From: Gemmatimonadota bacterium | Lineage (GTDB): Bacteria; Gemmatimonadota; Gemmatimonadetes; Gemmatimonadales; Gemmatimonadaceae | Direction of reading: 5' to 3' | DNA: 53,870 nucleotides | NCBI GenBank assembly: GCA_016871915.1 | Contig: VHBP01000009.1 | Location: 1 to 53,870, forward strand | In this document: in pieces, positions 1 to 53,870 of the stretch | Layout: each line of letters opens with the position of its first letter | Position numbering within the stretch: the stretch's first letter is position 1 | Notes under the pieces: generated by a model | What the model saw: the letters and a program-made list of their open reading frames with translations, nothing else | The model's database searches: none | Told to the model about the DNA's origin: nothing | Program-made: the position numbers and the translations under genes

Positions 1-32
1 GAGTCTATTCAATCCCGAACGAAATAGTCAAG

Positions 33-60
33 TTCACCTTTTCCCCCGCCTGACTATCTT
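33..60 (+). promoter_or_regulatory. Candidate sigma70-type promoter of tRNA-Ser(UGA)
   Basis: TTCACC (33-38) and TATCTT (55-60) are separated by 16 bases, and the tRNA begins 36 bases after the -10. The -10 fits a TANCTT pattern that recurs in front of other transcription units in this window. Confidence 0.45.
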
Positions 61-96
61 CCCGGCGTGGGCAGAGCCCCGAGCTCCCGCCCCCCC

Positions 97-179
97 GGAG
101 GGTTGGCAGAATGGCTATTGCAGCGGTCTTGAAAACCGCCGTCCGAAAGGACTTCTGGGTTCGAGTCCCAGGCCCTCCG
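97..179 (+). tRNA. tRNA-Ser (anticodon TGA)
   Basis: A full class II cloverleaf can be folded. The acceptor arm GGAGGGT (97-103) pairs with GCCCTCC (172-178), with G179 as discriminator. The anticodon stem GCGGT/ACCGC encloses the loop CTTGAAA, giving anticodon TGA at 130-132. A long variable arm follows and the T-loop reads GTTCGAGTCCC. The long variable arm is expected of tRNA-Ser. The 3' CCA is not encoded. Confidence 0.95.
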
Positions 180-250
180 CTCCACATCAGTCGCATGATC
201 GCACGGCGCACATCCATCGTGAAGCCGGCGCACGACACGCACCAATCGCC

Positions 251-278
251 TTGCCCCGCCCTTTCACTCGCGTGATAT
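251..278 (+). promoter_or_regulatory. Candidate promoter of tRNA-Ser(GCU)
   Basis: TTGCCC (251-256) and TGATAT (273-278) lie 16 bases apart, 37 bases before the second tRNA-Ser. This suggests the two tRNA genes may be transcribed separately. Confidence 0.4.
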
Positions 279-315
279 TGCGAGTCTGTGGTGCGCAGAA
301 CTCCGACGCCAGAGA

Positions 316-406
316 GGAGACGTGGCCGAGAGGCTGAAGGCGACGGTTTGCTAAACCGTTATACGGGCTCAAACCTGTATCGAGGGTTCGAATCCCTCCG
401 TCTCCG
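316..406 (+). tRNA. tRNA-Ser (anticodon GCT)
   Basis: The acceptor stem GGAGACG (316-322) pairs with CGTCTCC (399-405), with discriminator G406. The anticodon stem ACGGT/ACCGT holds the loop TTGCTAA with anticodon GCT at 350-352. The variable arm is long, as in other tRNA-Ser, and the T-arm contains GGTTCGAATCC. Confidence 0.95.
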
Positions 407-410
407 TGAC

Positions 411-451
411 ACGGGCTCGTCGGTGTTCCTCACCGGCGGGCCCGTTCTCTT
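411..451 (+). terminator. Rho-independent terminator between tRNA-Ser and gltX
   Basis: Bases 411-425 pair with 431-445 over 15 bp without a mismatch (two G-T pairs) around the loop TTCCT, followed by the pyrimidine-rich TCTCTT. It would stop tRNA transcription 12 bases before the gltX start, or attenuate read-through into gltX. Confidence 0.75.
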
Positions 452-463
452 GACCCGACCCCG

Positions 464-1927
464 ATGACCGACGCTCGTCCCCTGCGCCTTCGCTTCGCCC
501 CCTCCCCCACCGGCTACCTCCACGTGGGCGGGGCACGGACCGCGCTCTTCAACTGGCTCCTCGCCCGGCGTACCGGCGGCCAGTTCCTCCTCCGCATCGA
601 GGACACCGACAAGGCGCGCTCAACCGACGACTCCACCCGCGCGATCTTCGAGGGGCTCACCTGGCTGGGACTCGACTGGGACGAGGAGGTCGTCTTCCAG
701 GGGGCGAACCTCGAGCGCCACCGCGCCGATGCCGCCAAGATGCTCGCCGCTGGCGCCGTCTACCGCTGCTTCTGCACCACCGATGAGCTCGCCGCGCGCC
801 GCGCCGAGGCGGAGCTCCGCAAGGAAGCCTTCAAGTACGATCGCCGCTGCGATCGCCTCCCCCCCGCTGAGGTGGAGCGCCGCGTCGCCGCTGGCGAGCC
901 CTTCGTCCTCCGCTTCCGCGTCCCCGCCGGCGAGACCACCTGGCACGATCTCGTCCACGGGCAGATCAGCTTCCCGAACAAAGACATCGAGGACTTCGTC
1001 ATCCTCCGCTCCGACGCGACGCCGATCTACAATCACGCCGTCGTCTCCGATGACATCGCCATGGCCGTCACCCTCGTGATGCGCGGCGATGACCACATCT
1101 CGAACACGCCGAAGCAGATCCTCCTTTACGAGGCCTTGGGCGCACCGCTCCCGCAGTTCGCGCATCTCCCGATGATCCACGGGACCGATGGCAAGAAACT
1201 CTCCAAGCGTCATGGCGCGACCGCCGTCGGTGACTATCAGCACCTCGGGATCCTCCCGCAGGCGATGGTGAACTTCCTCGCCCTCCTCGGGTGGTCGCCG
1301 GGTGGGGAGTTCGAGGAGGTGATGACCCTCGATCAACTCATCCACGCCTTCTCGGAGGACGGGCTCCTCCGCAAGGCGAGCGTCTTCGACCCCAAGAAGC
1401 TCGAATGGATGAATGGACAGCATCTCTCGCAGCTCCCGATCGCCGAGCTCGAGCCGCGCGTGACGCCAGCCCTCGTCGCGGCGGGGTATACGACCGCCGA
1501 ACATCTCGCGACGCATCACGATTGGTATCGCACCCTGCTCGATCTGCTGCGCGTCCGCTCACGCCTGATCGACGACATCGTGCGGCAGGCGGGGCCCTAC
1601 TTCGTCGACGCAATCACCTACGATCCCGAGGCGGTGGCGAAGCAGTGGAAGGAGCCGGCGGTCGTCCTCCCGCTCCTGACGGCGACGCGCGAGACCCTGG
1701 CCGCGCTCCCCGAGTGGACCCCGCCCGTGATGGAGGAGGCGCTGCGCCACCTCGCCGAGGCGAAGGGGGTCGGTGGCGGGAAGATCTTCCAGCCGCTGCG
1801 CGTCGCGCTCACCGGTCTCACCGTCTCGCCGGGGATCTTCGATGTGATGGTGCTGTTGGGCCGCGAGCGGACCCTCGCGCGCATCGCCTCCGCCGAGGAC
1901 CATCTGGAGACGCTGGCCTCGGCGTGA
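464..1927 (+). CDS. gltX: Glutamyl-tRNA synthetase
   Basis: This class I synthetase charges tRNA-Glu with glutamate in the cytoplasm. The 487-residue length is normal for bacterial GltX. The ATP-binding HIGH-type motif appears in FAPSPTGYLHVGGART near residue 10 and the KMSKS-type motif as KLSKRHG near residue 250. The C-terminal anticodon-binding domain is helical and Ala/Leu-rich as expected. The ATG lies just after the tRNA terminator and has only a weak ribosome-binding sequence. Its stop codon overlaps the GTG start of the next gene. A non-discriminating GltX that also serves tRNA-Gln cannot be excluded from sequence alone. Confidence 0.96.
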   Translation: MTDARPLRLRFAPSPTGYLHVGGARTALFNWLLARRTGGQFLLRIEDTDKARSTDDSTRAIFEGLTWLGLDWDEEVVFQGANLERHRADAAKMLAAGAVYRCFCTTDELAARRAEAELRKEAFKYDRRCDRLPPAEVERRVAAGEPFVLRFRVPAGETTWHDLVHGQISFPNKDIEDFVILRSDATPIYNHAVVSDDIAMAVTLVMRGDDHISNTPKQILLYEALGAPLPQFAHLPMIHGTDGKKLSKRHGATAVGDYQHLGILPQAMVNFLALLGWSPGGEFEEVMTLDQLIHAFSEDGLLRKASVFDPKKLEWMNGQHLSQLPIAELEPRVTPALVAAGYTTAEHLATHHDWYRTLLDLLRVRSRLIDDIVRQAGPYFVDAITYDPEAVAKQWKEPAVVLPLLTATRETLAALPEWTPPVMEEALRHLAEAKGVGGGKIFQPLRVALTGLTVSPGIFDVMVLLGRERTLARIASAEDHLETLASA

Positions 1928-2580
1928 CCACCCGCGCGCCGCTCACCCCCGCCGAGCGCGCGGTCTATCACCTGCTGATCGACCACCTGGCGGAGCATAC
2001 GTTCCAGCCGAGCGTGCGCGAGATCGGGCGGCAGCTCAGGATCCCCTCCACGAAGACGGTCACCGATCTCCTCGCGAGTCTCGAGGCGAAGGGGTATGTC
2101 CGGCGCGGCGGCGGACGCTCCCGCGGAGTGGTGTTGCTCGGGTTCGCTGGGGGGGTGGGGACGATCCCTGTTCCGGTGATGCGGATCTCGACCGAGGCCG
2201 TGACTGAGGCCGCGAGCGCTGCGGATCGACCAGTGAGTGATACGCTCGTGCTCTCGCATCACCTCACGATGGATCGCTCCCTGGTCCCAAGTGAGGAGTC
2301 GTTCCTCCTCGTGCACGGCGGCGCGGCGATCCCCTCACATGCGGTGCGCCCCGATGATCTCCTACTCGTCGATCCGAGCGGGCGCGCGACCGATTCGGCG
2401 CTCCTCGTGGTGCGCGTGGCGGGACGGACGGAGGTGCGACCCTTGCTCGAGCGCGGGGTGATCCTGCGACTCGGCGGCGCGACCGAGCGAGATGAGCTGC
2501 GCCTTGGTGTGCGCGATGATTACGCCGTACTCGGGGTGGTGGCGGGTGTGATCCGTCCACCGCGCGCGACAGGCCCCTGA
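1924..2580 (+). CDS. LexA-like transcriptional regulator lacking the autocleavage dyad
   Basis: The 218-residue protein starts at a GTG overlapping the gltX stop as GTGA; the frame is open further upstream but that part lies antiparallel in meaning to gltX codons. Residues 6-65 form a LexA-type winged helix (PSVREIGRQLRIPSTKTV) and residues about 80-212 align with the S24 peptidase domain. The usual G-x-S-M around the nucleophile reads GGAA (residues 132-135), so the Ser position is Ala134. The catalytic Lys position in the VTVKRL region is Arg172, and no Ala-Gly cleavage site is seen in the expected segment. By family knowledge LexA represses SOS genes until RecA-stimulated self-cleavage. 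This copy should bind DNA but not cleave itself, so it may be a constitutive or ligand-controlled regulator. Its targets are unknown. Confidence 0.8.
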   Translation: MTTRAPLTPAERAVYHLLIDHLAEHTFQPSVREIGRQLRIPSTKTVTDLLASLEAKGYVRRGGGRSRGVVLLGFAGGVGTIPVPVMRISTEAVTEAASAADRPVSDTLVLSHHLTMDRSLVPSEESFLLVHGGAAIPSHAVRPDDLLLVDPSGRATDSALLVVRVAGRTEVRPLLERGVILRLGGATERDELRLGVRDDYAVLGVVAGVIRPPRATGP

Positions 2581-2602
2581 GCCCGGGCGCCCCCGCGCGA
2601 TC

Positions 2603-3481
2603 CTACGGCGGCGTGGTCCCCGCGCGCCGAGCCTCCTCCGCCTCCTTCCGCTCCCGCTCCTTTCGTTCGCGTAGCGCCTTCACCGCGCGATAGAAATCAT
2701 CGTCGCGCTGCCGCCGCTCGGCCTGCTCGATGATCTCGGAGCGCATCGCCGTCAGCCGACGCGCACGCTCCGTATCCATGTTCCCGGGCGGGATGTTGAG
2801 CGGGAGCAACGCCAGCAGCGCCGTGGGGATCGAGAAATCCCCAAGACGGATCATCCCGCCGTCGAGCCCGTACTTCTTCCCATCCCGTTCGAAGACCCAA
2901 CTCGGCACGGTCGAGCCTGGGGGCAGACGACGGAGCGAATCCACATAGGCCGCACCGAAGGCATCGACGATCGCCTTGAGTGAGTCGGCGCGCGTCATCG
3001 GGCGATAGGGTCCCTCGATGTAATCACCGGGACGCGCCGGGGCGAGCCAGAGACGCGGGTCGTTGAAGGAAGGACGGATCCCCTGCGTGGGCCCGCCCCC
3101 GCCGACGAGCGGCCCGGTCCCGCCGGACGGCACACGTGCGGGGCCCGATGGTTTGGCGATCCCCACCGGCACATCACCCGGCGCGACGATCAGCGCGGAT
3201 GGCTCGGTCGGTGCGATCGGTGCGAGGGGGCGGTCATCGCCCCCATCGCGCTGCTCGACACGGCCACGCGCCACACGCGGCGCCGGCGCCATGTCGACCG
3301 CGATGAAGCGAAGACGCTCCTCGCGCACATCGCTCGGGAGGAAGACATCGTAGGCGATCGGCACGGCGATCGCCGACCCGAGGATCACGATGAAGAGGAG
3401 CTGCAGGACGACCGCGATGAGCGACGCGCGCGGATCGTGCCGGCGCGTCGGGATCAGCGTGATGCGTCCGCGTGGCGTCAC
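2603..3481 (-). CDS. Single-pass membrane protein of unknown function
   Basis: I do not recognise the family. The GTG start overlaps the stop of the upstream FAH gene as GTGA, giving 292 residues. A basic N-terminus is followed by one hydrophobic segment at about residues 20-43, then an extended Pro/Gly-rich linker and a C-terminal charged region rich in Arg, Lys and Glu that may form a helix or short coiled coil. The topology suggests a bitopic inner-membrane protein with an extended periplasmic part. It is the last gene of the operon that begins with trxA and ends 22 bases from the convergent LexA-like gene. Confidence 0.6.
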   Translation of the reverse strand: MTPRGRITLIPTRRHDPRASLIAVVLQLLFIVILGSAIAVPIAYDVFLPSDVREERLRFIAVDMAPAPRVARGRVEQRDGGDDRPLAPIAPTEPSALIVAPGDVPVGIAKPSGPARVPSGGTGPLVGGGGPTQGIRPSFNDPRLWLAPARPGDYIEGPYRPMTRADSLKAIVDAFGAAYVDSLRRLPPGSTVPSWVFERDGKKYGLDGGMIRLGDFSIPTALLALLPLNIPPGNMDTERARRLTAMRSEIIEQAERRQRDDDFYRAVKALRERKERERKEAEEARRAGTTPP

Positions 3482-4092
3482 CCCGCAGCCACGACCGGGT
3501 TGCGCACGAGGCTCCACCCGGGGATCTCGACCTCGACGATGTCACCCGGCGCGAGCGGAGCGACCCCCGCCGGCGTGCCGGTGATCACGAGGTCCCCCGG
3601 CTCGAGCGTCACCGCCTGGGAGATGAAGCTGATCACCTCAGGGATCGGGAAGATCATCTCGGCGCTGCTCCCCCGCTGCCGCTCCTCCCCGTTCACGCGG
3701 GTGATCACCTCGAGTGCGCCGAAGTCGGGCGTGCCCTGCGTCTCCTCACCGATCGGACAGAAGGTGTCGTACCCCTTGGCGCGCCACCACTGGGGATCGC
3801 TCTTCTGGAGATCGCGCGCACTCACATCGTTCACCGCGACGACGCCACGGACGGCTTCGGCGCAGGCGGTGGGCGTGGCCTTCGTCAGCCGCCGGCCGAT
3901 CACGAGGCCGATCTCCCCCTCGTAATCGATGCGTCCGATGCCAGCAGGGAGCACGATCGCCTCCCCCGATGCGATCACCGAGGAGGGGGGCTTGAGGAAG
4001 ATGACGGGCGTGGTGGGGACCTCATTGCCGAGTTCCTTGGCATGCTCGCGATAGTTCCGACCGACGCAGAGGATCTTTCCGGGAGTGGGCAT
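3478..4092 (-). CDS. Fumarylacetoacetate hydrolase family protein
   Basis: The 204-residue protein has the FAH fold signatures: an N-terminal KILCVGRNYREHAKE, the acidic metal ligands in DYEGEIGLVIGR (about residues 65-76), NDVSARD (about 95-101), and the C-terminal GDLVITGTPAGV. FAH-family enzymes use a divalent metal to hydrolyse or decarboxylate beta-diketo or acylpyruvate-type compounds. The short single-domain length fits acylpyruvase or oxaloacetate decarboxylase-type members, but the substrate cannot be assigned. The ATG is 9 bases after the helicase stop, and the stop overlaps the next gene's GTG. Confidence 0.88.
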   Translation of the reverse strand: MPTPGKILCVGRNYREHAKELGNEVPTTPVIFLKPPSSVIASGEAIVLPAGIGRIDYEGEIGLVIGRRLTKATPTACAEAVRGVVAVNDVSARDLQKSDPQWWRAKGYDTFCPIGEETQGTPDFGALEVITRVNGEERQRGSSAEMIFPIPEVISFISQAVTLEPGDLVITGTPAGVAPLAPGDIVEVEIPGWSLVRNPVVAAG

Positions 4093-4101
4093 CTGCGCAA
4101 T

Positions 4102-6666
4102 CTACCCCTTGGAGCTGGTGTGGTTCGAGGCATCGACGGGGCTCGGACTCCCCTGGTAGAACGCCTCCAGCTCGGGACGGATCAAGGCCCATGGGCCCTG
4201 GAGCCGCCGTGCGGGAGGGAGCCCCTCGAGCAGGCGTCGACCGTATCCCTTGGTGACCACGCGCGGATCGCAGATCACCACCACGCCATGGTCGGTGGCG
4301 GTGCGGATCAACCGCCCGAACCCCTGCTTGAGGCGCAACGCCGCATGCGGGATCATGTATTCCGCGAACGAGTCGCCCCCCTCCGCTTCGATCGCCTCGC
4401 ACTGGGCGGCGGTCATCGGTTCGGTCGGGACGCGGAAGGGGATCTTGGCGAGGACGAGACCGCGGAGCGCGCGCCCGGGCACATCGACCCCCTCCCAGAA
4501 GCTCGCTGTTCCGACGAGCACCGCATCACCATGCTCTCGGAAGCGACGGAGGAGATCGTCGCGCGGGGATTCCCCGTGCACGAGGAGGGGATGCGCAGCC
4601 GCGACCCCACGCTCGCGCAGCAATCGGGCCCCCTCCTTCACATCGCGATGACTCGTGAAGAGGACGAAGACCCCGCCCTCCGTCAGCGCGATGAGCTCCG
4701 CCGCGGCCTCCACGGTGCGCTGGAGATGCGCGCCACCCTCGGCGTTCGGCAACGGGAAGTCGCTCGGGATCGCGAGGATCGCCTGCGAGGGATAATCGAA
4801 GGGTGAGGGGAGCGAGGCGGTCACCGGGGTCAGGGCATCGTCATCGGCGAGGCCGAGCCGTGTCGCCATGAAGTCGAAGCCATCCTCCCCGACGGTGAGG
4901 GTCGCGCTGGTCACGACCGCGGTCTCCACCCGTCGGAAGAGATCCTCGCGAAGGACCGGGGCGAGATCGAGCGGGACCGCCGTCGCGCCGATGTTGCCAT
5001 CCCCCCCACGTCGTTCGAGCCATCGCACGCGCGGCGCCCCCGCCACATCGGAGCGGAGCGCCACGCGGAGCGCATCACCGGAGGACTGGAGGCGTCTCGT
5101 CACCCCGCGCACCTCGTTCAGCAGTGGCGCCAACTCCTCCGCTCGCTTCTCGTCGCTCTCGAGGCGATCCCGCACCAAACGCAGCCCATCACCCAAAAGA
5201 TCGATGTCGGCGAGCAGGTCATCGAGCGCCGCGCCGAGGCCGGCGGTCCAGATGGGATCCTCATCGAAGCGATCGGTGAGCCGGATCTGCGGTTCCCGCT
5301 GTTCCTCCACCCACCGCGCGAGCAGATCGTAGAGCACCGCGGTCCGCATCCGCGCCGCTCCGAGCGACGGAAAGAGGCGTGCGCGCACCAAGTCGAGACT
5401 CGCGACGCTCAACGCGTCGATCCCCACCGCGAGTGCCTTCTCAAGCGCCGGGAGCAACCCCTTCCCCCGCCGCTCGAGGCGCGCGAAGAGCCGCTCCAAC
5501 CCGCGTCGCGAGACCGACTGCCCGAGATGCTCGGCGGCCGCATCCTCGAGGTGATGCCCCTCATCGATGATCAGCCGCTTGTACGCCGGGAGGACCGCCG
5601 CGTCGTCCCACCGCTGTGAGGCGCGCCGCACCGCCAGGTCGGCCATCAGCAGATGATGATTCACGACGATCACATCGGCGGTCGCCGCCGCACGGCGCGC
5701 CTTGAAGACGAAGCACTGATCGAAGTGCGGACAGCGGAGCCGCGTGCAGAGATCGCTCTCGGCCGCGACCTCGTCCCACACCTCCGCCCGGGGTGGCACC
5801 GCGAGATCCGCGAGCGACCCATCGGTCGTCTGCTCCGCCCAGGCCTCCAGCAAGCCGAGGTCGCTGGCGACGTCATCCTCGAAGAGCGCCGGCCCCTGCG
5901 CCCGCGCCTGCTCCAGTCGCTGCAGGCAGAGGTAGTTCCGCCATCCCTTCAGGAGCGCGAACGAGACGCGCTGATCCTTGAGCGTCTTCGCGAGGAAGGG
6001 GAGGTCCTTCCCGACGAGCTGCTCCTGTAGGGTGATGGTGTTGGTGCTCACCACCGTACGCTCCCCGCTCGCCGCCGCCCATCGGAGCGCCGGCACCAGG
6101 TAGCCGAGCGACTTCCCGACCCCAGTCCCCGCCTCGAGCAATCCGATCCCGCCCATGGAGAAGAGATCGGCGATGCGCGCCGCCATCTCCCGCTGACTCG
6201 GTCGGTCCTCGTAGCGCCCCAATCCCTGCGCGATCGGTCCGTCAGGGCCCAGGAGCGCAGCGACCGCCATCGGCTCGAGGCTCGCGGGCACGGGCGGACG
6301 CGGGATCTCGACCACCACGTAGAGCCGCGAAGCCATGTTGTCGATGATCGCGAAGCCGATCCCATCGTCGTGCAACCGCGCCGCGACCTCGAGGTCCGCC
6401 GACGAGGGCTCCAACCACCCACTTGGGTGATTGTGCAGCAACAGCTCACCACGGTTCGCGAACCCCGGGAGGGCGAGCACGCTTCGCACATCGCCGCGCG
6501 CCACCACGCGCGCCGACTGCACGATTCCCTCGGCGTCCACGGTGCAGACGAAGCAGACCTCACGTCCCCCCGCGAGTTGGATGGCGAGCCGGATCGCCGT
6601 CGCGGCGCTCGGGGTGACGCGTCCCGGGTCCCCGTGCGGCGCGCGCTCGGCGTCGGACACGCTCAC
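4102..6666 (-). CDS. JAMM/RadC-like domain fused to a DinG/XPD-type iron-sulfur helicase
   Basis: The 854-residue protein starts at a GTG overlapping the preceding stop (GTGA). Residues 18-125 form an MPN/RadC-like domain with an exact HxHx10D metal motif (His78, His80, Asp91, in LLHNHPSG). Residues 150-850 are a superfamily 2 helicase of the DinG/XPD type: Walker A AGTGVGKS (179-186), a DEGH box at 368-371, and four cysteines (247, 307, 312, 318) placed as in the XPD 4Fe-4S cluster. C-terminal motifs include GTASFWEGVDVPG and GFGRLIRT. XPD/DinG helicases unwind 5'-3' and act in repair or replication. The N-terminal domain could be a metalloprotease/isopeptidase or a RadC-like relic. Expression is coupled with the secreted protein upstream. 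Confidence 0.88.
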   Translation of the reverse strand: MSVSDAERAPHGDPGRVTPSAATAIRLAIQLAGGREVCFVCTVDAEGIVQSARVVARGDVRSVLALPGFANRGELLLHNHPSGWLEPSSADLEVAARLHDDGIGFAIIDNMASRLYVVVEIPRPPVPASLEPMAVAALLGPDGPIAQGLGRYEDRPSQREMAARIADLFSMGGIGLLEAGTGVGKSLGYLVPALRWAAASGERTVVSTNTITLQEQLVGKDLPFLAKTLKDQRVSFALLKGWRNYLCLQRLEQARAQGPALFEDDVASDLGLLEAWAEQTTDGSLADLAVPPRAEVWDEVAAESDLCTRLRCPHFDQCFVFKARRAAATADVIVVNHHLLMADLAVRRASQRWDDAAVLPAYKRLIIDEGHHLEDAAAEHLGQSVSRRGLERLFARLERRGKGLLPALEKALAVGIDALSVASLDLVRARLFPSLGAARMRTAVLYDLLARWVEEQREPQIRLTDRFDEDPIWTAGLGAALDDLLADIDLLGDGLRLVRDRLESDEKRAEELAPLLNEVRGVTRRLQSSGDALRVALRSDVAGAPRVRWLERRGGDGNIGATAVPLDLAPVLREDLFRRVETAVVTSATLTVGEDGFDFMATRLGLADDDALTPVTASLPSPFDYPSQAILAIPSDFPLPNAEGGAHLQRTVEAAAELIALTEGGVFVLFTSHRDVKEGARLLRERGVAAAHPLLVHGESPRDDLLRRFREHGDAVLVGTASFWEGVDVPGRALRGLVLAKIPFRVPTEPMTAAQCEAIEAEGGDSFAEYMIPHAALRLKQGFGRLIRTATDHGVVVICDPRVVTKGYGRRLLEGLPPARRLQGPWALIRPELEAFYQGSPSPVDASNHTSSKG

Positions 6667-7961
6667 GTCTTCAACGGCTTCTGCTTCGCCGCGGGGAAGA
6701 GCACGTTGTTGAGGATCAGGCGATAACCCGGCGAGTTGGGATGCAACGCGAGATCGGTCGGCGGGGCGCCGACGGCATGCTGCGGGTCCTCGGGGTCGTG
6801 CCCGCCGAGGTAGGTCCACGAGCCTCGCCCGAAGCTCCCATGCACATACTTCACCCAGGGGGCCCCCGCCTCCTCCGCGAGGATCGTGACCCCCGGCTTG
6901 AGCCGGTTCCGTGTGAATGAGGTGGTCACCCCGAAGTAGTCGCGGAGCACCGTGCGGTGGTTCTGCACGAGCATCGACGCCACGGGATCGAACTTCGCTG
7001 AGAAGCCGAAGAGGGCGAAGGTCCCGAGGGGCTGACGACGGAGGGGGACATTCACCTGATGGCCATCGATGTCGCTCATCGCGTTGACCCCGGGTGCCAT
7101 TTCGAGCGTCGCCCCAGCGAAGGCCATCGCGCGCGTCCAATCCATCTTGCCGTCCGCGGCGGGGTCGACCGGCGATCCATCGGCGGCGACACCGGCGATA
7201 TCGACATCACGCCCCGCGAGCGCGAGCTCCAACGTCTCGGTCGATCCGCACATCGCGAAGAGGAATCCCCCTCGCGAGACGAAGGCGGCGAGCCGATCCG
7301 CGACCGCCTTCTTGAGCGCGGGGATATCGGCGTGGCCGAACCGCCGCGCCATCGCGAGGTCGCGCTCACGGCTCCGCACGAACCAGGGCGCATCACGATA
7401 GACCGCGGCCAACTTGTGCTGCTGCCCTGTGAAATCCTCGTGATGGAGATGGATCCAGTCGTACTTCGATAGGTCCGTGTCGAGCACCGCATCGTCCCAG
7501 ATCGCGTCGTACGGGATCCCGGCGTAGGTGAGCGCCAAGGTGACCGCATCGTCCCAGGGCGGCGCATCGGGAGGCGTATAGACCGCGATGCGAGGCGCCT
7601 TCTCCAGCGGCACCGCATCCATGTTCCCTTCTGTCATCTCGCCCCGGAGCGCTCGCACGGCGGCCGCATCCATCGGCTCGACGGTCACGCCCGCAAGGAG
7701 CGCCGCCCGCCGGAGACTCGGCACGTCGGGCAGGAGGAACGCCCCGCCCCGATAGTTGAGCAACCACTCACTGCGCACCCCCTCGCGGAGCGCGCTGAAG
7801 GTCACGCCATAGGCCTTGAGATGATTGGCCTGCACCGCATCCATCGGGAGGAGGAGGTGCTGAGCGGCGAGCGGGGTCACCACGCCACCGAGCGCTGCGA
7901 CGCTAGACACCACGGCGAGGGCGAGACGCACCGCGCGCAGCGACTGACGCATCACCGTCAT
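6663..7961 (-). CDS. Secreted protein of the family often labelled asparagine synthetase B
   Basis: The 432-residue protein starts at an ATG overlapping the TPR gene stop (ATGA). A signal peptide is visible, with a hydrophobic stretch at about residues 13-33 and cleavage near PLAAQ. The mature part opens with LLLPMDAVQANHLKAYG and LLNYRGGAF, features I recall from a Bacteroidota family carried in databases as asparagine synthetase B. No N-terminal Cys glutaminase motif or ATP-pyrophosphatase SGG motif is visible, so asparagine synthesis is not supported. Later blocks such as HLHHEDFTGQ and RGGFLFAMCGSTETLE look like a glutamine-amidotransferase-like or carbohydrate-enzyme-like fold. An exported, possibly periplasmic, protein is the safest call. 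It is embedded in the DUF4159/DUF4175 operon. Confidence 0.72.
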   Translation of the reverse strand: MTVMRQSLRAVRLALAVVSSVAALGGVVTPLAAQHLLLPMDAVQANHLKAYGVTFSALREGVRSEWLLNYRGGAFLLPDVPSLRRAALLAGVTVEPMDAAAVRALRGEMTEGNMDAVPLEKAPRIAVYTPPDAPPWDDAVTLALTYAGIPYDAIWDDAVLDTDLSKYDWIHLHHEDFTGQQHKLAAVYRDAPWFVRSRERDLAMARRFGHADIPALKKAVADRLAAFVSRGGFLFAMCGSTETLELALAGRDVDIAGVAADGSPVDPAADGKMDWTRAMAFAGATLEMAPGVNAMSDIDGHQVNVPLRRQPLGTFALFGFSAKFDPVASMLVQNHRTVLRDYFGVTTSFTRNRLKPGVTILAEEAGAPWVKYVHGSFGRGSWTYLGGHDPEDPQHAVGAPPTDLALHPNSPGYRLILNNVLFPAAKQKPLKT

Positions 7962-9667
7962 CGCCGCTCCTCCATGGCCAGGCCATCGAGCTCCCGCCGC
8001 GCCTGCGGCACGAGCGCACTGGTGGGATGCGTGAGGATCAGTTGCTCGAACCGCGCGCGAGCGGCGGCGCGGTCTCCCGTTCGCCGAGCGAGGCGCCCCC
8101 ATTCGAGCAGCGCCTCCGCCGCCTCGGGTGTGCTCCCATACTGCGCGACGATCAGCGCCCAGCGCTCGGCCGCCCCTGCGCTCTCCCCACGCGCCGCCTG
8201 CAGCCGCGCCGCGGAGAGGAGCGCGAGCGACGCGACCTCAGGCAACTCGGTCGCCACCTGCTCGAAGGCACGCTCCGCGCGCGTGGAGTCCCCGCGCGCG
8301 AGCGCGAGATACGCCGCACCGATCGTGCGCGACTGCGTCGCCGTCGTCCGGGTGAGCAGCGCGAGGACCTCGATGCGCGGCGGATCGGGGGCATCCGCCT
8401 GGCGCAACGCCGTCCGCGCGGTGCCGATCTCCCCATCGTAGAGGGCGAGCCATCCACGGACGGCATCGGCATCCTCGAGCGGCGCCTCGCGCACCGCGCG
8501 TCGTGCGCGGTCCACGTCGCCCGCGCGGATCCACGCCATCGCGATCGTGCGGGCCTGCCGCCGCGTACCCTCGGGCCCGAGGGACTTCGACGCCGCCGCG
8601 AGGACGCGCTCCGCCTCCGCCGCACGTCCGAGCCGCGCGAGCGTCTCGAGCTCGACCGGGACCGCCTCCGCCACTCGGCGCTCATCGACGGGCCCCTGCT
8701 GTGCCTCGCGCGCCAAGCGCAGCGCGAGGGTATCCGCCCCAGCCCGCGTGGCGATCCGCGCCGCGCGCAGCGCCTGCGCGCTCGACGGCCGCGCCCGTTG
8801 GATCGCCACCACCACCTCGGTCAGCACCCCCCACGCCTCCACGCGCTCCACCTCCTGCGCGAACTGCTCCCAGATGGCGACGGTGGTATCGCGCACCGGC
8901 AGTGCGGCGAGGAGCTCCCATCCGCGACGCGGGGCGCCCCAGGCGACTTCGAGTTGGGCCAGCGCCTGCCGCGCACCGAGTGGGGCGGTCGCCACGCCCC
9001 ACCACTCGCGCACGCTGTCTCGCAGCGCCACCGGCGTCGGCTGCATCGAGTAGAACGCCGCCATCTCATAGTACGACTCGGCCTGCATCACCTCGCGCCA
9101 CGCACTCGCCGCCTCGGTCCACCGACCGAGTCCGGCACGGAGCTGCGCCACTTCGAGCAGCATCCCACGGGTGGACCCGAGCCGACGTACCGCCTCCCCG
9201 AGCACCGTGTCGGCCGATGCCATCCGACCATTGAACAACAGGACGCGGGCGTAATCGCGATAGGGATCGATCGACTCGGGGTCGACCACGCGCCACGCAT
9301 CGAAGGCCCGATGCGCCTCGGTCGCTCGTCCGACCGCGACCAGCGCACGGAGCTGCGCATTGCGCAGGGCGGCCTCACGCGGAAAGCGCGCCACGAGCGT
9401 ATCGAGCGCAGGGAGGACAGAATCCTCCTGCGCGACGAGCGAGAAGGCGCGCTCGAGCCCGAGCACGCCGGGGATCACCGCCCCACGGGCGATCGCCTCC
9501 CGATAGGCCGCGATCGCCTCGCGTGGGCGCCCCTGATTCTCCGCGTCCATCGCGCGGGTCAGCACCGCAGCGGCTGGATCGGGTTGGGCCGCGAGCGGGC
9601 GCGTGAGCAGCAACGCCCCACCGATCACATACACGAGTCGGCGCACCCGCGACCGGCGCGCGATCAC
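7958..9667 (-). CDS. Secreted tetratricopeptide-repeat protein
   Basis: The 569-residue protein starts at a GTG overlapping the DUF4175 stop (GTGA). A signal peptide covers about residues 1-27 with cleavage near PLAAQ. The rest is Ala/Arg/Leu-rich helical-repeat sequence with TPR-like units at both ends, for example AMDAENQGRPREAIAAYREA near the N-terminus and ARLARRTGDRAAARARFEQL-like spacing near the C-terminus. TPR proteins serve as scaffolds; here the position directly after the DUF4175 coiled-coil protein suggests they act in one periplasmic assembly. That partnership is inferred from operon structure only. Confidence 0.82.
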   Translation of the reverse strand: MIARRSRVRRLVYVIGGALLLTRPLAAQPDPAAAVLTRAMDAENQGRPREAIAAYREAIARGAVIPGVLGLERAFSLVAQEDSVLPALDTLVARFPREAALRNAQLRALVAVGRATEAHRAFDAWRVVDPESIDPYRDYARVLLFNGRMASADTVLGEAVRRLGSTRGMLLEVAQLRAGLGRWTEAASAWREVMQAESYYEMAAFYSMQPTPVALRDSVREWWGVATAPLGARQALAQLEVAWGAPRRGWELLAALPVRDTTVAIWEQFAQEVERVEAWGVLTEVVVAIQRARPSSAQALRAARIATRAGADTLALRLAREAQQGPVDERRVAEAVPVELETLARLGRAAEAERVLAAASKSLGPEGTRRQARTIAMAWIRAGDVDRARRAVREAPLEDADAVRGWLALYDGEIGTARTALRQADAPDPPRIEVLALLTRTTATQSRTIGAAYLALARGDSTRAERAFEQVATELPEVASLALLSAARLQAARGESAGAAERWALIVAQYGSTPEAAEALLEWGRLARRTGDRAAARARFEQLILTHPTSALVPQARRELDGLAMEERR

Positions 9668-12600
9668 GGCACACGCTCCGCATTCAGCCGACGGAAATAC
9701 TCGAGCGCGAGGGCGCGCTCCTCAGGGGAGAGCGCACGCAGTTCCGCCCACGACGGCGTCGCAAACCGCTGGGCCTCCGCTCCGGTCACGCGTGTACCGA
9801 CGGGGGTGAAGCGGGCGGGGTCCCGCGCGGCGGCACGTGCCTCGCGCCGCTGCGTGGCATCGCGCTCCTCCTGTTCCAGCGAGCGCCCCGCATCGAGCAT
9901 GCGACGCAACAGCCGCTCCAGTCGCTGCTCGGTGGCGGGGCTCACGATCCCCTGATCGAGCTGCTGCGCCAGGCCGCGCGCCTCGCGCGCCATCTCCTGC
10001 GCGCGACCACTCGGGTCCACATCGGCCGCCTCGTCGAGCGCCTGGGCCACCGCGCGCTGCGACTGTGCGAGCCGACGCGCCTGCGCCTGACCCTGCGCGT
10101 CGAGTCCCTCATTGCCCGACTGCCCCTGGGCACGCGCCATGGAGAGGAGGCTCTGCAACTGCCCATTCATCGCGCCCTGCTGCTGGGCGGCCTGCTGCAG
10201 CTGTTGCATCAACTCGGGGAGCCCCGACGCCGACGACGCCGATGCCGCGCGTTCCCTATCGCGCGTGAGCTGCTGCGCCGCTTGGCGCAGCGCATCCGCC
10301 GCCTCGCGCATCTCCGCGTTCGATGCCCCCGGCCCCCCCTGCTGCACCTGCCGTGCGGCCTCACTCACCTGCTGCTGCGCCGCCGCCATCGTCTGTTGCG
10401 AGCGCGGCGAGACCAGCGCCGACTGTCGCGCCTGCTCCGCGAGGCGCTGCTGTGCCGCCTGCACCCCCTGCTGCACCGCACTCTGCCGCGCGCGCACCGC
10501 GGGATCGGCAGGATCCTGCCGCGCATCCTCGGCCACGCGCTCCTGCTCCCGCGCGAGCTGCAGGAGTTCCTGCACCGAGCGATCGAGCGCCGAGGTGAGC
10601 TCACCGCGCCACTCGGCGAGCTGCGAGCGCTGCGTCTCGGCAAGGGTGCGCGCCGCCTCCTCTGCTGCCCGCGCCGCGGTCTCCGCCGCCCCTTCCCGCG
10701 AAGCGGCTTCCGACCGGCGCGCCGCATCGGCGGCCTCACGCGCCCCCCGCGCGCCAGTCTGCGCCCGGGCCGATGCGAGCCGCTGTGCCATCGCCTCGAC
10801 CGCCTTCTCGAGCGCATCGGCGCGGCGCGCCAACTGCTCGGCGGTGGTCGGCGGCGGCGCCGAGTCCGCCGCGCCCTTCGCATCCGCGAACCGACGCTGG
10901 TCCTTGGCGAGCGCCTCCGCCTGGTCGGCGGTGGTGCGCATCGCCCCTTCGAGCGCGGCCCGTTGCAGCATCTGTGCGCTCCGCTCCAATGCCTCACGCA
11001 TCCGCTGCTGTTGCGCCGCGACCTCCGCGAGCGACTGCCGCGTGCGGTCGGCGTCGCCGGACTCACGGGCCGCGTCGAGTTTCTGGAGCGAGGCATCGAG
11101 CGACCCCGAGAGCGCCTCCCGCAACAACCGCTGCGCGTCCTGCAGTTGCCGCGCGAGCGTGGTATCGAGCGCGCCGGCCTGACGTAACCGTTCCTCGAGT
11201 GTCTGCGCGGTGGCCTCGAGCTCCGCCACCTTTTCCTGCACCGCCCGTTGCTGCGCCGCGATCTCGCGCGCCTGCTCGGCGCGCTCCGCCCGGAGCGCCC
11301 CGCGATCCCGGGCCTGTGCCGCATCCGCCGTGCGCTCCGCCAACGCCGCCTGGGCGCGTGCCGCCGCGACTGCCGCGGCCGCCGCCGCATCGCCGACCTC
11401 CCGCGCCGCCTCGCGGCCCTCATCAGCCGTCGGCACCTGCACCTCGAGTGGCGCGCTCTCCACCACGCGGGCCCGCGGCCCCGCCTCACGTGCGACCGCC
11501 ACGAGACGGACCTTCGCACCCGGGGTGAGTCCGAGTGCCGCGAGATCGAGCCGCACCCCGCCGACCCACGCCGCCTCTCCACCTGCGCTGAGCGTCGTCT
11601 CCGTCGATGCCCCGCTTTGCCCTGCCGCATCGATCACCTGCCGACGGATCGCGATCGCCCCGAGCCGATGATCATCCTCCGCCACCAACTCCAGTGCGAC
11701 TCGTGCGGACGGGTCGACCTGCGCCGGTCCCTCTGGGCTCACGATGCTGATGCGCGGCGCGAGATCGGGGATCACCTCGACCGCCAATGGCGCGGGAAGA
11801 TCCTCGATCGCCGTCGACCGCCCGACCGCCTCCCACGCATAGGATCCACTCCGCGTCGGTACGAAGCGCCCACCGAATCGCAGACCATTCGCCGAGAGCG
11901 TCACGCGCGCCGGGCGCGCGGCCGCGCCGGGCGCCTCAGCGTCACCGACCGGCACGAGCGCCACCGACGCGAGCGCCTCGGAGGCACGCCCCTCGATCGT
12001 CAGCACGGTGCCTTCGGGGATCTGTAGCGGCATCTCGGCATCGACCGATTCGGCGGTGCGTGCGAGATACGCCGGGAACACCGCCGTGACACGCACATCG
12101 CCGAGGAAGGGGCGATCGACCGCGCGGACCTGCGCTGTGTCGGTGGTGGTGCGGCCGTCGGAGGCGACGAGTCGGAGGTCGGCGTCCACACGGGCGAGCG
12201 TGAGACGCGCGCGCCCATCGGCGGCAACGGCGAGCAGTGTATCGCGCCACCCTGCTCCGAGCGGGCGCCACGTCACGCGCACCGTCGGACGGCCATCCGC
12301 ACGCAGGTCGATCGCGAGCGAGCTCCCGCGCGCCACGCCGATGGGGAGTCCATCGAATCGCAGCGACTCGAGCAACCGCCCCTGCGAGGCGGCGATCGGC
12401 CTCCGCATCACGCGCCATCCATCGGGGTGCACCCGCCAGGTGAATCCGGCGACGAGCGACGCGCCGAGCATCGCCGCCACCGCAAGCCCCATCCCACGCC
12501 GACGCCGCGCGGAGGCGCGAGGGGCGAGCGCATCGACCGCGGGCGCGAGCTGCGCCCCGACCTGCGCTGCGGCCGCATCGACGAGCACGCCGCGCGTCGT

Positions 12601-12927
12601 CGAAAGCTCGAGCACCCCGACCAGCGCGCCACGCCGCAGCCCCTGCTCTCCTTCGATCATGCGCGCCACGTCGAGCGGCGAGGTCCGACGCGCACTCCAG
12701 ACGTGCCCACGCCAGGCGATCACCACCGATCCGGTGAGCACCACGAACCAGCCGAGCAGCGGGAGGAGTGCCGGCCAGGCGATCCATCGTCCGTCGCCGA
12801 GGAGCGTGGCGGCCGTCGCGAGCCCGGCGAGCCCCCATGCGGCGCCCATCGCGGCGACCCGCACGCGATCATCGCGGCGGATCCGCGCGACCTCCCGCGC
12901 GACCAGCGCCACCAGATCTATCACCAT
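9664..12927 (-). CDS. DUF4175-family membrane-anchored coiled-coil protein
   Basis: The 1087-residue protein has two or three hydrophobic segments in its N-terminal 160 residues (about 22-42, 47-70 and 140-160), then a beta-rich periplasmic part, then a very long Gln/Ala/Arg/Glu-rich region (about 510-1040) predicted to be coiled coil. This matches DUF4175 proteins. I chose the ATG 7 bases after the upstream stop, because GGTGAG precedes it; an ATG at 12951 would add 8 residues and overlap the upstream gene. In many bacteria DUF4159/DUF4175 proteins neighbour MoxR, DUF58 and VWA proteins; those partners are absent here. The low-complexity coiled coil makes open frames on every strand, which are not genes. 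Confidence 0.82.
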   Translation of the reverse strand: MVIDLVALVAREVARIRRDDRVRVAAMGAAWGLAGLATAATLLGDGRWIAWPALLPLLGWFVVLTGSVVIAWRGHVWSARRTSPLDVARMIEGEQGLRRGALVGVLELSTTRGVLVDAAAAQVGAQLAPAVDALAPRASARRRRGMGLAVAAMLGASLVAGFTWRVHPDGWRVMRRPIAASQGRLLESLRFDGLPIGVARGSSLAIDLRADGRPTVRVTWRPLGAGWRDTLLAVAADGRARLTLARVDADLRLVASDGRTTTDTAQVRAVDRPFLGDVRVTAVFPAYLARTAESVDAEMPLQIPEGTVLTIEGRASEALASVALVPVGDAEAPGAAARPARVTLSANGLRFGGRFVPTRSGSYAWEAVGRSTAIEDLPAPLAVEVIPDLAPRISIVSPEGPAQVDPSARVALELVAEDDHRLGAIAIRRQVIDAAGQSGASTETTLSAGGEAAWVGGVRLDLAALGLTPGAKVRLVAVAREAGPRARVVESAPLEVQVPTADEGREAAREVGDAAAAAAVAAARAQAALAERTADAAQARDRGALRAERAEQAREIAAQQRAVQEKVAELEATAQTLEERLRQAGALDTTLARQLQDAQRLLREALSGSLDASLQKLDAARESGDADRTRQSLAEVAAQQQRMREALERSAQMLQRAALEGAMRTTADQAEALAKDQRRFADAKGAADSAPPPTTAEQLARRADALEKAVEAMAQRLASARAQTGARGAREAADAARRSEAASREGAAETAARAAEEAARTLAETQRSQLAEWRGELTSALDRSVQELLQLAREQERVAEDARQDPADPAVRARQSAVQQGVQAAQQRLAEQARQSALVSPRSQQTMAAAQQQVSEAARQVQQGGPGASNAEMREAADALRQAAQQLTRDRERAASASSASGLPELMQQLQQAAQQQGAMNGQLQSLLSMARAQGQSGNEGLDAQGQAQARRLAQSQRAVAQALDEAADVDPSGRAQEMAREARGLAQQLDQGIVSPATEQRLERLLRRMLDAGRSLEQEERDATQRREARAAARDPARFTPVGTRVTGAEAQRFATPSWAELRALSPEERALALEYFRRLNAERVP

Positions 12928-12934
12928 GGCACGC

Positions 12935-13603
12935 TCACCGTCCGACCGCACTCGTCACCGCATACACGAAGAGGTTCACCCCCATCCGCAGCGCCGCCTC
13001 GTGCGCCTCCGGCGGATCAGCGGGATAGGTGCCGATGTCCTCCCATCCATTCCCGAGATCGCTCTCGTGCGAATAGAAGACGGCGAGGCGATCCCCGATG
13101 AAGATCCCGAACCCACGCGCCGGCTTGTTGTCGTGCTCGTGGATCTTCGGGATCCCCTGCGGGAAGGGATAGACGATCCGATAGATGGGATGCGTCAGCG
13201 GCACATCCACCAGCGCGCGATCAGGGAAGACGCGGGCGAGCTCGCGACGCACCGCCGGATCGAGCCCGTAGTTGTCATCGATGTGCAGGAACCCGCCGCG
13301 CAGGAGATAGGTGCGCAGGCGCTCCACCTCGTCCTCGCGCAGGCGGATATCGCCATGCCCGGTGAGATGCAGGAAGGGGTGATCCCAGAGCCGCTCATCC
13401 CGCAGGGTGAGTCGTACCTCGGTCGGCTCGACCGCGAGGGTGGTGCGCGTGCGGATCGCGCGAATGAGATTGGGGAGACTCGACGGGTTGGCGTACCAGT
13501 CATCGCCCTCGTACTGGACGCGCGCGACGGTGAGGCGTGGGACGGTGGCAGCGGGCGCGCCGAGTGCCACCGCGATCACGACGGCCGCGACGATCCCCTT
13601 CAT
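12935..13603 (-). CDS. DUF4159 domain protein, secreted
   Basis: The 222-residue protein starts at an ATG overlapping the rsmI stop (ATGA) and has a signal peptide over residues 1-18. Recognisable DUF4159 blocks are VQYEGDDWYANPSSLPNL, HPFLHLTGHGDI, GGFLHIDDNYG and PFPQGIPKIHEHD, and a C-terminal FVYAVT. The fold resembles a glutamine-amidotransferase-like flavodoxin-type domain in related proteins. The function is not established. It is encoded directly upstream of DUF4175, the usual partner. Confidence 0.85.
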   Translation of the reverse strand: MKGIVAAVVIAVALGAPAATVPRLTVARVQYEGDDWYANPSSLPNLIRAIRTRTTLAVEPTEVRLTLRDERLWDHPFLHLTGHGDIRLREDEVERLRTYLLRGGFLHIDDNYGLDPAVRRELARVFPDRALVDVPLTHPIYRIVYPFPQGIPKIHEHDNKPARGFGIFIGDRLAVFYSHESDLGNGWEDIGTYPADPPEAHEAALRMGVNLFVYAVTSAVGR

Positions 13604-14424
13604 TCGTGCGCCAGCCGATACGCGAGGTTCCGCGGCGCCCCGCGCTCCTGCAGCAGCTGCGTCACGTCCCGCGCCGTGCGCCCCTCGGCGCGCCACGATG
13701 CCACCAGCGATCGCAGCGCCGCCTCATCCAGCGCCACCGGCGCCCCCGCCCCGAGCACGAGCACCACCTCACCGCGCGGCGGCTGCGCCTCAGCCGCCGC
13801 TGCCACCTCGCGCACCGTCCCGCGCACGACCGTCTCGAACTGTTTGGTCAACTCGCGCGCGAGCACGGCGGGGCGATCCCCCGCGCCGGCGGCCTCGAGC
13901 TCCCGCAGCGTCTCCGCCGCTCGCGACGGGGCCTCGTAGAGCACCACGGTGTGCGGCGCCGCGACGATCGCCTGGATCGCCTCCGTGCGCTCGCGCCCCT
14001 TTCGCGCGAGGAAGCCGAAGAAGGTGAAGCGCTCCGCCGAGAGACCGGAGACCACGAGGGCAGCGAGCAGGGCCGACGGCCCTGGCACCGGGGAGACCGT
14101 CACCCCCGCCTCGATCGCCGCGCGCACCAACCGATCGCCGGGGTCCGACAGGAGCGGCGTCCCCGCATCGCTCACCAACGCGAAGGACTCGCCCGCGACG
14201 AGTCGCGCGACGAGTCCCGGGACCCGCGAGGCCTCATTGTGTTCGTGATACGCGAGGAGCGGCGTGCGGATCTCGAACCGCTCACAGAGCCCGCGGGTGT
14301 GCCGCGTATCCTCCGCGAGGATCGCCGACACGCCACGCAGCACCTCGACCGCCCGGGGACTCAGGTCGCCCAGATGCCCGATCGGGGTGCTGACGACGTG
14401 CAGCGTCCCCGCGCCGGCGCTCAC
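13600..14424 (-). CDS. rsmI: 16S rRNA 2'-O-ribose C1402 methyltransferase
   Basis: RsmI uses S-adenosylmethionine to methylate the ribose of C1402 in the 30S decoding centre. The 274-residue length is typical. Tetrapyrrole-methylase fold motifs are visible: LHVVSTPIGHLGDLSPRA at the N-terminus, EDTRHTRGL, SDAGTPLLSDPG, and PVPGPSALLAAL in the middle. The GTG start overlaps the trxA stop as GTGA, and its own stop overlaps the DUF4159 ATG, so it is translationally coupled on both sides. Confidence 0.95.
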   Translation of the reverse strand: MSAGAGTLHVVSTPIGHLGDLSPRAVEVLRGVSAILAEDTRHTRGLCERFEIRTPLLAYHEHNEASRVPGLVARLVAGESFALVSDAGTPLLSDPGDRLVRAAIEAGVTVSPVPGPSALLAALVVSGLSAERFTFFGFLARKGRERTEAIQAIVAAPHTVVLYEAPSRAAETLRELEAAGAGDRPAVLARELTKQFETVVRGTVREVAAAAEAQPPRGEVVLVLGAGAPVALDEAALRSLVASWRAEGRTARDVTQLLQERGAPRNLAYRLAHE

Positions 14425-14747
14425 CCCAGCTGCGCGTCGAACTTCACCGCGAGCGCCGGCTTCGGTACCGCGCCGATCACCTGATCGACCAGCTTCCCGT
14501 CCTTGAAGAAGAGGAGGGTCGGGATCGAGCGGACCTGGAACTTCATCGCCGTCTTCTGGTTGGCGTCGACGTCGAGCTTGGTCACCTTCACCTTGCCGTC
14601 ATACTCCGCCGCCAACTGGTCGAGGATCGGGGCGATCATGCGGCAGGGGCCGCACCAGGTCGCCCAGAAATCAACGACCGCGACCCCGGCATGCTGCTCC
14701 ACCTCGGTCGCGAAGGACTCATCGGTCACCACCACGGGCTTCGACAT
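14421..14747 (-). CDS. trxA: Thioredoxin
   Basis: The 108-residue protein is a classical thioredoxin with the redox motif WCGPC in VVDFWATWCGPCRM near residues 30-34 and the cis-proline in RSIPTLLFF. It reduces cytoplasmic disulfides at the expense of NADPH through thioredoxin reductase. The ATG at 14747 is preceded by AGGAG about 9 bases upstream; an upstream in-frame start would add 13 unlikely residues. It is the first gene of a nine-gene operon running down to 2603. Confidence 0.96.
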   Translation of the reverse strand: MSKPVVVTDESFATEVEQHAGVAVVDFWATWCGPCRMIAPILDQLAAEYDGKVKVTKLDVDANQKTAMKFQVRSIPTLLFFKDGKLVDQVIGAVPKPALAVKFDAQLG

Positions 14748-14848
14748 CGTGTTCTCCTGTTCGGATCGGGCGACGGTGCCAACCACCGCCGCATCTCGCT
14801 AACGTTCCAACGTCCCTTTGTGCCTGCGTCGCACCCGGAGCCGCCTGA
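14748..14848. promoter_or_regulatory. Divergent intergenic region between trxA and the epimerase gene
   Basis: These 101 bases must contain promoters for both directions. On the + strand TAACGT (about 14801-14806) is the best -10 resemblance, but no good -35 is at the right distance. Nothing else stands out apart from the trxA ribosome-binding site. Confidence 0.35.
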
Positions 14849-15262
14849 ATGACCACCCCTGCCACCCCTCGAGGCACTCGACTTGCCCACATCGGCATCG
14901 CCGTCGAGTCCCTGCAGGGGATCCTACCGTTCTATCAAGAGCTCTTGGGCCTCCCGGAGGTCCCGCTCGACGATGCCGATGGCGCGCGCATCGTCGGATT
15001 GGCCGCGGGCGAACCGCTGGTCGAGCTCCTCGAGCCGGCCGTCGCGGACTCCCCGATCGGGAAGTTCCTCGCCAAGCGCGGCCCGGGGATCCATCACCTC
15101 TGCTTCCACGTCGACGACCTCGACGGCACGCTCGCGCGATGCCGCGCCGCCGGGATCCGACTGATCGATGAGACCCCGCGCCTCGGGGCGGAGGGGAAGC
15201 GGATCGCGTTCCTCCATCCGAGCGCGACCGCCGGTGTCCTCATCGAACTGATGGAATATTAA
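14849..15262 (+). CDS. mce: Methylmalonyl-CoA epimerase
   Basis: This 137-residue glyoxalase-fold enzyme interconverts (R)- and (S)-methylmalonyl-CoA, linking propionyl-CoA breakdown to succinyl-CoA. Metal and catalytic residues are in HIGIAVESL near residue 14, LVELLEP, and GPGIHHLCFHVDDL near residue 78, with the final ELMEY. The mutase and propionyl-CoA carboxylase are not in the window. The gene converges on the small lipoprotein gene with only 8 bases between stops. Confidence 0.92.
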   Translation: MTTPATPRGTRLAHIGIAVESLQGILPFYQELLGLPEVPLDDADGARIVGLAAGEPLVELLEPAVADSPIGKFLAKRGPGIHHLCFHVDDLDGTLARCRAAGIRLIDETPRLGAEGKRIAFLHPSATAGVLIELMEY

Positions 15263-15270
15263 TGAGGCCG

Positions 15271-15699
15271 TTACCGGCAGAATGCCGTGACGGGGGCCAG
15301 CCCCACGTCTTCCACGAACCAACGCCCGGTCTTAGCGTTCTGCACCGCCGTGAAGGTGGTGCGGGCCTTGAGGTCGCCCTGGGTGAGATCCACCGGGATC
15401 AGCTGCCGTCCCCCCTGCCCCGTCTGCGGCATCCCCAGGGTCGCCTGGTCGTGACGCAGATGGCAGATGATGATCATCGCGCGCTGCTCCACCTCCGCGG
15501 ACTTGGCCCGGTCACGGACCGGGGATTCGGCGTTCCCCCAGACGGCGGCGAGCCCGCGCATGTCGTTCCCGCGCGCGGCGGCCAGGAAGCCGCGCACCGC
15601 GGCATCGGCGCTCTCGGCGCCGGCCACCGGCCCCGCGGGAGCCGACGCGCACCCGGTGAGCCACACCATCGTCAGCAGTGTCACGAGTCGACGCACCAC
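15271..15699 (-). CDS. Small lipoprotein of unknown function
   Basis: The 142-residue product begins with MVRRLVTLLTMVWLTGC, a lipoprotein signal with lipobox LTGC and Cys17 as the predicted acylation site. The mature part has a helical ESADAAVRGFLAAARG segment followed by mixed alpha/beta sequence, reminiscent of small NTF2-like or DUF4878-like domains, though I cannot assign one. It is divergent from pdxJ, with 32 bases between the two starts. Confidence 0.72.
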   Translation of the reverse strand: MVRRLVTLLTMVWLTGCASAPAGPVAGAESADAAVRGFLAAARGNDMRGLAAVWGNAESPVRDRAKSAEVEQRAMIIICHLRHDQATLGMPQTGQGGRQLIPVDLTQGDLKARTTFTAVQNAKTGRWFVEDVGLAPVTAFCR

Positions 15700-15731
15700 G
15701 CACTCCCTTGTGAAAGGACCTCTCGCAGAAG

Positions 15732-16457
15732 ATGACCCGGCAACGCCTCTACATCAACATCGATCATGTGGCGACGGTGCGGCAGGCACGCCGTGCCGCC
15801 TATCCTGATCCCGTGCGTGCCGCCCGTCTCTGCGAGGACGCCGGCGCCGATGGGATCACCGCGCACCTCCGCGAGGATCGCCGCCACATCCAGGATGCCG
15901 ACATCGAGGGGCTGGTCGCGCAGGCGCGCACCCCGTTCAATCTCGAACTCGCCGCCACCGACGCGATGATCGCGCTCGCGACGCGGCTCCGTCCGCATCA
16001 GGTCACGCTCGTCCCCGAGAAGCGCGAGGAGGTCACCACCGAGGGGGGGCTCGACCTCTTCCACGATCCCGCGCGGCTCGAGGCGGCGATCCTCGCCCTG
16101 CGCGCGGCGAACATCCGCACCTCGCTCTTCATCGATCCCGACGCGCGGCAGGTGGAACGCGCGGCGGCGCTTCGCGTCGAGGCGATCGAGCTCCACACCG
16201 GGCGCTATTGCGAGGCGCCGAGCCATACCCCGCACCTCACCGCGCTCCGCGCCGCCGCGGCCCACGCCGCCTCGCTGGGGCTCGCGGTGCACGCCGGTCA
16301 CGGCCTCACCCTCACGAACGTCGGCCCCGTCGCTGCGATCCCGGAGTGCGAGGAGCTCAACATCGGGCATGCGATCGTCGCGGATGCGATCTTCGTCGGC
16401 CTTCCCGAGGCGGTGCGCCGGATGCGCGCCGCCATGGACGCGGCCCGCCGTGGCTGA
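15732..16457 (+). CDS. pdxJ: Pyridoxine 5'-phosphate synthase
   Basis: PdxJ condenses 3-amino-2-oxopropyl phosphate with 1-deoxy-D-xylulose 5-phosphate to form pyridoxine 5'-phosphate. The 241-residue protein starts with LYINIDHVATVRQARR and carries GADGITAHLREDRRHI, VTLVPEKREEVTTEGGL and the C-terminal HAGHGLT and LNIGHAIVADAI. AAAGGA precedes the ATG by about 13 bases. Its stop overlaps the start of the following small ORF. Confidence 0.96.
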   Translation: MTRQRLYINIDHVATVRQARRAAYPDPVRAARLCEDAGADGITAHLREDRRHIQDADIEGLVAQARTPFNLELAATDAMIALATRLRPHQVTLVPEKREEVTTEGGLDLFHDPARLEAAILALRAANIRTSLFIDPDARQVERAAALRVEAIELHTGRYCEAPSHTPHLTALRAAAAHAASLGLAVHAGHGLTLTNVGPVAAIPECEELNIGHAIVADAIFVGLPEAVRRMRAAMDAARRG

Positions 16458-16779
16458 GCGTCGCCCGGCGGGAATCGGCCTCTCCGGTTCGGGGCTCCGC
16501 GACCTCCTCGCCTCGGGAATCGCGGGGCTCGAGTCGGTCCCCGCGGTGCGAGCGGAGCCCGTGCGCTCGACCCCGCCGATCGGGCGCATGGCGCGGCCCT
16601 CCGTCGGCGCACCGCCCACTGCGACGATGCCCATGATCGATCACTTCCTCTATCGCGGCCTCGCCGCCCTCGCCGCCGCCCGTCAGCTCGCCGCCCGCCT
16701 GGCGGAGGCCACGCACCCACCGGCCCCCGCGGAGCTCGACGAGCTCCGTGACCTCCTCCGCCTCGCCGACGAGGGCTGA
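16450..16779 (+). CDS. Small hypothetical protein between pdxJ and a UPF0104 gene
   Basis: An open frame of 109 codons begins at a GTG overlapping the last 8 bases of pdxJ and ends 4 bases before the next gene. It is Ala/Arg/Pro-rich with a possible C-terminal amphipathic helix (AALAAARQLAARLAEA). I recognise no domain. Alternative ATG starts at 16588 and 16630 would give a 63- or 49-residue protein. Its place inside a tight operon supports translation; the composition is otherwise uninformative. Confidence 0.5.
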   Translation: MAERRPAGIGLSGSGLRDLLASGIAGLESVPAVRAEPVRSTPPIGRMARPSVGAPPTATMPMIDHFLYRGLAALAAARQLAARLAEATHPPAPAELDELRDLLRLADEG

Positions 16780-16783
16780 CCCG

Positions 16784-17794
16784 ATGCGCATCGGCTGGCG
16801 CGGTCTCCTCGGCATCGCCCTGAGTGGCCTCCTCCTCTGGCTCACCCTCCGCGATGTGGACCTCGCCGAGGTCGTCACCATCCTGCGCACCTCCCGCCTC
16901 GGGCTCTGGCTCGCCTGCACGGTCGTGGCGACCGCGATCTTCCCCCTACGTGCACGCCGTTGGCAGGCGATCCTCGCGCCGATCGCCCCGCGCGTCCCCG
17001 TCACGCCGCTCTGGCATGCGACGGCGATCGGAATGATGGTCAACAACGTCGTCCCCGCCCGCGCCGGCGAGATGGCGCGCGCCTTCGCGATCAGCCGCGC
17101 CCGCCCCGAGATCCCCTTCGCCGCCGCGCTCGGTTCCCTGGTCATCGATCGCCTCTTCGACGGGACGGTGGTCCTCGGACTGTTGCTCCTCGCGACCCTC
17201 GATCCCCGTTTCCCGGCGGATGCGACGATCCTCGGGTGGACGGCGGGGCGCATCGCCCTCGGAGCCGGCGCCATCCTCGCCGTCGTCCTCTCGGGAGTCG
17301 TCGTCCTCCTTGCCGCGCCAGACCTCGTCGCCCGCCTCGTCAGCGGCACGATCGGCCGACTCTCCCCGCGCCTCGGCGAGCGACTCCATCACCTCGTCAC
17401 CACCTTCGCCGCCGGCGTGGCCGTCCTCCGCTCCCCCGCGCTCGTCACCGAGGTGCTCTGGTGGACCCTGCTCCACTGGCTCACCAACGCCGCCGCCTTC
17501 TGGCTCGGCTTCCTCGCCATCGGGGTCCATGCGCCATTCAGCGCCAGTCTCTTCCTGCAAGGGATCATCGCCATCGGGGTGGCGATCCCCTCCTCGCCGG
17601 GGTTCTTCGGCTTCTTCGAGGCCGCGGGGAAGGCCGGGCTCGGGCTGTACGGCGTGCCGAGTGACCTCGCGGTGAGCTGGGCGATCGGATTTCATCTCCT
17701 CTCGTTCGTCCCCATCACGGTGATCGGCGCCTGGTATTTCGTGCGCCAGCACCTGCATTTCCGCGACATGACCGCCGCCGGAGACGCCTCATGA
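16784..17794 (+). CDS. UPF0104 / lysylphosphatidylglycerol synthase-type membrane protein
   Basis: The 336-residue protein has seven or eight hydrophobic segments and matches the LPG synthase transmembrane family: an N-terminal GLLLWLTLRDVDL, LRARRWQAILAP, the central NNVVPARAGEMARA near residue 88, and the C-terminal GIIAIGVAIPSSPGFFGFFE. Members of this family flip or transfer lipid head groups, or are of unknown role. No GNAT-like aminoacyl-transferase domain is attached, so lysinylation of lipids is not implied. The ATG follows the small ORF by 4 bases and the stop overlaps ispE (ATGA). Confidence 0.86.
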   Translation: MRIGWRGLLGIALSGLLLWLTLRDVDLAEVVTILRTSRLGLWLACTVVATAIFPLRARRWQAILAPIAPRVPVTPLWHATAIGMMVNNVVPARAGEMARAFAISRARPEIPFAAALGSLVIDRLFDGTVVLGLLLLATLDPRFPADATILGWTAGRIALGAGAILAVVLSGVVVLLAAPDLVARLVSGTIGRLSPRLGERLHHLVTTFAAGVAVLRSPALVTEVLWWTLLHWLTNAAAFWLGFLAIGVHAPFSASLFLQGIIAIGVAIPSSPGFFGFFEAAGKAGLGLYGVPSDLAVSWAIGFHLLSFVPITVIGAWYFVRQHLHFRDMTAAGDAS

Positions 17795-18675
17795 CCACCG
17801 GGACCGCCGCGCGCGTCGAAGCGCAGGCGAAGATCAACCTCTCGCTCCGCATCCTGGCGCAGGAGAAGTCGGGGTATCACCAGCTGGAGACCCTCTTCGC
17901 CCGCATCGATCTCGCCGACACGGTCGAGGTCGCGCTGGACACAAGTCGACAGGAGCTCGTGGTCGAGGGCGCTGAGGTCGGACCGGCGGAGCAGAACCTC
18001 GCCTTTCGAGCCGCCGTCGCGTTCCTCGACGCGACCGAGTGGGCGACGGGATTCCGGATCCGCATCGTGAAGCGCATCCCCGCAGGCGGCGGGCTCGGGG
18101 GCGGAAGCGCCGACGCCGGTGCCGTCCTGCGCATCCTTAACCATCTGGCCCCACACCCGCTCTCCGCGGCTGCGCTCCCCACTGTCGCCGTGCGGCTCGG
18201 CGCCGATGTTCCCTTTCTCGCGGCCGAGGCCCCGATGGCCCTCGCTTGGGGACGAGGGGAACGGATGCTCACGCTCCCCCCTCTCACACCGAGGGCACTT
18301 CTGCTGGTCGTCCCACCCTTCGGGGTGAACACCGGCGCGGCGTTCGGGTGGGTGGCAGCGCAGCGCGCGGGGGAGCCGATCAGCGCACCCGCCCCGCTGG
18401 CGACCGATGACCTTGCGCGCTGGGACCGCGTGGCCACCCTCGCGGCGAACGATTTCGAGGCGGTGGTGGTGGGACACCACCCGGCGATCGGGAGCTGCCT
18501 AGACTCCCTGCGATCTGCCGGGGCGATGATCGCTCGCCTCAGCGGGTCAGGGTCGACGGTGTTCGGGGTGTTCGATGGGAACGCCCCATCCGCCCTCGGG
18601 GGACTCCCCGACGGGACGCGGATCATCCCCTCCGGCTTCGCGACGCGGGTGGCCCCGGTACAGCGACTCGGCTAG
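17791..18675 (+). CDS. ispE: 4-diphosphocytidyl-2-C-methyl-D-erythritol kinase
   Basis: IspE phosphorylates CDP-methylerythritol in the non-mevalonate isoprenoid pathway. The 294-residue GHMP kinase has the N-terminal AQAKINLSLRI, the ATP loop PAGGGLGGGSADAG near residue 97, and the C-terminal RLSGSGSTVFGVFD. The ATG overlaps the preceding stop as ATGA. A TAGCTT box that includes its stop codon lies just before tRNA-Gln. Confidence 0.95.
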   Translation: MTTGTAARVEAQAKINLSLRILAQEKSGYHQLETLFARIDLADTVEVALDTSRQELVVEGAEVGPAEQNLAFRAAVAFLDATEWATGFRIRIVKRIPAGGGLGGGSADAGAVLRILNHLAPHPLSAAALPTVAVRLGADVPFLAAEAPMALAWGRGERMLTLPPLTPRALLLVVPPFGVNTGAAFGWVAAQRAGEPISAPAPLATDDLARWDRVATLAANDFEAVVVGHHPAIGSCLDSLRSAGAMIARLSGSGSTVFGVFDGNAPSALGGLPDGTRIIPSGFATRVAPVQRLG

Positions 18676-18693
18676 CTTCCCATCGGTCCCTGC

Positions 18694-18764
18694 TGCCCCT
18701 TCGTCCAATGGCAGGACATCGCACTTTGGATGCGAGAATGGTGGTTCGAATCCACCAGGGGCAA
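18694..18764 (+). tRNA. tRNA-Gln (anticodon TTG)
   Basis: The acceptor TGCCCCT (18694-18700) pairs with AGGGGCA (18757-18763), with A18764 as discriminator. The anticodon stem TCGCA/TGCGA encloses CTTTGGA, giving anticodon TTG at 18726-18728. The T-arm contains GGTTCGAATCC. A TAGCTT element 15 bases upstream may be its -10. Confidence 0.95.
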
Positions 18765-18904
18765 CTCGGGGCGCCATCGACACTTGCGCCCCCTTCCCCC
18801 CTGTCGCACCGGCCCCGGTTCTCCTAGCTTTCGAGGCTGTCGTTGGACGGGGTCGTCCGCCTCTGGGCGGTCCCGCACCGCCCCACTTCGCTCGGACCTC
18901 GCGC

Positions 18905-19858
18905 ATGGACGGTCTCTCGGTCCCCCTGACAGGCTTCCGCGTCCTCACCGGCACGGCCAATCGGCCCCTCGCCGAGGGGATCGCCAAGTCGTTGGGCACC
19001 GAGCTCTGCCGCACCAATGTCACGCGGTTCGCCGATGGGGAGGTCTTCGTCCGGCTCGATGAGAACGTCCGCGGCGCGGATGTCTTCATCGTCCAGCCGA
19101 CGAACCCGCCGGCCGAGAACATCATGGAGCTCCTGCTCTTGGTGGATGCGGCGCGACGGGCCTCGGCGGCGCGCATCACCGTGGTGCTCCCGTACTACGG
19201 CTATGCGCGGCAGGACCGCAAGGATCAGCCGCGCGTCGCGATCGGCGCGAAGCTGATGGCGAACATGATCATGCGCGCCGGCGCGGACCGGGTGCTGGGG
19301 CTCGACTTCCACCAGCATCAGCTGCAGGGGTTCTTCGACATCCCCGTCGATCACCTTTACGCGGCGCCGGTCTTCACGGCGCACTACCGGAAGAAGAACC
19401 TGGTCGACCCGGTCGTGGTCGCCCCGGATGTCGGCTCGGCGAAGATGGCGCGTGGGTTCGCGAAGCGGTTGAACGCCTCGCTCGCCATCATCGACAAGCG
19501 GCGTCCGGCGGCGAATGTGTCTGAGGTCGTGAACGTGGTCGGTGAGGTGGAGGGCAAGGACTGTCTCCTCGCCGACGACATGATCGACACGGCGGGGACG
19601 GTGAGCGAGGCGGCGCGGGCGCTCAAGAAGCTCGGCGCGCGCGACATCTACGTCTGCGCGACGCATGGCTTGCTGAGTGGTCCCGCGGTGCAGCGTCTCT
19701 CGGAAGCGCCGATCACCGAGGTCGCGATCACCGATTCGGTGGCGTTGCCGCCGGAGAAGCACTTCTCGACGCTGACGGTGCTCTCGGTCGGTGAGTTGTT
19801 GGCGAAGGCGATCCGCTTCACGCATGCGGATCAGTCGGTCTCTTCACTCTTCGAGTGA
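18905..19858 (+). CDS. prs: Ribose-phosphate pyrophosphokinase
   Basis: Prs makes PRPP from ribose 5-phosphate and ATP for nucleotide, histidine and tryptophan synthesis. The 317-residue protein shows class I motifs: FADGEVFVRLDENVRG, the LDFHQHQLQGFF loop, VVAPDVGSAKMARGFAKRL, and the PRPP loop LLADDMIDTAGTV near residue 220. The chosen ATG gives a normal length; the open frame runs upstream through tRNA-Gln and ispE and cannot be coding there. A possible TAGCTT -10 is at 18825-18830. A long hairpin of heptamer repeats starts 8 bases after the stop. Confidence 0.96.
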   Translation: MDGLSVPLTGFRVLTGTANRPLAEGIAKSLGTELCRTNVTRFADGEVFVRLDENVRGADVFIVQPTNPPAENIMELLLLVDAARRASAARITVVLPYYGYARQDRKDQPRVAIGAKLMANMIMRAGADRVLGLDFHQHQLQGFFDIPVDHLYAAPVFTAHYRKKNLVDPVVVAPDVGSAKMARGFAKRLNASLAIIDKRRPAANVSEVVNVVGEVEGKDCLLADDMIDTAGTVSEAARALKKLGARDIYVCATHGLLSGPAVQRLSEAPITEVAITDSVALPPEKHFSTLTVLSVGELLAKAIRFTHADQSVSSLFE

Positions 19859-19861
19859 AAC

Positions 19862-19923
19862 GGAAGGCTGGAAGCTGAAGGCGGAAAGCTTTGAGCTTTT
19901 CGCCTCCAGCCTTCAGCTGGCAG
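19862..19923. repeat. Heptamer-built hairpin repeat, copy R1 (after prs)
   Basis: Bases 19867-19917 fold into one long imperfect hairpin. The inner 11 bp pair 19880-19890 with 19894-19904 around a TTG loop. The stem continues outward with two single mismatches down to 19867/19917. The 5' arm is made of GAAGGCT, GGAAGCT, GAAGGCG and GAAAGCT units. It could terminate prs transcription, helped by AGCTTTT, and is the same family as the repeats at 23364, 23905 and 25058. Confidence 0.8.
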
Positions 19924-20024
19924 TTTCGCAGGTGTAGGATCTTTCCCATCCAGTTGGCGCGCCGCCGGGCCGGAGATACCGGGCACCCACGTCGCGCGCC
20001 ACAGTGCAGCAGAGGTCACGTTCC

Positions 20025-20675
20025 ATGGCAACCGTTCCCTTCTCCGCCACCACCCGTGGCACCACCGGTAAGGGCGTCGCGCGCAAGCTCCGCGCCACCG
20101 GGCAGGTCCCCGCGGTCATCTACGGGCATGCGCGGCAGCCCCAGCCCCTCGCGCTGGATCACCACGCGCTCACGCTCTTCCTCGAGAAGCACCCGTACCA
20201 GAGCACGGTCATCGCGCTCAACGTCGACGGCACCTCGAGCAACACGCTCATCCGCGAGGTGCAGCGTCACCCGTACAAGAAGCAGATCCTGCACGTCGAC
20301 TTCCAGGAGCTCGTGGCCGGTGAGAAGGTCACCGTCCCGGTGCCGCTCCACTTCGTCGGCACCCCGGAGGGCGTCCGCCACGGCGGCGGCATGCTCGACC
20401 AGGTCCTGCACGAGCTCGAGCTCGATTGCGATCCGACGAACATCCCGGGCCACATCAATGTCGATGTGACCGCGCTGACCATCGGCCACTCGATCCATGC
20501 GGGCGAGATCGCCCTGCCGGCTGGCGTCACGCTCGTCTCGAACCCCGATGCGACGGTCTGCGTCTGCGCGGCGCCGCGCGTCGAGGCCGAGGCGGCCCCG
20601 GCTGAGGGCGCGTCGGCGTCGGAGCCGGAGCTCATCCGCAAGCCGAAGGCCGAGGACGAGGCCGAGGCCAAGTAA
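20025..20675 (+). CDS. rplY: 50S ribosomal protein L25, CTC/TL5 form
   Basis: L25 binds 5S rRNA. This is the long two-domain version of 216 residues: an N-terminal L25 domain (TRGTTGKGVARKLRATGQVPAVIYG; quoted here only in part as VARKLRATGQVPAV) and a C-terminal TL5/CTC beta domain, then an acidic Ala/Glu-rich tail. The ATG at 20025 gives the usual start sequence; an ATG 7 codons upstream lacks support. A TAGGAT at 19935-19940 is a possible -10. The gene is followed 33 bases later by pth, a common pairing. Confidence 0.94.
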   Translation: MATVPFSATTRGTTGKGVARKLRATGQVPAVIYGHARQPQPLALDHHALTLFLEKHPYQSTVIALNVDGTSSNTLIREVQRHPYKKQILHVDFQELVAGEKVTVPVPLHFVGTPEGVRHGGGMLDQVLHELELDCDPTNIPGHINVDVTALTIGHSIHAGEIALPAGVTLVSNPDATVCVCAAPRVEAEAAPAEGASASEPELIRKPKAEDEAEAK

Positions 20676-20708
20676 CCCCTCCGTCATCCGGGACCACCGA
20701 GTCCGTCG

Positions 20709-21281
20709 ATGAAGGTGATCCTCGGGCTCGGGAACCCCGGCACGGAGTACGCGGAGACGCGGCACAACGTCGGATGGTGGGTTCTCGACCACCTGGCGGA
20801 GGTCTGGCGGTGCGACGGATGGCGCAAGGATGGCGAGGCGCTGACCAGCACGGGGAGCATCGGCACCGCCAAGGTGCGCCTCGTCAAACCGCAGACCTTC
20901 ATGAACCTCTCTGGTCGGGTGTTGACCCCCTGGCTCCGGCGCCCCTTCTGGGCCGCGGCCACCGACCTGCTGGTGATCTCCGATGAGGTGCAGTTACCGG
21001 TGGGGACCTTCCGATTTGGCGCGAAGGGCTCCGCAGGTGGTCACAACGGGCTCAAGAGCATCGAGCAGGCGCTCACGAGTCAGGAGTACCCCCGACTCCG
21101 CATCGGCGTCGGGCCGAACGATCCGCAGCGCCGCATCGGCGATCTCGCCGACTATGTGCTCGGACGGTTCGGGAAGGACGAGGGCGCCGAGGTCCGCGCG
21201 CTCTTGCCGACGTTGGAGGAGGGGCTTCGGGTCTGGACGACCGAGGGGATCCTCTCCGTCATGAATCGCTTCAATCGCTAG
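20709..21281 (+). CDS. pth: Peptidyl-tRNA hydrolase
   Basis: Pth frees tRNA from peptidyl-tRNA that has dropped off ribosomes. The 190-residue protein has [20 protein letters not shown] with the catalytic His in TRHNVG, the [10 protein letters not shown] block, and [13 protein letters not shown]. The N-terminal Asn and the Asp in ISDEVQLP are in place. It is in an operon with rplY upstream and hppA 25 bases downstream. Confidence 0.96.
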
Positions 21282-21306
21282 GTCCTCACCTCTCACCCCA
21301 CCCCCC

Positions 21307-23358
21307 ATGCTCGAGAACGTGCCGCTCTATGCCCTCGGGATCGGGCTCGCTGGCCTCGTCGCCTGCGTGCTCACCTATCTGGGCATCGTCCGCAACTCCG
21401 CTGGCTCGCAGGCCATGCAGGAGCTCGCCGGGCAGATCCAGGAAGGCGCGATGGCCTTCCTCAAGCGCGAGTACACCGTGCTCGTCCCCTTCCTCTTCGT
21501 CGTCGCGGCGCTGCTCGCGTATGCGTTGAACCTCGAGACGGCGATCGCCTACGTCTTCGGTGGGCTCTGCTCGATCGCCGCCGGCTGGGCAGGGATGACC
21601 TCCGCGACGCGCGCGAACGTGCGCACCTCTGAGGCGGCGCGCACGAGTGGGCAGGCCGCGGCCCTTCGGATCGCTTTCGGTGGCGGCGCGGTGATGGGGC
21701 TCGCGGTGGCCGCCCTCGGCCTCCTCGGCGTCACCGCGGTCTTCGTCTGGCAGAAGACGCTCCTCGGCGGCACGAGCTACAAGCTCTTCGGCGAGATCAT
21801 CTCCGGCTTCGCGATGGGTGCGAGCTCGATCGCCCTCTTCGCCCGCGTCGGTGGCGGCATCTACACCAAGGCCGCGGACGTCGGCGCCGACCTCGTCGGC
21901 AAGGTCGAGGCGGGGATCCCCGAGGATGACCCGCGCAATCCGGCCACCATCGCCGACAACGTCGGCGACAACGTGGGTGACGTCGCCGGCCTCGGCGCCG
22001 ACATCTTCGAGTCGTACGTGGGCGGCATCATCGCGACGATCGCCCTCGCGGCGACCTCGACCCTGATCACCGATGCCGATCGCACCGCCGCGATCCTCCT
22101 CCCGATCGCCTACACCACCGCGGGGCTCGCCGCCTCGCTCATCGGGATCTTCCTCATGCGGATCCTCGCGAAGGGGAATCCGGCGAATGCGCTGCGCGCC
22201 GTGACCTTCATCGCGGCCGGCCTCTTCCTCGTCTTCGCGTACTGGATGACGACGCAGATCCCGCTCAACATGGTCGACACCGAGACGGGGCGTGTGCTCC
22301 CGGCGCTCGGCCCCTGGTTCGCCGTCGTCGCGGGGACCGTGGCCGGCGTCGCCATCGGCCTAGTGACCGAGTATTACACCGCCTCGGGCCCGGTCCTCCG
22401 GATCGCCGAGTCGTCGAAGACCGGCCCGGCCACCAACATCATCGCCGGCCTCGCCGTCGGGATGGAGTCGACGGTCGTTCCGGTGCTGCTGATCTGTGGT
22501 GCGATGTTCGTCGCCGTCTGGGCGGCCGGTCTCTACGGCGTCGCGATCGCCTCGGTCGGCATGCTCGCGACCGTCGGCGTCACGATGTCGGTCGACGCGT
22601 ATGGCCCGATCGCCGACAACGCCGGTGGGATCACCGAGATGAGCCACCTCGGTCCTGAGGTCCGCAAGATCACCGATGGCCTCGATGCCCTCGGCAACAC
22701 CACCGCTGCGATCGGGAAGGGCTTCGCCATCGGGTCGGCGGCGCTCACCGCGCTCGCCCTCTTCTCGGCGTACGCCTCGGCCGTGAACCTCACCACGCTC
22801 AACCTGATCGACCCGATGGTCGTCATCGGGCTCTTCATCGGTGGCGTGATGCCCTTCTTCGTCGGCGCGCAGACCATGACCGCCGTCGGTCGGGCCGCGC
22901 AGGGGATGGTCGAGGAGGTCCGTCGCCAGTTCCGTGAGATCCCCGGTCTCCTCGAGGGGAAGCCGGGCGTGAAGCCCGATTCGGCCCGCTGCGTCGACAT
23001 CTCCACCGGGGCCGCGCTCCGTGAGATGATCGTCCCTGGCGTCGCCTCGGTGCTCCTCCCCGTGCTCGTCGGCAAGTTCCTCGGCGTGAAGGCGCTCGGC
23101 GGCCTCCTCGCCGGCGCCACCGTGACGGGCGTGATGATGGCGCTCTTCATGGCCAACGCCGGTGGCGCGTGGGACAACGCCAAGAAGGCGATCGAGGGCG
23201 GGATCATGGGCGGCAAGGGCTCCGATCCGCACAAGGCCGCCGTCGTCGGCGACACCGTGGGCGATCCGTTCAAGGACACCTCAGGCCCGGCGATGAACAT
23301 CCTCATCAAGTTGATGAGCGTCGTCAGCCTCGTGCTGGCGCCGTGGTTCCTTAGCTGA
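21307..23358 (+). CDS. hppA: Membrane-bound ion-translocating pyrophosphatase, K+-dependent type
   Basis: The 683-residue, roughly 16-helix protein couples pyrophosphate hydrolysis to ion pumping across the inner membrane. Diagnostic motifs are [11 protein letters not shown], the double DNVGDNVGD acidic site, and near the C-terminus [20 protein letters not shown]. At residue 463 the sequence reads [10 protein letters not shown]: Ala at the position that is Lys in K+-independent enzymes, with Gly three residues on. By established family rules that marks a K+-dependent enzyme. K+-dependent members include both H+ and Na+ pumps, and which ion is pumped here is not settled. A hairpin repeat follows 12 bases after the stop. 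Confidence 0.95.
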
Positions 23359-23363
23359 ATCGA

Positions 23364-23414
23364 GCTGAAGGCTGAAGGCTGAAGGCTGGAAGCTTTCAGC
23401 CTTCAGCCTTGAGC
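23364..23414. repeat. Heptamer-built hairpin repeat, copy R2 (between convergent hppA and four-helix gene)
   Basis: Tandem GCTGAAG units on the 5' side pair with CAGCCTT units on the 3' side. Positions 23375-23388 pair with 23397-23410 over 14 bp without mismatch, then one mismatch and 3 more pairs (23371-23373 with 23412-23414). The hairpin lies in the 58-base gap between two convergent stop codons, so it could end transcription from both sides. Confidence 0.85.
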
Positions 23415-23416
23415 GG

Positions 23417-23824
23417 TCAAAGAGGGGAGGCCAACTGGTCTCCCTTCTTTGCATTCCGGCCCATCCCCTGACGAATCCGGCGGCGTAACAGGACGAGCTT
23501 GGCCTGGACCTCGATCAGCCGCGCCTCGAGTTGGGCGTACTCGGTGACCTCGAGGGCGCCGAGGTCTTTCGCGAGCAGCAGATGGTACATCGCCTCATGA
23601 CTCGACGCGATGGCGATCTCCAGGTACCGATTGAATTGCGCTTGGGATACGTGCCCCGCTCCCTCCGCGATGTTCGCGGGGATGGCGGCGAGGGAGCGTC
23701 GCAGCTGGGATGCGAGACCCGGGTATCTCCTGAACCCGGCACCATCGGTCAGGTGGTAGACGCGCACGGTCAGTTCATGCGCCCGACCCCAGACATTCAA
23801 TCGCCGGAAGGAATACATGCCCAT
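23417..23824 (-). CDS. Four-helix-bundle protein (S23 / 23S rRNA intervening-sequence protein family)
   Basis: The 135-residue protein opens with MYSFRRLNVWGRAHEL-like sequence followed by RSLAAIPANIAEGAG and FNRYLEIAIASSHEAMYHLLLA, the hallmarks of the S23/IVS family of small four-helix bundles. Members were first seen encoded in intervening sequences of 23S rRNA genes and are related to the Avd accessory protein of diversity-generating retroelements; their biochemical role is unclear. Here the gene is away from any rRNA. The first ATG has AAAGGG 8 bases upstream. It lies opposite to all neighbours, between repeat copies R2 and R3, which suggests acquisition as a cassette. Confidence 0.88.
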   Translation of the reverse strand: MGMYSFRRLNVWGRAHELTVRVYHLTDGAGFRRYPGLASQLRRSLAAIPANIAEGAGHVSQAQFNRYLEIAIASSHEAMYHLLLAKDLGALEVTEYAQLEARLIEVQAKLVLLRRRIRQGMGRNAKKGDQLASPL

Positions 23825-23904
23825 AGGCTAGGCCCTTTCACCGGCGATACCTCATCGGATTCCCGCACCGATTACCTTCACGACTCCCGCTCTTTGCTGT
23901 GTAC

Positions 23905-23935
23905 TTTCAGCCTTGAGCCTTCAGCTTTCAGCTCT
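23905..23935. repeat. Heptamer repeat, single arm, copy R3 (before ychF)
   Basis: The stretch consists of TTTCAGC, CTTGAGC, CTTCAGC and TTTCAGC units, the same heptamer family as R1, R2 and R4, but no complementary arm follows. It ends 15 bases before the ychF start and lies on the 5' side of the four-helix-bundle gene. Together with R2 it brackets that gene. Confidence 0.75.
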
Positions 23936-23950
23936 CATCATCCCTTCACC

Positions 23951-25051
23951 GTGCTCTCCCTCGGGATTGTTGGTCTCCCCAACGTCGGTAAGTCCTCGCT
24001 CTTCAACGCGCTCACGGCGGCGAAGGCGGAGGCGGCGAATTACCCCTTCTGCACCATCGACCCGAACGTCGGGGTGGTGAATGTCCCCGATCCGCGGCTC
24101 GACCAGCTCGCGGCGATCGTGCACCCGGAGCGCACCGTCCCCGCGGCGGTACAGTTCGTCGACATCGCTGGGCTGGTGAAGGGGGCGAGCACCGGTGAGG
24201 GACGCGGCAACGCCTTCCTCTCGAACATCCGCGAGACCGATGCCATCGTCCATGTGGTCCGCTGCTTCGATGACCCCGACGTGATCCACGTGGACGGCTC
24301 GGTCGATCCGGTCCGCGACCGCGCGACGATCGAGTTCGAGCTCGCGCTGGCCGACCTCACGGTGGTGGAGAAGCGGCTCGACAAGGCGAAGCGCGCGGCG
24401 AAGACGGGAGACAAAGAGGCCGCCGCGGAGGTGAGCTCACTCGAGAAGGCGCAGGCGCCGCTCTCGAACGGGCAGGCCCTCTGGCACGTCACCCTCTCGA
24501 ACGAGGACCGCGATCGCCTCAAGGGGCTGCAGCTCCTCACGCTGAAGCCGATCCTCTACGCCGCGAATGTGACCGACGCCGAGCTCACCGGCACCGAGGG
24601 GGCCTACGTCACCGCCCTCCGCGCCGCGATCGCCGCCGACCATGAGCCGGCCCAGGTGGTCACCTTCTCGGCCAAGATCGAGTCGGAGCTGGCCGAGCTC
24701 CCCCCGGAGGACCGGGCCGACTTCCTGAGCTCGCTCGGGTTGGAGTCGGCGGGGCTCGACCGCCTGATCCGCGGGGGGTATGCCCTCCTCGGCCTCCAGA
24801 CCTACTTCACCGCCGGCGAGAAGGAGGTGCGGGCCTGGACGATCAAGGTCGGGGATACGGCGCCCAAGGCGGCGGGGGTGATTCACACCGACTTCGAGCG
24901 GGGATTCATCAAGGCCGACACCGTCAGCCTCGCCGACTTCGTGGCGAACGGGGGGTGGAAGGGGGTCAAAGAGAAGGGGGTCGTCCGAAGCGAGGGGAAG
25001 GAGTATGTGATGCAGGATGGGGATGTGGTGCTCTTCAAGTTCAATGTCTGA
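23951..25051 (+). CDS. ychF: Redox-regulated ATPase YchF (Obg-family, OLA1-like)
   Basis: The 366-residue protein has the P-loop GLPNVGKSSLFNAL, the YPFCTIDPNVG switch region, FVDIAGLVKGAS, and a C-terminal TGS domain (IKVGDTAPKAAGVIHTDFE). Members bind ATP in preference to GTP and associate with ribosomes. The start is a GTG at 23951, which gives the normal N-terminus LSLGIVGLP. The open frame continues upstream through the repeat region, which is not coding. A TACCTT at 23873-23878 could be the -10. Confidence 0.94.
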   Translation: MLSLGIVGLPNVGKSSLFNALTAAKAEAANYPFCTIDPNVGVVNVPDPRLDQLAAIVHPERTVPAAVQFVDIAGLVKGASTGEGRGNAFLSNIRETDAIVHVVRCFDDPDVIHVDGSVDPVRDRATIEFELALADLTVVEKRLDKAKRAAKTGDKEAAAEVSSLEKAQAPLSNGQALWHVTLSNEDRDRLKGLQLLTLKPILYAANVTDAELTGTEGAYVTALRAAIAADHEPAQVVTFSAKIESELAELPPEDRADFLSSLGLESAGLDRLIRGGYALLGLQTYFTAGEKEVRAWTIKVGDTAPKAAGVIHTDFERGFIKADTVSLADFVANGGWKGVKEKGVVRSEGKEYVMQDGDVVLFKFNV

Positions 25052-25057
25052 GGGGGA

Positions 25058-25122
25058 GCTGAAGGCTGGAGGCTGGAGGCTGAAGGCTTAAAGCTTCCAG
25101 CTTCGAGCCTTGAGCCTTCAGC
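25058..25122. repeat. Heptamer-built hairpin repeat, copy R4 (after ychF, before rpsF)
   Basis: Starting 6 bases after the ychF stop, 25058-25087 pair with 25093-25122 in one long imperfect stem. The outer block 25058-25067 pairs with 25113-25122 over 10 bp without mismatch. Mismatches fall at roughly heptamer intervals. The rpsF promoter -35 starts 7 bases after the hairpin. Confidence 0.8.
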
Positions 25123-25128
25123 CCTCAG

Positions 25129-25157
25129 TTGACTCTCCCTACCTAAGTCCGTACCTT
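25129..25157 (+). promoter_or_regulatory. Promoter of the rpsF operon
   Basis: TTGACT (25129-25134) and TACCTT (25152-25157) are separated by exactly 17 bases. This is the best sigma70-like promoter in the window and defines the TANCTT form of the -10 seen elsewhere. Transcription would start near 25164, leaving a leader of about 110 bases. Confidence 0.7.
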
Positions 25158-25188
25158 TAAAGGCTTTCCACAACGAGCGCGTTTTTCA

Positions 25189-25267
25189 GGGTCGGCCTCT
25201 GCCGGCTCGCGCGCCCAGCCTCCCACCGCGTCGGCAACCCGCGGTGGGCGATCACGACCAAAGGAGG
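25189..25267 (+). promoter_or_regulatory. Structured rpsF leader with strong ribosome-binding site; candidate S6:S18 autoregulatory element
   Basis: CCCACCGCG (25222-25230) pairs perfectly with CGCGGTGGG (25240-25248) over 9 bp. An outer GGTCG near 25190 can pair with CGACC at 25255-25259. AAGGAGG (25261-25267) is 9 bases before the GTG start. An S6:S18-binding motif upstream of rpsF is known in many bacteria; the match to that motif here is untested. Confidence 0.45.
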
Positions 25268-25276
25268 ATTGCCACA

Positions 25277-25642
25277 GTGTCTCGTGAATACGAGGCGGTG
25301 TACATCTTCGATGCCGGACTCGAAGACGCCGCCATCGCCGAGCGGCTCGACAAGCATCACGCGCTCCTCGGCACCACCACGCCCGTTACGCTCGACCATT
25401 GGGGCCGTCGCCAGCTCGCCTATAAGATTGGCAGCAAGGAGACCGGCTACTACGTGGTCGCGCGCTTCACCGCCGAGGGGAAGGTCCTCCCCGAGTTCGA
25501 GCGCGCGCTGAAGCTCGACGAGGGTGTGATCCGCTATCTGATCTCGGTCCATGAGCATGAGCTCGGCGCCCCGCCGATGACCGAAGAGCAGCTCGCCGCC
25601 CGTCGGGCGCGCGATGAGGACGACGACGAGGACGAGGAATAA
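25277..25642 (+). CDS. rpsF: 30S ribosomal protein S6
   Basis: S6 forms a heterodimer with S18 on the 30S platform. The 121-residue protein has the family N-terminus REYEAVYIFDAGL, the HWGRRQLAYKI block, and ends in the acidic tail DEDDDEDEE. The GTG start is fixed by the AAGGAGG 9 bases upstream. The operon order rpsF-rpsR-membrane protein-rplI is conserved in part across bacteria; ssb is missing from its frequent place between rpsF and rpsR. Confidence 0.95.
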   Translation: MSREYEAVYIFDAGLEDAAIAERLDKHHALLGTTTPVTLDHWGRRQLAYKIGSKETGYYVVARFTAEGKVLPEFERALKLDEGVIRYLISVHEHELGAPPMTEEQLAARRARDEDDDEDEE

Positions 25643-25645
25643 CCC

Positions 25646-25870
25646 ATGCGCCGTTCCCGTAAGGTCTGCCCGGTCACCGAGGCCGGCATCCGTTTCATCG
25701 ATTACAAGGACGAGCGCTTCCTCGCCCGCTTCATCTCCGACAACGGGAAGATCCTCCCGAGCCGGTTGAGCGGCGTCGACGCCCGTCACCAGCGGCAGCT
25801 GGCGAAGGCGATCAAGAAGGCGCGCTACCTGGCGCTCCTCCCGTACACGCGCGGCCACACCGCGCAGTAA
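25646..25870 (+). CDS. rpsR: 30S ribosomal protein S18
   Basis: The 74-residue protein has the family pattern [18 protein letters not shown] and a basic C-terminus with [18 protein letters not shown]. It starts 3 bases after rpsF. The single cysteine Cys8 is the remnant of the zinc-type CxxC motif found in some S18 proteins. Confidence 0.96.
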
Positions 25871-25873
25871 GGG

Positions 25874-26911
25874 ATGGGCCCGGAGGCGGAGCCGATGGAG
25901 CCGCCTCGGGAGCGGGGGTGGGGACGGATCGTCCTGGTCCTCCTCGCGCTGGCGATCCTGCCGGCGATCCCGCTCCTCCGTGTGGTGATCCCGATCGTCG
26001 ACCCGTTGGTGCTCATCGCCCCGCTCGCGGCGGCGCTGGCCGTCGCGGGGTGGCGACAGGGGGGACGAGGCTCGCTGGCGCTCCTCTGGGGTGCCGGGGC
26101 CGGCTGGATCCTCTGGCGGGCGAGTCAGCGTGGGACGCCCTACGACGAGTTCGTCGTCGGATGGTCGGTCCTCTTGGCGGTGACGTTCGGCGTGATCATC
26201 GCGGTGATCCCCGGACGTGGCCCCTTCCTCCCGAAGGCCCTCGCGGCCCTCGCGGCGGCGCTGGCGGTCGGCGTGGTGATCATCGCGATGGTCCCGGGCG
26301 GGTGGACGGGGGCGATCGCGTTGGTGAGTGAGGAGATCGGTCGGCGCGCGGTGGGCGCCATGCGGGAGTGGCAGGCGATGACGGCCACCCCGGAATGGCA
26401 GGAGTTGATGGCCGGCTCCCCCACCTGGGAGGAGTCGAGTCGGACGGTGGAGCGGCAGCTCAGCTTGGTGCCGGGACCCGCCCGCCAACTCTTCCTCGCG
26501 ATGCTGGCGCTGCAGGGGATGGTCGCGATGGCCCTCAGCTGGGCCATCTACCATCGGGTCGCGACGGTGCGACTTGGCCTCCCGCTCGCCACACTGCGCA
26601 CCCTGCGGTTCCCAGACGCGCTGGTCTGGGGGATGGTCGCTGGACTCGCGTTGCTCGCGTTCCCCGTCCCGGGGCCGCTTCGCATCGTGGGACTCGACCT
26701 GACGCTGTTCTTCGGTGCACTGTACGTCCTGCGGGGCGTCGGGGTGCTGATGTGGTTCCTGGCGCCTGGCCGGTGGATGTCAGCGGTGTACCTGCTGCTG
26801 ATGCTCCTCTTCTGGCCGGTCGTCGGGGTGGTGGCGCTGACCCTCGGGCTCGGCGACACCTGGTTCGACTGGCGCCGCGCGACGCGGTGTGAATCCCAAC
26901 GTTCGGAGTGA
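25874..26911 (+). CDS. Polytopic membrane protein, probable DUF2232 (YybS-like)
   Basis: The 345-residue protein has about eight hydrophobic segments, with a charged N-terminus of 17 residues before the first one. DUF2232 proteins with eight helices are often encoded between rpsR and rplI, so the position supports this call more than any motif. It starts 3 bases after rpsR and ends 3 bases before rplI, so it is co-transcribed with the ribosomal genes. The function is unknown. Confidence 0.62.
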   Translation: MGPEAEPMEPPRERGWGRIVLVLLALAILPAIPLLRVVIPIVDPLVLIAPLAAALAVAGWRQGGRGSLALLWGAGAGWILWRASQRGTPYDEFVVGWSVLLAVTFGVIIAVIPGRGPFLPKALAALAAALAVGVVIIAMVPGGWTGAIALVSEEIGRRAVGAMREWQAMTATPEWQELMAGSPTWEESSRTVERQLSLVPGPARQLFLAMLALQGMVAMALSWAIYHRVATVRLGLPLATLRTLRFPDALVWGMVAGLALLAFPVPGPLRIVGLDLTLFFGALYVLRGVGVLMWFLAPGRWMSAVYLLLMLLFWPVVGVVALTLGLGDTWFDWRRATRCESQRSE

Positions 26912-26914
26912 ACC

Positions 26915-27361
26915 ATGGAAGTCATTCTTCGCCAAGCGGTCGATAACCTCGGACATCCCGGGGACATCGTGGACGTCTCCGCTGGTTATGCCCGCAATTT
27001 CCTCCTTCCCCGCGGTGTGGCGTATGAGGCGACCCCGGGGAACAAGAAGCGCATCGCTCAGGAGAAGGAGCGTCTCGAGGCCGCCGAGAAGGCGCGCCGC
27101 GACGCTGCCCAGGTGATCGCCGATCGCCTCGCCGAGGTCTCGCTCACCTTCTCGGCCAAGGTCGGCGAGGAAGGCAAGCTCTTCGGGTCGGTGACGGCGG
27201 GCGACATCGCCCAGCAGCTCGAGGCCCAGGGCTTCACCGAGGTCGAGAAGCGCATGATCGACCTGCATGAGCCCATCAAGACGCTCGGCGTCTACAAGGT
27301 CGCGATCCGGCTCCACGCCGACGTCAAGCCTGAGATCAAGGTCTGGGTCATCAAGGGCTGA
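26915..27361 (+). CDS. rplI: 50S ribosomal protein L9
   Basis: The 148-residue length is typical. The N-terminal rRNA-binding domain reads MEVILRQAVDNLGHPGDIV and GYARNFLLPRGVA. A long central helix (KKRIAQEKERLEAAEKARR) connects to the C-terminal domain with LFGSVTAGDIA and IKTLGVYKV. It closes the rpsF operon. Confidence 0.96.
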   Translation: MEVILRQAVDNLGHPGDIVDVSAGYARNFLLPRGVAYEATPGNKKRIAQEKERLEAAEKARRDAAQVIADRLAEVSLTFSAKVGEEGKLFGSVTAGDIAQQLEAQGFTEVEKRMIDLHEPIKTLGVYKVAIRLHADVKPEIKVWVIKG

Positions 27362-27397
27362 TCCGCCGCGGAACCTTTCCGGCGTCAGCGGGTTCGG

Positions 27398-27403
27398 TAG
27401 CTT
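27398..27403 (+). promoter_or_regulatory. Possible -10 element (TAGCTT) of rsfS, leaderless spacing
   Basis: TAGCTT lies only 6 bases before the rsfS GTG, so transcription from it would start at or next to the start codon. TTTCC at about 27376-27380 could serve as a weak -35. No Shine-Dalgarno sequence precedes the GTG. Confidence 0.3.
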
Positions 27404-27409
27404 ACCCCT

Positions 27410-27772
27410 GTGGTCACCGCTCCCGCTGACGTCCTCCGCGCCGTCCGCCGCGCCGCCGTCGCCCTCGGCGACGCCAAGGCGCAGGACGTCGTGTGCCTCG
27501 ATCTGCGAGGCGTGACCGACATGGCCGACTACTTCCTCGTCGCCAGCGGCACCTCGGATACCCACGTGCGCTCCTCCGCACAGCGCGTCGTCGATGCACT
27601 CAGCGCCGAGGGATTGAAGGTGCAGTCCGTCGAGGGGCTCGAGCAGGGCCGCTGGGTCCTCCTCGACTACGTCGACTTCGTGGTCCATCTCTTCCATCCC
27701 ACGCTTCGCCAGTTCTATCAGCTGGAGCGGCTCTGGGGCGATGCCCCGGCCGTCTCCCTTCCCGCCGCCTGA
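27410..27772 (+). CDS. rsfS: Ribosomal silencing factor RsfS
   Basis: RsfS binds L14 and blocks 30S-50S joining when nutrients run low. The 120-residue protein carries DYFLVASGTSDTHVRSSAQ, EGLEQGRWVLLDYVDFVVHL, and the C-terminal FYQLERLWGDA. The GTG start is the first in frame that leaves the whole domain intact. nadD, a frequent neighbour, is absent. The next gene starts 10 bases later, so rsfS probably heads the operon that contains smc. Confidence 0.93.
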   Translation: MVTAPADVLRAVRRAAVALGDAKAQDVVCLDLRGVTDMADYFLVASGTSDTHVRSSAQRVVDALSAEGLKVQSVEGLEQGRWVLLDYVDFVVHLFHPTLRQFYQLERLWGDAPAVSLPAA

Positions 27773-27782
27773 CGGAGTCCCG

Positions 27783-30700
27783 ATGCGCCGCTTCGGTCGT
27801 CGCCTCGCCCTCGCGCTGACCCTCGCCATCACCCTGGCGCTCCCCGCCGGTGCGCAGGGCGGGTATTTCGGTCAGAATCACGTCCAGTTCCGGACCTTCG
27901 AGTGGCAGGTGCTCAAGACGGAGCACTTCGACATCCACTACTACCCGGAGCTCCTCGAGGCCGCACGCCTCACGGGGCAGATGGCGGAGCGCTCCTACGC
28001 GCGGCTCTCGCGGCTCCTCAATCACACCTTTAAGGAACGGAAGCCGATCATCATCTTCGGCTCCCGCGCGGAGTTCGCGCAGAACAACGTCCTGGGCGAC
28101 CTCGGCGAGGGCACCGGGGGCGTGACCGACGCCCTGCGCCAGCGCAACATGTTCTTCTTCGCCGGTGATCTGGGTGAGGCGGAGCACGTGTTGACCCACG
28201 AGATGGTGCACGTCTTCCAGTACGACATCTTCGCGCGCGGGCAGGCGGGCGCCGGGCTGGAACAGCTCGCCCAGGTGAATCCGCCGCTCTGGTACGTGGA
28301 AGGGATGGCAGAGTATCTCTCGATCGGCCCGGTGCATCCCTACACCGATGCGGTGATGCGCGATGCCGCGCTGAACGGGAACGTGCCATCCGTCGACGCG
28401 ATGACCGAGCGTCCTGACCAGTTCTTCCCGTATCGCTTTGGCGAATCGCTGTGGCGGTATGTCGGGCGCCGGTGGGGGGACGAGGTGATCGGGGAGATCA
28501 TGCACGCGACGCCCAGTCTCGGCGTGGATCGCGCCTTCCGTCGCTACACGGGGCTCTCGCTCGAGGATCTCGGCGATGAGTGGAAGGAGGAGGTGCAGCA
28601 GCAGTATCTCCCGCAAGTCGCAACGCTCGAGCGGCCACGCCGCACCGCGTCGCCGCTCTTGAATGAACGACGCACCGGTGGCGTGATCCCCGTCTATGTG
28701 GCGCCGGCGCTGTCGCCGGACGGCAAGCAGATCGCCTACATCTCGACGGGGAGTCTCCTCCGCGCCGAGGTCTTCCTTGACCTCTATCTGGCGGACGCCA
28801 CCACGGGTAAGCGCATCACGCGTCTGACGCAGAGCACCCTCGACCCGGAGTTCGAGGAGCTCCGGTATCTCTACTCCCAGGGATCGTTTTCCCCGGAAGG
28901 GCGCCTCTTCGCCTTCACGGCCCAGCGGAAGGGCCGCGACGTCCTCTATCTCTACGATCTGCGTCGCAAGCGGGTGGTCCGACGATTGGACACCCCGCTG
29001 CAATCGATGATGGGGCCCACCTGGTCTCCCGATGGCCGCAAGATCGTCTTCAGCGGCGCACAGGGTGGACTCTCGGATCTCTATGTGATCGATGCCGACG
29101 GGAAGAACCTCGTCCGGCTCACGAACGACCCCTACGGTGACGTGATGCCGCAGTGGTCGCCCGACGGACGGCAGATTGTCTTCGCGAGCGAGCGCGGCCC
29201 GGAGAGCGACCTCACCTCGCTCCGCCTCGGGGCCTGGCGCATCAGCGTCTTCGATTTCGAGACGAAGACGATCACCACCCTGCCCGGACAGGACGGGAAG
29301 AACCTCAACCCGATGTGGGCGCCAGACGGGAAGTCGGTCGCCTTCATCTCCGACCGCACGGGGATCCCGCAGCTCTTCCTCTATGACCTCGGGGACCAAG
29401 AGCACTATCAGCTCACCCGCTTCATCGGCGGGATCCTCTCCGTCACCGAGCACAGCCCGGCGATGTCGTGGGCGCGCGATGCGGACAAGCTCGCCTTCAC
29501 CTACATGGACGACGGGAACTTCACGATCTGGAGCGTGGTGAACCCACGCCAGCTCAAGAAGCAGCCCTACCGCGCCCCCGTGCCGGTGCTCGCCGTCGAC
29601 GTGTCGGCGACCGACACGACCAAGCGTGCCGCGGAAGATCGGCTCAAGCGCCTCGCGCAGGCGATAGCGGATAGCATCGCCGCCGAGCGGGTCGCGCAGG
29701 CCGATCCGCGGCGGAGCCGGAGTCTCTACCGCGGCACCGGGGGCCTCCGCCCCACCGGCCTCCTCCCGGCGACGGAACGGAGCGGGATCTCGGTGGCGGC
29801 GCTGCTCGACAGCGCGACGCTCAACCTCCCGTCGGCGAGCTCGTTCGCGAGTCAGCGCTACCAAGGGAAGCTGCGCCCCGAGGCGGTGATGCGGCCGCAG
29901 ATCGGGTATGCCCAAGACAACTTCGGGCGCGGCGTCTACGGCGGGACGGCGATCATCCTCTCCGACCTCCTCGGCAACGAGCGGCTCGCCCTCGCGGGCG
30001 GCGTGAACGGCCGCCTCTCCGAGGCGCAGCTCTTCGTCGAGTACACCAACCTCGCGGGGCGCTTCCAGTATCAGGCTGGGGTCCAGCAGCAACCCTTCTT
30101 CTTCCTCGCGTCGTCCCAGCAGTTCGGGAACGGCCAGCAGGTGGTGCAGACCCAGGTACTCGCGCGCTTCATCGCGCGGAGCGCCTTCGCCAACGGGATC
30201 TATCCGATCAATCGCTTCACGCGTTTCGAGTACGGCGCGACCTTCCAGAACGTCGACCGCTCGCTGATGTACATCAGCCAGGGGATCGACTTCAACCTGG
30301 GACTCTCCACCGGCTTCTATCTCGACTCGATCGTCGGCGCCGGCTCGCTCAACTATGTCTCCCCCTTCGTCGCCTGGGTGCAGGACAATGCCCTCTTCGG
30401 GCCGGCGGGGGCGATCTACGGCCATCGCTATCGGCTCTCGGCCGAGAAACAGATGGGGAACGTGCAGTGGACCAACTTCGGCGTCGACCTGCGGCGCTAT
30501 GACCCGTTGGTCTTCAGCCTCCTGACGGTCGCCACCCGATTCTCGGCGAATCTCTCGGTGGGTCGGGATGAGTTGGAGTTCCCGAAGTTCATCGGGCGAC
30601 CCGATTTCATCCGTGGGTACGATCGCGAGCTCTATGCCGGGGACTGCTCGAGTTCGGTGTCCGACCCGAACCTCTGCGGCGCCACGCAGCTGCTGGGGAG

Positions 30701-31022
30701 TCGCGTCGCCTTCGCGAATGTCGAGCTCCGCTTCCCACTCGTGCGCCGGTTCGTGCTCGGCCTGCTCCCCGTCTCACTCCCGCCCGTCGACGGACTCTTC
30801 TTCTACGACATGGGAATGGCGTGGTCCAAGGATCAGTCCGTCTCGCTGCGCCGTCCCGAGAACTACGACTTCGTCACCCAGCGGTATCCGCTGAGCAGCT
30901 ACGGCTTCGGGATCCGGATGAACCTTTTCAACATCGCCTTGATCCGGTGGGACTACACGATCCCGCGCGACGGGACCTTCCGCAACGGGTACTGGTTCTG
31001 GACGCTCGGACAATCGTTCTGA
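27783..31022 (+). CDS. Outer-membrane protein with metallopeptidase, PD40 beta-propeller and C-terminal beta-barrel
   Basis: The 1079-residue protein has a signal peptide (residues 1-24, cleavage near GAQG). Residues 40-230 form a gluzincin-like domain with HEMVH (139-143) and the third zinc ligand in WYVEGMAEY (Glu173), like peptidase MA-type domains. Residues about 235-600 hold TolB-like PD40 repeats such as SPDGKQIAYIS, WSPDGRKIVFSG and WSPDGRQIVFAS. From about 690 on, alternating aromatic beta-strands end in the terminal Phe of TLGQSF, as in BamA/Omp85-type barrels. A surface or periplasmic protease tethered to the outer membrane is the natural reading. The ATG at 27783 precedes the signal peptide directly. 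Confidence 0.85.
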   Translation: MRRFGRRLALALTLAITLALPAGAQGGYFGQNHVQFRTFEWQVLKTEHFDIHYYPELLEAARLTGQMAERSYARLSRLLNHTFKERKPIIIFGSRAEFAQNNVLGDLGEGTGGVTDALRQRNMFFFAGDLGEAEHVLTHEMVHVFQYDIFARGQAGAGLEQLAQVNPPLWYVEGMAEYLSIGPVHPYTDAVMRDAALNGNVPSVDAMTERPDQFFPYRFGESLWRYVGRRWGDEVIGEIMHATPSLGVDRAFRRYTGLSLEDLGDEWKEEVQQQYLPQVATLERPRRTASPLLNERRTGGVIPVYVAPALSPDGKQIAYISTGSLLRAEVFLDLYLADATTGKRITRLTQSTLDPEFEELRYLYSQGSFSPEGRLFAFTAQRKGRDVLYLYDLRRKRVVRRLDTPLQSMMGPTWSPDGRKIVFSGAQGGLSDLYVIDADGKNLVRLTNDPYGDVMPQWSPDGRQIVFASERGPESDLTSLRLGAWRISVFDFETKTITTLPGQDGKNLNPMWAPDGKSVAFISDRTGIPQLFLYDLGDQEHYQLTRFIGGILSVTEHSPAMSWARDADKLAFTYMDDGNFTIWSVVNPRQLKKQPYRAPVPVLAVDVSATDTTKRAAEDRLKRLAQAIADSIAAERVAQADPRRSRSLYRGTGGLRPTGLLPATERSGISVAALLDSATLNLPSASSFASQRYQGKLRPEAVMRPQIGYAQDNFGRGVYGGTAIILSDLLGNERLALAGGVNGRLSEAQLFVEYTNLAGRFQYQAGVQQQPFFFLASSQQFGNGQQVVQTQVLARFIARSAFANGIYPINRFTRFEYGATFQNVDRSLMYISQGIDFNLGLSTGFYLDSIVGAGSLNYVSPFVAWVQDNALFGPAGAIYGHRYRLSAEKQMGNVQWTNFGVDLRRYDPLVFSLLTVATRFSANLSVGRDELEFPKFIGRPDFIRGYDRELYAGDCSSSVSDPNLCGATQLLGSRVAFANVELRFPLVRRFVLGLLPVSLPPVDGLFFYDMGMAWSKDQSVSLRRPENYDFVTQRYPLSSYGFGIRMNLFNIALIRWDYTIPRDGTFRNGYWFWTLGQSF

Positions 31023-31054
31023 GCCCGTTCTTGGCGCCTCGTCGTGCCCGGGCG

Positions 31055-32485
31055 ATGCGCCGCGCCTGCACCGCCGTCGGGCTGGCCGCTGCCCTTGCGA
31101 TGGTGTCGGGGTGCGAGGCGCCGGCACCGGCGTCCCATGCCGTGTTGCGGGGGGCGGGGCCCGACGCCGTCCTGCTCCGCATCCCCGCCGCCGAGGGGAT
31201 CGTCGCCGCCTATACGGCGGATGCTGACAGCGTCCTCTGGCGCTCGCGCGCGCCCGCCCCGATGCTCTCCACCGTCCTCGGGTTCGACGAGTACAGCGGG
31301 CTCGTACTCGCGCGCGATTCCGCGGGGCATGCCATCAGCATCGATCTCCGCCTCGGGTCGGTCGATCGGCTCGGGACGTCGGCGCTTCGCGGTGAGGTGC
31401 GAAGCGACGGGACGGCCGTCTTCGGCCACGACAGCACGGGCCGCGTTGCACGCGTCACCCCAGTGGCCACCTGGACCTGGGCCCCGCCGGAGCCGGCGCG
31501 CCATCTCATCCCGTTGCCCGATGGGGCGCTCCTCGTCGCCTCGGAGATCCCGGGCGGGACAGCGATCCGCCGATTGATTCCGCCGGAGACGACCGTCACG
31601 GACAGCACCAACCTCCCGACGGCACGCAGTGTGCTCCGGACTGCGGCGGGCGACCGACTCTGGGTCCTCACGGACGCGGAGGTGGTCGCGCTGCGGACGC
31701 GCGATCTCTCCCCCGCCCTCAGGATCCCGCTTGGTGACCCAGTCTCCGCGATGGAGGCGACGCCGAGCGGCGACCGACTCTTCCTCGCCTCGGATCGCGA
31801 TGCATTGCGCGTGATCGACCGATTCGCGGAGCGGGAAGTGGGGCGCGTCGCACTCCCTGGACCTGCGACGGCCCTCCGCATGGACCCTGATGGCGTGTTT
31901 CTGCTGGTGCGCACCGAGGCCCCCGCAGGGATCCAGGTCGTCGCGATCGGGACCATGCGGGTGGTGGCCACCTTCGCGGGGGCGTGGCGCGACGATCTCC
32001 CGGTCGTCACGCCGGCGGGGCAGGTGGTGGTCGCGCGGGATGGGGCGATCCTCATCCACGACATCGTCACCGGCCGTGAGGTCCGACGGATCCCCGGCGG
32101 CGCGGTGGATCGCTGGCAGCTGCTGCGCTGGAACGGATTTCGTCCGCGCGCGGCGAGCCTCGATCGCCCGGTGGAATTCGACTCGCTCGACCAACCGGTC
32201 GAGGGTGAGGTGGCAGTGGAACCGGTCGAGACCCCGCGACCCGCGGCACCTCCGGACAACGAGACGTGGACCTTGGCGTTCGCGACGCTGATCGACCTGG
32301 ACCGTGCTCGTCAGATCGCCCGCGAGATCACGGTGGAGGGACGCGCAGCCCGGGTGGTGATCGGGGACCGCGATGGTGATCCGATCTACCGGGTGCTCCT
32401 CGGCCCCTACCCGTCACGGGAAGCGGCCGAGCGCGCGGGGATGCTGGCCGGTCGCGCCTACTGGGTCTTCGAGGGGCCGCCATGA
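31055..32485 (+). CDS. Beta-propeller lipoprotein with C-terminal SPOR domain
   Basis: The 476-residue product starts with a lipoprotein signal (MVSGC, predicted acylated Cys at about residue 21). Residues 40-360 are repeated beta-strand units, for example GDRLWVLTDAEVVALRTRD and GDRLFLASDRDALRVIDR, like a WD40/YVTN propeller. The last 75 residues (WTLAFATLIDLDRARQIAREI, in part, to YRVLLGPYPSREAAERA) form a SPOR domain. SPOR domains bind glycan strands stripped of stem peptides, usually at the septum. The stop overlaps the next start as ATGA. Confidence 0.8.
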   Translation: MRRACTAVGLAAALAMVSGCEAPAPASHAVLRGAGPDAVLLRIPAAEGIVAAYTADADSVLWRSRAPAPMLSTVLGFDEYSGLVLARDSAGHAISIDLRLGSVDRLGTSALRGEVRSDGTAVFGHDSTGRVARVTPVATWTWAPPEPARHLIPLPDGALLVASEIPGGTAIRRLIPPETTVTDSTNLPTARSVLRTAAGDRLWVLTDAEVVALRTRDLSPALRIPLGDPVSAMEATPSGDRLFLASDRDALRVIDRFAEREVGRVALPGPATALRMDPDGVFLLVRTEAPAGIQVVAIGTMRVVATFAGAWRDDLPVVTPAGQVVVARDGAILIHDIVTGREVRRIPGGAVDRWQLLRWNGFRPRAASLDRPVEFDSLDQPVEGEVAVEPVETPRPAAPPDNETWTLAFATLIDLDRARQIAREITVEGRAARVVIGDRDGDPIYRVLLGPYPSREAAERAGMLAGRAYWVFEGPP

Positions 32486-33849
32486 TCCCTGCCCCCCTGC
32501 CCCCGGCGATTTGGGTGGCTGAGGGAGCGCGCATAGCCGAGCGGGTCACCGGAGTGAGCGCCATCGTGGTGGTCGGGCGCGAGCCGGAGGTGACCGCGCT
32601 CGTCGCGCGTGGGGTCGCGTCGGTGGCGAGTGCGGAACGCGCCGTCGCGATCGCCGATCTGATCGGCGACGTCGCGGCCTTGACCGTTCCGCAGGCGGTG
32701 CCCGGACTCCGCGAATGTTTTCGCGATGGGGCTCCCGTCTCCGACACGGCCCAGCCGCTCGAGGGAGGCGCGCAGGTCTTCGTCCTCCCGCACGGCACCG
32801 CGCGGCTCGATACGTACGCCCTCGCCGGTCACCCTCGCTGGCGGCCCCTGATCGCAGGGTTCCGTCGCACGGAGGGGCTCTTGCTGATCGCCGCGCTTGC
32901 CGGCACGGACGGACTGGACTCGCTGATCGAGGCATCGGATGGTGTGATCGCGGTCGATCTCCCCCCCGTGCTGCTGCGGCGCTGGCCCGTCGTGGGGACG
33001 GTGGATCGTCCGGAGGAACTCCCACCGATCGTGGTCAGCGAGGCGGGGCGCGCCCTGCTGGAGGAGCGAGCCACCGCGACGCCAGCCGCCCCCCCACCGC
33101 TCGCGACCGAGGCGACCCGGTGGGCCGCCCTCGCCCCGCTTCGTCGCCCGCGGAACGCCGCGATGCTCGTGGGCGGCGTGACCCTGGTGGCCCTCGGCGC
33201 GCTCTGGCTCTCGGGCGGGCCCGGCCGCGCCCTGGTCGAGGCGCTCCGGGTACCCGCCCCCACGCCCCCCACCGACACCCTCGCCTGGACCGACACCGCC
33301 GCCCGCGCCGACATCCCGATCGACACCATCACCCTCGGGGCCGTTGTCAACCCTCAGGACTCGATCGGCGCCGCGGCATTCACCGTCCAACTCGTAGCGG
33401 CGAACAGCGTGGTGGGTGCAAATTCCTCTCTCGTCCGGCGCGGTGGTGCCCCACTACCCGCCACGACGATCGCCCCGGTCCAGCTCGATGTGGATGGGCG
33501 GACGTGGTACCGCGCCCTCGTCGGTGCGTGGCAGGATCCTCGAGAGGCGGAACGCTTCCTCGAGACCTTGCGACGCGATGGCACCGTGGACGCGGCGGCG
33601 GGGCGGGTCCTGCGCGTACCCTATGCGTTGCAGCTCACGGAAGGCATGGCTGTCACCGAGGTCCCCGCCGCGCTCGCGCGCTGGTCACGACTTGGCGTCG
33701 CAGCCTATGCGCTGGCGCAGGATGATGGACGGGTCCGCCTCCTGGCGGGTGCCTTCGAGACTCCAGACCAGGCGGCGGTGCTGGCGGTGTCGCTTCGCGA
33801 TGCCGGTGTGCCCCCCGTGGTGGTCTTCCGATTCGGGAGAACGTTCTAA
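32482..33849 (+). CDS. Degenerate MinD-like domain, one membrane segment and two SPOR-like domains
   Basis: The 455-residue protein has no recognisable catalytic motif. Residues 1-190 follow the strand and helix order of MinD/CpsD-type ATPases, with a DxxxD-type strand near 55-66 (AVAIADLIGDVAAL), VFVLPHG near 99, and a LLLIAALAGTDGL plus DGVIAVDLPP block at 133-162. The Walker A loop is missing. A transmembrane segment spans about 226-243. Residues 299-366 and 381-450 are SPOR-like units (WYRALVGAWQDPREAERFL; VRLLAGAFETPDQAAVLAV). The domain reading is my own inference. It sits directly upstream of smc. Confidence 0.6.
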   Translation: MIPAPLPPAIWVAEGARIAERVTGVSAIVVVGREPEVTALVARGVASVASAERAVAIADLIGDVAALTVPQAVPGLRECFRDGAPVSDTAQPLEGGAQVFVLPHGTARLDTYALAGHPRWRPLIAGFRRTEGLLLIAALAGTDGLDSLIEASDGVIAVDLPPVLLRRWPVVGTVDRPEELPPIVVSEAGRALLEERATATPAAPPPLATEATRWAALAPLRRPRNAAMLVGGVTLVALGALWLSGGPGRALVEALRVPAPTPPTDTLAWTDTAARADIPIDTITLGAVVNPQDSIGAAAFTVQLVAANSVVGANSSLVRRGGAPLPATTIAPVQLDVDGRTWYRALVGAWQDPREAERFLETLRRDGTVDAAAGRVLRVPYALQLTEGMAVTEVPAALARWSRLGVAAYALAQDDGRVRLLAGAFETPDQAAVLAVSLRDAGVPPVVVFRFGRTF

Positions 33850-36800
33850 GTGCGGTTGACCAAGCTCGAGTTGCACGGATTCAAGTCGTTCGCCGACCCC
33901 ACGGTCCTCACCTTCGACCATGGCGCCACGGCGATCGTCGGCCCCAACGGGTGCGGCAAGTCCAACGTCTCCGACGCCGTGCGCTGGGTCCTCGGTGAGC
34001 AGCGGGCGCGCCTCCTGCGTGGCGCCAAGATGGAGGAGGTCATCTTCCAGGGCTCTTCGGCGCGCCGCGCGGTCAACATCGCCGAGGTCTCGCTGCACTT
34101 CGAGAACGAGGAGGGGATCCTCCCCGTGCCGTTCAAGGAGGTGGTGATCACACGCCGCCTCTCGCGCTCCGGTGACAGCGACTACTTCCTGAATCGTACC
34201 CCGTGCCGCCTCAGGGACATCCACGATCTCCTGCGTGGCACCGGCCTCGGCGCCGACTCCGGCGTGGTGATCGAGAGCAAGATGATCGACCTCCTCCTCT
34301 CGGACCGCCCGGACGATCGGCGCGAGCTCTTCGAGGAGGCCGCGGGCGTCGGGCTCTATCGCGATCGCCGCCGCAGCACCGAACGGCAGCTCGAGGCGAC
34401 GACCAACGACCTCACGCGCATCGACGACCTGATGGGCGAGGTCCAGACGCAGGTGCGCTCCCTGCTCCGGCAGCGCAAGCGCGCGGAGCGCCATGCGGAG
34501 ATCACCACGCGGCGCTTTGCCGTGGAGCTCACCCTCGCCTCGCGCGAGATGAGCGCCTGGCATGAGGAGCTAACGGGGATCGAGTCGCGACTCGGCGGCT
34601 TGCGCGATGGCGTGCCGGCGACGCAGGAGCAGGTGCGCGTCGCCGAAGCGGCCCGCGATGCCGCGCATGCGGCGCGCGCCGCGGCGGAGACCACGCGCCA
34701 GGAGCGCGCCACCGTTGCCGCCACCGCGCGGCAGGCGGTGCTCGAGCTGCAGCAGCAGCTCGCCGTCGCCGAGGAGCGCCATCGCAATGCGCTCTCGCGC
34801 CGTGAGCGCACCGTACAGGAGCGCGACGAGGGCGTCGCCTTCGGGGATCGGATGCGTGGGGAGTTCGAGGCCGCCCAGGCCGACGAGACGCAGTGCGCCG
34901 AGGCGCTCACCGCGGCCTCCACGCTGCTGCAGGAGCGGATGGCGACCGAGGAGCAGAGCCGCGCCGGGGTGACGGCGGCGCGCACCGCGGCGGATGAGGC
35001 CGACCGTGCGGTGCAGGGGCTGCGCGAACAGGTGCGGCGCCTTGAGTTGGAGCGCGAGACGGCGGAGCGCGAGCTCGCCGAGGTCGCGCAGCGCACCGAA
35101 GCGCTTCGCGCCGAGCACGAGGCGCTGAGCGCGCGCCTCGCGCTGGCCGATCGTGAGCTCCAGGCCGCGGATGATGTGCTCGCCGGCGCGCGCGAACAGG
35201 CCGCGCTCGCCGAGAATGCGCTCGATCAGGCCCGTGCCACCGCACGCACCGCGCGCGACCGTGAAGCCGCGGCCCGCGCTGATGTGCGGCGTGTGGAGGA
35301 GGAGCACACCGCGCTCACCGGGCGCCTCGCCGCGCTCGAGGGCTTGGAGCGCGAGCGCGTGGGGCTCGCCCCCGCCGCCGCCAAGCTCCTGCGCGAGCGG
35401 GAGCGGTTCGGTGGTGAGGCGATCTTGGGGCCCCTCTCCGACTTCATCGGGGCGGATACCTCGGTCGCGGCGCAGGTCGAGCGCTTCCTGGGCCCCACCG
35501 TGCACGCGGTGGTGGTGCGCGACCGCGCGGCCGCGGAGGCGATCCGCAGCTGGCACGCGGAGACCAACCCCGGAGCGCTCCTGCTCCTCCCGCTCGATAC
35601 GCTCGCTGGTGCCGCCGATGTCGACCCCGAGGATCTCGGGTCGCGCGTGCGCTCCGAAGGCGCGGCCGGTCGCTGGGTGCGTGCCCTGCTCGGCCATGTG
35701 AAGGCCGTCGCCGATGGGAGCGCCTTCGTCGATGCACGGGGAGCGATGTGGCTCCCCGCCAAGGAGTCGGGGGCGGGGCCGCTGCGTCGCCGCGCCGAAC
35801 TCGAGGAGCTGCGCACGCAGCTGGGGAGCATCGAGACGCGTCGCGCCGCGGTGCAGGCCGCCGCGCAGCAGGTGCATGATGAGGTCGTACAGGCGGAAGC
35901 CGCGGCGACCGCCGCGGCCGATGCCACCGCCGCCGCACAGCAGGCCTCCGCACAGGCGGCGCAGGTGCGCAACGAGCGGGATCGCGTGCGCGAGCGCGCG
36001 GCCCGTGAGCTCGCCGATGCCGTCGCCCTCTCGGAGAAGCTCGCCGGCCGGCACACCGAGCTCGGGGACCGCGTGACCGCCGGGATCGCCGCGCAGGACG
36101 AACTGGCGCAGCGCCTGATCGTCTCGGAGCAGACCGCGGCCTCGGCCCGCACGCTGCTCACCACCGCCGAACGCGCGCAGGATGAGGCGCGTGAGGGACG
36201 CGCGGCGCAGCAGGTGGCGCATGCCCAGGCCGAAGCGCGTCGCCAGGTGGCGACCGAACGGCGCGAGCGGATCGATCGCGAGCGCCACACCGCCGCGCAG
36301 CGTCTCGCGACCCTCGAGCAGGAGCTCGCGACCCTCATGCAGGAGGTCGGCGCGCTCGAGGAGCAGATGACCATCTGGCAGCATGAGATCGCGAGCCGTC
36401 GCGCGGTCCTGCAGGATGCGGAGGCGACCTTTGCCGCCGCTGAGGAAGGGGTGCGCCTCGCAGATGCGACGCTCGCGGACCAGGAGCTCGCACTGACGCA
36501 GGCGCGGCGACAGGCCGAGGACGGGGCGCAGGCGCTGCACCTCGCCGAACTCCGCTTCGCCGAGCTCTCGGGCAAGCGCGCGGCCATCAAGGAGCGGCTC
36601 GAGACCGAGTGGCGTCGCCCGCTCGAGGAGCTCCTCGCGAACTATGACGCGGTCGAGCTGGAGGACGAGCCCCTCCGTGCCGAGGCCGATGAGCTGCGCC
36701 GTCAGCTCGAGCAGCTCGGCCCGGTCAACCCGCTCGCCATCGAGGAGCATGAGGAGGAGACCCGCCGACTGGAGTTCCTCACCACGCAGCGCGCCGACCT

Positions 36801-37359
36801 CTCCGAGGCCCAGACCAAGCTGCATGCGGCGATCAAGGAGATCGACGTCACCGCCCGCGAGATGTTCTTGACGACCTTCGCTGAGGTGCGCACGCACTTC
36901 CGTGAGATCTTCATGACGCTCTTCGGGGGCGGCGAATGCGACCTGCGTCTCGAGAATCCCGATGCGCCGCTCGACTGCGACATCGAGATCCACGCGAGCC
37001 CGCGCGGGAAGCGCACGCAGCGCATCCATCTGCTCTCGAGCGGTGAGCGCGCCCTCGTGGCACTCTCCCTGCTCTTCGGCATCTTCCTCACCAAGCCGAG
37101 CCCTTTCTGTCTGCTGGACGAAGTCGACGCCCCGCTCGACGACCAGAACATCGGGCGCTTCGTGAAGATGCTGAACCAGTTCAAGCAGCGGACGCAGTTC
37201 ATCGTGATCACGCACAACCCGCGCACCACGACGGAGGCCGCCGACGCGGTCTACGGCGTGACGATGCAGGAGCCGGGGGTGTCGTCGCTGGTGAGCGTGC
37301 GGATGCGTGGCCCTGCGGTCGATACCGCGGAGCCCGCGGACGCGGCCCCAGTGGTCTGA
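33850..37359 (+). CDS. smc: Chromosome segregation protein SMC
   Basis: The 1169-residue protein has the full SMC architecture. Walker A GPNGCGKSNVSDAVRWVLGE is at residues about 33-52. Two long coiled coils rich in Ala/Glu/Arg flank a hinge at about 510-650. The C-terminal head has the signature LLSSGERALVALSLLFGIF and Walker B PFCLLDEVDAPLDD. SMC forms the condensin ring with ScpA and ScpB, which are not here. The GTG start follows the previous stop directly. The frame carries no frameshift despite its low complexity. Confidence 0.97.
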   Translation: MRLTKLELHGFKSFADPTVLTFDHGATAIVGPNGCGKSNVSDAVRWVLGEQRARLLRGAKMEEVIFQGSSARRAVNIAEVSLHFENEEGILPVPFKEVVITRRLSRSGDSDYFLNRTPCRLRDIHDLLRGTGLGADSGVVIESKMIDLLLSDRPDDRRELFEEAAGVGLYRDRRRSTERQLEATTNDLTRIDDLMGEVQTQVRSLLRQRKRAERHAEITTRRFAVELTLASREMSAWHEELTGIESRLGGLRDGVPATQEQVRVAEAARDAAHAARAAAETTRQERATVAATARQAVLELQQQLAVAEERHRNALSRRERTVQERDEGVAFGDRMRGEFEAAQADETQCAEALTAASTLLQERMATEEQSRAGVTAARTAADEADRAVQGLREQVRRLELERETAERELAEVAQRTEALRAEHEALSARLALADRELQAADDVLAGAREQAALAENALDQARATARTARDREAAARADVRRVEEEHTALTGRLAALEGLERERVGLAPAAAKLLRERERFGGEAILGPLSDFIGADTSVAAQVERFLGPTVHAVVVRDRAAAEAIRSWHAETNPGALLLLPLDTLAGAADVDPEDLGSRVRSEGAAGRWVRALLGHVKAVADGSAFVDARGAMWLPAKESGAGPLRRRAELEELRTQLGSIETRRAAVQAAAQQVHDEVVQAEAAATAAADATAAAQQASAQAAQVRNERDRVRERAARELADAVALSEKLAGRHTELGDRVTAGIAAQDELAQRLIVSEQTAASARTLLTTAERAQDEAREGRAAQQVAHAQAEARRQVATERRERIDRERHTAAQRLATLEQELATLMQEVGALEEQMTIWQHEIASRRAVLQDAEATFAAAEEGVRLADATLADQELALTQARRQAEDGAQALHLAELRFAELSGKRAAIKERLETEWRRPLEELLANYDAVELEDEPLRAEADELRRQLEQLGPVNPLAIEEHEEETRRLEFLTTQRADLSEAQTKLHAAIKEIDVTAREMFLTTFAEVRTHFREIFMTLFGGGECDLRLENPDAPLDCDIEIHASPRGKRTQRIHLLSSGERALVALSLLFGIFLTKPSPFCLLDEVDAPLDDQNIGRFVKMLNQFKQRTQFIVITHNPRTTTEAADAVYGVTMQEPGVSSLVSVRMRGPAVDTAEPADAAPVV

Positions 37360-37369
37360 GGCGACGGCG

Positions 37370-38416
37370 GTGCTGCTCGTCGTGATGCGCCCCGAGGCCT
37401 CGACCGACGACGTCGCGCGCGTCGCCGATCTCGTGCGTGAGCGCGGCCTCACCCCGCAGGTGATGCCCGGCACCGCGCAGACCGCGATCGCCGTCATGGG
37501 CGTGGAAGGGCGCGCGGTGAGCGCGGCGCTCAAGGGACTCGCCGGCGTCGCCGAGGTGATGCAGGTCGAGCAGCCCTACCGCAAGGCGGCGCGCTCGGCC
37601 CATCCCGAGCCGACGGTCGTCACTATCGCACCGGGGGCGAGCTTTGGTGGCGAGGGTCCGGTGCCGGTGATCGCCGGCCCCTGCTCCGTCGAATCCGAGG
37701 CCCAGATCGTCGCGGCGGCGCACGCCGTTCGTGCCGCAGGCGCCGTCGCGCTGCGTGGCGGTGCGTTCAAGCCCCGCTCGTCGCCGTACGCCTTCCAAGG
37801 CCTCGGACACGCAGGGCTCAAGCTCCTCGCCCTCGCCAAGCGCGAGACGGGACTCGCCATCGTCACCGAGGCGATGGACGAGGAGGGAGCCAAGCAGGTC
37901 GCCGAGATCGCCGACTGCATCCAGATCGGCGCGCGGAACATGCAGAACTACGCGCTCCTCAAGGCAGTGGGCCGCCTCGGGAAGCCGATCCTCCTCAAGC
38001 GCGGTGCCGCCGCCACCATCGCCGACCTCCTCCTCTCCGCCGAGTACATCCTCGCCGAGGGGAACCCGCAGGTGATCCTCTGCGAGCGTGGGCTGCGCAG
38101 CTTCGACGCCACCGTGCGGAATCTCTTCGACCTCACCGCGATCCCGGTGGTGCATCAGGTCTCGCATCTGCCGATCATCGCCGACCCGAGTCATGGGACC
38201 GGCCGCCGCGATCTCGTCCTCCCGATGGCGCGCGCGGCGTTGGCTGCCGGCGCGGACGGGCTGATTATCGAAGTGCATCCCGAGCCCGATCGCGCGATGT
38301 CCGATGGCGCGCAATCGCAGACCCCGGCGCAGTTCGAGGAGACAATGCGGCAGCTGCGCGGGATCGCCTCGGTCCTCGGCCGCGACCTCGCGACGCTCCG
38401 GACACGCGCCGCGTGA
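37370..38416 (+). CDS. aroF: 3-deoxy-7-phosphoheptulonate synthase (DAHP synthase, type I-beta)
   Basis: The enzyme joins erythrose 4-phosphate and phosphoenolpyruvate in the first step of the shikimate pathway. Residues 1-70 are a ferredoxin-like (FL) regulatory domain, and residues 95-340 the TIM barrel with AGPCSVES, KPRSSPYAFQG, LKRGAAATIADLLLSAEYI and DPSHGTGRRDLV. The I-beta type is often inhibited through the FL domain. The GTG at 37370 gives 348 residues; an ATG 5 codons later is also possible. Confidence 0.94.
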   Translation: MLLVVMRPEASTDDVARVADLVRERGLTPQVMPGTAQTAIAVMGVEGRAVSAALKGLAGVAEVMQVEQPYRKAARSAHPEPTVVTIAPGASFGGEGPVPVIAGPCSVESEAQIVAAAHAVRAAGAVALRGGAFKPRSSPYAFQGLGHAGLKLLALAKRETGLAIVTEAMDEEGAKQVAEIADCIQIGARNMQNYALLKAVGRLGKPILLKRGAAATIADLLLSAEYILAEGNPQVILCERGLRSFDATVRNLFDLTAIPVVHQVSHLPIIADPSHGTGRRDLVLPMARAALAAGADGLIIEVHPEPDRAMSDGAQSQTPAQFEETMRQLRGIASVLGRDLATLRTRAA

Positions 38417-39099
38417 TCCGCGCGCTGGCGCTGACCCTGCTCCTCGGGGCGCCGGCGCTCGCTCAGTCGCCTGCCAGCCGTGATTCCCTCGCCCGCGAGC
38501 TCGTCGAGCGCGCGGCGGCCACGGCGCGTCGGGCAGAGACCATGCGCGCCGACCTCACCCAGGTCCTCAGTAATCCGCGCGCCGGCACGACGCTCGTCTC
38601 GCGCGGGGAGTTCCTCCAGCACGGCCCCACGCGCTTCGCCTTTCGCTTCTCAGAGCCCGCCGAGGATCGCATCGTCGCTGACGGTCGTGCCATCTGGCTC
38701 TATCTCCCGAGCACCATGAAGGGCCAGGTGCTGAAGCTCCCGACCGTCGCCGGTGCCGGACTGGACCTCATCGGCACCCTGCTCCGCGATCCCGCCGCGC
38801 GCTATGTGATCACCGGCCTCGGGGACACGACGACCGACGGTCGACGCCTCACGCGCGTCTCGCTGCTGCCCAAGAGCAGCGCCCCCTTCACGCGAGCGGA
38901 GCTCTGGCTCGATCCGCGCACCGCGGAGATCGCCATGGCCGAATTCCAGGAGCCGAGCGGACTCCTCCGGCGCATCACGCTCTCTCGGATCCGTCGCGGT
39001 GGTCGTCTCCCCGCCGACGCCTTCGTCTTCACCCCGCCGCCGGGGGTCCGCGTGGTGGATCAGGCCGCGCTGATGGGCGGGATGGTCCCGCCTCGCTGA
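38413..39099 (+). CDS. lolA: Outer-membrane lipoprotein carrier protein LolA
   Basis: LolA shuttles lipoproteins from the inner-membrane LolCDE complex across the periplasm. The 228-residue protein has a signal peptide (residues 1-19, cleavage near ALAQS) and a LolA half-barrel pattern (FRFSEPAEDRIVADGRAIWLY, quoted short as EPAEDRIVADGRAIWLY), ending in ADAFVFTPPPGV. The GTG start overlaps the aroF stop as GTGA. The stop is separated from the convergent ctpA stop by a single base. Confidence 0.88.
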   Translation: MIRALALTLLLGAPALAQSPASRDSLARELVERAAATARRAETMRADLTQVLSNPRAGTTLVSRGEFLQHGPTRFAFRFSEPAEDRIVADGRAIWLYLPSTMKGQVLKLPTVAGAGLDLIGTLLRDPAARYVITGLGDTTTDGRRLTRVSLLPKSSAPFTRAELWLDPRTAEIAMAEFQEPSGLLRRITLSRIRRGGRLPADAFVFTPPPGVRVVDQAALMGGMVPPR

Positions 39100-39100
39100 A

Positions 39101-40654
39101 TCACTCGGCGGCGAAGACGTCGCCGATCGTGCGGGCGCGACGCAACACCGACGTCGCCCGCTGCACCAGCGGATCGTTCCGCACCGCCCAGCGCGCCACG
39201 TACGGCGCCCCGAACGCCGTCCGCACGACCTCCAAGGCGATCGTGCGATCGATCAACGCGCTCGCCTCGTCGATTAGGTCGGGGGCGATCGTGAGTCGGG
39301 CGCGGCGACCAGCGGCGATCACGCGCTCGCGCCACGCCGGCGCCCCACGCACGAGGGAATCCCACGCCGCACCTTCCCGTACGAGCTGGGCCGCGACCTC
39401 GCGCACCACGGTGCGCCACGCGCCCCCCTGCGTCCCGAGCGCGGCGAGGAATCGGCGCTCGGCGCCGAGCGCGGCGGTGTCGCCCATCGTGACATCAGGG
39501 ACGATCCCGCCCCCGCCGAGGATCGTGCGCCCCGCATCGGTGCGGAACCGTGGACGCGCCGAGTCCGCCTCCGCGAGTCGTTCCTCGTCGACGGGGGCAT
39601 ACTCGATGCTCCGCCCGATCGGCGTGACCCATCGGGCGTTCGTGAGCGAGAGCGCTGCGCCATCCTCGAGTTCGTAGATCCCCTGCGCACTCCCCTTGCC
39701 GTAGGTCGGGAGGCCGAGCACGAGGGCACGGTCATGATCCTGGAGCGCCCCCGCCACGATCTCGGCGGCGCTTGCCGTGAGCGGATTCACCAGCACGGTC
39801 ATCGGGAGATCGGGCCACCGTTGGGCGGTGGAATCCACATAGGTCGCGTTCACCCCGGCTGACCGACCCGTGATCTGGACGATCCGCTGCGCGGGATCCA
39901 GGAAGAGATCGGCGACGCGCACCCCCTGCAGGAGGAGGCCGCCTGGATTCCCTCGGAGGTCGAGGATCAACGCGCGCGCGCCGGCGGTCCGCAGCGAGTC
40001 GACCGTGCGCACGAGTTCGCGGTCGGTGGAATCACTGAAGGCGGTGAGGGCCAGATAGCCGAGACCACCCTCCAGCACCATGGCGCGCGCGACCGTGCTC
40101 ACGCGGATCTCCGCTCGTTCGAGCGTCACCGACATGGACGCGGCGCTGCCTCGCTCCACCTGCACACGGACCGAGGTGCCAGCCGGCCCGCGCAATGCGT
40201 TCCCCGCTTCCGCGATCGTCCATCCCTTGGTGGACCGCCCATCGATGGCGGTGAGGCGATCCCCGGCGAGGAGCCCCGCCCGTTCCGCCGGCGAGCCAAG
40301 TCGGGCCATGACCACCGTCACCCACCCGTCGAGGAGATCGACCTGGAGCCCGACCCCGGGATAGGAGTTCGTCACCGCCCGCTCCAACCGAGCGCGACGC
40401 TCCGGGGGGAGATACGCCGAGTTGGGATCGCCGAGTTCGCCGATGAGCCCGCGCATCGCGAGCTGCCAGAGGCGATCCTCCTCCACCTCGTCGACATACG
40501 AGAGGCGCACGCGCTGCATCACCTGATCGAGCAAGCGCGCCCCGTCGCGCGCCGAGGTATCACGTCGGCTCACCGCCTCCTGGAGGAAGCGCCCCGCCCC
40601 CCAGAGTCCGGCACAGACGAGCCCGATCAAGAGCAACCCACGGTAGCGACTCAC
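39101..40654 (-). CDS. ctpA: C-terminal processing peptidase (S41 family)
   Basis: This periplasmic Ser/Lys protease trims or degrades exported proteins. The 517-residue product has an N-terminal membrane anchor or signal (about 5-26), a PDZ domain (GVGLQVDLLDGW to GDRLTAIDGRST), and the catalytic core with LDLRGNPGGLL, the nucleophile Ser in LTASAAEIVAGAL, and the Lys in PTYGKGSAQ. The C-terminal 140 residues are an extra helical region. GTG overlaps the tmk stop (GTGA). Confidence 0.94.
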   Translation of the reverse strand: MSRYRGLLLIGLVCAGLWGAGRFLQEAVSRRDTSARDGARLLDQVMQRVRLSYVDEVEEDRLWQLAMRGLIGELGDPNSAYLPPERRARLERAVTNSYPGVGLQVDLLDGWVTVVMARLGSPAERAGLLAGDRLTAIDGRSTKGWTIAEAGNALRGPAGTSVRVQVERGSAASMSVTLERAEIRVSTVARAMVLEGGLGYLALTAFSDSTDRELVRTVDSLRTAGARALILDLRGNPGGLLLQGVRVADLFLDPAQRIVQITGRSAGVNATYVDSTAQRWPDLPMTVLVNPLTASAAEIVAGALQDHDRALVLGLPTYGKGSAQGIYELEDGAALSLTNARWVTPIGRSIEYAPVDEERLAEADSARPRFRTDAGRTILGGGGIVPDVTMGDTAALGAERRFLAALGTQGGAWRTVVREVAAQLVREGAAWDSLVRGAPAWRERVIAAGRRARLTIAPDLIDEASALIDRTIALEVVRTAFGAPYVARWAVRNDPLVQRATSVLRRARTIGDVFAAE

Positions 40655-41331
40655 GCCGGCGCTCCGAGCACCGGGGCGAGCGCCGGGAACCGGGCGATCA
40701 CCGCCGCACGCACGCGCCCCGCCACGGTCGCCTGATTACCGGTGCCGTCGATCGCGACGATCGGCCCGCACTCGGGATGCGTCGCTTGCCACGCGGTGGT
40801 GCTGAAGGTCGTGAAGGCAGAGGCGACGCGCGCATGAAAGTCTGCGTCGCTCCGCTCGATGCGATCGGTCGCTCCGCGTGCGCCGGCGCGCGCCAACCCC
40901 GTCGCCGGATCCATCACGAACAGCAGCGTGAGATCGGGAACGAGGCCATCGGTCGCGAGCGCGTTCGCCGCCCGCACCGGATCCTCGGGTAACCCACGCC
41001 CATGGATCTGATACGCATACGTCGAGAGGAGGAACCGATCGAGGAGGACGATCTCGCCGCGCGCGAGCGCCGGCTGGAGTTCCGAGGCGACGAGCTGCGC
41101 GCGCGACGCGACGAAGAGCGCGGCCTCGGCGCGCGGGGTCACCTCATGATCGGCATGGAGGAGGAGCTCCCGGATGCGATCGCCGAGCGGGGTGCCCCCG
41201 GGCTCGCGAAAGGTGCGATGCGGCACCTGCGCCGTGGCGAGCGCGGCGGCGAGCCGACGGAGCTGGGTCGACTTCCCCGCCCCCTCGCCCCCTTCGAAGA
41301 CGATGAGCTGCCCGCGTCCCACCGAGGTCAC
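40651..41331 (-). CDS. tmk: Thymidylate kinase
   Basis: Tmk phosphorylates dTMP to dTDP. The 226-residue protein has the P-loop FEGGEGAGKSTQ, the FREPGGTPLGDRIR block, the Asp-Arg of LLDRFLLSTYAYQ and the lid-region sequence that follows. The GTG start overlaps the stop of the YlbF-like gene (GTGA), which gives a normal N-terminus; a longer frame exists but adds 18 atypical residues. Confidence 0.94.
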   Translation of the reverse strand: MTSVGRGQLIVFEGGEGAGKSTQLRRLAAALATAQVPHRTFREPGGTPLGDRIRELLLHADHEVTPRAEAALFVASRAQLVASELQPALARGEIVLLDRFLLSTYAYQIHGRGLPEDPVRAANALATDGLVPDLTLLFVMDPATGLARAGARGATDRIERSDADFHARVASAFTTFSTTAWQATHPECGPIVAIDGTGNQATVAGRVRAAVIARFPALAPVLGAPA

Positions 41332-41681
41332 CCGAGGGTGATGATCGAACTGGTGGCGCCCTTCTTGATCCCCTCGAGGATCCACTGGTTCACCTGCACC
41401 ATCACCTTGTCGAAGCTCTCATTCGCGGCGAGGACGCGCTGATAGCGCATGCTCCCCTGCACCGTCGTGAGGAGCCGTTCGAGCTCCTGTTCCATCTCGG
41501 TGCTGGGCTGCTCCCCCTGCTGCAACATCCGCTGCGCATCGGTGCGGAGCTGATCCATCCGCTGGAGCGCGCCCAACAGCTCCTTGTCCTCCTGGATCGA
41601 CTCGTTCGCGCGCTTCACCGCCTGATATTCGGGACTCTGGCCGATCAATCGCCCGAGGTCACTCGCCTTTTCGCTCAGCAT
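41328..41681 (-). CDS. YlbF/YmcA family protein
   Basis: The 117-residue all-helical protein has the family pattern ASDLGRLIGQSPEYQAVKRA and a helix with LERLLTTVQGSMRYQRVLAANE. In Bacillus the relatives YlbF and YmcA form the Y-complex that alters RNase Y activity; no such role can be assumed here. A GTG at 41684 directly before the ATG is an alternative start. It overlaps prmC by one base (TGATG). Confidence 0.82.
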   Translation of the reverse strand: MLSEKASDLGRLIGQSPEYQAVKRANESIQEDKELLGALQRMDQLRTDAQRMLQQGEQPSTEMEQELERLLTTVQGSMRYQRVLAANESFDKVMVQVNQWILEGIKKGATSSIITLG

Positions 41682-42538
41682 CACCGCTCCTGTCGGCGGG
41701 CGACCACGAAGCGCGGGCGCCCGGTGAGATCCATCCGTAGCTCGACCGCCGCGAATCGGGGGTCGCCCTCCACCACCTCGCGCGCGAGCGTCGCCCGACG
41801 CGCGTCGATCTCCATCGCCAGCAACCCACCGGGCACCAAGACCTCCGCCGCCTGCGGCACCAGGGCGCGGATCAGGGCCATCCCATCGTCCGCCGCGAAG
41901 AGCGCCAGGTGCGGCTCCCAGTCGCGGACGAGCGCCGGCAAGGTCGACGCTTCCGTGGGTGAAATATAGGGCGGGTTCGAGACGACCACGTCGAACCGTT
42001 GCCCCAGCACCGGGGCCAGTAGATCCCCCTCATGCCACCGCAGCCGGTCACGCCGATCCTCGGGGATCGCGGCGAGGTTCGTCTGCGCCACCGTGAGTGC
42101 TTCCGCGGAGCGATCGATCGCATGAACCTCATCGAAGGCGCTCTCCGCGGCGAGGGCGAGGGCGATCGCCCCCGAGCCCGTCCCCACGTCCACCGCGCGG
42201 CCACGCCCCCCCTGCTGCGCGGCGAGGACGAGGTCCACGAGGAGTTCAGTCTCCGGGCGCGGGATCAACACCCGGCGGTCGACCGCCAGCGAGAGATGAC
42301 GGAAGGGGGCGCGCCCCAAGGCGTACTGGAGGGGCATCCCTTCGCGCCGGCGGGCGACGACCGCTTCGATCCGCCCGACCGTCGCCACATCAAGCACGAC
42401 GTCGCGATGCGCCGAGGGCCAGAAACGCGGCTGGTCGAGCACCGCGGCGATGAGGTCGCGCGCTTCGGCGCGGGCCGGCGGCACCCCCGGGGCGACCAAT
42501 GCCTCCGCGATCCGATCGACGAGCTCGCCGACCGTCAC
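41681..42538 (-). CDS. prmC: Release factor glutamine N5-methyltransferase
   Basis: PrmC methylates the Gln of the GGQ motif in RF1 and RF2. The 285-residue protein has the SAM loop [15 protein letters not shown] and the substrate motif NPPYIS, plus the [12 protein letters not shown] segment. It is coupled to prfA, its substrate, by a GTGA overlap, which is the classical arrangement. Confidence 0.95.
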
Positions 42539-43611
42539 CCCCCTTCTCCCGCCAGGCGCTCCTGCAGGTCGGCGAGACGCAACGCCTCCATCAACGGCTG
42601 CAGCTCCCCGTTCATCACCCCGGCGAGATCGTGCGTCGTGAAGCCGATCCGATGATCGGTGACGCGACTCTGCGGATAGTTGTAAGTGCGGATCTTGGCC
42701 GACCGATCGCCGGTGGAGACCTGGCTCTTCCGCATCCGCGACCGCTCCGCCTCCTGCTCGGCGAGCTTGAGATCGAGGAGACGTGAGCGGAGCACCTCCA
42801 TCGCCTTGAGCTTGTTCTGCAGCTGCGACTTCTGGTCCTGCTGGCTCACCACGAGCCCGCTCGGGAGATGCGTGATCCGCACCGCGGAGTCGGTGGTGTT
42901 CACACTCTGTCCGCCGGGCCCCGACGAACGGAACACATCGATGCGGAGGTCCTTGTCCTCGATCGTGAGATCGATCTCGTCCGCCTCCGGGAGGACGGCG
43001 ACGGTCGCGGCCGAGGTGTGGATGCGACCCGCGGCCTCGGTGGCGGGGACACGCTGCACGCGATGCACCCCGGACTCGAAGCGAAGCTCCCCGAAGGCCC
43101 CAGGGCCCGAGACCTTGAAGATCACTTCCTTGAGTCCGCCGAGCGTGGCATCGGAGACGGAGATCGTCTCGATCGTCCAGCCCCCATGACGCTCGATATA
43201 GCGGGTGTACATGCGGTGGAGGTCGGCGGCGAAGAGTGCCGCCTCATCTCCCCCGGTACCGGCCCGGATCTCGACGATCGCGTTGCGATCATGAAGGGGA
43301 TCGGGCGGGATGAGGAGGGGCTTCAAGGCCTCCTCCTCGGCGGCGATTGCCGCCGTCAGCTGCTCGACCTCGCGGCGCGCCTCGGCGGCGAGCTCGGGGT
43401 CCTCGCACGCCACGAGCTCGCGCGCCTGCGCGAACTCGGACTCCATCTTTTTTAACGATCCCGCACGCGCGACGACCTGGCCAAGGCGCTGATGCTCCCG
43501 ACCGAGCGATGCCATCAAGCGGGCATCGCGAACGGTCTTGGGATCGAGGAGATCGCGCTCGACCTCGGCGGCGCGCCGCAGCGCGTCGGCGAGCCGGTCG
43601 CGGAGACTCAG
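42535..43611 (-). CDS. prfA: Peptide chain release factor 1, probable CTG start
   Basis: RF1 reads UAA and UAG. The sequence has the PAT anticodon tripeptide in [13 protein letters not shown] and the GGQ motif in [13 protein letters not shown]. Starting at the CTG that overlaps the rpmE stop (CTGA) gives 358 residues, matching the family. The frame has no ATG, GTG or TTG between well inside rpmE and position 43518. A TTG at 43518 or ATG at 43515 would remove about 31 residues of the first helix region. The CTG is therefore my choice; the start is the only uncertain point. Confidence 0.9.
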
Positions 43612-43814
43612 GCGCTCGCCTTGCCGTACTTCTGACGGAAGCGCTCGACTCGGCCGGCGGTGTCGATGAGCTTCTGCTTCCCAGTGAAGAAGGGATGGCA
43701 GGCCGCGCAGATGTCGGTGTTGATCGTGGCGTGGGTCGACCTCGTCTGGAAGGTGTTGCCGCAGGCGCAGATCACCGTGGCCGTCGCGTAGGTCGGATGG
43801 ATCTCGGGCTTCAT
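43608..43814 (-). CDS. rpmE: 50S ribosomal protein L31, zinc-binding type
   Basis: The 68-residue protein has the four zinc ligands Cys16, Cys18, Cys37 and Cys40 (CACGNTF and [13 protein letters not shown]). The C+ form is normally replaced by a zinc-free paralogue in zinc starvation; no paralogue is in the window. No clear Shine-Dalgarno precedes the ATG, and an inverted repeat lies 25 bases upstream. Confidence 0.95.
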
Positions 43815-43838
43815 TGAGGTCGTACCAGGAAAAGGTCA

Positions 43839-43858
43839 GGTTCGGTCGTGGTCGAACC
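43839..43858 (-). promoter_or_regulatory. Inverted repeat in the rpmE leader
   Basis: GGTTCG (43839-43844) and CGAACC (43853-43858) form a 6-bp stem with an 8-base loop. It is inside the presumed rpmE leader, 25 bases before the ATG, and could be an L31 leader hairpin or an operator shared with the divergent regulator gene. Confidence 0.35.
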
Positions 43859-43867
43859 GAGCCTATC

Positions 43868-43897
43868 AAAATACCCCCGAAAGACTATAAGATGCAA
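43868..43897 (-). promoter_or_regulatory. Candidate promoter of rpmE
   Basis: On the minus strand TTGCAT (43897-43892) and TATTTT (43873-43868) are 18 bases apart, about 54 bases upstream of the rpmE ATG. On the plus strand TATAAG at 43886-43891 may be the -10 of the divergent regulator gene. The two promoters would overlap. Confidence 0.4.
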
Positions 43898-43973
43898 GCC
43901 GACAACGATTTGGGCGTTTGACACCGGTCCCGAGGCACCCCAGACTTCGCCCGATCTCTCACCCCGCCCTCCC

Positions 43974-44654
43974 ATGCCCCACGCCACCGCCGAATTCTTG
44001 GCGTCCGTCCCGCTCTTTCGCTCCCTCTCCGCCGAGGAGCTCGCGGTCTTCGCCCAACTGATCCGTTCACGGGACTATGCCAAGGGGAGCGTGATCCTGT
44101 TCGAGGATGATCCCGGCGATGCCTTCTTCCTCGTCCGGTCGGGGCGGGTCAAGGTGGTCCTCATGGCCGCCAATGGGCGTGAGGTCATCCTCGGGATCCT
44201 GGGCGTGGGGGAGCATTTCGGGGAGCTGGCCCTCATCGACGGCCAGCCGCGTTCGGCCCACGTGATCGCGATGGAGAATGCGAGTCTGTTCGTGCTCCGG
44301 CGCGCGGATTTCCGGCAGCGGGTGGAGCAGAATCCGGCGGTGGCGTGGGCCCTGCTCCTCGAGCTGTCGCGTCGGCTCCGACGGGCGGACGAGAAGATCG
44401 GCGCGTTGGTGCTGCTCGATGTGCCGGGCCGGATCGCGCGTCTGCTACTGGAGCACGCCGCGGAAGGGGACGGCCAGTTGATCGATAAGCCGCTCACGCA
44501 CCAGACCATCGCTCACCTCGTCGGCGCGAGCCGCGAGACGATCTCCCGGACGCTTCGCGACTTCGTGGAGTCGGGGTGGATCTCCACCGAGCGCCGGCGG
44601 ATCCGCATCCTCGACCGTCAGGCCCTGGAACGGCGCGTCACGGTGCGAGCCTGA
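43974..44654 (+). CDS. Crp/Fnr-family transcriptional regulator
   Basis: The 226-residue protein has an N-terminal cyclic-nucleotide-binding-like beta-roll (FEDDPGDAFFLVRSGRVKV, and FGELALIDGQPRSAHV near residue 82) and a C-terminal HTH_Crp domain with LVGASRETISRTLRDF near residue 180. The FGELALxxxxPRxA phosphate-binding cassette, with its Glu and Arg, is intact, so cAMP or a similar nucleotide may bind. No Fnr-type cysteine cluster is present. The ATG at 43974 begins a normal N-terminus. Confidence 0.9.
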   Translation: MPHATAEFLASVPLFRSLSAEELAVFAQLIRSRDYAKGSVILFEDDPGDAFFLVRSGRVKVVLMAANGREVILGILGVGEHFGELALIDGQPRSAHVIAMENASLFVLRRADFRQRVEQNPAVAWALLLELSRRLRRADEKIGALVLLDVPGRIARLLLEHAAEGDGQLIDKPLTHQTIAHLVGASRETISRTLRDFVESGWISTERRRIRILDRQALERRVTVRA

Positions 44655-44660
44655 CACATG

Positions 44661-44687
44661 GCATCGGCGCCCTCTCGGCGCCGATGC
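44661..44687. terminator. Perfect stem-loop after the Crp/Fnr gene
   Basis: GCATCGGCGCC (44661-44671) pairs with GGCGCCGATGC (44677-44687) over 11 bp with a CTCTC loop, 6 bases after the stop codon. There is no T-tract, so it may block 3' degradation or terminate inefficiently. Confidence 0.55.
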
Positions 44688-44773
44688 GAGCCGCATCACC
44701 GGCATCGAGTGACCTGACAGCCTCGCGAGGGGGCTCGCCTGACGCCATTTTGCGGTATGGCCCGAGTGGACCG

Positions 44774-45649
44774 ATGAGCCTGCGCCTGACCTTCTGGGGG
44801 ACCCGAGGCTCGATCCCGAGTCCGGGGCCGCACACCGTGCGGTACGGGGGGAATACGCCCTGCGTCGAGGTGCGCACCGGCGATGGGCATCTCCTGATCC
44901 TCGATGCCGGCACGGGCATCCGCGCGCTCGGTCGCTCCCTTGTCGAGCAGACGGAGGGGGCGTCCATCGAGGCCGACCTCTTCCTGACGCACGCACATTG
45001 GGACCATATCCAAGGGATCCCGTTCTTCGCCCCTCTCTTCGGCCGCGGGAACCGACTCCGAATCTGGGGATCGGCTGCTCTCGAGCGGAGCGTCGATCAG
45101 GTGGTCCGCGACCAGATGTCCCCTGTGGTCTTCCCGGTCTCCTTCGAGGCACTCGCGGCCACCATCGAATTCCGATCGATCGTGGAAGGCACCCCCATGC
45201 TACGGTCGGGGTATGAGGTCGCGGCGTTCGGCCTGCACCATCCGGGGGGGGCGCTGGGGTACCGCTTCACCGACCACGCAGGTGACGCGGGGTCGCTCGT
45301 GTACATCCCTGACAATGAGTTGGCGCCGCACCCCGGCTACGGGTCGTCCCCGATGTGGCGGGACCGATTGACGTCGTTCGTCCGCGGGGCTTCGGTGCTG
45401 ATCCACGATGCGATGTACACGCCCGAGGAGTACGCCCCGTGCGCGGGGTGGGGACATTCGACCCATCAGGAGGCCGTGACGTTGGCGCTCGCCGCCGACG
45501 TGCGGACGCTGGTCCTCTTCCATCACGATCCCCAGCGCACGGATGACGCGCTCGATCGATGTGTGGCGGAGTGTCGTGAGCTGGTGCGGCGGGCCGGGGC
45601 CTCGCTCGAGGTCATCGCCGCCGCGGAAGGCCTGTCTCTGCACACCTGA
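44774..45649 (+). CDS. MBL-fold metallohydrolase
   Basis: The 291-residue protein has the dinuclear-metal motif HAHWDH in LFLTHAHWDHIQG near residue 76, LDAGTGIRALG before it, and a later His in LHHPGGALGYRF and the Asp in LIHDAMYTPEEY. The opening TFWGTRGSIPSPG and YGGNTPCVEV are typical of PhnP-like or RNase-Z-like phosphodiesterases. The substrate is unknown. The ATG at 44774 is preferred because the upstream frame reads through the Crp gene's hairpin. Confidence 0.86.
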   Translation: MSLRLTFWGTRGSIPSPGPHTVRYGGNTPCVEVRTGDGHLLILDAGTGIRALGRSLVEQTEGASIEADLFLTHAHWDHIQGIPFFAPLFGRGNRLRIWGSAALERSVDQVVRDQMSPVVFPVSFEALAATIEFRSIVEGTPMLRSGYEVAAFGLHHPGGALGYRFTDHAGDAGSLVYIPDNELAPHPGYGSSPMWRDRLTSFVRGASVLIHDAMYTPEEYAPCAGWGHSTHQEAVTLALAADVRTLVLFHHDPQRTDDALDRCVAECRELVRRAGASLEVIAAAEGLSLHT

Positions 45650-45665
45650 ACCTCTGGAGTCCAGT

Positions 45666-46382
45666 ATGCGCTCGATCCTCTCCCGGTTGATCGCGCTCGC
45701 CGTCCTGGCGACCCCCCTCGTCGCCCAGGACGACACGCGCCCGACGGTCGCGGTCCTGCCGTTCGTCAACAGCGCGATCGGCGCGGCGAACGCCGAGCTC
45801 GCCCCCCTCTCCAAGGGGATCGCTGACCTGTTGATCACCGACCTCGGGATGAATCCCGGGATCCGCATGGTAGAGCGCGAGAACATCCAGCAGCTCCTCG
45901 ACGAACAGCGCCTCGCGCAGGACGGCCGCGTCGACGATGCGACCGCCGCGCGGATCGGCAAGCTCCTCGGCGCGAAGCACATGGTGACGGGGTCGTTCAT
46001 CACCGATCGCACGGGCCAGATGGTCGTGACCCTCAAGGCGATCGACAGCGAGACGGGGCGGATCTCCTGGACCCATCGTGATCAGGGGAAGACCGATGAC
46101 TTCCTCGCCCTCGTCGCGAAGGTCGCGTCGGCGGCCAACACCGGCCTCAAACTCCCCGCCCTCACCTCACAGGCGAAGGCCGCCACGGCCGAGCGCACCG
46201 CCGAACAGAAGAAGATCCCCTTCCAGGCGGTGATGCTCTACTCGCGCGCGCTCTCCGCACAGGACGCCGGGCAGAAGGAGGAGGCGATCGCGCTCTTCAC
46301 CCAGACGATCGACCGGTTCCCGGACTTCGACGACGCGCGCAAGGCGCGCGCCAAGCTCACGGGTGGAGGCGCTGCGCGGTAG
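45666..46382 (+). CDS. Secreted CsgG/FlgO-like protein
   Basis: The 238-residue protein has a signal peptide (residues 1-21, cleavage near LVAQD). RPTVAVLPFVNSAIG, LITDLGMNPGIRMVERENIQ (in part) and LGAKHMVTGSFI follow the CsgG/FlgO pattern of periplasmic beta-alpha proteins. A C-terminal TPR-like unit (YSRALSAQDAGQKEEAIALF) is attached. TGGAG lies 9 bases before the ATG. It converges with the hydantoinase B gene, 6 bases between stops. Confidence 0.82.
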   Translation: MRSILSRLIALAVLATPLVAQDDTRPTVAVLPFVNSAIGAANAELAPLSKGIADLLITDLGMNPGIRMVERENIQQLLDEQRLAQDGRVDDATAARIGKLLGAKHMVTGSFITDRTGQMVVTLKAIDSETGRISWTHRDQGKTDDFLALVAKVASAANTGLKLPALTSQAKAATAERTAEQKKIPFQAVMLYSRALSAQDAGQKEEAIALFTQTIDRFPDFDDARKARAKLTGGGAAR

Positions 46383-46388
46383 GACCGC

Positions 46389-47972
46389 TCAGTGAGGGTC
46401 CGTGGGTGATCCCGGTTCGGTCACCCCATGGCCGCCACCACCTGGCGTACGAAGCTCCACGACATCGCCGGTCGTGAGCACGCGACGACACTTCGCCGGC
46501 AGTGGCGCGTCGTTGAGCCGGTTCTCCCCTGCCAGCCCGTCGCCGCCCCCGGCCGCTCCCCGGGGGGCACGGGCCCGACGCTCGGTGAGCACGGTGACGG
46601 TACAGGGCGCCAGCACCCGATAGGCGCGAACGACACCATCGCCACCACGATGGATCCCCCCCCCTCCGGATCCACGCCGGACCGCGTAGCGGTCGATGAT
46701 GATGGGGTAGGCACGTTCCAGTGATTCGATGGGGGTGTTCCGCGTGTTGCTCATCCCGACGTGCACCGCATCGGGACCAGAGCCATGCGCACTCGCGCCC
46801 TGGCCGCCCCCCAACGTCTCATAGAAGGTCCATCCTGCCCCACCGAAGGTGATGTTGTTCATGGTCCCCTGCCCCTGGGCCGGCACCTCGACGCCGGCAT
46901 CGGCCAGCGCGGCGAAGAGGAGATCGGTGATGCGCTGACTCATCTCGACATTCCCGGCGGCGACGGCGGCAGGTGACCGGGCGGCGATGCAGCAATCCTC
47001 AGGCGTGACGATCGTGATCGGGCGCGCGATCCCCGCGTTGGTGGGGACATCATCATCGAGCAGGGAGCGGAGGACGAAGAGCGCGGCGGCGCGCGTCACC
47101 TGGATCGGGCAGTTCACATTCCCCGGCACCATCGGCGCGGTCCCGGTGAAGTCGAGATGGAGCTGCCCGCCCTGGATGCGTAGTGCCAGGCGAAGCGGGA
47201 TCAGCGCCTCGGAGATCCCGTCCCCTTCGAGCACATCCTCCGCCGTCCCCCGGGCACCGTCGAGGGCCTGGAGCCGTGCCGTCGCCCGACGCTCGGCATA
47301 CCGGACGAGTCCCTGCACCACACCCGCGATCCGTTCACGTCCATGCCGCGCGAGCAACGTCCGCCACCCCGCCGCACCAGCCGCGCAAGCGGCGCGCTGC
47401 GCCGCGAGATCCCCGCGCCGTTCGTCGGGGGTGCGCACATTGGCGAGGATGAGTCCGAGCAGATCGTCGTCCGGGATCCCCGCGCGCTCGAGACGCACCG
47501 GCGGGAGGATCAGTCCCTCCTGTACGAGCTCAGTGGCACCCTGCGGCATCGACCCCGGACTCATCCCGCCGACATCGGCGTGATGGGCGCGCACCACCGC
47601 ATACCCCGCCACACGATCTCCATCGGCGATCGCCTCCACCATGGTGAGATCGGGGAGATGCGAGCCCCCATGCCACGGGCTGTTGAGCAGAAAGACATCA
47701 CCCGGGTCGGGTGCGCAGGCCCGCACCGCACGCACCGCCTCGGGGAGCGCGCCGAGATGCACCGGGATGTGCGCCGCCTGCGCGACCATCTCCCCCTCGG
47801 CGTCGAAGAGGGCGCAGGAGGCGTCGCGCCGCTCGCGGATGTTCGGCGAGAGCGCGCCTCGGATGAGGACCGCGCCCATCTCCTCGGCGATCATCGCCAT
47901 CGTGGAGGCCCAGACGGCGATCTCCAACGGATCCAGGACCGCGGAGTCTGTGTGCACGGTGTGCGGCGTCAT
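46389..47972 (-). CDS. hyuB: Hydantoinase B/oxoprolinase family protein
   Basis: The 527-residue protein has the family core: MIAEEMGAVLIRGALSPNIR, RRDASCALFDAEG, HVGALPEAV-like spacing, FLLNSPWHGGSHLPD and the C-terminal RRGSGGGGIHRGGDG. With HyuA it forms an ATP-dependent 5-oxoprolinase or N-methylhydantoinase. The ATG overlaps the hyuA stop (ATGA), so the two subunits are translationally coupled. The exact substrate is not determined by sequence. Confidence 0.92.
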   Translation of the reverse strand: MTPHTVHTDSAVLDPLEIAVWASTMAMIAEEMGAVLIRGALSPNIRERRDASCALFDAEGEMVAQAAHIPVHLGALPEAVRAVRACAPDPGDVFLLNSPWHGGSHLPDLTMVEAIADGDRVAGYAVVRAHHADVGGMSPGSMPQGATELVQEGLILPPVRLERAGIPDDDLLGLILANVRTPDERRGDLAAQRAACAAGAAGWRTLLARHGRERIAGVVQGLVRYAERRATARLQALDGARGTAEDVLEGDGISEALIPLRLALRIQGGQLHLDFTGTAPMVPGNVNCPIQVTRAAALFVLRSLLDDDVPTNAGIARPITIVTPEDCCIAARSPAAVAAGNVEMSQRITDLLFAALADAGVEVPAQGQGTMNNITFGGAGWTFYETLGGGQGASAHGSGPDAVHVGMSNTRNTPIESLERAYPIIIDRYAVRRGSGGGGIHRGGDGVVRAYRVLAPCTVTVLTERRARAPRGAAGGGDGLAGENRLNDAPLPAKCRRVLTTGDVVELRTPGGGGHGVTEPGSPTDPH

Positions 47973-49912
47973 CGAGCGGCTTCGCGGCGGAGCATCCACC
48001 CACCGATCGCGAGCGGGGTCGCCACCCACCCCTCGGCGATCCATGCGGTGGCATCGGGGAGGAGGATGGAGCGAGGCCCGTGGAAGGTGATATCCGCTGA
48101 GCCACCATGATCGATCGCGCGTTCCGCATCGAAGGGCGCGGCGTCGGTGTCGCGAGCGAAGCGCGCGGCGACCCCCGGTGTGCTCGCGACATGTCGCAGT
48201 GCGACGCTCTCCACCGGCTGCGGCAGCGTGAAGCCGTAACGTGCCCGATGCGCGGCCGTGAAGCGGTCGATGAGTGCCTGCGGCGCATCGTCAGGGGTCA
48301 CCGCGATCGTGAGCTCGTGGCCCTGCCCCAGGTAGCGCACGCGGAGCGACCAGGATCGCTCCGCGCCATCGACCTGCGCGGCGAGCGCCGCACAGGCGTC
48401 GCGCCACCGTACGACCGGGAGGGCATCGAGTCGCTCGAGCAGACTCATCGCCGCCTCGCGCCGCTCGGGTGCGATGGCGAGCCCCACCGCGCTCAACACC
48501 CCCGCGTGCGGGGGCACGATCACCGTCGTCATCCCGAGCGCATCGGCGAGGGCTGCCGCGTGCAACGGCCCGCCCCCACCGAAGGCGACGAGCGCACAGG
48601 TGCGGGGATCGACGCCGCGATCGACGCTCACCCGGCGCAGCGCCCGCGCCATCTCCGCGTTTGCGATATCGAGCATCGCCTGCGCGGTGCGCTCGATCGT
48701 TGACCCCAGACGCGTGGCGATCCGCGCGACGGCGGCGGTCGCCGCCTCGCGATCCAGCGCGATCCCCGCGCTGAAGCCCTCGAGGCCGATACGCCCGAGT
48801 ACGAGCTGCGCATCGGTGACGGTGGGCTCGATGCCCCCCCGCCCGAAAGCGGCCGGCCCCGGCACCGCCCCCGCGCTACGCGGCCCCACCCGTAACGCGC
48901 CGCCATCGTCGATCCACCCGAGACTTCCCCCGCCTGCCGAGACCGTCTCGACGAGGACGCGCAGGAGTGCGATGGGGACCCCGGCGACGAGTCCGCCTCC
49001 CTCCACCAGCGGCTCCCCATCGAGGATGAGCCCCGCATCGGCGCTCGTCCCACCGATATCGATCGTCAACGCATCGGGGACCCCGATCGACCGGAGCACG
49101 GCGGCCGCGCCGACGATCCCACCGGCGGGCCCAGACAACGCGAGCGTCGCCGCATGGCGCGCCGCATCCGTCGCCGACCGCATCCCCCCCGCACTCGTCA
49201 TCACCGCGGGCATGGGACGCCCCGCCTCGCGGAGACGCGCCCCCAACCCCTCGAGGTATCGCACCACGCGCGGGCGCGCATATCCCTCGGCCACCGCCGT
49301 CGCCGTCCGTTCGTATTCGCGGATCTCCGAGAGCACCGCCGCGGCGGTCACCACCTCGAGCTCCGGACGTGCCGCCTGCAACGCCTCGGCGAGCCGACGC
49401 TCATGCGTGTCATCTTCATAGGCATGCAGGAGCGCGACGACGACGATCTCCGGATCGCGCGCGAGCACCTCGCGCACCACGGCGGCGACGGTCGTCTCGG
49501 TCAATGGTGTCGCGACGGCGCCGGGGATGCGACGCTCGTCCACCGCGACCACATCGGCGGTGGCAACGAGGGGGGTGGGATGCTGCGCCGAGAGATCGTA
49601 GAGCGAGGCGCGGTCCTGACGTCGGAGTTCGAGTAGATCGGTCGCGCCGGCGGTCGCGCAGAGCACGACGCGTGCGCCGGTGCGCTCGAGGAGGAGGTTG
49701 GTGACCACCGTCGTCCCATGGACGAGGCGCGTCACCTGATCGCCCGCGTCGGTGGACGCGGCGGGCGCGATCACCTCGAGCGCCGCGACGACCCCGATCC
49801 CCTGATCCTGCGGCGTCGACATCACCTTCCCCGTGCGGATCCGTCCCGAGGGATCGATCACCACCCCATCGGTGAAGGTCCCGCCGACGTCGACCCCGGC
49901 GGCGACGGTCAC
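47969..49912 (-). CDS. hyuA: Hydantoinase A/oxoprolinase family protein
   Basis: The 647-residue protein opens with the ATPase signature AGVDVGGTFTDGVVID and has LVHGTTVVTNLLLERTGARV, TIDIGGTSADAGLI and CALVAFGGGGPLHAAALAD. It is the ATP-binding subunit of an oxoprolinase-like enzyme. The GTG start overlaps the DUF4105 stop (GTGA); longer open sequence upstream lies antiparallel to no known gene but has no domain content. AGVDVGGTF close to the N-terminus supports the start chosen. Confidence 0.92.
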   Translation of the reverse strand: MTVAAGVDVGGTFTDGVVIDPSGRIRTGKVMSTPQDQGIGVVAALEVIAPAASTDAGDQVTRLVHGTTVVTNLLLERTGARVVLCATAGATDLLELRRQDRASLYDLSAQHPTPLVATADVVAVDERRIPGAVATPLTETTVAAVVREVLARDPEIVVVALLHAYEDDTHERRLAEALQAARPELEVVTAAAVLSEIREYERTATAVAEGYARPRVVRYLEGLGARLREAGRPMPAVMTSAGGMRSATDAARHAATLALSGPAGGIVGAAAVLRSIGVPDALTIDIGGTSADAGLILDGEPLVEGGGLVAGVPIALLRVLVETVSAGGGSLGWIDDGGALRVGPRSAGAVPGPAAFGRGGIEPTVTDAQLVLGRIGLEGFSAGIALDREAATAAVARIATRLGSTIERTAQAMLDIANAEMARALRRVSVDRGVDPRTCALVAFGGGGPLHAAALADALGMTTVIVPPHAGVLSAVGLAIAPERREAAMSLLERLDALPVVRWRDACAALAAQVDGAERSWSLRVRYLGQGHELTIAVTPDDAPQALIDRFTAAHRARYGFTLPQPVESVALRHVASTPGVAARFARDTDAAPFDAERAIDHGGSADITFHGPRSILLPDATAWIAEGWVATPLAIGGWMLRREAAR

Positions 49913-51198
49913 CGTGGCGCCGGGTCGGTGGCATGGCGCAGCGCCGCCATCACCAGCGCGACATTCGCCCCGAGCAAGAGGAGCAGTGGGCCGGCGAGCC
50001 GTTGCGCGACGATCGGCCAGAGCACGAGCGCGAGCATCGATTGGGCCGCGATGAGCAGGAGGAGCATGCGGACCCAGCGCGGCGCCTGCCCCGCGAGGAT
50101 CGCGCGGGCCGCCGGGATCGCGACGACGAGCGCGACGGGCGACGCCAAGAGCACAGTGAGATTGCGATACCAGAAGACGTGGGCCGAACCGAGCCACATC
50201 CCGAGGAGTAGCACCCCGACGAGGCCGGTGAGCGTGAACCACCCGCCCGTGAGGATCGCCGCCGGGATACGCGAGCGGCGACGCATGGTCGGGGTGAGCG
50301 GGATGAGGAGGAGCCCCCACATGGCGAGCACCGGTCCCAGCGGGCCGATGATGAGCCCGCCGGGCTCGGTGCGTTCCGCGGGGCGCCGCGCCACGTAGTG
50401 CACCGTCTCCGCTGCGACGAGGGGGACCGCTCCCGCCGCCGTCGCCACGGTGACGCTCCGCAGGTGGTCACGGAGCCGCATCGGGATGAACATCGTCTCC
50501 CACGCCGTCATCCGCGTATCGGCCATCGGGCCCAACGCGAGCTCGATCCCTGCCTGCGCGAAGGGATCGGGGGCGCTCAGTCGTCGCGACTCCGATCGAT
50601 AGGTGAGATCGGTCTGGAGCGCGGTGAATTGCGGACGGAGGATCCCCCCGAGTGCGACGTCCAGCGCATCCCGCACCCGCGTGGAACAGTTGTCTCGGAA
50701 GTAGTCATAGCGGTACTCGCGGTTCTCTGGCAGCGCATTGCGGGCGACCGCCAGCGCAAGTGCCTCCGCCTGCGTCGGGCTCAGGGCGAGGACCTGCTCT
50801 TCCGTCGCGCGATCGCGCTCCTGATACGCCGCGATCAATGGCTGCGAGGGGAAGGCGGCGACCCAGTACCGGGTCTCCCCGCTGAGGAATCGGCGAAGGA
50901 AGCTCGGGTCGTCGAAGGAGAACATCCCCCAGTTGTACGCCAGATCGCTCCCAGTGACGGTGTCGCGCACTCGGATGGCATTGTGCCCGTAGCGCTCGAA
51001 GATCGCATCGCCCGGCCCGAAGGTCAGGACGGAGATGATGAATCGACTGGACACCGAGGGCGAGACCGATGATGACGCCGCCGGGGACGCCGGCCGGGAC
51101 GCCGGCGTGGGCATCGCGGTCGGCTGCGCCTGCGACGGCTCGGTCACCAGAGCGAGGAGCATGCCGGTCAGGGCACGGCGCAGCCGGCGCGCGCTCAC
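49909..51198 (-). CDS. DUF4105 membrane protein
   Basis: The 429-residue protein has a signal sequence and low-complexity Pro/Ala/Ser linker (to about residue 50), a periplasmic DUF4105 domain with the His of ERYGHNAIRV and the Cys of YFRDNCSTRVRD, and five or six C-terminal transmembrane segments. His and Cys in this order are consistent with a papain-like fold, and DUF4105 members in Bacteroides have been reported to be lipoprotein N-acyltransferases (Lnb). That role here is a reasonable hypothesis in a genome with lolA and several lipoproteins, but it is unproven. GTG overlaps the oxidoreductase stop (GTGA). Confidence 0.82.
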   Translation of the reverse strand: MSARRLRRALTGMLLALVTEPSQAQPTAMPTPASRPASPAASSSVSPSVSSRFIISVLTFGPGDAIFERYGHNAIRVRDTVTGSDLAYNWGMFSFDDPSFLRRFLSGETRYWVAAFPSQPLIAAYQERDRATEEQVLALSPTQAEALALAVARNALPENREYRYDYFRDNCSTRVRDALDVALGGILRPQFTALQTDLTYRSESRRLSAPDPFAQAGIELALGPMADTRMTAWETMFIPMRLRDHLRSVTVATAAGAVPLVAAETVHYVARRPAERTEPGGLIIGPLGPVLAMWGLLLIPLTPTMRRRSRIPAAILTGGWFTLTGLVGVLLLGMWLGSAHVFWYRNLTVLLASPVALVVAIPAARAILAGQAPRWVRMLLLLIAAQSMLALVLWPIVAQRLAGPLLLLLGANVALVMAALRHATDPAPR

Positions 51199-52223
51199 GG
51201 ACGGAATTCCTTCCCCTCGTCGGCGGCGCGATAGATGAGCTCCACCAACTTGTGCACGCGCACCTGATCGACCGGCGGCTCGTACTTCACCTCGCCGCGC
51301 ACCACGGCGGCGAAGTGCGCGAGCTCTGACCGATATGACTGCGTGAAGGCGGTATCCCGCGTCTGCGCTCCCGACGGGGAGACATCCACCGCGCGGCCGC
51401 GCACCTCCTTCACCACACGGAGCGGGGCGAGTCGCGCCGAGCCCGTGTCACCGAGCAGCTCGAACCACCACCGCTCCTCGGTCCCCACGTAAGCGGAATG
51501 CACATCGATCGTGACGGTGAAGCCGCCTTTGCACTCGATGAAGACGGTGGCGGCCTCCTCCACGGCATTCGCGCCACGCGGACGATCCACCGCGACACTG
51601 ACGCGTTCGATACGCGGGAAGTCGGTCAACCATCCCGCCATATCGAGCAACGGGACGCCGAGCTCGAGGAAGGCCCCACCCCCCGCCTCGTCACGACGAT
51701 TCCGCCACGGGGCGAGCACGGCGCGATGCCGATAGGCTCCCGCGCGAACCGCGCGCACTTTGCCGAGATCCCCGCGCCGGATCACCGCGTCCAGCCCCTG
51801 CGCATCGGCCCGATACCGATGGTTGTTCGCGACCATCACCACGCGATCGGCCTTCTTCGCCGCCGCGAGGATCTTCTCCACTCCCTTGGACGAGAGCGCG
51901 AGCGGCCGCTCGCAGAGCACATGGAGCCCCGCACGCAGCGCGGAGAGGACATGCACCTCATGCAGGTGATTCGGCGTGCAGACGATCACCGCGTCGAGAC
52001 CGGGGAGCTCGAGGAGCTCATCGATGTCCGAGCAGATGTCCGGCACCCCGAAGCGCTGGGCGAGCGTCCGCGCCTTGGCGAGATCCCCGTCGCAGAGGGC
52101 GGCAAGCTGCACCCCGCGCATCTTGGCGAGGACCGGGAGATGCGCCGTCTGCGCGATGACGCCGAGACCGAGGACGCCGACGCGGAGGGGCGAGCGGACA
52201 CTGGCAGTGGGAGCGGATGGCAC
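51195..52223 (-). CDS. Gfo/Idh/MocA-family oxidoreductase
   Basis: The 342-residue protein has the Rossmann motif GVLGLGVIAQTAHLPVL and the CTPNHLHEV segment. The family's EKP motif reads ERP (CERPLALS), so the usual catalytic Lys is Arg. The C-terminal domain includes GGGAFLELGVPLLDMAGWL and DVHSAYVGTEERWWFE. NAD(P)-dependent sugar or inositol dehydrogenases are typical members; the substrate here is unknown. Loss of Lys may change catalysis but is seen in other members. Confidence 0.88.
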   Translation of the reverse strand: MPSAPTASVRSPLRVGVLGLGVIAQTAHLPVLAKMRGVQLAALCDGDLAKARTLAQRFGVPDICSDIDELLELPGLDAVIVCTPNHLHEVHVLSALRAGLHVLCERPLALSSKGVEKILAAAKKADRVVMVANNHRYRADAQGLDAVIRRGDLGKVRAVRAGAYRHRAVLAPWRNRRDEAGGGAFLELGVPLLDMAGWLTDFPRIERVSVAVDRPRGANAVEEAATVFIECKGGFTVTIDVHSAYVGTEERWWFELLGDTGSARLAPLRVVKEVRGRAVDVSPSGAQTRDTAFTQSYRSELAHFAAVVRGEVKYEPPVDQVRVHKLVELIYRAADEGKEFRP

Positions 52224-52235
52224 CGAACAGGACTC

Positions 52236-53657
52236 CTACGGGGTGATGAGGCCAGAGGGCAGACGCGCGACGGTGGCGCCGGGATAGTAGGCCGAGAGGA
52301 TGGCGCGGTGGTCTTGACCGGCGCGCGCACGCCCGATCGCCCCCCACTGACACATCCCGACCCCATGTCCCGACCCGCGCCCCTCGAGCACCGCGCGGAT
52401 GAGACGCCCACCGTCCTGCTCCACCGCGAGCGAAAAATAGGCGCTGGGCAGGAGGTCGCCAGCTGGCGATCGAAGGACGCTGCGCGCGGCGTTCCCTGGG
52501 ACGGTGAAGGTCCCCGCCTCGGCCCGCAGCTCGAGGCGTGCGACGCGCCCACTCGTCCCGGTGCCCACCACGCGAAGCCCCTGCACGCGGCCCGGTCCCC
52601 CGCGGGGGACGGCGGTGACACTCGCCAGATAGCGCTGCACCACGAGATCCACCTCGGCGGCGGCGAGCCGACGGGTCCACCGATAGGTCGGCGAGCCGTC
52701 ACAGTAGTCGCGCGTCGTCCCGGGGATGCGATCGCTCACCCCGCGGAGGTGACTCGCCCCCGCTACATCCCAGACCTCGGTGGCTGCCGCCGTCCGCCCC
52801 CCGCAGGTGGAGAAGAAGGGGGCATCGGCCACCTGCCCGCCCACCATCAACACGAGGCCGCTCGTACGCTCGATCGCCTGATCGGACGACTGGCGTTCCG
52901 CGGTGAGCCCCCCGTATACCTGATCGCTGACGGTCGGGAGGAGATCGAACCACTGACGCCGTGTCGTCCCCCGACGCTCGGCGATGAGCCGACGCACGGT
53001 GTAGGTGCGCGCCGCGATCGCCTGCGCCTCCACGGCATCACGCTCGCCCGCCGGTCGATCGCCGATCTCGAGTGGGACCACCCCGCGGAGGTAATCATCG
53101 AGCGGGAGCATATTCACGACGAGGACGCCGGAGTCGGTCGCGACATGCCGCAACACCCCGCGATAGGCGCGCCCCCCCGACCGCACCGTCCCCACCCGAT
53201 CGGTCCGCAGCGTCACCGGCCCGACGTGCCATGCGCTCGCCAAGCCGTCGGTGCGCACCGCGCGCAGCAACGTCCCGCGCCGCTCGATCGACCACCGGTC
53301 CCGCGGATTCGCGCGGACGATGACCCCACCATCCTCGTCGAGGAGACGCCACGCGCCGCTCGCGCTCAGCGGTGCCGACCCAACGTGCACCGTGAGCGCG
53401 ATCCGGACCGTGGGGCCCTCCCCAAGTGAGGGGGATGGTGGGGCCTCATCGAGCGGGAAGGCCTCGTCCGGTGCTGGAGCGACGTCGGTGTCCCGGGCCA
53501 CCGATGGGCTCGGTCGCTCCACGGTCGGCCGGTTCGTGGTGGTCGGTGTCGTGGCTGGGGACAGGGGACGACGCCCACAGGCGCCGACCACGAGGACCAG
53601 CGTGGTCAGGGTGCCTGCGACGACGCGCCAGCGCCAGCCGACGCGCGTCGAGCTCAC
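52236..53657 (-). CDS. SpoIID/LytB-domain lipoprotein
   Basis: The 473-residue product has a lipoprotein signal (VVGAC, acylated Cys about residue 27), a Pro/Thr-rich linker to about residue 85, then the SpoIID domain: LPLDDYLRGVVPLEIGD, EAQAIAARTYTVRR, FFSTCGGRTA and the C-terminal GSGHGVGMCQWGA. SpoIID enzymes are lytic transglycosylases acting on denuded glycan strands, the same strands bound by SPOR domains found elsewhere in this window. No sporulation genes are visible. The GTG overlaps the preceding gene's stop (GTGA). Confidence 0.88.
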   Translation of the reverse strand: MSSTRVGWRWRVVAGTLTTLVLVVGACGRRPLSPATTPTTTNRPTVERPSPSVARDTDVAPAPDEAFPLDEAPPSPSLGEGPTVRIALTVHVGSAPLSASGAWRLLDEDGGVIVRANPRDRWSIERRGTLLRAVRTDGLASAWHVGPVTLRTDRVGTVRSGGRAYRGVLRHVATDSGVLVVNMLPLDDYLRGVVPLEIGDRPAGERDAVEAQAIAARTYTVRRLIAERRGTTRRQWFDLLPTVSDQVYGGLTAERQSSDQAIERTSGLVLMVGGQVADAPFFSTCGGRTAAATEVWDVAGASHLRGVSDRIPGTTRDYCDGSPTYRWTRRLAAAEVDLVVQRYLASVTAVPRGGPGRVQGLRVVGTGTSGRVARLELRAEAGTFTVPGNAARSVLRSPAGDLLPSAYFSLAVEQDGGRLIRAVLEGRGSGHGVGMCQWGAIGRARAGQDHRAILSAYYPGATVARLPSGLITP

Positions 53658-53870
53658 CGACCGAAGCTCCCGATCGAGGGCGCGACGGGGAGGGTGCGAC
53701 CGCGCGCCGGCGCCGCACTCGGCACGGCGGGCATCTCGAGCGTGCGCACGAAGTCCGCGGTGAAATCGTAGTCGTCCTGCACCGCCGTCACGCGCGTCTC
53801 GATCAGGCTTCCCGGCGTGGCCACGGTGCGCACCCAGGTCACGCCATCGATGTCATCCGCCTGCCACGGT
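53654..53870 (-). CDS. rimO: C-terminal part of probable ribosomal protein S12 methylthiotransferase (TRAM domain), truncated by window edge
   Basis: Only the last 71 codons are in the window. The sequence DDIDGVTWVRTVATPG followed by TRVTAVQDDYDF matches the TRAM domain of RimO (APDIDGV..., V..VTxAxDYDL). A C-terminal extension of about 30 Ala/Pro-rich residues follows. RimO methylthiolates Asp of ribosomal protein S12. The radical SAM core would lie beyond 53870. Confidence 0.62.
   Translation of the reverse strand, partial: PWQADDIDGVTWVRTVATPGSLIETRVTAVQDDYDFTADFVRTLEMPAVPSAAPARGRTLPVAPSIGSFGR

Follow-up and report, generated by a model that had tools for sequence, protein, structure and literature searches.

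A conserved pseudo-BY-kinase SPOR membrane protein encoded directly upstream of smc in Gemmatimonadota

Proteins that share part of the layout addressed here have been described in other bacteria. In Escherichia coli FtsN, a cytoplasmic N-terminus is followed by a single transmembrane (TM) segment and a C-terminal SPOR domain, the topology that is also predicted for the protein of this study; FtsN uses its cytoplasmic tail to bind FtsA and its SPOR domain to bind denuded septal glycan (PMC9525312, in its available part). In DamX, a large cytoplasmic domain that is likely folded is accompanied by a TM segment, a long linker, and a SPOR domain (available portion of PMC7642682), and its likeness to our protein is one of layout. 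The BY-kinases (Wzc, Etk, VpsO, BceF, CapB, and CpsD) are related through the fold and the sequence of the N-terminal domain, and one of them, CpsD, is located at the division site according to the available sections of PMC4574921. MinD, ParA, and Soj share the same superfamily fold. The TadZ/CpaE-type relatives of MinD are proteins of this superfamily with a degenerate Walker A motif, which have no SPOR domain and act in another pathway.

According to a 2024 study, the Gemmatimonadota divide by binary fission, carry a canonical set of fts genes, and have no Min, MipZ, PomZ, or MapZ; the study named ParA-like proteins as candidates for division placement (PMC11271474, as available in part). 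Its main text mentions neither ftsN nor smc, and in the available part SPOR appears only as a sporulation-type annotation. The genome of our locus encodes a parAB pair (L102) and, away from it, another ParA-like ATPase whose KGGVGKTT motif is intact (L103, 2154-3077, minus strand). We analyzed 53,870 nt of this genome, hereafter the window (positions 1 to 53,870 of contig VHBP01000009.1, assembly GCA_016871915.1), in which an open reading frame at 32482-33849 on the forward strand, supported by conserved homologues, runs from an ATG start to a TAA stop and encodes a protein of 455 amino acids in which a pseudo-BY-kinase domain and a pair of SPOR units lie on either side of a TM helix. The smc gene (33850-37359, forward strand; SMC_N 7.6e-67 and SMC_hinge in Pfam) begins with the GTG at 33850, the base after the TAA at 33847-33849, leaving a zero-base gap, and the ATG of the pseudo-kinase gene shares 4 nt (ATGA) with the stop of the gene upstream. 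An earlier note, made from the letters of this DNA alone, had observed a gene at this place directly before smc, and the observation held. The upstream gene (31055-32485, forward strand) encodes a signal sequence, a possible lipobox, and a C-terminal SPOR domain, with a weak, under-cut-off Pfam match to the PQQ_2 propeller, and a SPOR-like C-terminal domain ended the upstream gene in 46/46 sampled loci of the same family. Farther upstream in the window lie rplI and rsfS, and a DAHP synthase gene (aroF) lies downstream. A promoter and terminator scan of 30900-34200 returned no such site, with few also expected by chance; the upstream gene, the pseudo-kinase gene, and smc look like one transcription unit. 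The pseudo-kinase gene is present in a single copy in its own genome (G000, 2.07 Mb, 120 contigs).

The cytoplasmic N-terminal domain (approximately residues 24-175; 32551-33006, forward strand) was delimited by AlphaFold, Foldseek, VIA, and hhalign. In the AlphaFold model, which was built with 30 aligned family members, residues 11-180 had block pLDDT values of 81-97, and strands alternated with helices. When this model was compared with the PDB by Foldseek, ranks 1-49 were all BY-kinases, including VpsO (E 6.6e-5), Wzc, BceF, CapAB, and Etk, and MinD appeared first at rank 50. The second aligner, VIA, gave the same picture, with a Z of 17.1 for VpsO (6u1q; 178 residues, 3.9 A), 15.1 for Wzc, 14.9 for CapA1B1, and 14.7 for Etk, compared with about 12 for MinD and Soj. 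At the sequence level, the profile of the N-terminal domain matched genuine BY-kinases with GKS or GKT in eight sampled loci (best E about 1e-10). By hhalign, the family matched these eight BY-kinases with a probability of 97.5-99.1% and the two ParA proteins of its own genome with 0.1-43%, a comparison tilted in favor of the BY-kinases, which came from the family's own profile; because the ParA side comprised two sequences, a two-sequence BY-kinase control was included, and it gave 97-98%. The profile match of the near family to the two ParA proteins was not significant in hhalign. Three further searches were run: Pfam gave no match for the N-terminal domain and HMMER comparison of its profile with PDB sequences gave weak Hsp70 matches only (best E 0.24), both uninformative, and the NCBIfam model of the XrtA-associated tyrosine autokinase was matched below threshold in 7/30 members (best E 0.015). 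The earlier note had called this domain MinD-like. The predicted structure has the superfamily fold of MinD, and the superfamily assignment is supported, but the nearest relatives in both fold and sequence are BY-kinases of the CpsD/Wzc type, and strict homology to MinD/ParA was rejected. Since the BY-kinases gave the better fold match and were also found by the sequence profile, pseudo-BY-kinase is the best name for the domain.

The motifs that serve catalysis in BY-kinases have been lost from this domain almost completely. In an alignment of 73 family members with eight BY-kinases, the Walker A lysine and the Walker B aspartate were each present in 8/8 BY-kinases and in 0/73 family members, and the second aspartate of Walker A', also present in 8/8 BY-kinases, was found in seven of the 73 members, the window protein not among them. 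The former Walker A P-loop site of the window protein (residues 32-38; 32575-32595, forward strand, from the alignment) is without GK[S/T], in agreement with the earlier description of a MinD/CpsD-like domain that lacks the P-loop, and the deviant Walker A motif KGG[V/T]GK[S/T] that distinguishes the MinD/ParA ATPases is absent as well. The sole catalytic-motif residue left is Asp59, aligned with the first aspartate of Walker A' (32656-32658, forward strand); this residue was kept in 73/73 members and was invariant in the smaller alignment (30/30), and its equivalent was apparently lost in two further, very diverged members adjoining smc (L124 and L126). The window protein has no tyrosine between residue 113 and the TM helix and is thus without the C-terminal tyrosine cluster. 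In BY-kinases, an EX2RX2R helix serves ring formation; such a helix could not be placed for the family in the alignment of 73 plus eight sequences. Because the catalytic motifs are missing, we rejected the interpretation that the domain is active, whether as an ATPase or as a kinase. The N-terminal domain is nevertheless under purifying selection, with dN/dS values of 0.075-0.28 in 8/8 close pairs, below those of the linker in six of the eight; thus, it represents a retained pseudo-kinase and not a decaying sequence.

A TM helix (residues 224-243; 33151-33210, forward strand), predicted by AlphaFold and hydropathy and oriented N-in/C-out from its flanking charge, follows the pseudo-kinase domain. 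By a 19-residue Kyte-Doolittle mean of at least 1.6, a hydrophobic helix was detected after the N-terminal domain in 67 of the 73 members; among the six failures, one sequence was cut by a contig end, one was partly unreadable, and four were borderline or weak. Beyond a linker modeled with low confidence (residues 244-290), SPOR unit 1 (residues 299-365; 33376-33576, forward strand) was assigned by Pfam, the model, and Foldseek, with 36.3 bits for the protein against a cut-off of 21, and SPOR unit 2 (approximately residues 381-450; 33622-33831, forward strand) by the model and a profile match to the CwlC SPOR structure 1x60, its own Pfam score of 18.5 bits being under the cut-off of 21. The Pfam SPOR match was found in 30/30 aligned members, and the 165 residues at the C-terminus, modeled separately (pTM 0.85), formed two successive beta-alpha-beta-beta-alpha-beta units. 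In addition, the family profile of the C-terminal half matched CwlC SPOR 1x60 through unit 2 (E 5e-5) and, weakly, FtsN SPOR through unit 1 (E 0.035). In Foldseek, the SPOR half superposed at 2.6 A on two SPOR domains, that of CwlC with a by-target TM-score of 0.70 and that of RlpA, from a structure containing denuded glycan (6i09), with one of 0.75. Unrelated double ferredoxin-like proteins outranked the SPOR structures by Foldseek E-value, yet their rmsd was 12-15 A; the best of them by E-value, the regulatory subunit of acetohydroxyacid synthase, was rejected at 14.6 A compared with 2.6-2.9 A for SPOR, and we read it as a chance resemblance between proteins built of two units with a ferredoxin-like fold. 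The membrane segment joining the domains and the pair of SPOR-like units, both proposed in the earlier note, were thereby borne out. There are three SPOR genes in the genome, of which only the one at 32482-33849 combines a cytoplasmic domain with a TM helix; the third (L101, 1396-2496, minus strand), located between mutS and holA, has a signal-like N-terminus and TPR-like repeats. On computational grounds, we consider the identity of the product as a pseudo-BY-kinase SPOR protein secure.

This combination departs from each of the described systems. Compared with the BY-kinases, which have the Walker A lysine and the Walker B aspartate and carry a Wzz-type periplasmic part, the window protein has a SPOR pair in the periplasm and places its kinase-like domain N-terminal to the TM helix. 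FtsN differs in the shortness of its cytoplasmic tail and in its single SPOR domain; the window protein carries two SPOR units and, in the cytoplasm, a folded domain some 180 residues long, and no equivalent of the E segment, by which FtsN activates FtsWI, was identified in it, the linker being of low confidence; DamX also has one SPOR domain, compared with two here. We proposed, as a somewhat probable mechanism, that this is a septal protein of the FtsN/DamX type in which the dead kinase acts as a docking module independent of nucleotide. It would span the inner membrane once, with the topology of FtsN and DamX, and combine its SPOR units with a catalytically dead BY-kinase domain in the cytoplasm. 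From what is known of the SPOR family, we infer that the SPOR pair would bind denuded septal glycan and in this way place the protein in the divisome. SPOR domains are also found in proteins other than divisome activators. The dead kinase, which would not switch with ATP, may offer a fixed docking surface to a cytoplasmic partner, much as the FtsN tail does to FtsA, and the candidate partners are, in order, FtsA/FtsZ, ParB, and SMC. Co-expression with smc would match the level of the protein to chromosome organization, and contact between the two would not be required. The protein makes a good division-protein candidate.

The distribution of the family and its position next to smc bear on how far the neighborhood informs function. 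A single-sequence search detected the protein in 66/198 genomes of the class, and the profile of the N-terminal domain detected it in 266/395 Gemmatimonadota genomes, the latter being a lower bound, with up to eight first-look candidates scored per genome and with some of the missed genomes, from f4, in fact having a strongly diverged member upstream of smc (L124, L126). This conservation, together with the low dN/dS of the N-terminal domain, indicated that the domain pattern is not a product of chance. A plasmid search for the protein gave no match. The 73 members analyzed are the best matches of the class and phylum searches plus 30 picked genomes and are not a random sample; of 93 loci, 76 remained once we had taken out 14 repeats (L031, L032, L033, L037, L038, L047, L048, L049, L051, L053, L054, L057, L059, and L060) and L091-L093, which were taken as duplicates from matching frame length and score, and three BY-kinases were then subtracted. 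The smc gene followed directly in 68 of these 73 members, at a distance of up to 60 nt in 66 of them and of 73 nt in the other two (L090 and L067, the latter read as L094), and across families the GFK[SA]F codons usually lay 23-27 nt past the stop; one member (L075/L095), partly unreadable, was left unjudged for adjacency, and four f11 members, from another class, are not next to smc. The placement directly upstream of smc, pointed out in the earlier note for the window, is conserved over much of the phylum. An explanation with a little under an even chance is that this adjacency reflects an old housekeeping order, rplI-rsfS-X-smc-aroF, in which X is a divisome or wall protein functionally unrelated to smc. 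The presence of rplI and rsfS upstream and of the DAHP synthase gene downstream fits this order, as does the finding that rsfS was the direct upstream neighbor in most of the f5, f7, and f8 loci sampled, and where the pseudo-kinase gene has been lost, smc has remained in place. However, the gene evolves fast, yet its exact position is constant across families; this constancy fits operon coupling and function alike and does not distinguish between them.

Natural variants were observed in which either half of the protein, or the whole gene, is missing, so that each half could be tested separately. Six sampled f7 members without SPOR (L071, L074, L076, L077, L078, and L080) keep the pseudo-kinase and the TM helix, stop 5-51 residues past that helix, and are followed by smc 23-43 nt on. 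Conversely, L110 and L111 have no pseudo-kinase and keep the TM segment and two SPOR units, directly before smc. At least 11 genomes have an intact smc that the pseudo-kinase gene does not precede: in ten from f2 (L112, L113, and L115-L122) and in L109, from the window's own genus, the place directly before smc is taken by a gene of the upstream propeller-SPOR type, and the pseudo-kinase gene is absent there; L114 and L123 were left unclassified in this survey. Because smc in these genomes has no such gene before it, the gene does not share the essentiality of FtsN in E. coli. A septal-glycan function extended to every family member does not account for the six SPOR-less members, which count against the septal docking mechanism that we prefer.

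The same variants weigh on the idea, raised in the earlier note, that the protein links cell division to chromosome segregation. According to this explanation, the SPOR pair would hold at the closing septum a complex that the pseudo-kinase would form with SMC-ScpAB, ParB, or the origin region. In its favor, smc is the next gene in nearly all sampled members of several families, with the zero-base gap in the window, and the SPOR-less six still have the pseudo-kinase, the TM helix, and the adjacency to smc; moreover, the BY-kinase CpsD of Streptococcus pneumoniae is located at the division site and binds ParB (PMC4574921, in its available part), which provides a precedent. On the other hand, either half or the whole gene is dispensable beside smc, the four members of another class lie in a different neighborhood, and the conserved gene order also includes rplI, rsfS, and aroF. 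These results argue against an obligate coupler of division and segregation, and the link was not upheld in that form. We regard a coupling role, including direct coupling to SMC, as unlikely. A phylum-wide dedicated coupler, in which the dead kinase, on the cytoplasmic side of the septum, would hold SMC-ScpAB or a ParB-origin complex while the SPOR pair would sense amidase-processed wall, seems decidedly improbable; if it were true, chromosome clearance and constriction would be read by one protein co-translated with SMC. It is very improbable that the protein regulates envelope polysaccharide export or synthesis, with the dead domain modulating an active BY-kinase through mixed oligomers. 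The nearest kin of the domain are indeed the Wzc/CpsD/VpsO kinases, but no polysaccharide genes occur around it between 31 and 40 kb of the window, the periplasmic part is SPOR and not Wzz, and the EX2RX2R helix was not placeable in the alignment.

The protein, a conserved membrane protein of the Gemmatimonadota, is apparently undescribed to date. Literature searches on the SPOR domain with Gemmatimonadota found no description of it, those on SPOR with MinD-like proteins matched only a Chryseobacterium genome paper, as far as its available part shows, and among the matches listed for SPOR with tyrosine kinase or Wzc, or with SMC or segregation, the protein was not described. It offers a concrete target in a phylum reported, in the available part of PMC11271474, to be without known division-site placement systems. 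Septal-wall-binding-type domains are paired in it with a cytoplasmic domain of the ParA superfamily, its gene stands directly before smc, and the pseudo-BY-kinase family to which it belongs is held by purifying selection.

Two further observations were made. The loci L096-L099, from another class, contain open reading frames of approximately 750-1020 amino acids with the same N-terminal domain and long acidic linkers, one of them cut by a contig end; where complete, these end in a SPOR-like domain, and a radical SAM gene adjoins. In L099, an SMC C-terminus lies convergent at about 4 kb from the pseudo-kinase gene. The window itself also carries a SpoIID-domain gene (52236-53657, minus strand). 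The SpoIID family is associated with the cleavage of wall glycan, and this gene may bear on the ligands of the SPOR units.
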